Below, piece by piece: positions 1 through 42,331 of a stretch of DNA of 42,331 nt. The stretch is from IMG/VR virus record IMGVR_UViG_3300028553_002705, positions 1 to 42,331 of that record; one strand, given 5' to 3'. The position numbers and the translations under genes were made by a program. The notes beneath the pieces were generated by a model. It did no database searches. It saw only the letters and a list, made by a program, of their open reading frames with translations, and had not been told where the DNA came from. Position 1 is the first letter of the stretch, and the number at the start of each line of letters is the position of its first letter. Origin of the DNA: a virus.

Positions 1-512
1 AGTGCTTTCCCTTTCTTGATTTGAGTAATATACCAACCTATTTTGTTTCTTAAATATTCTCCTGCTCTATCTTTAGAGATGTTTGGCAGATACGGCAAGT
101 AGGCAATGTCAGACTTACCCTCTCTTTCTTCCGCAGGGCGTTTCTGGTCGAATTCATAGTGTGTGAAAACCGTTTCCGCTGTAACTTGAATGCCATATTT
201 GATACAGAGTTTTGCCGCTTTGCAGCACATTGATTCAACCTGTTTTTTTGTAATCGGATATTTTGTTTGTTTATTTTTTAAGTCAAATCCTGCCATTCCA
301 CAGCAAGACAATCCAATGCACCCTTTATTACCTCCGCCGCAGTGTTTTGCATATTTGCCGTCATAACAATTAATATTGTCCTCCGGCGTAAATTTTCCTT
401 TAAATTCTTTTCCTGAAGAATCAAAAATAAAGTGATAGGCATCGATATCAGCTTGGCACGGATTGTTTGAACCTGCGGTCCAGTGCATACATATTTTTTT
501 AAGTAATGACAT
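1..512 (-). CDS. Endolysin, N-acetylmuramoyl-L-alanine amidase (3' end cut by window edge)
   Basis: A minus-strand frame open from the ATG at 510-512 to base 1 (170 codons seen, no stop). A purine-rich Shine-Dalgarno site (AGGGAG) precedes the start. The N-terminus reads MHWTAG with His10, the usual first zinc ligand of Amidase_2-type phage lysins. Further on are YHFIF (26-30), a Cys-rich stretch around 65-71, and THYEFD with His118 followed by GKSDIAYLP (132-140), a pattern typical of phage amidases. It would cut the peptidoglycan amide bond between MurNAc and L-alanine at lysis. No signal peptide is seen, so export would depend on a holin. It is the distal gene of the tail operon. Family assignment is confident; the missing C-terminus cannot be judged. 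Confidence 0.85.
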   Translation of the reverse strand, partial: MSLLKKICMHWTAGSNNPCQADIDAYHFIFDSSGKEFKGKFTPEDNINCYDGKYAKHCGGGNKGCIGLSCCGMAGFDLKNKQTKYPITKKQVESMCCKAAKLCIKYGIQVTAETVFTHYEFDQKRPAEEREGKSDIAYLPYLPNISKDRAGEYLRNKIGWYITQIKKGKA

Positions 513-528
513 ATTTTCTCCCTTTCTT

Positions 529-912
529 TTATTCAAGTTCAGCTATTTGATTTCTTAAATCTTTAATCTGTAAATTGTAATACTCAAGCCAAGTCTGTCC
601 TGTAGCTTTATCTTTTACAGAGGGTTCACAAATCGCTCGAATACGTTTTTTATCAAGCTCCTCAATTTGTTTTTCCAAGCTTAATTTTTGAGCATCTTTT
701 TCTCTTAACGCAATGATTATCTGATATTCTTGTGTTCGTGCTATGTTGACAATTTCATTATCTATATACCTATAAGCATCAATATTTTTATCAATCTCAT
801 AAGCTTGCCCTTTCGTAATTTCAATATATTTTTCAGGTAATTCTAAGTAATCAACTTCGAAAGGATAATTACCGCCAAAAGTGCCATCTTGTTTTATTTC
901 TTTTCTTATCAT
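529..912 (-). CDS. Small coiled-coil phage protein between tail fibre and endolysin
   Basis: A 127-residue protein with a good Shine-Dalgarno site (GGAGG) before its ATG. The N-terminal half is acidic and aromatic. The C-terminal half (about 70-127) is rich in Glu, Lys and Leu and looks like a helical coiled coil. I do not recognise the family. Position directly after a tail fibre gene is where tail-fibre assembly chaperones usually lie in Mu and P2 relatives, so a chaperone role is possible. That is inference from position only. Confidence 0.6.
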   Translation of the reverse strand: MIRKEIKQDGTFGGNYPFEVDYLELPEKYIEITKGQAYEIDKNIDAYRYIDNEIVNIARTQEYQIIIALREKDAQKLSLEKQIEELDKKRIRAICEPSVKDKATGQTWLEYYNLQIKDLRNQIAELE

Positions 913-922
913 TTATTCCTCC

Positions 923-2773
923 TTAATAACCAACTGCAATCCAAGGGATACGCCATCCTGATCCCCCCGACCAACCGAGATAAAACGCCGCTGAGGATAT
1001 AGCTCTTATTGTTTGAACTGTTGTAGCGACTTGAGCACTAGAATCGCTGTTAGTTCTATGAGAACAAACAACTGAAAGACACGCCGTTGGAAATGTCATA
1101 GGGAAATATATAGGGCCCCAATCAGTAGTATAAGTAGCATTTCCCCACTGTATAATTAAACCATTAGGCAACTTTGAGTATCCACTGGATGAAAAACTGT
1201 TAGTATACTTTAAAATATCAGAAAAAATATTCACATCGTATCCGTTTTGATTGAACGGATTTGTTTTGACTGAGCTTATAACTCCACTAGAAACGATTAG
1301 GCTACCAATCACAACATACTGAACTTCTACCCATTCACCTGAAATATATTTATATGTTTGCAAATCTATTGCGCTCAAGCAATGATAGTTTCCTTCAGTC
1401 GGTGCCGTTGGGAATATTTTCCCTTGGGTAATTTTTGATGATAAAACAGCAATAGCACTTGCGACATTTTTTTCTTTTATAATTGTGTACACCCCATTTG
1501 TACTTGGGGCTGTTAATTTCGACAAAGCTGTTAATATTTCTTGAGTTCTGTCAGGATAAGTAATCGTCAATGGCTTGTAATTGCCGTTTTTCCCGTCATT
1601 TATTTTGAAAAATAATTCAGTTGCAATGGATACGTTTGCAAGATACTGCCCTGTCATAGAAATACTTGATACCCGTGAAGCAGGTCCACTGGGGTTCCCT
1701 ACAATTTTTATCCTTATATGTTTAGTTTCTACCACAGTTAGTGTTGCAGTTATATTTTGAGGTGTATTCTCTGTAAAGCCACTGCCATAACCTATTTGAG
1801 TCTCAACATTTGTCTCGTTAACGCTAAAAACAGTAAAATTGCTGAGACAAGAGCTTGCAGCATATTGCGATAAATCCCTAAGGCTTAGAGTGCTTAATTT
1901 TACAGTATATGGGAACTCAATATCTATCACCGCAGGGGATGCATTCATAGTTAAAAAGGTTCCATCATTTTTATCAAAAGCCAGATATGTGCTAGTTGAG
2001 CTAAATCCGCTAGAGTAAATAATTATTGAGTCTTGTGAGTTTGAGCTAAATGTAGGCATTGCGAGTGTTTGATAAGCCTGTCCTATCCCCGGGGCATTTA
2101 AAATATCCGCATCGCCATTGTTTGTATTGCCGCTGTTGATAGAAAAATTAGTAGATAAATTTTGACGAACAGAAAGTTTACCATTCTCTAGTTTTAGGCT
2201 TTCATCAATCTGCAACGAAATTGCAGCATTATTTTTTATGATTGGTGCAAGATATTCTATATTTCCTACTGCTTCTTGGATACTTGTTTCTACAATATTA
2301 ACAACCTCACCTGTAGTTGGAACAATCTGACTAGTAGGTGTTAAAACAGCCTGAGTCTGTGGATTTGCATAGATAATCTTTGGAGTAAAAGTAAGAGGTT
2401 GATATAATCCTGAAGCGAGTGAAAATTTGTCTTGTGCAGGAAGTTTGCAGATTAAAATTAAATCTCCGTCAGAATCAAAAAGCCCCAGTTCCCGAATCGT
2501 AAATCCTCCGATTTCAGCTGGGATAAAGCATTTGTATAAGACTTCATTAGAAGCTGATGGATTAATAACTATTTGACTCTGTGTGCCTTCTTCAAAGCTC
2601 CCTGTATATTTTGCATTCACCAAGGCTGTTTGATTTTCATTCGGTTGATAATAAGAGCCGTTACTGTCACCGACCTTAAAAGTTGTAATTTCCAACGCCG
2701 TGCCTGTGGCTTCAGCTTGAGCTTTTTTCTGTTGACCTATTTGGGTTAAAATATTTGTAAAAATCTCGCTCAT
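923..2773 (-). CDS. Tail fibre protein (DUF3751-type N-terminus, gp53-like C-terminal tip)
   Basis: A 616-residue receptor-binding fibre. Residues about 1-150 match the tail-fibre N-terminal (DUF3751) pattern that joins fibre to baseplate, including the IGGFTIRELGLFD stretch. A middle region (about 220-380) is rich in Ser, Thr and beta-forming residues and resembles a discoidin-like sugar-binding fold. The last 90 residues have the LPNGLIIQWG start and PWIAVGY ending typical of gp53-like fibre tips. It follows gpI by 3 bases and shares its operon. Host range would be set by the middle and tip. The N- and C-terminal calls are firm; the middle domain is a guess from composition. Confidence 0.85.
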   Translation of the reverse strand: MSEIFTNILTQIGQQKKAQAEATGTALEITTFKVGDSNGSYYQPNENQTALVNAKYTGSFEEGTQSQIVINPSASNEVLYKCFIPAEIGGFTIRELGLFDSDGDLILICKLPAQDKFSLASGLYQPLTFTPKIIYANPQTQAVLTPTSQIVPTTGEVVNIVETSIQEAVGNIEYLAPIIKNNAAISLQIDESLKLENGKLSVRQNLSTNFSINSGNTNNGDADILNAPGIGQAYQTLAMPTFSSNSQDSIIIYSSGFSSTSTYLAFDKNDGTFLTMNASPAVIDIEFPYTVKLSTLSLRDLSQYAASSCLSNFTVFSVNETNVETQIGYGSGFTENTPQNITATLTVVETKHIRIKIVGNPSGPASRVSSISMTGQYLANVSIATELFFKINDGKNGNYKPLTITYPDRTQEILTALSKLTAPSTNGVYTIIKEKNVASAIAVLSSKITQGKIFPTAPTEGNYHCLSAIDLQTYKYISGEWVEVQYVVIGSLIVSSGVISSVKTNPFNQNGYDVNIFSDILKYTNSFSSSGYSKLPNGLIIQWGNATYTTDWGPIYFPMTFPTACLSVVCSHRTNSDSSAQVATTVQTIRAISSAAFYLGWSGGSGWRIPWIAVGY

Positions 2774-2776
2774 AAT

Positions 2777-3304
2777 TTATCCAATCATTATTTCATTTTC
2801 TGCGTTCGTATAAGTAGCCCAATTTAAAACCGCATTGAACTGTGATTCAATACTGATTTCTTCAAGCACACTTCGCACATTTTTGTATTCTTCAATCATC
2901 TTTTTGAGATTCTCAAATACTTTTTCGTTGTATGCATAATTTTGGAGAAAAATATCTATTTTAAAGTGGAACGGGTCTCCGTCATATTCAAACCACTCTT
3001 TTATATCACCGTTGATATTTAGCGATTTTAAAACGTTAATTAGGGCATATTTGGTGCCTTTATATCGGTGAAGCTCAATCGCTTTTTTAATCAATGCACG
3101 TTTATCACTATCACTTTGGCACTGCAGCCAACCTTCATTTCCTGTTATATGATATTGCTCAGCCAAGTGCGGCAGTGCATCCGGTGGAAGATTGTCAATA
3201 ATAATTATTAATAAACAATCTATGTCTATCTCCGAAAATCTTTCTCCGCAGATTTCATTAAAGGTTTTTAAATTTGCATCGTTAATCATAGCTAGACTAT
3301 TCAT
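2777..3304 (-). CDS. Baseplate protein gpI (P2 gpI / Mu gp48 type)
   Basis: About 175 residues. I chose the ATG at 3302-3304 because GGAGGA lies at the right distance upstream; an upstream ATG at 3331 lacks this and would overlap gpJ by 35 bases. The IDCLLIIIIDNLPPDALPHL and RYKGTKYALINVLKSL stretches are characteristic of tail protein I. It forms the baseplate wedge tip where fibres attach. It overlaps the gpJ gene by 8 bases, which suggests coupled translation. Confidence 0.85.
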   Translation of the reverse strand: MNSLAMINDANLKTFNEICGERFSEIDIDCLLIIIIDNLPPDALPHLAEQYHITGNEGWLQCQSDSDKRALIKKAIELHRYKGTKYALINVLKSLNINGDIKEWFEYDGDPFHFKIDIFLQNYAYNEKVFENLKKMIEEYKNVRSVLEEISIESQFNAVLNWATYTNAENEIMIG

Positions 3305-4406
3305 TGGCAAATCCTCCGATAGTAATATCAAAATTTGTCAAATCTGCCCACTGATTTTCCTGAATATCAATATCATTTGGGGTGCTCAATTCAACTTTAA
3401 ACACGCCATAAATATTGTTTAAAACACTTATAATCTGCGTATGAATAACATCTTTTCCTAACTTTTTCGCCAATGATTTTTTGTACTCATTCAATCTTGC
3501 GTTGATAATAGTCATAACACTTGTTTCATCAGCATCAGTGTACAAAACTATATTTGCCGTTATTTCAAACTCTATTTTTTCAGGTGATAAAACTTGGACA
3601 TAATCTGTCAGGGGGCGAATTTTGTCATCGTTTAAATATTCCTGAACTATGCTTAATATTTCCTCATTTGGATTCCCCGATGAGGTAAGCGGATATATTT
3701 GTACAACTCCAGGGCTTGGCGAAAGCACTGCAATATCGATAATGCTCTGATGGGCCGATAAAGTATGATATTTATATGCCCCTCTACTTCCTGCGTTTGA
3801 AAATTTTTCAGGAGCCTGACGAATCCGTTCTCTTAAATTATCAGCATTTTCGTCATCCGCACCGCCTGCTGATATAGTAATATTTAAAACAGCAGAAATG
3901 TGTCCCAGCGGAGTAATTAAATTATTTATTGACCCGACTGCATAATCATTCCCGGCTGAGCCTGAGCTTTGACAAATAGATTCAATTTCAATATCCAATT
4001 CTCCTGCCTTTAATATTGCAGCATTTATTGTTTCAAAAATAAAAAGTCCGTCTTTAGTCTCTACTTCGGCACCTTGCGGAATTGCATAATCAAAATCCAA
4101 AGCCACATCAAGCGAGAATTTTAATACAACAGTCGCACTATCCGCTTTTAATTGCGAAACGCCGAGGGGTTCTCCGATGTGTTCTAGCATATCCAAATCC
4201 GCATAGCTTAGTAAATTTTGTTTTGCAGTTTCTTGGATTTTTATACGCAAAATATTTTCTCTATAAGCTCCAATGTCAATCATAAGGCGTTCAATTTGTG
4301 CAGGCTGTAGAGTTTTACCTGCTTTTTCCTCATAAAGGCTAATCCATTCTTGAGTGATTTTGTCCGCATCACGTTCAATAAAATTTGGTTCAGGAAGTTG
4401 TGTCAT
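3297..4406 (-). CDS. Baseplate wedge protein gpJ (P2 gpJ / Mu gp47 type)
   Basis: About 369 residues from the ATG at 4404-4406, which overlaps the previous stop as ATGA and has a GGAGGTG site upstream. The central region with SAGGADDENADNLRERI is the classic Baseplate_J signature, followed by GSRGAYKYHTLSAH and a predicted beta-rich C-terminal part. It is a wedge component that locks the tail tube and sheath to the baseplate. Length is normal for the family and no damage is seen. Confidence 0.92.
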   Translation of the reverse strand: MTQLPEPNFIERDADKITQEWISLYEEKAGKTLQPAQIERLMIDIGAYRENILRIKIQETAKQNLLSYADLDMLEHIGEPLGVSQLKADSATVVLKFSLDVALDFDYAIPQGAEVETKDGLFIFETINAAILKAGELDIEIESICQSSGSAGNDYAVGSINNLITPLGHISAVLNITISAGGADDENADNLRERIRQAPEKFSNAGSRGAYKYHTLSAHQSIIDIAVLSPSPGVVQIYPLTSSGNPNEEILSIVQEYLNDDKIRPLTDYVQVLSPEKIEFEITANIVLYTDADETSVMTIINARLNEYKKSLAKKLGKDVIHTQIISVLNNIYGVFKVELSTPNDIDIQENQWADLTNFDITIGGFANE

Positions 4407-4765
4407 AAACTCACCTCCGCCATTGATGAAGTAGAAGTATCTTCTTTTAAGCTCCATTGAATCTTTATCTTCAACTGCGTTTGATTAATTTCTATATTTA
4501 CAGAATCGATATTAACCCTCGTTTCCCAAAGATTTATCGCATCAATGACTTCTCTTGTAATGTTCGGTTTTGCGACATTTACAGGGGTATCAACGTATTT
4601 CAAAATATCCGAACCAAAAGTCGGGCGATGCGGAACAGAGCCCTTTTGTGTCGATAAAATTACGGCAATGCATTGGTTAATATCCTCAATTCCCTCAGCA
4701 ACAGAGCCGATTTCATTGAGTTTATACTGCCAATCTACATATTGAATTTCTGATAATGTTGTCAT
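4403..4765 (-). CDS. Baseplate protein gpW / gp25-like (Mu gp46 type)
   Basis: A 120-residue protein of the gp25-lysozyme-like baseplate family. The RPTFGSDILKYVD and INLWETRVNIDSVNI stretches are characteristic. It is part of the inner baseplate and helps start sheath polymerisation. It touches gpV by one base and overlaps gpJ by four, so translation of the three is probably coupled. Confidence 0.85.
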   Translation of the reverse strand: MTTLSEIQYVDWQYKLNEIGSVAEGIEDINQCIAVILSTQKGSVPHRPTFGSDILKYVDTPVNVAKPNITREVIDAINLWETRVNIDSVNIEINQTQLKIKIQWSLKEDTSTSSMAEVSL

Positions 4766-5274
4766 TACATAGCTCCATCAGGGGCAGAAGTAGGACTGCC
4801 CATATTTCCTGTATGAGTGTGTGGGTTATAAACATCACGTATTGCCTGCATTGAAGATTTTTTGTCGGTAATATTTGCTGCAGAAGTTATTCCGTCAGTG
4901 TTTTGAATTTTGCCTGTGTTTAAAATATCTGCAACAATATTGAGCGTTTTTGCAACGATGGTCAGAATTTGAGTTTCTTTGTTGTATTCAATAAAACTGC
5001 CGTCTTCAAATTTGATAATATGCTGATCCTTTGAAATCCCCGGAACCGAATCAATTCCGGTGTAAATTGCGCCAATAATTACTCCGTCTTCTGAATCATC
5101 GTCCATAAGGCAAGCAACCTGTTCGCCGACATCGACCATCGAGTAGAATTTATCCTTGTTAGTTTTCTGTTGAAGCACAGGAAGCCAAAACGAAGTAATA
5201 TCATCATCTGCAAACTGCACCCTAGCCTTTGCCGTCAGTGGGTTTATGTTTGTAACAACGCCGAATTTTAACAC
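4765..5274 (-). CDS. Baseplate spike protein gpV (P2 gpV / Mu gp45 type)
   Basis: A 169-residue protein. The N-terminal OB-fold region (MLKFGVVTNINPLTAKARVQF, DDDITSFWLPVLQ) and the middle VDVGEQVACLMDDDSEDGVIIG stretch are standard for phage baseplate assembly protein V. The C-terminus ends with DVYNPHTHTG; its His residues suggest metal binding at the spike tip, as in other gpV proteins. It pierces the outer membrane on sheath contraction, which favours a Gram-negative host. Confidence 0.88.
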   Translation of the reverse strand: MLKFGVVTNINPLTAKARVQFADDDITSFWLPVLQQKTNKDKFYSMVDVGEQVACLMDDDSEDGVIIGAIYTGIDSVPGISKDQHIIKFEDGSFIEYNKETQILTIVAKTLNIVADILNTGKIQNTDGITSAANITDKKSSMQAIRDVYNPHTHTGNMGSPTSAPDGAM

Positions 5275-6236
5275 GATGTCACCTCCAGACTCGTTGCATA
5301 TCCTGAACTGCGGTCGATTGTGTGACGTGCTTCTTTGATATGATATTTTCCTGAGAAGTAGCCCAAATCTTTCAATTCAACATTCAAACCTGCGACAAGA
5401 TAAGGGTTTCCACACATATCGATTGAACCCTCGATGGTGTCTTTGCCTTTAGTAAGTGCTGCTTTCGCTTTTAATAATGCTTGCTGTTTATTTTCACAGC
5501 GAACATTAAGTTTTAAAGTGTCGCCTTTTACGCAGTTTTGATTTTTAGCAGTAGCAGTTACCTTTTTGCCTGTTTTTGGATTGTGGTAGCTGACCGTTAC
5601 TGATTTATAATTTTTACTTGTTTTTTCTGACAAATTAATCCTTGTTAAATCAGTTCGGTACAAGATTTTTGCAGCATTAGCATTAACAAGTTTTTCAGTT
5701 TTATAAAAAACAAGATTGCCTTCTGCGATTTTGAAAATATATCCGTATTGCTCGGCAATCTTTTTCAAGAAAGTTAAATCTCGTTCTTGGTTTTGAGTAA
5801 TACGCTCAATTTTTACATCTTCAATTGAACCCACAAGCTTAAGGCTGTGGCGTTTTGCTATTTCTGATGCAATCTGTTTTAATGTTTTATTTTCATAAGC
5901 AATAGAATTATTTTGTCTTAATGGCTTTTTAATCCCTGTTGCAATAGCTTTTACAATCAGAGTATCAGGTGGAGTTTCAAACTCAATTTCGTCAATTTCA
6001 AATAATCCGCAGTTTAGAAGTTTTTCACCTTCATAACCGATAAACAATCTGAGCGAATCACCTTTACTTGGAATCCAAGCATTTTGCCAAAGCTTTTCAG
6101 AATCCTCAAAAGTAATAGAAATTTCATCACTTTGCCCATGTTCAAAATCAGTGTATTCAATATTTACAACGTAATTTGAAACATCCTTTGTGATGTCTTT
6201 TTTATTGTATTCAATTTTGAAGATTGGTTTTAGCAT
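5268..6236 (-). CDS. Tail hub protein gpD (P2 gpD / Mu gp44 type)
   Basis: A 322-residue late-control-D family protein that forms the tail hub beneath the tube. Signatures include FKIEYNKKDITKDVSNYVVNIEYTD at the start, EDSEKLWQNAWIPSKGD in the first third and the NPYLVAGLNVELKDLGYFSGKYHI ending. It overlaps gpV by 7 bases. In relatives it directly follows gpX. Here about 900 bases carrying an Abi-like cassette separate it from gpX, so its transcription may depend on readthrough of that cassette. Confidence 0.9.
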   Translation of the reverse strand: MLKPIFKIEYNKKDITKDVSNYVVNIEYTDFEHGQSDEISITFEDSEKLWQNAWIPSKGDSLRLFIGYEGEKLLNCGLFEIDEIEFETPPDTLIVKAIATGIKKPLRQNNSIAYENKTLKQIASEIAKRHSLKLVGSIEDVKIERITQNQERDLTFLKKIAEQYGYIFKIAEGNLVFYKTEKLVNANAAKILYRTDLTRINLSEKTSKNYKSVTVSYHNPKTGKKVTATAKNQNCVKGDTLKLNVRCENKQQALLKAKAALTKGKDTIEGSIDMCGNPYLVAGLNVELKDLGYFSGKYHIKEARHTIDRSSGYATSLEVTSC

Positions 6237-6260
6237 TATTTAATCTCTCTTTTGGTTGGA

Positions 6261-6276
6261 TTAAATAATTACTGAA
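6261..6276 (+). repeat. 16-bp inverted repeat, left copy, flanking the Abi/small-RNA cassette
   Basis: The sequence TTAAATAATTACTGAA occurs here and as its exact reverse complement at 7097-7112. The two copies bracket the small RNA and the abi gene and both lie outside their start points. Similarity continues weakly inward. No target duplication is visible outside. It could be a terminal repeat of a small mobile cassette or a shared control site. Confidence 0.65.
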
Positions 6277-6294
6277 TAAACTATAAAAAAACAC

Positions 6295-6323
6295 TTGACA
6301 AATTTAGTAAAATCGTAAATAAT
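6295..6323 (+). promoter_or_regulatory. Plus-strand promoter for a small RNA
   Basis: TTGACA at 6295-6300, a 17-base spacer, and AATAAT at 6318-6323. This is close to a consensus sigma-70 promoter and points against the surrounding minus-strand tail genes. No open reading frame follows it before the hairpin and T-run at 6335-6385, so it should drive a short non-coding RNA. Confidence 0.7.
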
Positions 6324-6329
6324 AATAAG

Positions 6330-6385
6330 TGAGTAACCTAGGATTTTCTCACTGCGATATTATTGCACAGATGCCTAGGTTTTTT
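6330..6385 (+). ncRNA. Candidate small RNA with pseudoknot, partner of the Abi-like gene
   Basis: Between the promoter at 6295-6323 and a T-run at 6380-6385. AGTGAG (6328-6333) pairs with CTCACT (6348-6353) to form a hairpin. Its loop holds AACCTAGG (6335-6342), the exact complement of CCTAGGTT at 6374-6381. These can form a pseudoknot, or the 3' pairing can act as a terminator stem ahead of the T-run. The 3' end overlaps the last codons of the convergent abi gene. Rfam has a family of structured RNAs reported beside Abi_2 genes (abiF RNA), so this could be the RNA half of an RNA-protein toxin-antitoxin pair. I cannot test membership here, and transcript ends are estimates. Confidence 0.5.
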
Positions 6386-7070
6386 GCTTATTAGATTTTG
6401 TTAAGTCATTATATAAATCAAGAAACGTTGAAGTCTTTCCTAGAATTTGCAAATTATCATTTGGCAAATAAGATATTATTTCTAATATATTATTATATAG
6501 CTCTAACGTTTTTTCTGGGGATTTAAAAATCTGTTCGTAATGAAATATGCGATTTCTGAATTTTCTTATTTTATATAATTTCTTAGAAATAAGAGCTATT
6601 TCTGGTTTTTCATTTGGGTAATTAACAAAGACTCCCTTAAAACAGCACATTCTATTCCAGATTTTAGGACTATATTTTTTCACACAAAGATTTGTCCAAA
6701 ATCCAAAGTTTAAATTTGCGACAATCTTGCCAATTGTGATGTTTTTAGAAGAGGATTTGCATTCTTTTATTGTTGCTTCATAGGCATTGACTAATAATTG
6801 ATAATCGGATTTTTCTAAAAATACATTGTTTTTTAGTTCTTCTTCTATCCAAGTTTCAGAAATATATATTTTCAAAATTGTGTCAATAGCATTTCTTAAA
6901 ATTATTTCTAATGTGCATAAAGCAGGATAAAGAGCTTGGGATATTTTCATATTGTCAACATAATGATTGGTAACATCTTCTATTGTATCCTGTTCTGAAT
7001 AAATAAAAGACTTTAGCCTTTCAACACTATATGTTGCAGTATATTTTTCAATATCTTTTTGATCAATCAT
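6375..7070 (-). CDS. Abi_2-like HEPN protein (abortive-infection type)
   Basis: 232 residues from the ATG at 7068-7070; a TTG at 7088 would add six residues. Neither start has a clear Shine-Dalgarno site. The RNRIFH motif (Arg172 to His177) fits the RX4H active site of HEPN ribonucleases, and FGFW (122-125) with ILRNAI (57-62) are typical of Abi-like proteins. Such proteins cleave RNA and block growth in infected cells. The gene sits between gpX and gpD, which are adjacent in related phages, and is more AT-rich than both. With the convergent small RNA and flanking inverted repeats it looks like cargo. The family call is fairly sure; toxin function is inferred. Confidence 0.75.
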   Translation of the reverse strand: MIDQKDIEKYTATYSVERLKSFIYSEQDTIEDVTNHYVDNMKISQALYPALCTLEIILRNAIDTILKIYISETWIEEELKNNVFLEKSDYQLLVNAYEATIKECKSSSKNITIGKIVANLNFGFWTNLCVKKYSPKIWNRMCCFKGVFVNYPNEKPEIALISKKLYKIRKFRNRIFHYEQIFKSPEKTLELYNNILEIISYLPNDNLQILGKTSTFLDLYNDLTKSNKQKT

Positions 7071-7096
7071 GACTAAATTGTACAACAAATAAGTTT

Positions 7097-7112
7097 TTCA
7101 GTAATTATTTAA
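7097..7112 (-). repeat. 16-bp inverted repeat, right copy, flanking the Abi/small-RNA cassette
   Basis: Exact reverse complement of 6261-6276. It lies between the gpX stop and the abi start. The sequence is AT-rich, which raises the odds of chance pairing, but a 16-base perfect match placed at both edges of a foreign-looking cassette is unlikely to be accidental. Confidence 0.65.
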
Positions 7113-7139
7113 TTTTCAATGTACATAGATTTTAAGGAG

Positions 7140-7355
7140 TTACTTTCTCCAGGGTGGTAGTTCAAAAGTGATTTCGTTATTTGCATCAAGCACCGGGATT
7201 TTCAGCTTTATACCGGATTCAAGAGTTGGGGTAATTGGGACTGAGGGGTTTGCCTGAATGATTACTTCATACTTGGTTGCATCCTGATAAAATTTGTATG
7301 CAATCGCATCCCATCGGTCATTGTCTTTTGTAATGTAGGAGTAGAATTCCGTCAT
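7140..7355 (-). CDS. Tail protein gpX (LysM-type, P2 gpX)
   Basis: A 71-residue tail protein X. It begins with YSYITKDNDRWDAIAYKFY and continues with VIIQANPSVPITPTLESG, the LysM-like fold used to bind the tail hub. It overlaps gpU by 4 bases. Function is at the tube-hub junction of contractile tails. Normal length for the family. Confidence 0.88.
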   Translation of the reverse strand: MTEFYSYITKDNDRWDAIAYKFYQDATKYEVIIQANPSVPITPTLESGIKLKIPVLDANNEITFELPPWRK

Positions 7356-7771
7356 TTCTTTTTCATTCCTCCCTGCTTTTGCTTTTTGTCAGGAATTTTG
7401 CCAGTATATTCCCGAAGCTTCAAATCGACCTGTACTGAAATCAAATCGCCTTCTTTACTTGTCTGTTCGGTTGTAGAAATAATTTCAGACAAAACAAAAA
7501 CACCCACATACTCGCCGTTTCCTTTTATAAATTTCAGCGGTTCAGCTTTATTTGCAACAGTTTTTAATTTTTTAATTTCATCTTCAGGGACACAAAAAGA
7601 GTTATGAAAATTGAGCTTGATATTCTGCTCTTGCAAATTCAAACCCATAAACTGCAAAACAGGCTTGTTGTTAATCCGCTCATGTTCAGCGTAATTATAC
7701 GAAACGGTTTCTTCGATGCCGTTAAAGTATGTTATCAATTCAAATTGAATATCGCCAAGTTGTGCAAACAT
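7352..7771 (-). CDS. Tail protein gpU (P2 gpU type)
   Basis: A 139-residue P2 gpU-like protein (FAQLGDIQFELITYFNGIEE, then HERINNKPVLQFMG and KLNFHNSFC). It is a tail completion or hub component. It overlaps the tape measure stop by one base and gpX by four, within the standard tape-U-X-D order. The C-terminal tail is Lys-rich. Confidence 0.85.
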   Translation of the reverse strand: MFAQLGDIQFELITYFNGIEETVSYNYAEHERINNKPVLQFMGLNLQEQNIKLNFHNSFCVPEDEIKKLKTVANKAEPLKFIKGNGEYVGVFVLSEIISTTEQTSKEGDLISVQVDLKLREYTGKIPDKKQKQGGMKKK

Positions 7772-10212
7772 CAGTAAGCAAGCCTCATTTTTCTTTCATT
7801 TTCTTTTCTTACCATCGTGAGAATTTCTTCTTTATGTTTTTTGAGCAGTGCAAGAAAATCATCTTTTACACCCTGTTTTGCACCTGACATTGTAATAATA
7901 GGGTTGTAGTGGATGACTGTTGAGCCGCTGCCGGAGTTTACTCCTCTTGATTGGGCTTTTAAGGGGAGGGATTTGAAGCTCAATGCCTTATTCATCGCAG
8001 CAACAATTGGCAACGGTTTTATTGCAGATGCAATAGTTTCTGAAATTTTAACTTTGTGCAAATCTTTCAATGGACCTGTTTTAGCAGGAGAATGTGGTAA
8101 GTGGTCCCTGATAATTTGAGCATGTTTATTTATTGCCGCTTGTGTTTTGCCAGTTTTACTTAAAAGTCCGAATGTTAACATATCGCCGATTTTTGCCCCA
8201 AACTCGAACGATTTTTGAACAAGGCTTGCAAGTTTTAGAATGATATTGGCAAGGGCTTTGCCGAATTTCACACCCATTTTTTCTGCTGCACCTCCGACAT
8301 CATCAACAGGAGTAAATAACTTTTTAAGCCAATCAAACACGGCTTTTATAGGCTTTGTTATTGGTTCAAGCGCTTGTGCTAATTTATTAAATACAGGCAT
8401 TAAAGGTGCCAGACCTTCTTTTAAACCCTGAAAAACACCTTTGAAAAATCCTGTAATCGGCTTCCAATATTTGTAAATTACAAAAGCAACGCCTGCGATT
8501 GCAAGTGCAATCCAGCCCAAAGGAGAAGTCAGAAGAGTCAATGAAAACGCACGGAATGAAACTATTGCGGTTCTAATCATTGATGGGATTGATAAAAAAC
8601 CTGATTTAAAAGATTTTAAACTGTTCATAAAATTCGCAGGAATAGCTTTAACAGAATTTGTCGTCCAATCTTTTAAAGCTATTGTTGATTTCAAAATATT
8701 AGAAGGAAGATTTTTAAAAGAATTTCTCAGGCCATTATCAATTCTTCTAACATCTGCACCAAAACCTAAAAGAACGTGTTTTGGTAAATCTAAGCCTAAT
8801 TTGTTTCCTGCTTTAAATATGTTAAAAGCATTGTTTAAGCTGTGAGAAGAGGAATTCAATCCCATAAATTCTAAAAGAGCTACGGAGTTTTTTATTAAAA
8901 CAGGAGTCAGGTCTCGTGCTTTTTCCAAAAAAGTTCCATAAAAGCCAATGAGTTTTCCGGTTAATACCGTACCTGCACCAAGCAAAGTAAGTGCAAGTCC
9001 TGCACCGATTGTGCCGATAACCATATTGAACAATCCTTTTTGCATTGCAGGATTAGAATTAATCTTGGTTAAAAGGTCGTTCAAGGCTTTTAACGGCGCA
9101 TGAAGATTAGGGAATACAAGCTCTTTAATATTGATTCTAAGCTGTTTCCACTGTTCATTTGTAGTCGTCATCATATTGGTAAAATCGCTGTCGATAATAC
9201 CTGAAGCGCCAAGAGCTGATGCTTTAATCCGTTTATATTCATCCAAATTCTGGAGCATCGGTTTTATAAAAGACAAAACCTGTTTATCCTGGAACACTTC
9301 CGATACTTTAAAAATATCACCTTTGCTTGCTTTGTTCATAACTTCCAAAACTTCAAGTATCGGGTCTTTACCTTGTTTGGCCGCATCTACCAAAACATTT
9401 TTTAAGTTGATACCGAATGTATCTTTGAAGTTTTTAACAGCAAGCGGAGATGTTACTTTTTGAATAAAGTTTTCCAAGTTGTTTGCCGCTTCAGATGCAT
9501 CGCCTGCACCTTTCATCGCAATTTGAAGAGCCGCACCAAGTGATGCAACCGCAGGAACACCTTTCATTCCGAGCATACTTGCACCTGCCGTTAAACTTGG
9601 AAAAGCTGATGCCATATCTTTTAATTCAAAACGCCCCTCTTTTCCTGATTGAGCAAGAATATCCATGGATTTGGAAAGGTCATTAATCGGAACTTTTAAA
9701 TTGTCCGACACAGAAAAAGCAGTTTTAGAAATATCAATAATCGCCGCTTGCTCTGCTGTTGCAGTTTTGCCGATTACATTCATATAATCAAGTGCTTTTG
9801 TGGGATCAACACCGGATGCGACAAGAACATTCAAACCCTCAATAATTTCAGGGCGGTATTGGTTTGTGTATTTTGAAATTTGCCCCAGTTTTTCATCCAT
9901 ATTAGCAATTTGTTTTGCCGTTAATTCGCCAACATTTCCAAGTTCTCTGAGTCTGTGCTCCATTTCAAAAGCTTCTTGGATAGCATCTGTCATACCTAAT
10001 TGATGAGCGATTCCAACACCTGCAGCAGTAAGTCCTGCACCTGCGGTTGCAATCTTTTTGCCCATTTCATCAAACATTCTTGAGGTTTCTTTTATTTCAT
10101 TTTGGAGTTTTTGAAATTCCGTTTCGGATTTTTTTACAGCATCTTTGATTACCCTCGACATTTTATCGATGGCGACAAGCGTTAATGAAATTTTCATCAT
10201 ATTGTCTATCAT
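7771..10212 (-). CDS. Tail tape measure protein
   Basis: 813 residues. The N-terminal half contains a TP901-type tape-measure core (ANMDEKLGQISKYTNQYRPE, SGVDPTKALDYMNVIGKTATAEQ, NDLSKSMDILAQSGKEGRF). Two hydrophobic segments follow at about 395-425 and 558-583, the usual membrane-insertion helices that let the protein form a DNA channel. An alternative ATG lies four codons in. Its start overlaps the stop of the frameshifted chaperone frame as ATGA. Length implies a tail of roughly 120 nm by the common rule of about 0.15 nm per residue. Confidence 0.92.
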   Translation of the reverse strand: MIDNMMKISLTLVAIDKMSRVIKDAVKKSETEFQKLQNEIKETSRMFDEMGKKIATAGAGLTAAGVGIAHQLGMTDAIQEAFEMEHRLRELGNVGELTAKQIANMDEKLGQISKYTNQYRPEIIEGLNVLVASGVDPTKALDYMNVIGKTATAEQAAIIDISKTAFSVSDNLKVPINDLSKSMDILAQSGKEGRFELKDMASAFPSLTAGASMLGMKGVPAVASLGAALQIAMKGAGDASEAANNLENFIQKVTSPLAVKNFKDTFGINLKNVLVDAAKQGKDPILEVLEVMNKASKGDIFKVSEVFQDKQVLSFIKPMLQNLDEYKRIKASALGASGIIDSDFTNMMTTTNEQWKQLRINIKELVFPNLHAPLKALNDLLTKINSNPAMQKGLFNMVIGTIGAGLALTLLGAGTVLTGKLIGFYGTFLEKARDLTPVLIKNSVALLEFMGLNSSSHSLNNAFNIFKAGNKLGLDLPKHVLLGFGADVRRIDNGLRNSFKNLPSNILKSTIALKDWTTNSVKAIPANFMNSLKSFKSGFLSIPSMIRTAIVSFRAFSLTLLTSPLGWIALAIAGVAFVIYKYWKPITGFFKGVFQGLKEGLAPLMPVFNKLAQALEPITKPIKAVFDWLKKLFTPVDDVGGAAEKMGVKFGKALANIILKLASLVQKSFEFGAKIGDMLTFGLLSKTGKTQAAINKHAQIIRDHLPHSPAKTGPLKDLHKVKISETIASAIKPLPIVAAMNKALSFKSLPLKAQSRGVNSGSGSTVIHYNPIITMSGAKQGVKDDFLALLKKHKEEILTMVRKENERKMRLAY

Positions 10213-10381
10213 TGATTTTCAAACATTTCCTCTATATTGTCAGAGTGCTTTTGGCTATATTTCATAGCTTCAAGCACCCAAAACTCTAACGTATCCAGGG
10301 GCATTTCCTTTAAATCTGAATAACTCCACCCGGTTATTTTTGAAAGATGGATTATGCATTCTGCACTGATGGCTGCAACTT
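10209..10381 (-). CDS. Tail assembly chaperone extension, read by -1 frameshift from the gp41-like gene
   Basis: A frame open in -1 relative to the upstream chaperone gene, without its own start codon. After the shift it reads EVAAISAECIIHLSK, then TGWSYSDLKEMPLDTLEFWV, and ends in a stop (10209-10211) that overlaps the tape measure ATG as ATGA. This is the classic G/GT arrangement of long-tailed phages, in which a minority fused product carries the T domain that binds the tape measure. The best slip site is G GGG AAG at 10379-10385: the P site re-pairs perfectly, the A site poorly. The coding frame is convincing; the exact slip site is tentative. Confidence 0.75.
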
Positions 10382-10603
10382 CCCCGAAATAGCACCTTGA
10401 AGGTTGACTACATCTTCAATCGGCAGTTCTAAAATGTCCTCGTAAACAAGGAAATTGCCGTCAATTTCGCAAAGTTCTGCAATCAAAGCGTATGGGATTT
10501 CATCCGAAGTTTTTGCTTTTTTCTGCGCATTCAAAAGGTCAAGCCCTTTGCCGTCCTTAACTATTGCGATTTTGCCGTCTGATAATGTTAATTCTTTTGT
10601 CAT
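10352..10603 (-). CDS. Tail assembly chaperone (Mu gp41 type, zero-frame product)
   Basis: An 83-residue protein (MTKELTLSDGKIAIVKDGKG, then EIPYALIAELCEIDGNFLVYEDI). Size, composition and position directly before the tape measure identify it as the G-like tail chaperone that coats the tape measure during tail assembly. Its last eight codons overlap the -1 frame that continues to 10209. An insertion holding a plus-strand antitoxin-like gene separates it from the tube gene upstream. Confidence 0.8.
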   Translation of the reverse strand: MTKELTLSDGKIAIVKDGKGLDLLNAQKKAKTSDEIPYALIAELCEIDGNFLVYEDILELPIEDVVNLQGAISGKLQPSVQNA

Positions 10604-10619
10604 TTTGTAGTCCTTTCTA

Positions 10620-10647
10620 TTGAAATATTTTTTGTAAATGGTAAATA
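10620..10647 (+). promoter_or_regulatory. Promoter of the HigA-like gene
   Basis: TTGAAA at 10620-10625 and TAAATA at 10642-10647 with a 16-base spacer, followed by a strong AAGGAGA ribosome site before the ATG at 10666. It points against the tail operon, as expected for a cargo gene expressed from the prophage. Confidence 0.45.
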
Positions 10648-10665
10648 ACTAATAAGGAGAAAATT

Positions 10666-10926
10666 ATGAGTGATGTAGAAAAATTATTAATGTCCGCTTT
10701 GGAGCAATTGCGCGAAGATGATAATATTAAAGAATTTGTATCAACTTTAAAAACAGTTGTTAATCAAAAAGGTGGAGTTACTAAATTAGCAAAAGAAACT
10801 AATATAAATCGCCAAGTGCTATATAGGATTTTTTCTTTTCGTAAACCGCTTTGCCTCGATATATTAATGATGATTTTAGGGGCTTGGGGATTAACAATCG
10901 GTATTAAACATTTCAAGTGTACATAA
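10666..10926 (+). CDS. HigA / HI1420-type antitoxin-like HTH protein (orphan)
   Basis: An 86-residue helix-turn-helix protein. The GGVTKLAKETNINRQVLYRIF stretch (46-66) is the DNA-binding helix pair of the HI1420 addiction-module antidote family. Such antitoxins normally pair with an upstream RelE/HigB-like toxin, but none is present: the space on both sides is taken by tail genes. It is on the opposite strand to its neighbours, has its own promoter, and its stop directly abuts the stop of the tube gene. Possibly it neutralises a host toxin or acts as a lone regulator. Confidence 0.75.
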   Translation: MSDVEKLLMSALEQLREDDNIKEFVSTLKTVVNQKGGVTKLAKETNINRQVLYRIFSFRKPLCLDILMMILGAWGLTIGIKHFKCT

Positions 10927-11448
10927 TTACGCTCCTATATTCTTCTTAAATGTTTCTAACATATCGACTAGGTTTACTTTGTAGATGTTTTCAAGGACAT
11001 CTATTTCAAAGATTTCCACTTTGTTTACCACTAATTTTGCGTAGGTAACCGACATTGTGGTTTCGTATTCTGCGTTGTCGTGTGGTTTGATAGTACCAAG
11101 CGGAAACTCTTTAAAAGTTCCGATGATAAAAGCAGTTGCTGGGACTTCTTCAATTCGACCTTGTCCGTTATAGGTTTCAAGTGAAGCCCTGACCTGAATC
11201 ATCGCTGCAGTAAAAGGAGTTGCAGCAGCAAGCAAAACTTCAGGATAAAGTGCGTTCCACTTAATTTTGCACTCCAATTTTTCTATCCCTGAAAAGAATT
11301 CAGCCGAGCCAACCATACCAAGTGCTTTATGCTCTGCCATTTTGTGCTTAATCTGCGGAAGCTGAACTTCTTCTGCTCGGCCCAAAAGGTTTACACCGTT
11401 CATATAAACATTGGCGTTGGTTAATTTATTAATTTTTATCTTGCTCAT
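10927..11448 (-). CDS. Tail tube protein (P2 FII / Mu gp40 type)
   Basis: About 173 residues from the ATG at 11446-11448, preceded by AAGGAAA. It resembles P2 FII-type major tail tube proteins: NVYMNGVNLLGRAEEVQLP near the start, a central KWNALYPEVLLAAATPF and a C-terminal ETTMSVTYAKLVVNKVEIFEIDV. It forms the inner tube through which DNA passes. The position after the sheath gene is standard except for the small Cys-containing gene between them. Confidence 0.88.
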   Translation of the reverse strand: MSKIKINKLTNANVYMNGVNLLGRAEEVQLPQIKHKMAEHKALGMVGSAEFFSGIEKLECKIKWNALYPEVLLAAATPFTAAMIQVRASLETYNGQGRIEEVPATAFIIGTFKEFPLGTIKPHDNAEYETTMSVTYAKLVVNKVEIFEIDVLENIYKVNLVDMLETFKKNIGA

Positions 11449-11449
11449 G

Positions 11450-11632
11450 TTATTTTCCTTTTTGGTATAGACCACACTCGCCTATTGCAATGTCTGAGTA
11501 GTGGAGTATTACTATTTCTTGGCTGATGGCTTGGATTAGTGGGCATTTTGTAGCGTTTTTGCATCTCTGGCAGAGGTCATAGTCTTCGCAAAATATGCTG
11601 AGTCGCCCTTGCTTATTGATTTCTGCTCGCAT
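11450..11632 (-). CDS. Small Cys-rich protein between sheath and tube genes
   Basis: A 60-residue protein with Cys at 15, 21, 24, 30 and 53. The CX5CX2CX5C spacing could bind zinc or an iron-sulphur cluster. Its start overlaps the sheath stop as TAATG and its stop lies one base before the tube ATG, so it is translated as part of the tail operon. I do not recognise the family. It might be a regulatory zinc-ribbon protein like Mu Com, but that is only an analogy from size and cysteines. Confidence 0.6.
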   Translation of the reverse strand: MRAEINKQGRLSIFCEDYDLCQRCKNATKCPLIQAISQEIVILHYSDIAIGECGLYQKGK

Positions 11633-12861
11633 TACGTTCCAAGCGATTTTAAAAGCTCAATATCAATGAAGCTTTCAAAAGTAATTCGCTCCGCAGGAGT
11701 CGGAGGCATAAACTCAACATCAAAGAGTAAATGTCCGTTTGCGATTTCTGTCACGGGGTTTTTGTCAGGGTTGTAGTAGCATTTGCCATCAATTAATGCA
11801 CCACGCCCGATTAAGGTTCTAATAAAAGCATTCACTGATTCTGAAATAGAATCGATTAAGCCGTTATCAATAGGGAAATCGATAAATTGTAGCATTGAGT
11901 ATTCAACACTTTCATGGAGAATATCCGCTGTTCGTCTGACATTGATAAAGTTTGTCGGATGAGTCGATGCAGGGAATGCCGCAGAACGGTTGCCCCAAGT
12001 TCTGAATCCAGAGCCATACGAATTGAAAACGGTAACAATTCCTGCTTCATTTAAGGTGTTAACCTCGCTTGTCGGGTCATTTATCATTGAAGTTAGCTGC
12101 TTTTCAACACCCACAATTCCGTTGATTTCAGTATTTGAAGGTGACCAGTGATAGCCTTTGTTGACATCCTTTGCTGCGATAACACCTGCAAGTCTTTGAG
12201 AATAAGGTTGTAAAATGTTTGTATCTAGTTCTGAATCGTAGACTTTTAAATGAGGATAGCAAAGAATTACTCTATCAGAGGAAGTGTTGAAGTTGATTGT
12301 GCCTTCCGGTCCTCTTCCGGTAATAGCTTCTTGAACGGTCGTGCCGATTGGAGCATCTACCAAGCCGATTGCTCTGATTTTGTCACAGATAGCTTTCATC
12401 TGAGATACAACTGCTGTTTCTTCGCAAAATACAGGAGCGATAATTGTTTTTGGAAAGTATCCAAAAAGCGAGTAGCAATCTTCAAAGGCTTTCATACCTT
12501 TTCTTTTGCCTGTAAGAGTATCGACTCCTCCGTTAATGTCGCCGATAGTTACATCAGAAACGCTTTGATGTTTCGCAGGATCAAAGACGTTTATAACAAT
12601 TACAACACCTGCACCCTGGTCGAAAATTGATTGCAGGGCTTGAGGAATTGTATAGCCTGAAGTCTGTTCTCCAAAATATTTAACCGCATCAATTTCATTT
12701 AAAATCAAAGTCGGTTCGTTTATAGTTCTATATTCTGCTGCCACCGATGAAATCGGAGCAGTTCCTACAAGTCCAACAATCGCAGTTTTAACTGTTTTTA
12801 TCGTTCTTGCACCCTTTTGTATTTCTACGGTTTCAACACCATGTAAAAAACTAGCCGGCAT
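11632..12861 (-). CDS. Tail sheath protein (P2 FI / Mu gp39 type)
   Basis: 409 residues. The N-terminus (FLHGVETVEIQKGARTIKTV, then AIVGLVGTAP) and the C-terminal FRTWGNRSA, NVRRTADILHESVEYSMLQF and GHLLFDVEFMPPTPAERI stretches are typical of contractile sheath proteins. It polymerises around the tube and contracts on adsorption. It overlaps the gp37-like gene by 11 bases. Confidence 0.93.
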   Translation of the reverse strand: MPASFLHGVETVEIQKGARTIKTVKTAIVGLVGTAPISSVAAEYRTINEPTLILNEIDAVKYFGEQTSGYTIPQALQSIFDQGAGVVIVINVFDPAKHQSVSDVTIGDINGGVDTLTGKRKGMKAFEDCYSLFGYFPKTIIAPVFCEETAVVSQMKAICDKIRAIGLVDAPIGTTVQEAITGRGPEGTINFNTSSDRVILCYPHLKVYDSELDTNILQPYSQRLAGVIAAKDVNKGYHWSPSNTEINGIVGVEKQLTSMINDPTSEVNTLNEAGIVTVFNSYGSGFRTWGNRSAAFPASTHPTNFINVRRTADILHESVEYSMLQFIDFPIDNGLIDSISESVNAFIRTLIGRGALIDGKCYYNPDKNPVTEIANGHLLFDVEFMPPTPAERITFESFIDIELLKSLGT

Positions 12862-13285
12862 TTATACCTCCTTCTTCTAAATCTTCAACGCTTGGAGTAG
12901 TAAGCGTAAATGTGATTTCGTACTGCCAAATACCACTAATCTCAGACAAAAAGCCCTCTTTTACAGGGGTTAATTTTGAACAACCTACCATTTTATATCC
13001 GCATAATACCTGTTTAATTTTGTCTAAAATTTCATAAGCACCGTTGTTGGAGCGGAGGTTACGAGTGACAATAGTTAAGGCAAAGTCCATTTTTTTATCC
13101 TGAGAAATAAAGCCAAGAGCATCTGTAGTTGAATAATTTCCGCCACGGTAATGAACGAGAATTGCACCTACAGGATGAAGCAAAGTAAATTCCTGCGGTT
13201 TTTCAGGGAAGCCCTGAACAAGCAGGTTGGAAAAATTTGGTTTTAATTTTTCAATTATGGAATTTTCGATTTCACTAATATTCAC
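12851..13285 (-). CDS. Mu gp37-like protein (DUF1834), tail terminator region
   Basis: A 144-residue protein of the gp37/DUF1834 type. ISEIENSIIEKLKPNFSNLLVQGFP near the start and the GAILVHYRGGNYS core are characteristic. It probably acts at the head-proximal end of the tail, given its place between gp36 and the sheath. It overlaps both neighbours by about 11 bases. Confidence 0.8.
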   Translation of the reverse strand: MNISEIENSIIEKLKPNFSNLLVQGFPEKPQEFTLLHPVGAILVHYRGGNYSTTDALGFISQDKKMDFALTIVTRNLRSNNGAYEILDKIKQVLCGYKMVGCSKLTPVKEGFLSEISGIWQYEITFTLTTPSVEDLEEGGINAG

Positions 13286-13709
13286 TTAGTCGTCCTTTGT
13301 TGAATAATCTGTCTAACTCGGTTTTATTCGTGCGATATTGACCGTTTTGCAAAGTTTGATTGTCTTGGGTTTCAAGAGTAATGATTCCTTTTTGCAAATT
13401 TTCAAGAGTTTTAATTGCATTTTTGTACGCATCGCAAACCACTTCAGGAATTTCTGTCATAATCCTGCGAGAATAAAGCCTGTAAATACTCAAATCCATT
13501 GCTACTACTCGAAGTAAAGGAAAGTGGGTATTGAGAGGTAAGTTGTATCTTCCTCTCAAATACCCATCGATTAGGGTTGAGGAGTAGAGTATGGCTTCCT
13601 CACAAACAACTGTTCCAATGGTGTTTTGTTCGCAGTTGTCGTTCGTCAGCTGGATTAGGGGTTCTTTTCCAAGTTGTATTTCAATGTCTTCAGCGGTGCA
13701 GTAAAACAT
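13275..13709 (-). CDS. Mu gp36-like head-tail connector (DUF1320)
   Basis: A 144-residue DUF1320 protein. MFYCTAEDIEIQLGKEPLIQL, then DGYLRGRYNLPL and LLRVVAMDLSIYRLYSRR are hallmark segments. It is thought to form an adaptor ring between portal and tail. Starts one base inside the previous stop. Confidence 0.85.
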   Translation of the reverse strand: MFYCTAEDIEIQLGKEPLIQLTNDNCEQNTIGTVVCEEAILYSSTLIDGYLRGRYNLPLNTHFPLLRVVAMDLSIYRLYSRRIMTEIPEVVCDAYKNAIKTLENLQKGIITLETQDNQTLQNGQYRTNKTELDRLFNKGRLSEY

Positions 13710-14050
13710 TAAATACCTCTTACGATTCTAATAATTTCGCCTTCTGCTGATGCTGCATCTTGAGCATAGCCGTTTATTTTTTGAGCTTCTAAAGCTACAA
13801 TTGCTCTGCCTGATGCGTCTGAAGTTATTGCTGTACCTTGAGTGATTGTTCCACCTGCTTCAACAAGCAAAATTCCTATAACTCCGATTGGAGCTTGTTG
13901 GTCTGCATCGGTTTCAACATCACAAATGCCGAGGGCTTTTGCTCCTGCAACACATATTCCGCCGTCAAATCCGACAAATCTTTGTTTTGGCAAATTGGTT
14001 GATGCTTTTATTGAGTCAATTAATAGAGGTTTGTATAATTTTTGTGCCAT
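13709..14050 (-). CDS. Capsid decoration/stabilisation protein (DUF2190-like)
   Basis: A 113-residue Ala/Gly-rich beta protein. KQRFVGFDGGICVAGAKALGICDVETDADQQ and GTITQGTAITSDASGRAI follow the DUF2190 / decoration pattern. It would bind the outside of the capsid and stabilise it. It lies one gene downstream of the major capsid gene, as is usual. Confidence 0.75.
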   Translation of the reverse strand: MAQKLYKPLLIDSIKASTNLPKQRFVGFDGGICVAGAKALGICDVETDADQQAPIGVIGILLVEAGGTITQGTAITSDASGRAIVALEAQKINGYAQDAASAEGEIIRIVRGI

Positions 14051-14388
14051 TATTTATCACCTCCGTTTGTTTCAGTAGAATCAGTACCGTCAGTTGTTTC
14101 GGTTGTGGATTCATCCTTTGTTTCGGTTGTAGTTTCGTCTTTAACTCCGTCCGCCGTTGCTGTAGTTTCAGCATCAGCTTTAGCCTTGGCTGTTGTTTTA
14201 GTTTTTGCAGTAGTTGAAGTTTTTGTAGTTGTTTTTGTTGAAGTATCAGCTTCTTCTTCAATCAGAGTCAAGATATCTTCAAGTTTTTTGCCTTTATCTT
14301 CGTCAAGTTCAATGACCTCACCGATTTTATAAGTCTTGCCATTGTGAAGAAGGTTGGTATTTTTAACCGTATATTTTTTCTTAGCCAT
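14050..14388 (-). CDS. Mu gp35-like small head protein with Thr/Lys/Glu low-complexity tail
   Basis: 112 residues. The first 45 form a compact domain (KKYTVKNTNLLHNGKTYKIG, GKKLEDILTLI) like Mu gp35-family proteins. From about residue 48 on the protein is almost only Thr, Lys, Ala, Glu and Asp in short repeats, so probably disordered. The low complexity produces spurious open frames on both strands here. Role unknown; its position in the capsid cluster suggests a minor head protein. Confidence 0.65.
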   Translation of the reverse strand: MAKKKYTVKNTNLLHNGKTYKIGEVIELDEDKGKKLEDILTLIEEEADTSTKTTTKTSTTAKTKTTAKAKADAETTATADGVKDETTTETKDESTTETTDGTDSTETNGGDK

Positions 14389-15325
14389 TATTTGCTCCTT
14401 TTGTTAAATCAACTGCGTTTGAAATCAAATACCCTGCTTCGGCACCAACAAGAAAAGGAGTATAAATATCTGTAGCCCTGATATATTTGACTTTGTTGCC
14501 TTCTTTTTTGTATTCATCAATTTGAAGTGCATCTTTTTTGCGAACCGTATATGCAAATGCAGGGTCGTATTCAGTTCGGGAGCTTAAATTCGGAACATAA
14601 GCCAAGACAATGTTATTGCCCCAAACTCGAGTAAATTTCTTATCCACACCTTCAAATATTGATTTACCGATTACAATGTTTTCGATTTCAAAAAATTCTT
14701 TTAACAGGTTAAGAGTGACGATTTTGTTTTGGTTATCAGAAATCATTGTTCTTAACTGCGTATGTCTTTTTAGTTTTTTCCAAACGTCTTGACCAATAAC
14801 CATAGTGTTAGGGTCTTGACCGATTTTGTCGCTTATCGCATCTTTTGCATCATCAATTACTCCGACAGGGTCAGATGTATCATTAGAAAACTGGCTTGTA
14901 CCTGAGAGAATAATTTTGTTATCAGAGGAATAACTATCCAAATTTTGAACCAGGTCAGCACATTGCTTTTCGTGTTTTAGCTTTAATCCTTGAGTTACAA
15001 CGTTTGTGGCGTGAACTTGCAGTTTAACTTTTTTAGCCGCTTCTTCTTCCTCTCGATAATCAACCGGATAAGCAAGGTCGTGCTCTGTTAAAGTGGTCGT
15101 ATGTTTTGTAAAACCTTTTGGGCTGATTACGTTTGAATTGGCTCTGATAGCACGTTCTGTATCGTACATTTGAAAAGCTTCTTTGTTAAATTCAAAGATA
15201 TCAATCTTTTCAAGTTCGGATTCTATGGTAGGAAACAGACTTTCTGCAATAAATGCATTATTACTGTAACCTCTTGCTACCTCAGAGAGGTATGCGTTAA
15301 TTCGTAGCTCTTCTAAGCGTCCCAT
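14381..15325 (-). CDS. Major capsid protein (HK97-fold type, not Mu gpT-like)
   Basis: 314 residues. An N-terminal arm (YSNNAFIAESLFPTI, then IFEFNKEAFQMYDTERAIRA) and a core with GQDVWKKLKRH and VLAYVP are found in a family of phage capsid proteins distinct from Mu gpT by eye. It builds the icosahedral shell. It lies directly after the protease/scaffold gene (stop and start nearly touching) and overlaps the gp35-like gene by 8 bases. Fold assignment is inference from family resemblance. Confidence 0.85.
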   Translation of the reverse strand: MGRLEELRINAYLSEVARGYSNNAFIAESLFPTIESELEKIDIFEFNKEAFQMYDTERAIRANSNVISPKGFTKHTTTLTEHDLAYPVDYREEEEAAKKVKLQVHATNVVTQGLKLKHEKQCADLVQNLDSYSSDNKIILSGTSQFSNDTSDPVGVIDDAKDAISDKIGQDPNTMVIGQDVWKKLKRHTQLRTMISDNQNKIVTLNLLKEFFEIENIVIGKSIFEGVDKKFTRVWGNNIVLAYVPNLSSRTEYDPAFAYTVRKKDALQIDEYKKEGNKVKYIRATDIYTPFLVGAEAGYLISNAVDLTKGANNG

Positions 15326-16300
15326 CTATATCTCCTTTATTTTCAATAGTGCGTCTTTAAAGGAGATATTCTCTTTTTTAGCAAGAGCTTTAGCCTGTTT
15401 GTATATCTCCACACTTTCCTCATCTGCATCTGCGTACTTTTCTTCATCAACTTTTGTAGTCGATTTTTTCTTTGTAGCAACTTCGCTAAACTCAATCTGT
15501 TTAGGCATTGCAGTGATTAAAGTTTTAAAATCGTGGATGCTGTTGGATGCGTCATCAAACTTTTTAACATTGTCCAAATCGCATAAAATAGAAAAAACAG
15601 CATCTTTCTGAGCAGGGATCAAAGTCCCTGTTTCAATCTGTTTATCAATAAATTCGTTAAAATCCTTGGTTCTGAGATTGTCCTTGATATCTTTCAATTC
15701 TTTTGCAAGTTCGTCTTTACCTGCTGCATCATCTCTGAATTTAGCAAGCTGAATAGTCAAATCTTTAACCTGAGATTTTAAGTCCTTAATTTCTGTATTC
15801 TTTTTTGCTTTTTCTTTAAAATCGGCGACCTGCTTTGTTAAATCATTAATAGTTGCCTTTAATATTTCTGTGTCTTCATCTTCTTCGCTGTCTTCGATTA
15901 CAGTTTCAAAAATATATGTATCAGATTCGCCGTCTTTAAATTCGACAGCTTTCATTCCTTTTACTTGAGGGATACTTGCTCCCAAAAAAGAAACAGCCTT
16001 CAAATATGGCTTTTTACCCTCTAACTCTCTGTAAATTTCAATAGAGATTTTTTTGTATTTTCCCTGATTTACAAATTCTTTAAGGTCATCTGATAAATCT
16101 TTAAACGTGGCTTTTAATACTCCGCCTTCTTCTTTAAGGTTTTCAACCCAACCGTATGCCGGTCCCTTTTGTTCATGGTCAAGTGTAATCGGAGCTTCGC
16201 AAAAACTCGGGTCATAGTTTTTTGCAAGTTCTTCAACTTCGGCTTTAGTAAATTTCCCCTGAGGATAATTACCTGCCTTAAATACTTCAAAAAATTTCAT
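15326..16300 (-). CDS. Head maturation protease with scaffold domain (Mu gpI type)
   Basis: 324 residues. The first 110 form the protease: APITLDHEQKGPAYGWVENL holds the catalytic-type His (residue 42) and KKISIEIYREL holds the Ser (about 86), as in Mu I-like prohead proteases. Residues about 145-220 are a strong Lys/Glu/Leu coiled coil expected of the scaffold, which the protease later digests. It is the first gene of the leftward capsid-tail operon, with GGAG before its ATG. Confidence 0.85.
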   Translation of the reverse strand: MKFFEVFKAGNYPQGKFTKAEVEELAKNYDPSFCEAPITLDHEQKGPAYGWVENLKEEGGVLKATFKDLSDDLKEFVNQGKYKKISIEIYRELEGKKPYLKAVSFLGASIPQVKGMKAVEFKDGESDTYIFETVIEDSEEDEDTEILKATINDLTKQVADFKEKAKKNTEIKDLKSQVKDLTIQLAKFRDDAAGKDELAKELKDIKDNLRTKDFNEFIDKQIETGTLIPAQKDAVFSILCDLDNVKKFDDASNSIHDFKTLITAMPKQIEFSEVATKKKSTTKVDEEKYADADEESVEIYKQAKALAKKENISFKDALLKIKEI

Positions 16301-16551
16301 TTAGTTTCTCCATCGGTTTTGTGCATTTAGAAAAATATTTTTGTATGTTCGCAGTATAAGCTCTCTTTTTGCACACTCTCAAATGTGTTTGGGCAGTTCT
16401 TTTTTGACTGTGCAAGTCCACTGCAAAAGAGAGTGCCCACGAGAATTTGAAGTGCAATTGAGCGATGCGGTATCGTGAACAATAAAAGAGCCGTAGAGCT
16501 CGTTTTCTTTTTGGGGGAATACCTCAAAAGTCAGCATAGAAAGGATAAACT
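16301..16551 (+). promoter_or_regulatory. Divergent late control region with alternative hairpins
   Basis: About 250 bases between the leftward capsid-tail operon and the rightward packaging operon. No convincing gene. A long hairpin pairs 16391-16406 with 16424-16438 (GGGCA with TGCCC at the base, then T-rich with AAAAGAGAG, one mismatch and one bulge). A second segment, CTCTCTTTTTGC at 16361-16372, can pair with the same 3' arm, so the two structures exclude each other. Short GTGCA-like words recur. Late promoters in both directions should lie here, but I cannot place -10/-35 boxes with confidence, as expected if an activator such as Mor is needed. Confidence 0.55.
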
Positions 16552-16797
16552 GTGGAACTATCTTTATTATTAAAACTTTTTGAAAGTATCGGCTTCCCTG
16601 CCGTTATTTTTGTTATTTGGTATGTCTACCACAATGCACAGGTCAAAACTTTTGAAAAAATTATTTCAAATAATTTTGAAATCCTGAAAGATTTGGTTGA
16701 AACCAACCAGTACAATGCGACAGTTTTATCTAGAATCGAAAGTAAAATTGACGGCAATCTTTGGTGTCCTATTTTAAAAAGGGAGATTTCAAAATGA
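16552..16797 (+). CDS. Holin-like small membrane protein
   Basis: 81 residues from a GTG with AAAGGA upstream. One N-terminal transmembrane segment (about 13-27, FPAVIFVIWYVYHNA) is followed by a charged helix (KTFEKIISNNFEILKDLVE). This resembles BhlA/UviB-type holin-like peptides or the small membrane protein that precedes Mu packaging genes. It may release the endolysin encoded at the far left. The next gene overlaps as ATGA. Holin function is inferred. Confidence 0.65.
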   Translation: MELSLLLKLFESIGFPAVIFVIWYVYHNAQVKTFEKIISNNFEILKDLVETNQYNATVLSRIESKIDGNLWCPILKREISK

Positions 16798-17039
16798 ATA
16801 TTGAAAGAATTCAGCTAAAAGGGCAACTCTCAGAAGCCAAGTCTAAATACAGAAATCTCGATGTGGAAGCAGCGGCACTTATTCTTTTAATCCGGTCTTT
16901 GTTGAATCCGTATGAGGATGACACAACAAAGCAAGAAACAGAAAAAGCCCTTGTTTCCTTAACTCGCTTAAATGAAATAGTCACAGAACTCAGAAGATTA
17001 AAAAAGAAAATTTCTGACTTGGAGGACTATTTTGGCTAA
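16794..17039 (+). CDS. Small helical phage protein before terminase (Mu gp25/gp26 region)
   Basis: 81 residues from the ATG at 16794, which has AAAAGGGAG upstream and overlaps the previous stop. Almost wholly alpha-helical by composition, with heptad-like Leu/Ile spacing. It matches in position and size the small proteins that precede the terminase genes in Mu-like phages. Function unknown. Confidence 0.6.
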   Translation: MNIERIQLKGQLSEAKSKYRNLDVEAAALILLIRSLLNPYEDDTTKQETEKALVSLTRLNEIVTELRRLKKKISDLEDYFG

Positions 17040-17460
17040 GAAGGAAGTTTTGTTAGAAAACGCTCAAAGACTTTATGTCATTGAACAGATGACTATTGAC
17101 GAAGTCGCTCGTAAAATGGAAGTGAATGAGCGGACAATCCGCCGTTGGAAAACCGAACATAATTGGGACTTAAAAAAAGAGCAATATATAAAAACAAAAC
17201 AGATGTTCCATGAGGAATTGTACAATTTTGCACGCAAATTAATGATTTCCATTGAATATGATATGGAAAACAATGAAAAGGTTGATCCCGGCAGGATGTT
17301 TGCTTTTACAAAAATGCTTCCACTAATTACAAAAATCAAAGAATATGAAGATGAAGTTTCTAAAAAAGGAACTGAGGATACAGGTTCAAAAGAGCTTTCG
17401 CCTGAATTTATGAAAACCATAAATGAAGAATTTTTGGGGATAAAAAGCTATGAGCAATAA
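17032..17460 (+). CDS. Terminase small subunit (DUF1804-type, HTH)
   Basis: 142 residues. An N-terminal helix-turn-helix (MTIDEVARKMEVNERTIRRW, about 19-38) is followed by WKTEHNWDLKKEQYI, the usual DUF1804/small terminase pattern. It recognises phage DNA for packaging. It overlaps both neighbours (8 and 11 bases) and precedes the large subunit, as in Mu. Confidence 0.8.
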   Translation: MAKKEVLLENAQRLYVIEQMTIDEVARKMEVNERTIRRWKTEHNWDLKKEQYIKTKQMFHEELYNFARKLMISIEYDMENNEKVDPGRMFAFTKMLPLITKIKEYEDEVSKKGTEDTGSKELSPEFMKTINEEFLGIKSYEQ

Positions 17461-18787
17461 ATATTTTTTACCCTATCAAATGCGTTGGCTTGACGATAAT
17501 TCCAAGATAAAAATATGGGAGAAATCTCGCCGTATCGGTGCGACCTATGTTCAAAGTTTTGAAGATGTAAGCGATTGCATTAACAAAAAAGTCCCTGCCG
17601 TTTGGTTTTCTTCGGCTGATGAATCTGCTGCGAAAGAATATATCGATTACTGCGAAAAGTGGGTTAAATTTTTCCACGCAGTTGCTCAAAGCAGGGGCGA
17701 AATTGTTATAGATTCTGAAAAAGATATAAAAGCACTTGTTATTGAATTTAAAAACGGCACAAAAATCCACGCATTATCTTCAAATCCAAAAGGCTTCCGC
17801 TCAAAAGGCGGAAAGGTTATTCTTGATGAATTTGCTTTTCATAATAATCCTGAAGAACTTTGGAAAGCGGCTCGACCTTGTATTACGTGGGGTTTCCCTC
17901 TAAGGATTTTATCCACTCATAACGGGCAAAGCTGTTTGTATTATAAATTTATCGAACAGGTGCAAAAGGGCAAATTAAATTGGAGTCATCACAAAACACC
18001 AATTCAAGTTGCTGTATCTGAAGGCTTGGTTGATAAAATTATGCAAAGAAAAACCACCCCTCAAGAACAAGAAGAGTGGTTGCAGAATGAACGGGACAAC
18101 TGTTTTGATGAATACACCTGGTTACAAGAATACTGCTGTGTTGCCGTTGATGAAGCCTGTGCGTTTTTGCCGTATGACTTAATCGTTACTTGCGAATTGG
18201 ACGATATCTTAAAAGCCTTAAGCGATACTCAAAACGACCTGTTTGTAGGGATGGATGTCGGCAGAAAAAAAGATTTAACAGTTATTTGGGTATTAGAAAA
18301 ATTTGAAAATATTTTATACACAAGATGTGTTATCGAACTTGCAAAAATGCCGTTTCACAAGCAAGAAGAAGTTTTATCAGGAGTTTTAACCTGCCGAAAT
18401 TTCAGAAGATGTTGCCCTGATTCAACAGGAATAGGAATGCAATTAAGCGAAAACGCTCAACGTAAATTCGGTCAATATCGGGTAGAGCCTATTATGTTCA
18501 CTAATCGAATAAAGGAAGAACTGGCTTATACGCTTCGAACCCATTTTGAAAACAGGACTGTTTTTATCCCAAAACAGCACGAAATTAGAGAAGACTTGCA
18601 CTCCGTCAGAAGAATAACAACAGCTGCAAACAATATCCGCTTTGATGCCGACCATTCCGACAACGGACACGCAGACAGATTTTGGGCTTTAGCACTTGCC
18701 CTGCATGCAGCCGGCAACGGCTCCGGTGAAATCCATATTTCAACACGCAAAAAAATGGAAACCTTAAAAATGACAGACGGCTTTTAA
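17450..18787 (+). CDS. Terminase large subunit (Mu gp28 type)
   Basis: 445 residues. The ATPase half has a Walker A-like SRRIGAT (26-32) and Walker B VILDEF (123-128, Asp126-Glu127). The nuclease half starts with VGMDVGRKKDLTVIWVL, whose Asp269 fits the RNase H-like metal site. It drives DNA into the prohead and cuts it; in Mu relatives packaging is headful and includes flanking host DNA. Followed by about 115 AT-rich non-coding bases before the portal gene. Confidence 0.92.
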   Translation: MSNKYFLPYQMRWLDDNSKIKIWEKSRRIGATYVQSFEDVSDCINKKVPAVWFSSADESAAKEYIDYCEKWVKFFHAVAQSRGEIVIDSEKDIKALVIEFKNGTKIHALSSNPKGFRSKGGKVILDEFAFHNNPEELWKAARPCITWGFPLRILSTHNGQSCLYYKFIEQVQKGKLNWSHHKTPIQVAVSEGLVDKIMQRKTTPQEQEEWLQNERDNCFDEYTWLQEYCCVAVDEACAFLPYDLIVTCELDDILKALSDTQNDLFVGMDVGRKKDLTVIWVLEKFENILYTRCVIELAKMPFHKQEEVLSGVLTCRNFRRCCPDSTGIGMQLSENAQRKFGQYRVEPIMFTNRIKEELAYTLRTHFENRTVFIPKQHEIREDLHSVRRITTAANNIRFDADHSDNGHADRFWALALALHAAGNGSGEIHISTRKKMETLKMTDGF

Positions 18788-18903
18788 GCGACCGTTTTTA
18801 ATTTTTACCACCCCAATACACCTAACCCGCATTAAAAAACGTTTTTAAAACACGTTAAAAGGGTTTTAAAAATGGTTTTGACTAACTTCATAAAGGATTT
18901 TTT

Positions 18904-20325
18904 ATGCCAAACAAATTATCAGACGAAATTGCAACACGAAAACGGAGCCTGAATTTTTATTCTTTAGGCTCATATTTGCCCGATCCCGATATAGTTTTGA
19001 GAAAACAGGGCAAAGATATCAAAGTTTATAAAGAACTAATGTGCGATGCTCACGTTTTTGCCTGCGTACAATCTCGTAAATCAGGGGTTATGTCGCTTGA
19101 ATGGGAGATAAAAAACGAATCAGAAAAGGACGAAACTACAGAAAAGCTCGGAAAACTTTTAAATAAACTAGATATTTATAAGTTGATTAACGACATTTTG
19201 GAGGCAACTTTATTCGGGTTTCAGCCGATTGAAATAATTTGGGGCAAGGTTGATAACCTTATTTTACCTATCGAATTAAAGTCAAAACCGCCTGAATGGT
19301 TCTGTTTTGATGATGACAACCAATTAAAATTCAGAACAAAAGAACATTACTACGGAGAAGAACTTCCTCCTAAAAAGTTTTTGTGTCCGCAATCCAATCC
19401 TAGCTACGAAAACCCATACGGAGAAAGAACTTTATCAAGAGTGTTCTGGCCCGTCACTTTTAAAAAAGGTGGATTGAAATTTTGGGTTATCTTCACAGAA
19501 AAATACGGAATTCCAAATCTTGTAGGTAAACACCCCCGTGGGGCAAGTAAAGAAGAAACCGACAAACTTGCTGATTTGCTTGAAGATATGGTGCAAGATG
19601 CGGTAGCCGTAATCCCCGATGATAGCTCTGTAGAAATTCAGGAAGCAAACAAATCTTCCTCTGCCGAAATCTTTGAAAAGCTGATTGATAAAATGAACGC
19701 AGAGATTTCAAAAGCAATCTTGGGGCAAACTTTGACAACGGAAATAGGTGCGAACGGAAGTTATGCAGCATCAAACACGCACTTTGCGGTTCGTCAGGAC
19801 ATTATTGATTCTGACAGAAAACTTGTTGAAAAAACTATTAACCAACTCCTGCAATGGATTTATGAAATCAATTTTACTAATCAGGATGTACCTGTTTTTG
19901 AAATGTATCAGGAAGAAGATGTCGATTTAACTTTGGCACAGCGAGATAAAATCATTTCAGAATGCGGAGTTAAATTCACCAAAGAATATTTTATCAAGGC
20001 TTTTGGCTATGATGCTGAAGATTTTGAAATTATAGAAAATGCCACATCCGATTCTCAATTTTCACAATTTAAGGAAGAGCCTGAAATAGAGGGACAAATT
20101 CAGATTGATGAATTGTTTAAATTTCTTTCTGAAACAGAATTGAGTTCGCAGGCTCAAAAGATGTTGAATCCTTTAATTTCACTTCTTGAAAATTGCGAAA
20201 GTTTTGAAGAAGCAAAAGAACTTTTGACAGATAAAAACTTTAAAAGTAAGCAGTTTGAACAATCTCTTCAAAAGGCACTTTTCTTGTGCGAACTGCAAGG
20301 GAGGTCTGATGGACTTGACGAATAA
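18904..20325 (+). CDS. Portal protein (DUF935, Mu gp29 type)
   Basis: 473 residues. Signatures include DAHVFACVQSRKSGVMSLEWEI, LEATLFGFQPIEIIW, PYGERTLSRVFWPVTFKKGG and FTEKYGIPNLVGKHPRG, all typical of DUF935 portals. It forms the dodecameric DNA gate at one capsid vertex. The C-terminus is Glu-rich and extends over the start of the C5 methyltransferase by 17 bases. Start supported by AAAGGA upstream. Confidence 0.92.
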   Translation: MPNKLSDEIATRKRSLNFYSLGSYLPDPDIVLRKQGKDIKVYKELMCDAHVFACVQSRKSGVMSLEWEIKNESEKDETTEKLGKLLNKLDIYKLINDILEATLFGFQPIEIIWGKVDNLILPIELKSKPPEWFCFDDDNQLKFRTKEHYYGEELPPKKFLCPQSNPSYENPYGERTLSRVFWPVTFKKGGLKFWVIFTEKYGIPNLVGKHPRGASKEETDKLADLLEDMVQDAVAVIPDDSSVEIQEANKSSSAEIFEKLIDKMNAEISKAILGQTLTTEIGANGSYAASNTHFAVRQDIIDSDRKLVEKTINQLLQWIYEINFTNQDVPVFEMYQEEDVDLTLAQRDKIISECGVKFTKEYFIKAFGYDAEDFEIIENATSDSQFSQFKEEPEIEGQIQIDELFKFLSETELSSQAQKMLNPLISLLENCESFEEAKELLTDKNFKSKQFEQSLQKALFLCELQGRSDGLDE

Positions 20326-21451
20326 TTCTGATAACACAAAAAAAATAAAATTCCTTGATGTATTTTCCGGCATAGGCGGTTTTAAAATTGCGCTTGAAAA
20401 TGTCGGATTTGAAGGCATCGGATTTTGTGACAACGATAAATACGCCGTCCAATTATATTTGGCGTATCACAGCAAAGATAATGAGGTTTACTATGACGAT
20501 GTACGAACAATCGATACCAACCAACTCCCTGACTTTGATATCCTTTGTGCAGGATTTCCTTGCCAATCTTTTTCAATTGCAGGTAAAAGACGAGGATTTG
20601 ACGACACCAGAGGCACACTCTTTTTTGAAGTCGCACGGATTTTATCCGACAAAAAGCCCAAATACTTTATTCTCGAAAACGTTAAAGGGCTACTTAACCA
20701 CGACTCTGGACGAACTTTCAGAACTATCATTAAAGTTCTCACCGACCTTGGGTATAGCGTGCAATGGCAAGTTCTTAATTCTAAGTTCTTCGGAGTTCCT
20801 CAAAACAGGGAAAGAGTGTACATTGTCGGATGTCTTGGAACAGAATGTATCGGAAAAATATTTCCTATCACCGGAATCGCAGAAGAGAATATTAGCGAAA
20901 TCCGAAAACATCCGCTGAGTACAAAAACATCACAGGGCGACCGAGTTTACGAAACTGACGGCTTAAGCACCTGCTTGACTTCAAACGGCGGTGGCTTGGG
21001 CGGTAAGACAGGTTTGTATTTCATTAATAAACCTAGATTTGATAAATACAAAGCTTCAAATATTGTTGAAACTTTGAAAGTTGGTGGCGATACTCCGTTA
21101 ATGCGGATAAAAAATGGTACTAAAAAAGGCTACGATGAAGCTACAATCGGCGATGGTATCAATCTTGCATTCCCAAATTCAAAGACCAGAAGAGGCAGAG
21201 TCGGCAAACAAGTTTCTCAAACCTTAGACACCCACTGCAATATGGGAACGATTGACGATGATTTCAGGATAAGAAGGTTAACCCCTACTGAATGTTTCAG
21301 GCTTCAGGGTTTTCCTGATGCAATGGTACAGCAAGCAAGAGAACTAGGGATTTCAGATTCTCAGCTTTACAAAATGGCAGGAAATGCAGTTACTGTAAAT
21401 GTCGCTCAAGCTGTCGCACAAAAGATTTGGGAGGTTGAATATGGATCTTAA
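20309..21451 (+). CDS. DNA (cytosine-5) methyltransferase
   Basis: 380 residues from the ATG at 20309, which has a near-perfect AAGGGAGG site; an in-frame ATG at 20255 lies inside the portal gene and lacks one. Motif I is DVFSGIGG (17-24), motif IV GFPCQS with catalytic Cys85, motif VI ENV (123-125), motif VIII QNRERVYIVG, motif X AGNAVTVNVAQAV. Target recognition is in the 200-320 region; the site cannot be read from sequence. No matching restriction enzyme is adjacent. It is placed between portal and MuF, so it is expressed late and probably shields progeny DNA from host restriction. Confidence 0.92.
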   Translation: MDLTNNSDNTKKIKFLDVFSGIGGFKIALENVGFEGIGFCDNDKYAVQLYLAYHSKDNEVYYDDVRTIDTNQLPDFDILCAGFPCQSFSIAGKRRGFDDTRGTLFFEVARILSDKKPKYFILENVKGLLNHDSGRTFRTIIKVLTDLGYSVQWQVLNSKFFGVPQNRERVYIVGCLGTECIGKIFPITGIAEENISEIRKHPLSTKTSQGDRVYETDGLSTCLTSNGGGLGGKTGLYFINKPRFDKYKASNIVETLKVGGDTPLMRIKNGTKKGYDEATIGDGINLAFPNSKTRRGRVGKQVSQTLDTHCNMGTIDDDFRIRRLTPTECFRLQGFPDAMVQQARELGISDSQLYKMAGNAVTVNVAQAVAQKIWEVEYGS

Positions 21452-22199
21452 AGCCTTATTTAAACTCTCTCCTGCTGCTGCGATTAAATACTTCAAAGGC
21501 AAAGAAAACAAATTAACTTGGGATTGGTACGAACTTTGGCAAGATGCACACAAAAAATCTTTCACCGTAGCAAAAGCTATGAGAGAAGATATTTTAAAGG
21601 ATGTTCGCTCTGCTCTTGAAAAAGCACTTGAAGAGGGGCAAACTTTTCAATCTTTCCAAAAAGAATTAAAACCAACTTTGCAGAAAAAAGGTTGGTGGGG
21701 CGAACAATTTATCGGCGACTCTCAAGGAAATATCGAAAAAGTACAACTCGGTTCAATGTATCGGCTAAAAACAATTTATTCCGTAAATATGCAAACCGCA
21801 TATCAAACAGGACGGTATAAGACTCAGTTTGATAACGCTGACAATCGACCGTATTGGGAATATGTCTCGGTTTTAGACCAACGTACACGCCCTGAACACG
21901 CACAATTAAGCGGACTTGTTTTTAGATATGACGACCCGTTTTGGAGCTCATTTTATCCCCCGAACGGTTGGCGATGTCGTTGCAGAGTGAGGGCTTTAGC
22001 CGATTACAACTTGAAAGAGAAAAAATTATCCGTTGATGATTCGGATGGCAGATTATCTGAAGAAAAACAGCTTGTTTCCAAAAAATCGGGCAATTACATG
22101 CCTGTAACCGTCTACTCTGATCCTCTGACAGGTAAGAAAATTGCACCCGATGTTGGGTGGTCGCATAATCCAGCGAACGGATTGGTAAAAAAGAATTAA
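21441..22199 (+). CDS. Head morphogenesis protein MuF (Mu gp30 type)
   Basis: 252 residues from the ATG at 21441, chosen for the GGGAGG site upstream; it overlaps the methyltransferase stop by 11 bases. DQRTRPEHAQLSG and PPNGWRCRCRV are the defining minor-head (MuF) signature. It is a minor capsid protein ejected or bound near the portal. Shorter than Mu gpF, with no toxin domain fused to its C-terminus. Confidence 0.9.
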   Translation: MDLKALFKLSPAAAIKYFKGKENKLTWDWYELWQDAHKKSFTVAKAMREDILKDVRSALEKALEEGQTFQSFQKELKPTLQKKGWWGEQFIGDSQGNIEKVQLGSMYRLKTIYSVNMQTAYQTGRYKTQFDNADNRPYWEYVSVLDQRTRPEHAQLSGLVFRYDDPFWSSFYPPNGWRCRCRVRALADYNLKEKKLSVDDSDGRLSEEKQLVSKKSGNYMPVTVYSDPLTGKKIAPDVGWSHNPANGLVKKN

Positions 22200-22233
22200 A
22201 AGAAATTTAAAGCACATTTAAAAGGAGTTTAAA

Positions 22234-23043
22234 ATGACTATTGATACAAAACATTTATTAAATTGGGTCGGTGGAAAAAGATTGCTAAGAAAAACAATCG
22301 CACCACTTATCCCGACTGACATCAAATCCTACGTTGAACCGTTCGGCGGTGGCGGTTGGGTTCTATTTTACAAACCTCGCTGGGCAGATTTGGAGATTTA
22401 CAACGACTTAGACGGTAGGCTTGTAAACCTTTTCAGGATTGTAAAATACCATCCTGAAGCATTAAAAGAGGAGCTTAGATACTTGCTTGGCTCTCGTGAA
22501 ATGTTCGTTCAGTTTTTGAAATCAAAACCTTATACCGACATCCAAAAGGCAGTCCAATTCTTATTTTTAATCACACGCTCCTTTGGTGGCAGAGGTGAAA
22601 CATTTGGCACGGTCAAAAAGTCTTCAGGCGGAGCAAGCAAAAGTCAGACAAATATTTTGTTTAAAATTGATGCAATCCACAAACGCTTGGACAAAGTTTT
22701 GGTTGAAAACAGGGACTTTGAAAAACTGATTAAACAGTATGACCACGAAGATGCATTTTTCTATTGTGACCCACCTTATACCTGCGGATGCGGATATGAA
22801 GTAACCACCACAGAAGGCTTTGCACATGAAAAGTTGCGAGATACTTTGAAAAATATTCAGGGTAGATTTTTACTTTCCTATGATGATTGCCCAAAAATCC
22901 GAGAGCTGTACAAAGACTTTGAAATGATTGCAGTAGAAAGGTTAAATGGCATTAATAATAAATCAGGCGACAGAAAAAATAAAATGTTCAAGGAACTTTT
23001 GATTGCGAATTATCCAATCCAGGACCTACACGAAAATGGCTGA
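22234..23043 (+). CDS. Dam-type DNA adenine methyltransferase
   Basis: 269 residues. NWVGGKR (10-16) and PFGGGG (36-41) form the AdoMet site, and FYCDPPY (176-182) is the catalytic motif of D12-class N6-adenine methyltransferases. GATC is the usual target of this family but is not proven here. It has its own AAAGGAG site after a 34-base gap and overlaps gpG by 8 bases. Like the C5 enzyme it is a late-expressed insertion in the head module, probably for self-protection. Confidence 0.9.
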   Translation: MTIDTKHLLNWVGGKRLLRKTIAPLIPTDIKSYVEPFGGGGWVLFYKPRWADLEIYNDLDGRLVNLFRIVKYHPEALKEELRYLLGSREMFVQFLKSKPYTDIQKAVQFLFLITRSFGGRGETFGTVKKSSGGASKSQTNILFKIDAIHKRLDKVLVENRDFEKLIKQYDHEDAFFYCDPPYTCGCGYEVTTTEGFAHEKLRDTLKNIQGRFLLSYDDCPKIRELYKDFEMIAVERLNGINNKSGDRKNKMFKELLIANYPIQDLHENG

Positions 23044-23482
23044 TAATATTGAAATCAGAATTGACAATAAAGCTGTGGAAGAAGCCCTTTTGAAAGTTGC
23101 AAGTAAATGTGAAGACTTGCGTCCCTTGATGAAAAATATTGCAGGTATTATGGCTGATGCCGTTGAAGAAAACTTTGAACAAGAAGGCAGACCTGCCAAA
23201 TGGCAAGAATTGGCTGAATCCACAATCAAAAAACGAAAGAAAACAAATCACTGGCCCGGCAGAATTTTGCAGGTAGAAGGGCAACTGGCAACATCTATTA
23301 CAACGCAGTACGACAGCGAAAGTGCTGTTATCGGTTCAAATTTAGAATACGCAGCAATTCATCAACTCGGCGGCAAAGCTGGCAAAGGCAAAAACACAAA
23401 AATACCCTCTAGACCTTATTTGAATTTGACAGAATCTGAATACACGGAAATTATTGAAGAAACAAAACAGAATTTATTTTAG
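23036..23482 (+). CDS. Virion morphogenesis protein (Mu gpG type)
   Basis: About 148 residues from the ATG at 23036; an ATG at 23003 lies further inside the Dam gene. FEQEGRPAKWQELAESTIKKR, then ILQVEGQLATSI and YAAIHQLGGKAG with IPSRPYLNL are the classic phage virion morphogenesis / tail completion pattern. It is the last gene of the rightward operon. Its stop overlaps the stop of the convergent membrane-protein gene by two bases. Confidence 0.9.
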   Translation: MADNIEIRIDNKAVEEALLKVASKCEDLRPLMKNIAGIMADAVEENFEQEGRPAKWQELAESTIKKRKKTNHWPGRILQVEGQLATSITTQYDSESAVIGSNLEYAAIHQLGGKAGKGKNTKIPSRPYLNLTESEYTEIIEETKQNLF

Positions 23483-24777
23483 CTTATATCTAGATATATA
23501 ATAAATTCATAAAAAGAATTTTCCTTACTTGCTTCAATATTAAATTTATCTAATTTTGTAGTAAATGTCTCATTTCTTTTTATTTTATATAATATGCCAT
23601 TAATATTATCAGATTTAAAAACCTCATTTAATAATAATTTTATACTATTATAGTAATCATTTTTTGTATTATTTTTTTCATCTTCAAATAAAAGCTTTAT
23701 ATAGGATAATCTAATTCTGTTAACTTCTTGATTATTTCCTTCTAATTTATAAGCCATATTTTGGGTATGAGCTTCTCCATAAAAACTACCATAACCTTCA
23801 TCATAATTCACAAAATTATATTTATTAACATTAATATTGTAGTTTTTTAGTAAATACATGAATTTATTCGGATCTAAGCCTTTACAATTAGGACCATATG
23901 ATATTCTCTTTTCATTTTCAATGAATTTTGTTAAAAATAAATTTACATCATTAAAGGTATGAATTTCATCCTCTAAAAGCAAACAATTCAATATATTATT
24001 TAATCTTTCAAAATTAATCCCTGAAAATAAAAATAATTTTATTTTCAAATATAATATTGTAAATTTGGGAATTTGAGAATTATAAAATACTCTTTTATAT
24101 TCATATTTATATGCAGAGAAAAATCTAACAATAAATGCCAATGGAATAAAACATAATGTAAAGACTATTGGGAGAGCTATTTGTAGAATAAAAAATTTAG
24201 ATAGAATTTCATTACAATGAATATAAATCAAGTCAATAAAAAATATTAATACCCCAATACCTAAAAAAATATTAATACCGTCGAATAGTTTTTTAATTGG
24301 CATTAATTCATTATTTTTTTCTGTAATTATATTGAAAATTGCAAGAATAAAAACAACTGGTATAATTACAAAAAACTCAATTAAAAAATTAAAGGTATAA
24401 GTATTAATAATTAACTCGAGAAATATTAAAATTTTAAAATTATTTAAAAATATGTTTTTTATATCGCCAAAAACATTGTTTGGATCCCCTTGATAATTAC
24501 ACAATAATATTCCTGTAAATAAAAACCATAAAATGGTGTCCTTAAGATATAAATAAGACCACAAATCTTTAGAATATAAAATAAAACAAATTGAACTTAG
24601 ATATAATATCAATAAAAGAACTTGTGGGCAGGTTAATATTTTGAAACAAGTTTTTATCACTTGATAAAATTGAGGGATAGTTTTTGAAAAACAAATTAAT
24701 ATTAAAAACCAAAGAATTATAGCCCATTCTCTTGTTGACAAAAAATTAAAAAAGAAAGCCACAAGATTATTTGTCAT
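23479..24777 (-). CDS. Polytopic membrane protein with soluble C-terminal domain, partner of TIR-like protein
   Basis: 432 residues, strikingly AT-rich in codon choice. About seven hydrophobic segments fill the first 220 residues (for example WAIILWFLILICF, VLLLILYLSSICFILY, FFVIIPVVFILAIFNII, LGIGVLIFFIDLIYI, IALPIVFTLCFIPLAFIV). The last ~190 residues are soluble and polar. No known catalytic motif is seen. It overlaps the upstream TIR-like gene by one base, so the two are probably made together; a membrane effector or anchor for the TIR protein is the natural guess. I do not recognise the family. It ends the six-gene operon. Confidence 0.6.
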   Translation of the reverse strand: MTNNLVAFFFNFLSTREWAIILWFLILICFSKTIPQFYQVIKTCFKILTCPQVLLLILYLSSICFILYSKDLWSYLYLKDTILWFLFTGILLCNYQGDPNNVFGDIKNIFLNNFKILIFLELIINTYTFNFLIEFFVIIPVVFILAIFNIITEKNNELMPIKKLFDGINIFLGIGVLIFFIDLIYIHCNEILSKFFILQIALPIVFTLCFIPLAFIVRFFSAYKYEYKRVFYNSQIPKFTILYLKIKLFLFSGINFERLNNILNCLLLEDEIHTFNDVNLFLTKFIENEKRISYGPNCKGLDPNKFMYLLKNYNINVNKYNFVNYDEGYGSFYGEAHTQNMAYKLEGNNQEVNRIRLSYIKLLFEDEKNNTKNDYYNSIKLLLNEVFKSDNINGILYKIKRNETFTTKLDKFNIEASKENSFYEFIIYLDIS

Positions 24778-25568
24778 TAACTAATTATGCCTTCTCTTTT
24801 TAACATTTTTTGCAAAGCATAAAAAGTTTCATGAATTTCATTATCACTAAACTCTATGTATTGAAGACCATCTATATTTGTAAATGATTCAACGTTCTTT
24901 TGTTTCAAAATAGCCACTTTTTCAAACCCTAACTTACCCTGAAAAAAGCCTATCTCATGTATTACATTTTGTCTCGCTCTAATCTTTTCTTCTTTTGTTT
25001 CATCTTCCGCTGTCATTACGATAATCGCAAAAGTTGCTTCTTTTCTGAAATCTCTTAAAGCATCCCCGATGAATCTTCCAACTTGAGATTTTTTTTCAAA
25101 ATAAATATTATTAGAAAATCCAATATCATCATTCAAAAACCGCACAACTTCATTCCATAATTTGCTGTGCCCATGTCCAATAAAAATGCAAGATTCATTA
25201 TTAGATATAGCACTTTCTGTTAAGTCAGAAGACAATTTTATAATATCATCTTCAATATTTTCTTTTAGAGCTTTCAGAACATCCATATACCATTTACTGT
25301 ATTCATAATTTGTATTGAATGTAAATTTCTTTTCAAAACTTTTAAGACTTGCCTTAAATAAAGCATGAGAGTGCAAAAAGTTGTTAATTTTTTCTCTCCA
25401 AGAATTAAATTTACCTGGATCTACATAATCTCCAGTAGTTGGTATATAACAAACTGAGACCCCAGAAGCCTGTGTGATTTGGGATTCTTTATGAAATTTA
25501 GTTGTAAGAACATCATTTCCTTCTTGTATTAATTTTTCAATTTTTTGTAATGCTTTTTGTTTATTCAT
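24777..25568 (-). CDS. TIR-like nucleotide-binding protein (CAP12/Pycsar-effector type)
   Basis: 263 residues. The first 120 are helical. The C-terminal domain has CIFIGHGHSKLWNEV (127-141), FAIIVMTAEDE (180-190) and NVIHEIGFFQGKLG (201-214), the pattern of the PF10137-type TIR-like domain; Glu205 is a candidate catalytic residue for NAD+ cleavage. Such domains act as death effectors in CBASS and Pycsar, triggered by cyclic nucleotides. No cyclase is encoded nearby, so the trigger here must differ. It follows the Res-like gene by 46 bases and is fused in translation to the membrane protein downstream. Confidence 0.8.
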   Translation of the reverse strand: MNKQKALQKIEKLIQEGNDVLTTKFHKESQITQASGVSVCYIPTTGDYVDPGKFNSWREKINNFLHSHALFKASLKSFEKKFTFNTNYEYSKWYMDVLKALKENIEDDIIKLSSDLTESAISNNESCIFIGHGHSKLWNEVVRFLNDDIGFSNNIYFEKKSQVGRFIGDALRDFRKEATFAIIVMTAEDETKEEKIRARQNVIHEIGFFQGKLGFEKVAILKQKNVESFTNIDGLQYIEFSDNEIHETFYALQKMLKREGIIS

Positions 25569-25614
25569 TTTATACCGCTTGTTCTGCTTGATCTAGGCTT
25601 TTTTTATATTTACT

Positions 25615-28600
25615 TTAATTCATCACTTTATTTAGTAAAGACTCGTAACTATCAACTACATCATACTTAACCGTGTCGGAGCTTATAGCTGCAAAGTGGA
25701 CTTTTGCACAATTGATTTTTGCTTGTTCAATAGACTTTAATTGCATCGTAGACATTGATCCTTTTGTTTCAGCAACAAAATAGATGTGTTTTACCGTTCC
25801 TTCATTAAATGCGATTGCCCAGTCTGGATTATATTTGCCGACTGGAGTATTTATATAAAAACCGTTAGGTAGTTTCACATAAACTGCCACTTCCGCATTT
25901 TTATCAAGTTCTGCTCCAAGTTTTTTCTCAACTTCTGAGTCACAGAGGAGATAATTATATAAATTCTTTTCCGCAGGTACGGCATTTTTATTGGTTATTG
26001 TTTTTAATTCAGGTTCTGTAAATATATCTGTCGTATAAGCTTCTTCTAGCTTATTATAAGTAATGTGCTCAATAATAGCCGTAGCTTTTTGCTCATTAAT
26101 TAAGTTGGAAACTTTTATAATAAAATCTTCAGGGTTAATTTTAAACTGATTGAATTTATCTTCACTTATTCCTTGCAAAATACTAACAACGGATTTTCTT
26201 GTTAAACCCGTATCTTCGACGATTTTGCCTATTAAGTCGTATTTAACTCCGCAATCAGCTGCATTAATTTTTTCACGTTGTTTTTTCGCAGCATCAAAAG
26301 CGGTGCCATTTAATAGAGCATCTTTTGAGTCAATTTTATCAAGGCTTCCCTGCTCTACTATCGCAAACAATTGAGTTACGCTTAAATCTCTATTGATAGA
26401 TTCTATTGATTTTTTAATCAGTTCTTCCGTCTCAAAATTAACAACATAAGCAGATTTTGAATTTATACGTTTCCATAGTTCTTGGAATTCTTTTCTGTTT
26501 AATTTATCTTTATCTAGCTCTAATACTGGTTTGCTACTAAAGGCATCTTCAGGTTGAGTTGCTTTCGGATCATAAATTCTGTCTAAGATGTTTATAATTG
26601 ATTCTTCATAGCCTTTTAATTCTTCCGGAACCACTAGAGTTCCAGATTTTTTGGCATCATAATATGTTTCGGTAAGGCTATTATCATCATCGACATAATT
26701 ATTTCTAATAAATGTATTATTCAAACGTTTTGCAAGCTGAATATCAATGACTTGCTCAATGCCACCTGCATCAGTGATAACTTTTCCTTCAAATAATTTT
26801 TCATTAACTTCACGTGGTCTATCTGCAACAATATCAGCAGTTTCATCTTGTAGTGCTTTTGTAAAGCCAGCGTATGATTCATTAGCAATAACCGTTAAAA
26901 TATTTACATCATGAACGGCTTCTCCAAGTTTTGTTGAATCCATACGTTCACCATTTTGATTCACACAAAGTCTTAAGCCACGACCTATTTCTTGGCGTTT
27001 TTTGTCTCCGGCATTACTTTTTTTAAGTGTACAAATTTGGAATACATTCGGATTATCCCACCCTTCTCTTAGGGCAGAGTGAGAGAAGATAAATCTAACA
27101 GGTTCCGACATGCTTAAAAGTTGTTTTTTGTTTTTCATAATTAGGTCATAAGCGTCGGTATCAGTTGACCCGCCTTCTTTTTTATCTTCTTTTGAATCAA
27201 CAAATTTCTTACTCTTTTTATCGATTGAAAAATACCCTGAATGAGTTCTTTTTGAAGATATTCCTTTTAAATAGTTTATATAATCATCTTCACCTAATCT
27301 TAATTGTAAGTTTTGAAAAATACTTTCGTATTCTTCTTCAAAAATATCAGCGTAGATACCGTTTAATTCATTGTTTGCCTCATCATATTTTTTATATTTA
27401 GCAACTTCATCAATAAAAAATAGCGATAATACCTTAATTCCCTTGTAAAACAATTGTCTTTCACGAGCTAAATGCGAAAGTATTGTTTCTCTTATTTGGA
27501 GTCTTCTTATTTGAGCTTCATTAACTTCACCGACAACACTTCCAGTTCTGATTCTTATACCATTTACAAAGGATATAGAGTTATCTCTGCCATCGATACT
27601 TGAAATAGTATAGTTATTTTTGTATTCGTCAAGCTCACCTGACTTTGAATACAAATTGTCCCCTTGTGTCAATATTCTTGTTACTTTTTTAATCCCCGTA
27701 GCACCTTTGCAGTCAAATTCAATTGTTGCAGTTGGAGCTTTGTCTTTGTATAAATTTATGCCTTGAAGATAAACGTAACCGTTTGTAGCATCGCTTCCTG
27801 AAATTGTTACCCCTTTAACTGCTATTTTTTTAACAAGTTTTTTATTGTAAGCTTCAACAGCATCTAAACTGTACACCATGTTATATTTAGAATCTTTTTT
27901 ATGAGTTGCTGAATATCTTAATGTCATTAAAGGGTTAAACATTTTTAAACCTTCTTTAGTCGCAGGCCCCTCAACAGATTGAGGTTCATCGATTATTAAA
28001 ATTGGGTTCGTGGCAGCAATTACATCAATAGGTCGTCTACTTCTAAAGCTATCAAGCTTCATGTAAATTCTTCTTGCATCTTTCCCTCTAGCGTTAAACG
28101 CTTGAGAGTTGATAATCATAACATTTATACTGCCATCATTAGCAAATTGCTCAATCTGTGGTAAATTAGAGGAATTATAAATGAAAAATTTGATTTTCTT
28201 TCCATAATCTTCTGCGAAATGTTCTTGAGTATCTTCAAATGAAGAATAAACACCTTCTCTGATAGCAATACTAGGGACAACAATGATAAACTTTGTCCAG
28301 CCATAGCGTTTATATAGTTCAAACATTGTTTTTATATAAGTATAGGTTTTCCCGACCCCAGTTTCCATTTCGACTGTTAAATTGTAACGCCCAGAGAGCT
28401 CGCCTGACAGAGCATTTACATTATTCAATCTTTGAATTTTTTGTAAATTTTCCACAACAATACTATCATTTAAAGCCGAGATGATTGGATGGTTTTTGAA
28501 ACCAACTTCCGCAGCCTTTTCTTTAGCTTTTTTTTCTTCTTCAAACAGTGTTTTTTGTTCTGCATCAGTTTTTGGTGCTACATAACCTTTGTCTATCATA

Positions 28601-28704
28601 TAGCTTGATGTTAAACGAGGTTGCCCTGCAAAAACATCGCATACGGCTTTTGCTGCATCTGCTTGGAACTTTTGGTGTTTAAATTTTAACTTCATTTTCG
28701 TCAT
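25615..28704 (-). CDS. Type III restriction Res-like helicase-nuclease
   Basis: 1029 residues. Walker A ETGVGKT (114-120), DEPQ (239-242), RYSATHK (about 262-268), and the C-terminal helicase part FSHSALREGWDNPNVFQ with QEIGRGLRLCV match Res subunits of type III systems. Near the end NPDWA (Asp961) and VAETKGS (Glu979, Lys981) form a PD-(D/E)XK nuclease site, which looks intact. With the Mod-like enzyme it should move along DNA and cut unmodified invaders. It is separated from mod by 11 bases. Confidence 0.9.
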   Translation of the reverse strand: MTKMKLKFKHQKFQADAAKAVCDVFAGQPRLTSSYMIDKGYVAPKTDAEQKTLFEEEKKAKEKAAEVGFKNHPIISALNDSIVVENLQKIQRLNNVNALSGELSGRYNLTVEMETGVGKTYTYIKTMFELYKRYGWTKFIIVVPSIAIREGVYSSFEDTQEHFAEDYGKKIKFFIYNSSNLPQIEQFANDGSINVMIINSQAFNARGKDARRIYMKLDSFRSRRPIDVIAATNPILIIDEPQSVEGPATKEGLKMFNPLMTLRYSATHKKDSKYNMVYSLDAVEAYNKKLVKKIAVKGVTISGSDATNGYVYLQGINLYKDKAPTATIEFDCKGATGIKKVTRILTQGDNLYSKSGELDEYKNNYTISSIDGRDNSISFVNGIRIRTGSVVGEVNEAQIRRLQIRETILSHLARERQLFYKGIKVLSLFFIDEVAKYKKYDEANNELNGIYADIFEEEYESIFQNLQLRLGEDDYINYLKGISSKRTHSGYFSIDKKSKKFVDSKEDKKEGGSTDTDAYDLIMKNKKQLLSMSEPVRFIFSHSALREGWDNPNVFQICTLKKSNAGDKKRQEIGRGLRLCVNQNGERMDSTKLGEAVHDVNILTVIANESYAGFTKALQDETADIVADRPREVNEKLFEGKVITDAGGIEQVIDIQLAKRLNNTFIRNNYVDDDNSLTETYYDAKKSGTLVVPEELKGYEESIINILDRIYDPKATQPEDAFSSKPVLELDKDKLNRKEFQELWKRINSKSAYVVNFETEELIKKSIESINRDLSVTQLFAIVEQGSLDKIDSKDALLNGTAFDAAKKQREKINAADCGVKYDLIGKIVEDTGLTRKSVVSILQGISEDKFNQFKINPEDFIIKVSNLINEQKATAIIEHITYNKLEEAYTTDIFTEPELKTITNKNAVPAEKNLYNYLLCDSEVEKKLGAELDKNAEVAVYVKLPNGFYINTPVGKYNPDWAIAFNEGTVKHIYFVAETKGSMSTMQLKSIEQAKINCAKVHFAAISSDTVKYDVVDSYESLLNKVMN

Positions 28705-28715
28705 TTACACGCCCC

Positions 28716-30737
28716 TTAAATAACTTTTACTGTTGTGTCAGGTGCTAATAACTTGAATATTTCTTCTACGTTGATTTTGTGGTCGTCGGTATTGAATGAA
28801 CCATCTCTAAAGACAACTCTTGTTGGTTTTTTCTCAGCAATTTTTCTGATTACTGCTTCAGAGATACTTGATTCAAAACAAGCAACTAGGTCGTCATTAT
28901 TTACAATATGAACTCGCTTGCCATCAATTTCTTCTACCTTATGCGGTAGCGATAATTCAACACCCCAATCCAAAAGCACCCCATATAACAAATCTTCATC
29001 AGTTCTGTCATCTTTGATGTTACTTACAAGAGTTCCCAAAGTTTTTTGGTCAGTTTCTTGTGGTGTGTAATAAACATCTTTCATGTTTGTATCATCAACT
29101 TTTAACACCCTAAAGCCAATATCAATTTGTTTATCAGGGTTTGCTTCCTGGATTTTTTTACCGACTCTTCGAATACGTTCTTTACCTAATTCAGTTAATA
29201 TGTGGGGCTTGCCCATTTCATCCAAAAATTTAATTGAATTTTTAAGACTTTTTTTTGTGGTCTGATCTGTTGTGTGTTCTAAATTTTCATCTAAGTTTTC
29301 TGGCAATTGAACCATTATGAAGCGCCTATTAGAATTCGTTTTAGCATTTAAGTCTAAAACGGCGTGTGCTGTTGAAGCCGAACCAGCAAAAAAGTCCATT
29401 ATTATGTCTGTTTCATTTGTATAGAGTTCATTTAGCCTGTTTATTAATGCAATTGGCTTTTTCCCATTTGCATAATTAATATCACCCTCTTTTCCCAAGC
29501 TCAAATATGAAATATCCGTCCATATATTCGTAATTATTTCTGCAGGCAAAAGGTTGCCATCAATTTCTTTAAATTTTTTCTCAAAAAAGGCTAAAGTTCT
29601 ACCATTATAGACATAAATCGGCGTTGAAGAAACCCTGTCAATTCTATAAACAATACCTCTATTGTCTTTTGACAAATCAATAATCCGTTGAACTTCGCTA
29701 GAAGGTTTTTGCATTGTATTTAAACTTACTACTCTATGCCTTTCCTTGTAAGCTATTTCTTTTTTTTCTTTATATCTAATTTCTTTCCATCCCTCTCCTT
29801 TTATTTTTTTATAATCTTGCCAGTTTTCAACGCCACTCAATGAATGTACAAGATCATCTAGAGATTGTAATTTCCAGCCATCTGAAGAATCTTCAAAGTT
29901 AGTAATTATGTGAGAATAATCTTCACTATAATCTACTGGAGTATATATAGGATTAATAGGTGCATCTTTACTTTTAGAATATAGAAGAAGATACTCAGCT
30001 ACATTTACGGGGCAAGCATTTATTGCTCTAAAACTCGCTGTTGTCGCAGATTTAATAGTCACTATATTAATAAAATTATCAACGCCAAAAATTTCATCGC
30101 ATAGCGATTTTAAATTATGTAGTTCTACATCATTTATAGATATACATATAAACCCATTTTTATCTAGTAGGTTATACCCTAGTTTAAGTCTGGGGTATAT
30201 CATTGAGCACCAGTCAGAATGGAAACGACCATTTGTTTCTGTATTTTGAAATAGGCGATTTCCTTCTTCATCAATTGCACCAATTTCTTCTTCATAAGCT
30301 TCTTTATCATTTGTAAAATTATCTCTATATATAAAATCTCGCCCAGTATTATAAGGGGGATCGATGTAAATCATCTTAACTTGACCTAAATAGCTTTCTT
30401 GCAAAAGCTTGAGGGCATCAAGATTGTCACCTTCAATATAAAGATTCTCAGTTGTATCCCAGTTCACACTTGATTCTCTATCAGGTCTGAGGGTTTTTCT
30501 TATAGGACGATTTGATTCAACCATTGCTTCACGTTTACCAACCCAAGTGAAGTCATAGCTTTCCTCTCCGTCAACAATATTATCTGATAATTCTTGTTTT
30601 AATTTGTCAAAATCTACAGCTATTTTTAATTTGCCGTTTTCATCCTCTTTTTCTGTTGCAACATTAGGGAATAATGCTAATATCTTTTCAATATTTTTAT
30701 CCGTTAAATTCGGTGTTTCCATATTTAATTTATCCAT
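28716..30737 (-). CDS. Type III Mod-like adenine DNA methyltransferase
   Basis: 673 residues. YIDPPYNTG (124-132) is motif IV and FFAGSAST (449-456) is motif I, in the beta-class order used by type III Mod proteins. Between them lies a long target-recognition region (about 220-420). A GGAGGG site within the upstream gene's end supports the ATG at 30735-30737, with an 8-base overlap. It methylates one strand of an asymmetric site; the site cannot be read from sequence. Size and motifs are complete. Confidence 0.9.
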   Translation of the reverse strand: MDKLNMETPNLTDKNIEKILALFPNVATEKEDENGKLKIAVDFDKLKQELSDNIVDGEESYDFTWVGKREAMVESNRPIRKTLRPDRESSVNWDTTENLYIEGDNLDALKLLQESYLGQVKMIYIDPPYNTGRDFIYRDNFTNDKEAYEEEIGAIDEEGNRLFQNTETNGRFHSDWCSMIYPRLKLGYNLLDKNGFICISINDVELHNLKSLCDEIFGVDNFINIVTIKSATTASFRAINACPVNVAEYLLLYSKSKDAPINPIYTPVDYSEDYSHIITNFEDSSDGWKLQSLDDLVHSLSGVENWQDYKKIKGEGWKEIRYKEKKEIAYKERHRVVSLNTMQKPSSEVQRIIDLSKDNRGIVYRIDRVSSTPIYVYNGRTLAFFEKKFKEIDGNLLPAEIITNIWTDISYLSLGKEGDINYANGKKPIALINRLNELYTNETDIIMDFFAGSASTAHAVLDLNAKTNSNRRFIMVQLPENLDENLEHTTDQTTKKSLKNSIKFLDEMGKPHILTELGKERIRRVGKKIQEANPDKQIDIGFRVLKVDDTNMKDVYYTPQETDQKTLGTLVSNIKDDRTDEDLLYGVLLDWGVELSLPHKVEEIDGKRVHIVNNDDLVACFESSISEAVIRKIAEKKPTRVVFRDGSFNTDDHKINVEEIFKLLAPDTTVKVI

Positions 30738-31383
30738 TATGTATTCCCTCCAATTGCACTTGCAACTCTTTTAATTCTTTTTTTAATTCCAATTGTTTAT
30801 TAAACTGCGTCTCTTTTTTTATCCTATTTTCCAGTTGTGATATTTTTCGGTTGATTTTATCAATATCGATTGATTTCTCAATAGCATCTTTTATGCTTGT
30901 CTCTTCCGTTATAACTATATTACCACAAGCAATTTGAGATATTAGATTATTAAAAACTGTGTCTAAATTGAGTCCTATGATTTCGAGTTTTATGCTATCA
31001 AAACATTGCCATTCACTCCTATAAATCTTTAAAACTTTATACCTATCAGAATTCAAAGATTTTTCTTTATAAGAAATTACAATCTGTGCTTCATCTTTAT
31101 GCCTTAAGAGAAATAAAATATACTTAGGGATATTCGAATCTATTTCTTTTATTAAATTGTCAGATAATTTTTTCTCTTTTAGGACAAATTCAAATACGTT
31201 AATTTCCTTAACGGCTTTGCCCTGTTCTATATTGATAGTATCTTTTCTTAAAATATTTGCTAAAATAAGTCTTTCAATATTTGCCTGAAGTTCATTCCTC
31301 CCGACAGAAGACAGATTGGCAAATTTCATAAATTTTGCCTTAGGCATTATTTTATTGAGTTTTGTCTTTTCAGAAAATAACAT
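30730..31383 (-). CDS. DUF4391 protein
   Basis: 217 residues. The N-terminal half carries MPKAKFMKFANLSSVGRNELQANIERL, typical of DUF4391, and NIPKYILFLLRHKDEAQIVISYKE. The C-terminal 45 residues (KINRKISQLENRIKKETQFNKQLELKKEL) form a clear coiled coil. Function is unknown; from memory the family is commonly seen beside helicase and type III-like genes, as here. It lies 6 bases after the SNF2 helicase gene and overlaps mod by 8 bases, so it is surely part of the operon, perhaps as an adaptor between helicase and methyltransferase. Confidence 0.8.
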   Translation of the reverse strand: MLFSEKTKLNKIMPKAKFMKFANLSSVGRNELQANIERLILANILRKDTINIEQGKAVKEINVFEFVLKEKKLSDNLIKEIDSNIPKYILFLLRHKDEAQIVISYKEKSLNSDRYKVLKIYRSEWQCFDSIKLEIIGLNLDTVFNNLISQIACGNIVITEETSIKDAIEKSIDIDKINRKISQLENRIKKETQFNKQLELKKELKELQVQLEGIHNG

Positions 31384-31389
31384 TCACAC

Positions 31390-34300
31390 CTATTCTTTTA
31401 TTATCAAAAAACAAATTAATTCAAAGTCATTTAATCCACTGATTGTGTTCTTCATATAACTGCTTTCGCCTGCTGAGAATAAACTTTCAAAATCACTTTC
31501 TTCTTTTACATTGATAATAGAAGAAATAGCCTCTTCCAAGAGTTCAGAGTATATATGCATTTTTTTGCCTTCTTCTGTATCTTCGTTAAAGGTTTTGCAT
31601 AAGTCGGAATCGGGTATGCTATTTTGCTTGCAAATCAATCGCATCATATCAAGCATCTTTTTAGGTTCAAGATGATTACAAATAACTTCTCCTGCATCAG
31701 AAATGTAAACCATATAAAACGGATGTAAGCGGTTTTGATTATCTATATTGACGCCGTTAGATACATTTTTAAGAATATAAATTACCCCAGGAGCCATTGT
31801 ATTTGTCGCTTTTACAACTGCATGCATCCCGAATGGGGTGTTTTCAACATCAGGGTTTTCTTTCATATAGGTCAATAAATCCAACCTGAATTCATTCAAG
31901 CCTAAGTCCATGATGTTGATTCCACTGTTCATTTCCTCAAGGTCAACAACTTCTGTTTGTAATTTTTCAAGTTGATTTTTACGATACTCAAGGTCTTTGA
32001 TTTCAGCTTCATCAATAATATTATCAGCAGCCGAACCAGTTGAAGTCATAATAGTTATTTTCATTCTTGATTCAACTCTTGATTTTAAATTTATATATTC
32101 ATCAAGAGTTAGGTCGGGCCAGAAGTTCACAAGTTGAATAACATCATTTTTACTACCAATACGGTCAATACGTCCAAATCTTTGAATAATTCTTACAGGG
32201 TTCCAGTGAATATCGTAATTAACTAAATAATCGCAATCTTGTAAGTTTTGTCCCTCTGAAATACAGTCTGTTGCAACTAATATGTCAATATTATGCTTGT
32301 CATCAGGGAAAATCAAATCTTTACCTTTGGAAATAGGTGAAAAATAAGTTAAAACAGTATTTAAGTCAGTTTTAAGCTTTGGAATAGTTGTTGTGCCATC
32401 AGTTGAACCTGTAATCATTGCCGATTCAAGCCCAAACTTCTCTTTTGCATAAGCGCTTACATTTTTATACAAATATTGTGCAGTATCTGCAAAGGCTGAG
32501 AAAATAATTATTTTTTTATTATCTCCATTAATTGGGTTTTCTATTTTATCCTTAATCAAGCTCAAAAGCTTTTGCAACTTTGCATCTTCCTGTGGTGTAA
32601 TTTTCTCTATTTCAAAAATCAGCTCGTTTAAAATATCAAAATCAGCTTTTAAATGCTCTTCCCAGGTAACATAATCTAAGTCCTCAAGATTTATTTTAAA
32701 TTTTCTGCCAATTGAGAATATGTCTTGGTTTTGGTCGTCATAATCAAATTCATTCTCAATTCTTGATAAATCGGTTATTTGTATATCGCTGGTCTTGCCA
32801 TTATTTTTAAAATCTTCAATATTGGTAATGGTAGAATTAATTAAACCTCTAACTCTTTCCAAAGTAAGCTTAAATGAATGCACAGAGCTTTCAAGACGTT
32901 TTAACAAGTTTATACTCATTAACCTTCTTATTCCAGCTTCACGCCCTAATTGACCTTCTTTAGATGCTTTATTGACTGATTTTGAGTCTTCATCATAGTA
33001 TTTGTCATATTTGCTAGGGAAAATATAATCCGATGGCATATAGATTTTCAAGTTCAATGAACAGATATATTCATAAATTTGATTATAGTTAAGCATATCT
33101 TTATTTAAGGTTAAGGAAGGTCTTATAGGAATTGCAGGTAAGCGTTTTGGGAATTTACCAATACGTTCCATATTATAATATTTTTCAATGTGTTTTCTTG
33201 AACGTGCAATGGTTACACTATCAAGTAATTCAAAGAAGTCAAACTCCAATAAATTCAATAAAGTGTCTGTTGTTCTTTGTTCTATTGGTAAATCAGACCA
33301 TTTATTAAAGGCTAGTTGAGCATTTCTAAATATTACATTAATCGGTTTTTCTGTATTGAGTTTTTTATCAATTGCTCTAAAATCACCTTCGTACGCCAGT
33401 TCTAATTGGTTTTTTAAATCATTAAAACGATTATTAACCGGCGTTGCTGATAACATTAATACTTTTGTCTGAACACCACTTCTGATAACTTTATTCATTA
33501 ATTTTAGATATCTATTTTCTTTATCATTCTTGATTTCTCCACCGTTTCTGAAATTATGCGATTCATCAATTACAACTAAATCGTAGTTTCCCCAATTTAT
33601 CCTATCTAAAGGAATTCCATTTGATTTTCCTGATTCTCTAGATAAATCCGTATGGTACAAAACATCATATCTTAAGCGATCATTTGCCAATGGATTATTC
33701 AATAAATTTAACTTATATGTCATCCAGTTATCATTTAGTTTCTTTGGACACAAAACAAGAACTGATTTATTTCTATTTTCGTAATATTTAATCACCGCTA
33801 GGGCAGTAAAAGTTTTACCTAAACCAACACTATCCGCCAAAATACAGCCATTATATTTTTCTAATTTATTTATGATGGCCCAAGCAGCATCTTTTTGAAA
33901 ATCAAAAAGCTTATTCCAAATTTCACTATCTTTATATCCTGTAGCTTCATTGGGAAGCGTATCTTCCGAAATATCTTCCAAAAACTCATTAAAAATGTTG
34001 TACAGAGTTATAAAATAAATAAATTCTCCAGAGTTTTCTTTATAAATATTCGAAATACTATCTATAATTTGGGATGTAACATCTTGCAGTTTATCTTTAT
34101 CATTCCATATTGTATCAAAAAGCTTAATGTATTCTTCGCTAAAAGGTTTTTTAAATTTATTGACCATGTTATAAGAGTTGTTACCTTTTTCACAGCCTAT
34201 ATCTGTTGTTGTAAAACCTGTTACAGGCATGTAGCAAATAGCATCGTCAGCGTTGCTTACATTGATAAACCCGGTCATATTCTCATTTGTAATATTAGAC

Positions 34301-34644
34301 TTAAATGTTGCTTTTTGTTTTATCCATTCGGCGCATTCTTTTGCTATTGCACGTTGTGTCAATTCGTTTCTAAGCTTAATTTCATATTCTGTTCCGTATA
34401 AGCTCTTTTCTCTTGATAACCTAGGGATATAAAATTCTCTTTTTTCTTTTTTTGTCTTGTCGACAACAAATGTCGGAGATGTAAATATAAATCTTAATTT
34501 ATCTATGCTCTCTAGTTGTTTTTTTAATTCTTGAAAGGCATAAATAGAGAAACAAGCAGCTGCAATAGAAATTTTACTATTACTTTTTACAACTTTTTCT
34601 AAGTCATCTTTCACTATTCGATTTATATTGTCAAAAATTTCCAA
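31390..34644 (-). CDS. SNF2-type helicase with PLD-like N-terminal domain
   Basis: 1084 residues from a TTG at 34642-34644 that has GGAG seven bases upstream; the in-frame ATG just before it is followed at once by a stop. Residues about 1-170 resemble the phospholipase D-like domain found on such helicases, but no HKD site is visible. Helicase motifs: Walker A DSVGLGKT (271-278), DESHNFR (360-366), LSATPVNN, and in the second half DILVATDCISEGQNLQ with QRFGRIDRIG. It is the first gene of the six-gene operon and probably remodels or scans DNA in place of, or beside, the Res helicase. Confidence 0.88.
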   Translation of the reverse strand: MEIFDNINRIVKDDLEKVVKSNSKISIAAACFSIYAFQELKKQLESIDKLRFIFTSPTFVVDKTKKEKREFYIPRLSREKSLYGTEYEIKLRNELTQRAIAKECAEWIKQKATFKSNITNENMTGFINVSNADDAICYMPVTGFTTTDIGCEKGNNSYNMVNKFKKPFSEEYIKLFDTIWNDKDKLQDVTSQIIDSISNIYKENSGEFIYFITLYNIFNEFLEDISEDTLPNEATGYKDSEIWNKLFDFQKDAAWAIINKLEKYNGCILADSVGLGKTFTALAVIKYYENRNKSVLVLCPKKLNDNWMTYKLNLLNNPLANDRLRYDVLYHTDLSRESGKSNGIPLDRINWGNYDLVVIDESHNFRNGGEIKNDKENRYLKLMNKVIRSGVQTKVLMLSATPVNNRFNDLKNQLELAYEGDFRAIDKKLNTEKPINVIFRNAQLAFNKWSDLPIEQRTTDTLLNLLEFDFFELLDSVTIARSRKHIEKYYNMERIGKFPKRLPAIPIRPSLTLNKDMLNYNQIYEYICSLNLKIYMPSDYIFPSKYDKYYDEDSKSVNKASKEGQLGREAGIRRLMSINLLKRLESSVHSFKLTLERVRGLINSTITNIEDFKNNGKTSDIQITDLSRIENEFDYDDQNQDIFSIGRKFKINLEDLDYVTWEEHLKADFDILNELIFEIEKITPQEDAKLQKLLSLIKDKIENPINGDNKKIIIFSAFADTAQYLYKNVSAYAKEKFGLESAMITGSTDGTTTIPKLKTDLNTVLTYFSPISKGKDLIFPDDKHNIDILVATDCISEGQNLQDCDYLVNYDIHWNPVRIIQRFGRIDRIGSKNDVIQLVNFWPDLTLDEYINLKSRVESRMKITIMTSTGSAADNIIDEAEIKDLEYRKNQLEKLQTEVVDLEEMNSGINIMDLGLNEFRLDLLTYMKENPDVENTPFGMHAVVKATNTMAPGVIYILKNVSNGVNIDNQNRLHPFYMVYISDAGEVICNHLEPKKMLDMMRLICKQNSIPDSDLCKTFNEDTEEGKKMHIYSELLEEAISSIINVKEESDFESLFSAGESSYMKNTISGLNDFELICFLIIKE

Positions 34645-34664
34645 TTACATACTCCTATGTGTAA

Positions 34665-34673
34665 ATTCTAACA
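34665..34673 (-). promoter_or_regulatory. Extended -10 promoter of the six-gene operon
   Basis: On the minus strand TGTTAGAAT reads as an extended -10 (TG-N-TAGAAT), about 20 bases before the TTG start and with no good -35. It would give a very short leader containing only the GGAG site. Confidence 0.4.
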
Positions 34674-34678
34674 TGAAA

Positions 34679-34726
34679 AATATGGGCTAATTGGATTTGT
34701 AAAGCTTTGTTTAATATGCCCATATT
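34679..34726. repeat. 9-bp perfect inverted repeat between divergent promoters
   Basis: AATATGGGC at 34679-34687 and GCCCATATT at 34718-34726, 30 bases apart. It lies between the operon promoter on minus and the extended -10 on plus. On the minus strand a run of T follows, so it may stop transcription entering from the early region, or it may be a looped operator. Confidence 0.5.
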
Positions 34727-34739
34727 TGACGTGGCAGTA

Positions 34740-34748
34740 TGTTATAAT
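34740..34748 (+). promoter_or_regulatory. Extended -10 promoter of the repeat-protein gene
   Basis: TGTTATAAT is a perfect extended -10 box, 25 bases before the ATG at 34773, with GGAGGTG in between. A TTGACG lies too close to act as -35. Confidence 0.55.
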
Positions 34749-34772
34749 ACCCCATATCGGAGGTGTATTATT

Positions 34773-35192
34773 ATGAAAAAAGTTTTTATCACATTATTAG
34801 CTTTTGTATTAACAACAGGCATTGGTTTCGCCAAAACAACTAATTCTTATGATAAATCAGGCAATAAGACAGGTTCTTATAGGGAAACTTCTTCAGGTAC
34901 AATAAATAAATATGACAGAAGTGGCAATAAAGTCGGCTCATATAAAACATCTGGCGACAGAACTTATTCCTACGACAAATCCGGCAACAAAACAGGCTCT
35001 TACAAAACAACCGGAAGTACCACTTATAGCTATGATAAATCAGGCAATAAAACAGGCTCGTACAAATCTAGTGGCGACCGAACAAACGCATATGATAAGA
35101 GCGGCAATAAAACCGGCTACTATAAAAAAGACTCTTCAGGTCGAATAACGGAATATGACAAATCAGGAAATAGGGTCGGCAGCTATAGGTAA
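34773..35192 (+). CDS. Secreted tandem-repeat protein (YDKSGNKTGSY repeats)
   Basis: 139 residues from the ATG at 34773 (strong GGAGGTG site). Residues 1-20 (MKKVFITLLAFVLTTGIGFA) are a signal peptide. The rest is six repeats of about 20 residues, each built on YDKSGNKTGSY followed by a variable Ser/Thr/Gly/Asp linker, also visible as a ~60-base DNA repeat. The regular aromatic/Gly spacing suggests a beta-solenoid or beta-hairpin stack at the cell surface or periplasm. I know no function for it. It is not a phage structural gene, and it lies between the defence operon and another secreted protein. Confidence 0.7.
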   Translation: MKKVFITLLAFVLTTGIGFAKTTNSYDKSGNKTGSYRETSSGTINKYDRSGNKVGSYKTSGDRTYSYDKSGNKTGSYKTTGSTTYSYDKSGNKTGSYKSSGDRTNAYDKSGNKTGYYKKDSSGRITEYDKSGNRVGSYR

Positions 35193-35195
35193 ATT

Positions 35196-35669
35196 TTACT
35201 TTTTTCTATGGCACTTACACTCATAATTTGAGCACTGTCCGTTTTTTAGGTTTAAAATTGCAGGGGTTACATATTCAATATCAAAATTATACTTTAGAGC
35301 CAGGGCTTTTACTCTATTATAATAAATCATCTGCTGTTGAGGGTTTTCCAAAATTAGTACGACTTTAGCTTTTTTGCCTGTCATCAATTGATAATGTAGT
35401 GCCTGCCCGATGCTTTCTGCCCATTTATTAGCGAAATCGAATTCAACGGCGTTTGTCGCTGTTAAACAATCAACCCTCGTAAAATCCTTATTCTCATACT
35501 CAGTAACTCCACCGTGAGCACTACACCAAGCATTTTGATAAGATGCTTCATTGTGCTGATGTTTTACGAATTTATACCCATCGCCGGTTGTGCCGTAATC
35601 AAAGCTGCTTGCCATAATTGGCAGGCAACTAAGCGTAAATATTAGCGATATAAGTATAAGTTTTTTCAT
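35196..35669 (-). CDS. Secreted Cys-containing protein, possibly nuclease-like
   Basis: 157 residues with a clear signal peptide (residues 1-20, ending in MAS) and Cys at about 48, 69 and three near the C-terminus that could form disulphides. The core RVDCLTATNAVEFDFANKWAE followed by IGQALHYQLMTGKKAKVVLIL resembles small proteins with a PD-(D/E)XK-like arrangement (Asp, then Glu-X-Asp, and Lys). That link is from pattern alone. It converges on the repeat-protein gene with only three bases between the stops. A secreted nuclease carried as cargo is possible. Confidence 0.5.
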   Translation of the reverse strand: MKKLILISLIFTLSCLPIMASSFDYGTTGDGYKFVKHQHNEASYQNAWCSAHGGVTEYENKDFTRVDCLTATNAVEFDFANKWAESIGQALHYQLMTGKKAKVVLILENPQQQMIYYNRVKALALKYNFDIEYVTPAILNLKNGQCSNYECKCHRKK

Positions 35670-35681
35670 AGTGCCTTATTG

Positions 35682-35695
35682 TTACACGTGTGTAA
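35682..35695. promoter_or_regulatory. Palindromic operator upstream of the XRE gene
   Basis: TTACACGTGTGTAA is a 14-base near-palindrome (6 of 7 arms match). It sits just upstream of TATAAT at 35700-35705, which has TTGTTA or TTATTG as -35, and between divergently read genes. A natural binding site for the XRE protein encoded at 35731. Confidence 0.5.
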
Positions 35696-35730
35696 TGAAT
35701 ATAATTTAATTTACAACTAACATTACATAT

Positions 35731-35985
35731 ATGCAACAGATTGATAAAGAAAATTTAACAAAAATAGGTTTAAAGATTAAAGAGATACGTTTGTCAAAAT
35801 CCAAGTCTTTAAACGAATTTGTGCTTGCCAAGGGCTTTGTTACCACTGCGACTTGGAGCAGAGTTGAGAATGGATTGTTTGATTTAAAATTCTCAACATT
35901 ATTGAGAATTGCATATATGCTTGATTTGAAAGTTGAAGAGTTGCTTAAAGAAATTGATTTTGACTACAATTTCTCTGATGAGTAG
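35731..35985 (+). CDS. XRE-family HTH regulator
   Basis: 84 residues. A single helix-turn-helix domain: IGLKIKEIRLSKSKSLNEFV, then TTATWSRVENGLFDLKFSTLLRIAYML (about 12-70). No second domain. It is divergent from the secreted-protein gene and has the palindrome and TATAAT upstream, so autoregulation and control of the secreted gene are likely. No clear Shine-Dalgarno site precedes the ATG. Not the lysogeny repressor, which is at 40541. Confidence 0.75.
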   Translation: MQQIDKENLTKIGLKIKEIRLSKSKSLNEFVLAKGFVTTATWSRVENGLFDLKFSTLLRIAYMLDLKVEELLKEIDFDYNFSDE

Positions 35986-36036
35986 CTTGAACCATAAAAG
36001 TAGAAATAACAATATCAAACTGATTAACACTAAGGA

Positions 36037-36354
36037 TTAATCGTTCCTTTTCCTTGCTATTCTGTAAATATAGCCTTCTGATAAGTCACACATCTTTGCA
36101 AGTTCATAGCGAGATTTTTTAGAGCCGTCATAGTGCTTTTTGACATAATCGATTTTTGCCTGCAAGGTTGCATTTTTAGGTACAGAAATAATAATCCCCG
36201 GAAGTTCGCACATCATTTTTATGGTTGCATCAAGTCCGATAATCGCAGCCATAATTTTTAAATCCTCATTGGGAAGATTTTCTATTGTGATATTTTGTAT
36301 CCATGGTTTATTGAAATCCAATAATTTATCCTCACAATTTTGAAACGATCTCAT
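36037..36354 (-). CDS. Mor-like middle/late transcription activator
   Basis: 105 residues. IENLPNEDLKIMAAIIGLDATIKMM and VPKNATLQAKIDYVKKHYDGS, ending with SRYELAKMCDLSEGYIYRIA, match the Mor/C activator family: a dimerisation half and a C-terminal helix-turn-helix. It is the last gene of the early operon, where Mu encodes Mor. It should switch on the late region, probably at 16301-16551. The ATG at 36354 has no Shine-Dalgarno site; a TTG twelve codons in follows GAGGAT, so the true start is uncertain. Confidence 0.75.
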   Translation of the reverse strand: MRSFQNCEDKLLDFNKPWIQNITIENLPNEDLKIMAAIIGLDATIKMMCELPGIIISVPKNATLQAKIDYVKKHYDGSKKSRYELAKMCDLSEGYIYRIARKRND

Positions 36355-36356
36355 CA

Positions 36357-36404
36357 GTTAACGCATAACGTTAAGACAAGAGGCTTGCAGTGATAGCCTC
36401 TTGT
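36357..36404 (-). promoter_or_regulatory. Tandem hairpins in the leader of the Mor-like gene
   Basis: ACAAGAGGC (36376-36384) pairs perfectly with GCCTCTTGT (36396-36404), and TTAACG (36358-36363) with CGTTAA (36369-36374). Both lie in the 55 bases between the preceding gene and the Mor ATG. No T-run follows on minus, so they look like a translation or attenuation control rather than a plain terminator. Confidence 0.5.
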
Positions 36405-36410
36405 TTCGAT

Positions 36411-36656
36411 CTATGCTGACATTAGTGCCATTTTACCTGCGCTAATTAAAGGAATCTCCTTTAATATTTTTCTTAAAATTGCAATTTGAGCTTCTAGCAT
36501 TTTGCAGGTCATTTTACGTTCATATTTACATTGCCAATCGTTTTCATCAAGAGAACTGTTTGCAAAATCGATTTTGGCAGTTAATAAATCTGACTCTAAA
36601 GTTGCAATTTCTGCGTGCATCATTTCTACGACTACAAGTTGTCTGTTGGTTTCCAT
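36411..36656 (-). CDS. Small early coiled-coil protein
   Basis: 81 residues with GGAG upstream of its ATG. Mainly helical with heptad-like Leu/Ile/Met positions (VVEMMHAEIATLESDLLTAKI and LEAQIAILRKILKEI). No family recognised. It lies between gp16 and Mor in the early operon, where Mu-like phages hold several small genes of unknown role. Confidence 0.6.
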   Translation of the reverse strand: METNRQLVVVEMMHAEIATLESDLLTAKIDFANSSLDENDWQCKYERKMTCKMLEAQIAILRKILKEIPLISAGKMALMSA

Positions 36657-36696
36657 TGTTTTTCTCCTTTTCTTTTATCTACATTTTAAAAGCCGT

Positions 36697-37131
36697 TTAA
36701 AGGGCTTTTAAATATTTTTTAATTTTAATTTTTTCCAAAACTGCGATGATTTTTCCTGCTTTGATTTTTGTAATAAAGCGAATGTCCTCAAAGTGGAACT
36801 GTTTTTTGATGAATTTTCTCAAAGATTTTTTAGCAGAATCTTTGTCGGTAAATGTATGCATATCTTTCCATACAACTTCAATTTTTCTAAGCTGTGCCGG
36901 CGTTGCCATTGCATTGTCCCTGGATTTAAAATCATCGTATTTTTTGTGGCTGTTTCCTTTGAAGCTGACTTTATCTTCAAGTATTTCTATAAGTATTTGA
37001 GCTTCGGTTTCGGTCAGATTCTTAGAACTTCCGACACCAAAGCTTGCCAGCATATCTCTGTAAATTTCATCTTCAAGCCCGAGTATATTTGTCAGGGTAT
37101 GGATTTTTTTAATTTGAGTAAAATTGCTCAT
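36697..37131 (-). CDS. Mu gp16-like protein (DUF1018)
   Basis: About 144 residues from the ATG at 37129-37131, supported by GGAGGG upstream. IKKIHTLTNILGLEDEIYRDML and ATPAQLRKIEVVWKDM are the standard DUF1018/gp16 signature, followed by a basic C-terminal half likely to bind DNA. In Mu it is an early regulatory gene of poorly known function. It overlaps the small membrane-protein frame by 23 bases. Confidence 0.85.
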   Translation of the reverse strand: MSNFTQIKKIHTLTNILGLEDEIYRDMLASFGVGSSKNLTETEAQILIEILEDKVSFKGNSHKKYDDFKSRDNAMATPAQLRKIEVVWKDMHTFTDKDSAKKSLRKFIKKQFHFEDIRFITKIKAGKIIAVLEKIKIKKYLKAL

Positions 37132-37252
37132 AATAGCCCTCCGCTTGTAGTTTTCTACCTTGAGGAATTCCACACTGAACGCCTAAAACAAAAATTGCCA
37201 AAACTATCAGGGAAACATATAGTATTTTTTCGTTTTTTGAATATTCTTCCAT
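37109..37252 (-). CDS. Small single-pass membrane protein in the early operon
   Basis: A 47-codon frame from the ATG at 37250-37252, with GAGGG just upstream, filling the gap between MuB and gp16. It begins MEEYSKNEKI, then has one hydrophobic segment (LYVSLIVLAIFVLGV) and a short polar tail. Its end runs 23 bases into the gp16 gene. Size, ribosome site and fit to the gap support it; function unknown. Confidence 0.5.
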   Translation of the reverse strand: MEEYSKNEKILYVSLIVLAIFVLGVQCGIPQGRKLQAEGYYEQFYSN

Positions 37253-37259
37253 CTCGCCC

Positions 37260-38138
37260 TCACACTATTATTTGGCTGATACTAGCCTGCAAAACATCCT
37301 CATTCACTTCCATATTGTTGATTTCAGCAATACGGATTGCTCTGACCAACAGCTTGGTCAGAACTCTCGTATTACCTGAACAATATTCAGACAGGGTAGT
37401 GTATATTGATTTGTAGTTAGGGAGGATGGAGGATATTATTGCTTTTTTGTCTTCTTCAACAAGTGAATTTAGGCGAATAGATATTCCAACTCTAGAGAAA
37501 AGCTGTGCGTATTGCCTTTTTTCGCCTTTAAGGTTCATAATCAAACGAGGCATTCCGACAAGTAAAATTCCTACTTGTGCCTTGTCGTAAATTCTTCTCA
37601 AAAGCTCTAGCGATTTATATGGCAGGTGTTCCGCTTCATCAATAATTATCAAACGGCCCGAAGATTTTAGCTTATTTATTATGTCTAAAAACATTCCGTT
37701 GATTGTGCCACAGCCGTCAAAGCCAAGTTTTTTATGAATTTCAGAGAATAAAACTTTTGGAGTGTAGCCCAAATCGGCCTCCACCAAAATGACATCAGTG
37801 TTATCAATCGCATATTTTTTGACAGCATAAGTTTTACCGATTCCTGCATCGCCGCAACAAACTCCTATTTCATTTTCAACGTGGCAGGTTTTAGCGATGT
37901 CAAAAACATCATCAACAATAGTGGTTTTGACAAAATCAACCTTAATTCTGCCCTCTCTTAATTTTTCAATTTCAAGAAAATTTGCAACAGCATCATCAAT
38001 CTTTTTCACGTTGCCTTTGTAATTACTGTTCATCCACAGGTGCAAAGTCGCATTTGAAACGTTTATAGCTTTTGCAGCGTATCCAACAGTATATTTTTTC
38101 TTCTTTAATAATTCTTTTAATTCTTCAATTAAACTCAT
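37260..38138 (-). CDS. MuB-type transposition ATPase and target selector
   Basis: 292 residues. An N-terminal helix-turn-helix (KYTVGYAAKAINVSNATLHLWM, about 15-36) is followed by an AAA+ core with Walker A GDAGIGKT (96-103) and Walker B LIIIDEAE (163-170). The C-terminal part (about 230-292) is the small DNA-binding MuB domain. It binds ATP and target DNA, delivers targets to MuA and gives target immunity. The gene begins 8 bases after the MuA stop, the usual A-B order. Confidence 0.92.
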   Translation of the reverse strand: MSLIEELKELLKKKKYTVGYAAKAINVSNATLHLWMNSNYKGNVKKIDDAVANFLEIEKLREGRIKVDFVKTTIVDDVFDIAKTCHVENEIGVCCGDAGIGKTYAVKKYAIDNTDVILVEADLGYTPKVLFSEIHKKLGFDGCGTINGMFLDIINKLKSSGRLIIIDEAEHLPYKSLELLRRIYDKAQVGILLVGMPRLIMNLKGEKRQYAQLFSRVGISIRLNSLVEEDKKAIISSILPNYKSIYTTLSEYCSGNTRVLTKLLVRAIRIAEINNMEVNEDVLQASISQIIV

Positions 38139-38146
38139 TTTTCCTC

Positions 38147-40090
38147 CTACATAGCCCTTTTGGCAATATCACGCTTTTTCTCGGTTTCGGTGAGATACAG
38201 CTTCTGTTTTTCTTTTATTGGTGTGACATACTTTTCAGCCCTAAAAGTAGATTGCTTGGTACTTTTGACAACCTTATCCATTTTTGTATTTGTGATTTTT
38301 GAAATTTTAGGCTTATTTTCAAAGTTTGTTTGGAGTAATCCATTTTTCAAATTGTTCACAATCTCAGCATTTGTTGGGCTATACTTACATTTGATATATG
38401 ATTTTAAAAGTTTCTTTTCTTTGTTTTTAGCCTCAACTGCCTTTTTGTACTGAGCTTTTTCAATATTTGTTTTTGCCATAAATGATACGGCTTGGTTGAC
38501 ATTCGCATTGCCCAAAAATTCTTCTGTAGCAGCATCAAATACCCAAGCTTCCTGATAGGCGTTTATATCTCTTCTCAGGTAAACCTTTGTGCCTTTTTTA
38601 GCAATCATCCACTCATCCCAATATGTAAGCTGAAGCTGTGAATCATACACACCGTTTCTGCCGATTGAAACATCTTTTGAGGTTCGCATACAGAAAAGTT
38701 TTAGAGCATCTTTACTTATTATTTTCTTTACTGAATACTCTTCAGCCCATAATTCGTCAGGGCATTTACCCTGCAAGACCTTGCCGTTTGACGGCATTTT
38801 ATTCAGAACATTGAGGATAAAATCGTCAAATATCGTTTTGAAATCTTCAAACGGCATAATTTGCTCGTTTTTGATTTCGGTTTTTAATTTTTCAGGTCTT
38901 TCAGTAATTTTTCCACCACGGTAGCCGACCATATGTTTTGAAAGGTATGTTTTTACCTTCAGAAAATCTCTTTCAATCGGCTTTGTTTGTGCGTTATACG
39001 GCAGGGCAAAATGTACATTTATACCTAAATTTTTCAGTAAAGAATTTTCTTTTGAGGAGTTGTGTAAAACTTTGATTGAGCCGCTTCTACCGCCTGCAAA
39101 ATCTTTACAGCGATAGTCTTTACCGTTATCAAGATAAATATCAATCGGAAGCCCGAAGAGTAAAACGCCATAATAAAAAGCTTGGAAAATATGGTCAGAA
39201 TTCGGACTTTCTGCGTGCAAAAACCACCCTAACCATTTTGAAGATTTAATATCCCTGAAAACTGTCACCCACGGAAAGCAAACGCTACCGTTAAAATTAA
39301 CGGCGACATCAATTTGTGCGTGGTCTGAAACCCAAAAGCTTCCGGCTGTGATGTTTGAATAATCTCTTGGTATATATGAAGCGTATTTTTTATTCCAAGC
39401 GGCTTCGCCGTACCTTGCAAGGAAAATAGCTTGCTCTGGGATACTGTTTTTCAAAAGTCTGTCAAAAGTTCTGCAAGTTGGAAAATTTGTTAATTCAACA
39501 TCATCTTTTTCTTTTGCATAACCCAACGTGACACGCCAACAAGAGTTTGCAGAAGGTGCTCCTTCTTTTAAGTAAAGGCTTTTGTAGTATTCAAAATATT
39601 CTTCGTTTATTAAATCTAATTTGCGAGTGTTCCCCTTTTTTGACAATAAAGCTGTTATTCCATGCTTTTTGTAATTGCACTTTGCTTCGTACAAGCGCGT
39701 ATAGCTCGAAGCCTTGTCAGGGTGTTGCTGATTCCAAATTTTTAAAAACTCAATTATTTGACGGTGTGGCATATTTTCGGTATGCGAAATAAGCTCTAAA
39801 TATTTGTCCGCCTGCTTTCTTGCCCACGCAGGAGCTTGAGCGTATTCTATACTATTTTGAGGGTTAACTATCAAATCCACTTTTGGAGTGGTATTATTTG
39901 TAAAATATTTGTCTTGAGCCTCTTGTGGCAACGAAGACAAAAGTACAGAATAAATTTTGCACTTTTCAACTTTTTGAGCAGTTGCAGTGTATTTTACAGT
40001 TTTGCATTTTCTTCTGACCGTTTCAGTTATTTCACCTGTCAGCCTGCAAACCTCTTCAATTGTTAACCATATATTCCCATCCTGAATCAT
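38147..40090 (-). CDS. MuA-type DDE transposase
   Basis: 647 residues. An N-terminal HTH region (IWLTIEEVCRLTGEITETVRRKC) for end or enhancer binding is followed by the rve-type core. Catalytic residues by position: Asp256 in VSDHAQ, Asp321 in YLDNGKD and Glu373 in PIERDF, spacing close to that of MuA. The C-terminal basic region (about 580-647) fits the MuB/ClpX interaction part. It cuts phage ends and joins them to new targets, for integration and replicative transposition. Starts one base inside the Ner-like gene's stop. Confidence 0.94.
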   Translation of the reverse strand: MIQDGNIWLTIEEVCRLTGEITETVRRKCKTVKYTATAQKVEKCKIYSVLLSSLPQEAQDKYFTNNTTPKVDLIVNPQNSIEYAQAPAWARKQADKYLELISHTENMPHRQIIEFLKIWNQQHPDKASSYTRLYEAKCNYKKHGITALLSKKGNTRKLDLINEEYFEYYKSLYLKEGAPSANSCWRVTLGYAKEKDDVELTNFPTCRTFDRLLKNSIPEQAIFLARYGEAAWNKKYASYIPRDYSNITAGSFWVSDHAQIDVAVNFNGSVCFPWVTVFRDIKSSKWLGWFLHAESPNSDHIFQAFYYGVLLFGLPIDIYLDNGKDYRCKDFAGGRSGSIKVLHNSSKENSLLKNLGINVHFALPYNAQTKPIERDFLKVKTYLSKHMVGYRGGKITERPEKLKTEIKNEQIMPFEDFKTIFDDFILNVLNKMPSNGKVLQGKCPDELWAEEYSVKKIISKDALKLFCMRTSKDVSIGRNGVYDSQLQLTYWDEWMIAKKGTKVYLRRDINAYQEAWVFDAATEEFLGNANVNQAVSFMAKTNIEKAQYKKAVEAKNKEKKLLKSYIKCKYSPTNAEIVNNLKNGLLQTNFENKPKISKITNTKMDKVVKSTKQSTFRAEKYVTPIKEKQKLYLTETEKKRDIAKRAM

Positions 40091-40290
40091 TAAAGAACCA
40101 CTCCTTTTAAGTCATCAAGGCGGACATTATCTCTAAGCCATTTGTCAAATCTTTCGTTACTTCTTTGACCCGAAACAAGCATACTGATGTAGCTTTCAGA
40201 AAAGTCAAGAATTTTTGCAGCTTCACGTTGAGTGATTCCAAGTCTCATTAGAGCTATTTTATATTTCATACTGATAATTTTTTTACTCAT
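40090..40290 (-). CDS. Ner-like early HTH regulator
   Basis: 66 residues with AGGGGAA before the ATG. KIALMRLGITQREAAKILDFSESYISMLVSGQ is a compact helix-turn-helix. First gene of the early operon, directly before MuA, as Ner in Mu, where it represses both the repressor and early promoters. Its own promoter and the operator array are at 40311-40523. Confidence 0.75.
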   Translation of the reverse strand: MSKKIISMKYKIALMRLGITQREAAKILDFSESYISMLVSGQRSNERFDKWLRDNVRLDDLKGVVL

Positions 40291-40329
40291 TTCCCCTACT
40301 CAATGTTTTCTTACTGCACGATACTGCAT

Positions 40330-40358
40330 AGAATATGACAAATTGTGCGGACGGTCAA
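40330..40358 (-). promoter_or_regulatory. Early promoter (leftward, drives ner-A-B)
   Basis: On the minus strand TTGACC (40353-40358), a 17-base spacer and TATTCT (40330-40335). The spacer contains a GCACAA operator half-site and TACTGCACGA lies just downstream, so a bound repressor or Ner would block it. Confidence 0.6.
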
Positions 40359-40488
40359 GGGAAATTGGTAAACTGTGAAACTCTTTACAAAAAGAATAGA
40401 GTAGCTAGACCCCTCAAAATTAATAATCATCTCGTGTTGACACATTGTGCAATAGTTAAGAATTATTACACGATACTTCATAGAGGGG

Positions 40489-40517
40489 TTGAAGTTTTGT
40501 GCGAGTTGTGAAATACT
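40489..40517 (+). promoter_or_regulatory. Repressor promoter (rightward)
   Basis: TTGAAG (40489-40494), 17 bases, AATACT (40512-40517), which lies inside the palindromic operator 40506-40523. A second candidate has TTGACA at 40437-40442 with a weak -10 near 40461. Overlap with the palindrome implies autorepression. Confidence 0.45.
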
Positions 40518-40540
40518 TTACAATAAAAAGGAATGTGTAA

Positions 40541-41239
40541 ATGTCAAACTTACAATCAAGAATTAAAAAAGTTAGAACTGAGCACGGAATGTCCGTGGAA
40601 GACGTTGCTAAAAAACTTGCAGAAGACGGCGTTAAAATTTCTGCCAGGACTATCTATTCCTATGAATTAAACGAAAGACAGCCAAGTGTAATGTATCTGC
40701 AAGCACTTGTCGATTATCTTGAAGTTAATCCAGAATGGCTTTTAAGTGGCAGGGGCGAAGTTTTTCCATCAGAAACAACCGCAACTGATATGCCTGCAAA
40801 TGTTGATTTATCGCAAATGGTATTTTTGCCATTGATAAATATGGCTGCGTCCGCGGGATATGGAGCACTGATTGAAGAACGAGAAATGACAAAAGACTTC
40901 ATTGCTTTTGCTAAAAAATGGCTGACTGACATAACAGTAACATCGCCGAAACATCTTTTAGCTTTTACGGTTAAAGGAAATTCAATGGCAGGCGAAATTA
41001 ATGACGGCGACTTGATTATCGTGAACGATACAATGAATGATTTATCCAATGATGGAACCTATGTTGTAAGTATTGACGATAAATTATACGTTAAACTCCT
41101 GCAACGAATTCCAGGAAATAAAGTTCAGGTAGTAAGCAAAAATCAAGAATATTCACCGTTCACGGTAGACCTTGAAACCGAGCATTTTAGAATAATCGGC
41201 AAAGTCATCTGGTCAGGTGGAAAAAAGGATAGATACTGA
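40541..41239 (+). CDS. Lysogeny repressor, HTH plus S24 (LexA/CI-type) peptidase
   Basis: 232 residues. An XRE helix-turn-helix (about 5-65, MSVEDVAKKLAEDGVKISARTIYSYE) is linked to a LexA-like domain with Ser148 in KGNSM and Lys185 in YVKLLQ, the catalytic pair. An Ala-Gly at 105-106 is the likely self-cleavage bond. Cleavage after DNA damage would induce the phage, unlike Mu's own repressor, which is not of this type. Divergent from the early operon; followed by a strong terminator. Confidence 0.88.
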   Translation: MSNLQSRIKKVRTEHGMSVEDVAKKLAEDGVKISARTIYSYELNERQPSVMYLQALVDYLEVNPEWLLSGRGEVFPSETTATDMPANVDLSQMVFLPLINMAASAGYGALIEEREMTKDFIAFAKKWLTDITVTSPKHLLAFTVKGNSMAGEINDGDLIIVNDTMNDLSNDGTYVVSIDDKLYVKLLQRIPGNKVQVVSKNQEYSPFTVDLETEHFRIIGKVIWSGGKKDRY

Positions 41240-41300
41240 TTAAATATTTAAAATTCAAAATATACAACTTACGGTTTTATTTAGTATAGAAACTTGCTGA

Positions 41301-41335
41301 GTGGTTATTTCCATTTTAGAAATAACCACTTTTTT
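41301..41335 (+). terminator. Rho-independent terminator after the repressor
   Basis: A perfect 11-bp stem, GTGGTTATTTC (41301-41311) with GAAATAACCAC (41319-41329), a 7-base loop and six T. Confidence 0.9.
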
Positions 41336-41380
41336 AAATGTTTAAAATTGTTGCATTTTATTTTTTAAAAAAATGGTTTA

Positions 41381-41389
41381 TGCTATAAC
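41381..41389 (+). promoter_or_regulatory. Extended -10 promoter of mrr
   Basis: TGCTATAAC (TG-N-TATAAC), with an A/T-rich tract upstream and no clear -35. Placed between the terminator and the mrr ribosome site. Confidence 0.45.
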
Positions 41390-41416
41390 GGAGAAAAGAG
41401 AAGCAAGGGTGTGAAT

Positions 41417-42331
41417 ATGTCAATACCAAATTATCAAGAATTTATGTTACCAACATTAGAAATGATTTCCGATGGAGCAGAGTATAAAAATAGTGAGATG
41501 GCTTTAGAAGTTGCAAAAAAGCTAAAGCTATCCGAATCAGAAATGCAGGAAATGCTTCCTAGCGGAACACAAGAAGTTTTCTACAACAGAGCCGGCTGGG
41601 CAAGAACATATTTAAAAAAAGCTGACTTATTACATTATCCCAAGCGTGGAATTATGCAGATTACAGATTTGGGTAAAAAAGTTTTAGAATCAAAACCTCA
41701 GAAAATAGATGTTAAATTCCTAAAACAATTTGAAAATTTTAATACATTTTTTAACAATAAAAAGCAAGAAGAAACTGGAGTAATTACTAATACTAATGAT
41801 GAAGAGCTAGAAACTCCAGATGAAATGATTGAGAATGCAAGAACAATTCTTTCTGCACATTTGGAAAGTGATTTGTTATCAAATATTTTAGAAAATTCAC
41901 CTATGTTTTTTGAAAAACTAGTAGCAAAATTATTATTCAAAATGGGATATGGCGGTTCTGAAAAAGATATCTTACAAAGTTGCGGTAAAAGTGGTGACGG
42001 CGGAATTGATGGGATAATAAATCAAGATGTACTTGGATTGGACCAAATTCATATTCAAGCAAAAAGGTATAAAAGCGATAATATTGTTCAAGTTGGGGCT
42101 CTTCGGGACTTCTGTGGGGCCTTGTACGGCAAGAAGAATCCTAAAGGAGTATTTATAACTACTTCATCATTTACAAAGCCTGCAATCGAATTTGCACAAG
42201 ATAATGATTTAATTTTAATAGATGGCAGAAAATTAACAAAATTAATGATTGAATATACTATTGGTGTTCAAGTTAAAGATGTTATTGAAATTAAAAAAAT
42301 CGACAATGATTTTTTTGAAGAAAATATTTAA
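41417..42331 (+). CDS. mrr: Mrr-type modification-dependent restriction endonuclease (type IV)
   Basis: 304 residues from the ATG at 41417, with AGGG seven bases upstream; a GTG two codons earlier is too close to that site. The N-terminal winged-helix part (SIPNYQEFMLPTLEMISDG, FYNRAGWARTYLKKA) and the nuclease core FKMGYGGSEKD, GDGGIDGII (Asp198) and IHIQAKRY (Gln214-X-Lys216) match E. coli Mrr along its whole length. Mrr cuts DNA with foreign methylation. It lies beyond the repressor, at the immunity end of the element, either as phage cargo or as the first host gene. The gene looks complete; the window ends on its stop codon. Confidence 0.9.
   Translation: MSIPNYQEFMLPTLEMISDGAEYKNSEMALEVAKKLKLSESEMQEMLPSGTQEVFYNRAGWARTYLKKADLLHYPKRGIMQITDLGKKVLESKPQKIDVKFLKQFENFNTFFNNKKQEETGVITNTNDEELETPDEMIENARTILSAHLESDLLSNILENSPMFFEKLVAKLLFKMGYGGSEKDILQSCGKSGDGGIDGIINQDVLGLDQIHIQAKRYKSDNIVQVGALRDFCGALYGKKNPKGVFITTSSFTKPAIEFAQDNDLILIDGRKLTKLMIEYTIGVQVKDVIEIKKIDNDFFEENI

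Follow-up and report, generated by a model that had tools for sequence, protein, structure and literature searches.

The window, a virus record of 42,331 bases, carries a Mu-like transposase, an ATPase and tail genes (assigned by eye), and from the relatives of two of its genes, the repeat gene described here and the adjacent 157-aa gene, we infer that the phage host is a Gastranaerophilales bacterium. The repeat gene encodes a 139-aa protein and lies, as a preliminary description made from the sequence had placed it, between a defence operon and other cargo, with six minus-strand genes on its left and a convergent ORF on its right (Table 1). The CAP12/Pycsar-type TIR protein of the window (24777–25568, minus strand) adjoins the type III restriction operon. 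The 157-aa protein on the right has no match in Pfam or PADLOC (1e-5), NCBIfam (0.01) or the PDB (1), and it is found in 41 of the 55 genomes searched at E 1e-15. Elsewhere in the window, a 237-aa ORF within the tail gene block (6375–7088, minus strand) matches the PADLOC model PD-T4-5 (E 3.8e-14) and is possibly an abortive-infection gene among structural genes.

Table 1. Coordinates and strands of the repeat gene, its upstream elements and its neighbours in the window.
Feature	Position	Strand	Basis
Rest of defence operon: 432-aa ORF, CAP12/Pycsar-type TIR protein, type III Res, type III Mod, 217-aa ORF	23479..31383	-	Family scans
Left neighbour: SNF2-type helicase (PADLOC HKD+Snf2 model)	31390..34644	-	Family scans
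Upstream block including promoter, still alignable among sister phages	34696..34772	+	Alignment
Putative extended -10 promoter TGTTATAAT	34740..34748	+	Sequence; aligned in L002 and L003; no -35
Ribosome binding site GGAGG	34759..34763	+	Sequence; conserved in L002 and L003
Repeat gene (secreted six-repeat YD-type protein, 139 aa)	34773..35192	+	ATG start, sequence
Mature domain of 12 strands in six hairpins, probably forming a barrel	34833..35189	+	AlphaFold2 pLDDT 95.9, pTM 0.80; fold match
Right neighbour: 157-aa secreted-looking ORF, convergent	35196..35669	-	No family match

The repeat protein is made of six Y[DN]xxG units of 20–21 residues, which start at residues 26, 47, 67, 87, 107 and 128. 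At period 20 the protein matches itself with an identity of 0.43, whereas 2000 shuffles examined at periods 15–25 reach at most 0.29, and the six repeats of about 20 residues noted earlier are thus confirmed. Tandem Repeats Finder detects no tandem array in the DNA of the gene, which indicates that the repeats have diverged at the DNA level while being retained in the protein. The N-terminus is hydrophobic and, read by eye, resembles a signal peptide (MKKVFITLLAFVLTTGIGFA|K), and the GGAGG sequence is positioned 9 nt upstream of the ATG; the signal peptide and the strong ribosome site of the preliminary description both find support here. The extended -10 element has aligned counterparts in both sister phages (TGCTATAAT and TGGTACAAT); TGNTATAAT occurs three times in the window when both strands are counted. 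No -35 partner accompanies it, as the two-hexamer scan gives no site at this position, and that scan totals 3 sites, fewer than the average of 6.0 in shuffled sequence. The proposal that the gene has its own extended -10 promoter therefore holds for the element itself and its alignment but lacks a -35 box, and the case for a promoter is fair but modest.

The protein passes the curated cut-off of the YD repeat model TIGR01643 of NCBIfam (22.1 bits, cut-off 15.8), while the Pfam RHS repeat PF05593 (21.4 bits, E 3.4e-4) remains below its gathering cut-off of 22. The FxLYD model NF038353 reaches 24.0 bits against 23, but this match covers only 18 residues (23–40, aligned to positions 25–42 of the 71 in the profile). 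A profile built from 31 family members matches Rhs proteins in the PDB, including an Rhs shell (PDB code 8h8a, E 7.4e-5). The PHROG and the weaker Pfam matches of the family are of unknown function, of short coverage or below cut-off. No structural, toxin or protease family is matched in Pfam, PHROG or NCBIfam, which agrees with the earlier statement that the protein has no structural role in the phage. There is likewise no match among INPHARED phages or PLSDB plasmids at E 0.01. The gene family does not appear in the titles and abstract beginnings of the literature searched, which is not proof of its absence from print.

The AlphaFold2 model has a pLDDT of 83.4 for the whole protein, and the mature part, modelled with the higher confidence given in Table 1, shows 12 strands and no helix. 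The best VIA-align match of the mature model is 1zxu (Z 10.6, rmsd 2.7 over 106 residues), followed by 4fvs (Z 8.6), the tubby protein 2fim (Z 8.4, rmsd 3.2 over 111 residues) and 3fzx (Z 8.1), with LolA-like proteins at Z 5–6. Rhs and teneurin shells score Z 4.7–5.4 with the mature model and 4.3–6.0 with the first model. Foldseek finds no PDB match at E ≤0.001; its match to 1zxu is weak (E 0.019, TM 0.66 by query), and its three matches in the viral library are one unnamed and two MORN-repeat proteins. The mature protein probably closes into a small 12-stranded barrel of six YD-type hairpins, the closest fold compared being that of the tubby-like barrel 1zxu. Tubby barrels have a central helix, whereas none is listed for the mature model, and sequence identity is only 13% to 1zxu and 7% to 2fim; the repeat protein also differs in being bacterial and, by its signal peptide, exported. 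A closed barrel would demand a fixed number of units, and six is near-constant in the relatives: among the best-scoring chromosomal copies, from which the count is drawn, 56 of 59 have six intact units and the other three have one degenerate unit. A shorter relative with four units is present in L004 and L005. The possibility of a bacterial lipoprotein was rejected by a simple motif test, since none of the 59 relatives contains a lipobox and a lipid anchor is accordingly not expected.

A profile scan of viral contigs yields four loci, of which two are close to the window (95% identity of the repeat gene in L002 and 94% in L003) and two are distant (L138 and L139, 55–58%). The claim that the gene is carried by phages thus stands to the extent that four further viral records encode homologues, but it is not confined to phages, as described below. 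The alignment of the window with L002 and L003 spans the promoter and the ORF and stops at the stop codon. The operon on the left encodes type III Res and Mod, an SNF2 helicase and a TIR protein in the window, an MmeI-type enzyme and a helicase in L002, and an SNF2 helicase and Mod in L003. The immediate right neighbour is the 157-aa gene in the window, a 308-aa ORF in L002 and an AAA_15 ATPase in L003. All three records whose repeat genes are at least 94% identical therefore differ in their restriction operons, as is characteristic of a phage defence hotspot. In L138 the repeat gene stands after tail and lysis-type genes. A 2397-aa ORF lies beside the repeat gene in L139 (8697–15890, minus strand), and the stretch of that viral record terminates in an incomplete small-recombinase ORF.

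In a fourth sister phage, G003, no match to the repeat gene is found, although its records may be incomplete. Its slot contains a 180-aa tyrosine recombinase together with ABC-transporter-like, glycosyltransferase-like and sugar-nucleotide-type ORFs (functions by eye), so that a surface-polysaccharide-type operon and a small tyrosine recombinase occupy the place of the defence genes (L017 7208–7750 and L140), which makes surface cargo plausible at this position. The right end of the sister phages is a second variable cargo slot, where the ORFs past a repressor-like gene differ (window 41411–42331, plus strand; L002 15542–16417; L017 247–1868).

Comparison of the repeat gene in the window, L002 and L003 gives dS of 0.59–0.65, dN of 0.022–0.032 and dN/dS of 0.037–0.054. 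The phage repeat protein is under strong purifying selection, and this low ratio indicates that it is retained for its action and not merely as a DNA spacer. Five other genes of the same three phages have dS of 0.04–0.73, a range that includes the repeat gene.

Relatives of the repeat protein are present at E ≤1e-3 in 172 of 383 genomes from the order to which a genome titled Gastranaerophilales belongs; the weak matches among them could represent generic YD repeats. A draw across the phylum gives matches at 1e-15 in 45 of 292 genomes, all of them already among the genomes of the order search. Linkage was measured for 71 repeat genes from 55 genomes, which were chosen for strong hits, with a few partial or weak copies excluded, and which are not independent. 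A restriction-type methyltransferase (PF02384 or PF01555) lies within 10 kb of 18 of the 71 copies, where 1.95 are expected under uniform placement and rounded genome sizes, as presupposed for all expected values here, and none of 200,000 simulations reached this number; the remaining 53 copies lack one at this distance. A small tyrosine recombinase of the 180-aa family is found within 1 kb of 8 of the 71 (0.20 expected), and this family is itself placed near methyltransferases, with 17 of 99 copies within 10 kb (2.66 expected). The 157-aa family occurs within 5 kb of four of the 71 repeat genes (0.50 expected) and, serving as a negative control, is not linked to methyltransferases in the same genomes (1 of 65, 1.93 expected). 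These distances were computed with 72 PF02384 hits at E ≤2.7e-31, 62 PF01555 hits at E ≤1.5e-27 and a single recombinase query.

The 202 neighbours in 59 loci form 144 clusters, of which 139 were scanned and five long ones (894–1962 aa) were left out; one of the 60 loci, L073, was excluded for an internal stop. They were compared with 139 of 152 control genes (8 of L137 and 5 of L136 being omitted), which, unlike the neighbours, are unclustered. Among the Pfam matches listed, ResIII is found in six of the 139 neighbours, HSDR_N, N6_Mtase, BrxA and BrxB in two each and McrBC in one. Housekeeping functions dominate the best 25 of the 199 control families, ResIII being found in 2 and Phage_integrase also in 3 of the 139 random control genes, and the other five families named for the neighbours are not among them. 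Ten neighbours, mostly the largest, were picked: six contain ResIII, most of these also having HsdR, SNF2/PLD or endonuclease domains, and a KAP ATPase, an HATPase, a PIF1 helicase and an RTX protein make up the rest. Some chromosomal copies may lie in prophages; among the best 25 of the 85 PHROG families matched by the 139 scanned neighbours there are helicases, a methyltransferase, a transposase and an integrase, and families for heads, tails and portals do not appear. Housekeeping-like neighbours are also seen by eye (L113, L114 and L116), and a DegT-type aminotransferase is among the neighbour families. PADLOC totals (485 families for the 139 neighbours and 307 for the 139 controls) were not used to gauge enrichment, since control genes are matched by permissive helicase models as well. 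The homologues are not chromosomal housekeeping genes only, a finding that would have refuted the preliminary description, since the chromosomal relatives are enriched beside restriction genes.

The flanks of closely related copies differ far more often than those of ordinary genes. Of 144 repeat-gene pairs with at least 85% nucleotide identity, 29 were excluded because one or both flanks were not assessable; neither flank is common in 93 of the remaining 115, one in 15 and both in 7, the pairs not being independent and some possibly being paralogues. For pairs of ordinary genes (at least 100 aa, from the same and control regions) the corresponding numbers are 0, 21 and 68 of 89, and for 12 control pairs at 75–85% identity they are 2, 7 and 3.

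Recombination breakpoints are located inside the ORF in three pairs of chromosomal copies. L102 and L091 have no mismatch in nt 1–137 and 35 in nt 138–411; they are identical upstream and unrelated downstream, where the DNA of L102 is common to L094. The pair L098 and L115 shows the reverse, with 42 mismatches in nt 1–282, one in nt 283–411, unrelated upstream DNA and shared DNA in the 75 nt examined downstream in L098. The 27 differences between L091 and L103 all fall within nt 41–231, with agreement in the upstream stretch compared and downstream. For the three pairs, runs as clean as these did not arise in any of 20,000 permutations. The phage alleles (window, L002 and L003) have no internal breakpoint and a dS within the range of the five other genes, so that use of the ORF as a joint in the phages is drawn from its context.

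Several explanations of the gene can be weighed against these data. The preliminary description suggests, as a possibility, a lysogenic-conversion factor; as an exported protein it would cover or modify the receptor of the phage and prevent superinfection. The signal peptide, the putative promoter, the presence in several viral records and the polysaccharide-type operon in the same slot of a sister phage agree with this, and a superinfection block by the protein is possible. Like superinfection-exclusion lipoproteins such as Ltp (PMC3952083), the repeat protein is a small exported protein of temperate phages, but it differs from them in having no lipobox, and together with its wide distribution in chromosomes this makes lysogenic conversion unlikely. 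It is somewhat less improbable, though still doubtful, that the gene is a passenger with an ordinary envelope role, such as ligand binding, whose linkage to the islands arises only because its ORF supplies homology for recombination. Breakpoints within the ORF and the many copies without restriction genes nearby are consistent with a passenger, as are the fold matches to exported proteins of barrel-like shape whose function is that of a carrier or unknown (4fvs, 3fzx and the LolA-like proteins). The linkage to restriction genes and a recombinase, the recurrence in phages and the purifying selection argue against it.

The YD-repeat match above cut-off and the sequence match to Rhs shells would fit a YD/Rhs polymorphic toxin, serving in competition, of which a remnant or a minimal form is present here. 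The repeat motif and a detectable sequence match are indeed shared with Rhs effectors and teneurins as these are presented in the available part of PMC8636562, but the protein has 139 aa and six units, which fill the mature part, with no toxin or protease domain found. The layout of an Rhs toxin, a large shell with a C-terminal toxin, is thus absent, and this origin is very improbable. Even less credible is an integron cassette that the small recombinase would mobilise. Proximity of that recombinase at 8 of 71 copies and toxin-antitoxin-like neighbours at some loci (by eye) would fit a cassette, whereas breakpoints inside the ORF, at differing places, do not. The cassette was rejected by a simple test for attC-like motif pairs, which are found downstream in one of 58 loci (shuffled mean 0.52) and not in the window.

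The closest described system is that of the P2/P4 hotspots, for which anchor genes and homologous recombination are discussed in the part of PMC9122126 available. In both cases a phage slot between conserved genes receives exchangeable defence systems. Unlike the P2/P4 hotspots as described in that part of the source, the slot here has a conserved secreted-protein gene inside it, with variable cargo on both sides, and the same gene family marks chromosomal islands, with breakpoints inside the chromosomal copies.

The reading preferred here is that the repeat gene encodes a soluble exported protein of mobile Gastranaerophilales defence islands, one of which would be carried by the Mu-like phage. 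Its ORF would be a constant stretch that provides homology when islands exchange modules on either side, and this island-and-joint part is quite likely. Melainabacteria, with Gastranaerophilales, possess diderm envelope genes including those for lipid A, according to the available part of PMC4040986, so the product would reach the periplasm or the surface and may act there. Given that the product appears to be exported, is selected and keeps the company of defence genes, its most likely single function would be in defence or competition at the envelope, as a layer added to the intracellular systems, although as a role this is tentative. Taken whole, an exported mobile-island protein whose ORF also serves as a recombination joint and whose role lies in envelope-level defence or competition is favoured on balance. 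A more speculative form, which we regard as rather improbable, is that of a docking gene, in which an ORF kept for envelope defence became the standard joint common to phages and chromosomes for the swapping of defence modules.

A gene that bears breakpoints makes the exchange of defence systems between islands and phages directly testable. The repeat gene marks where defence genes of unknown type may be sought in a poorly cultured group, and its product offers a small, confidently modelled protein, predicted to be exported, for functional study.
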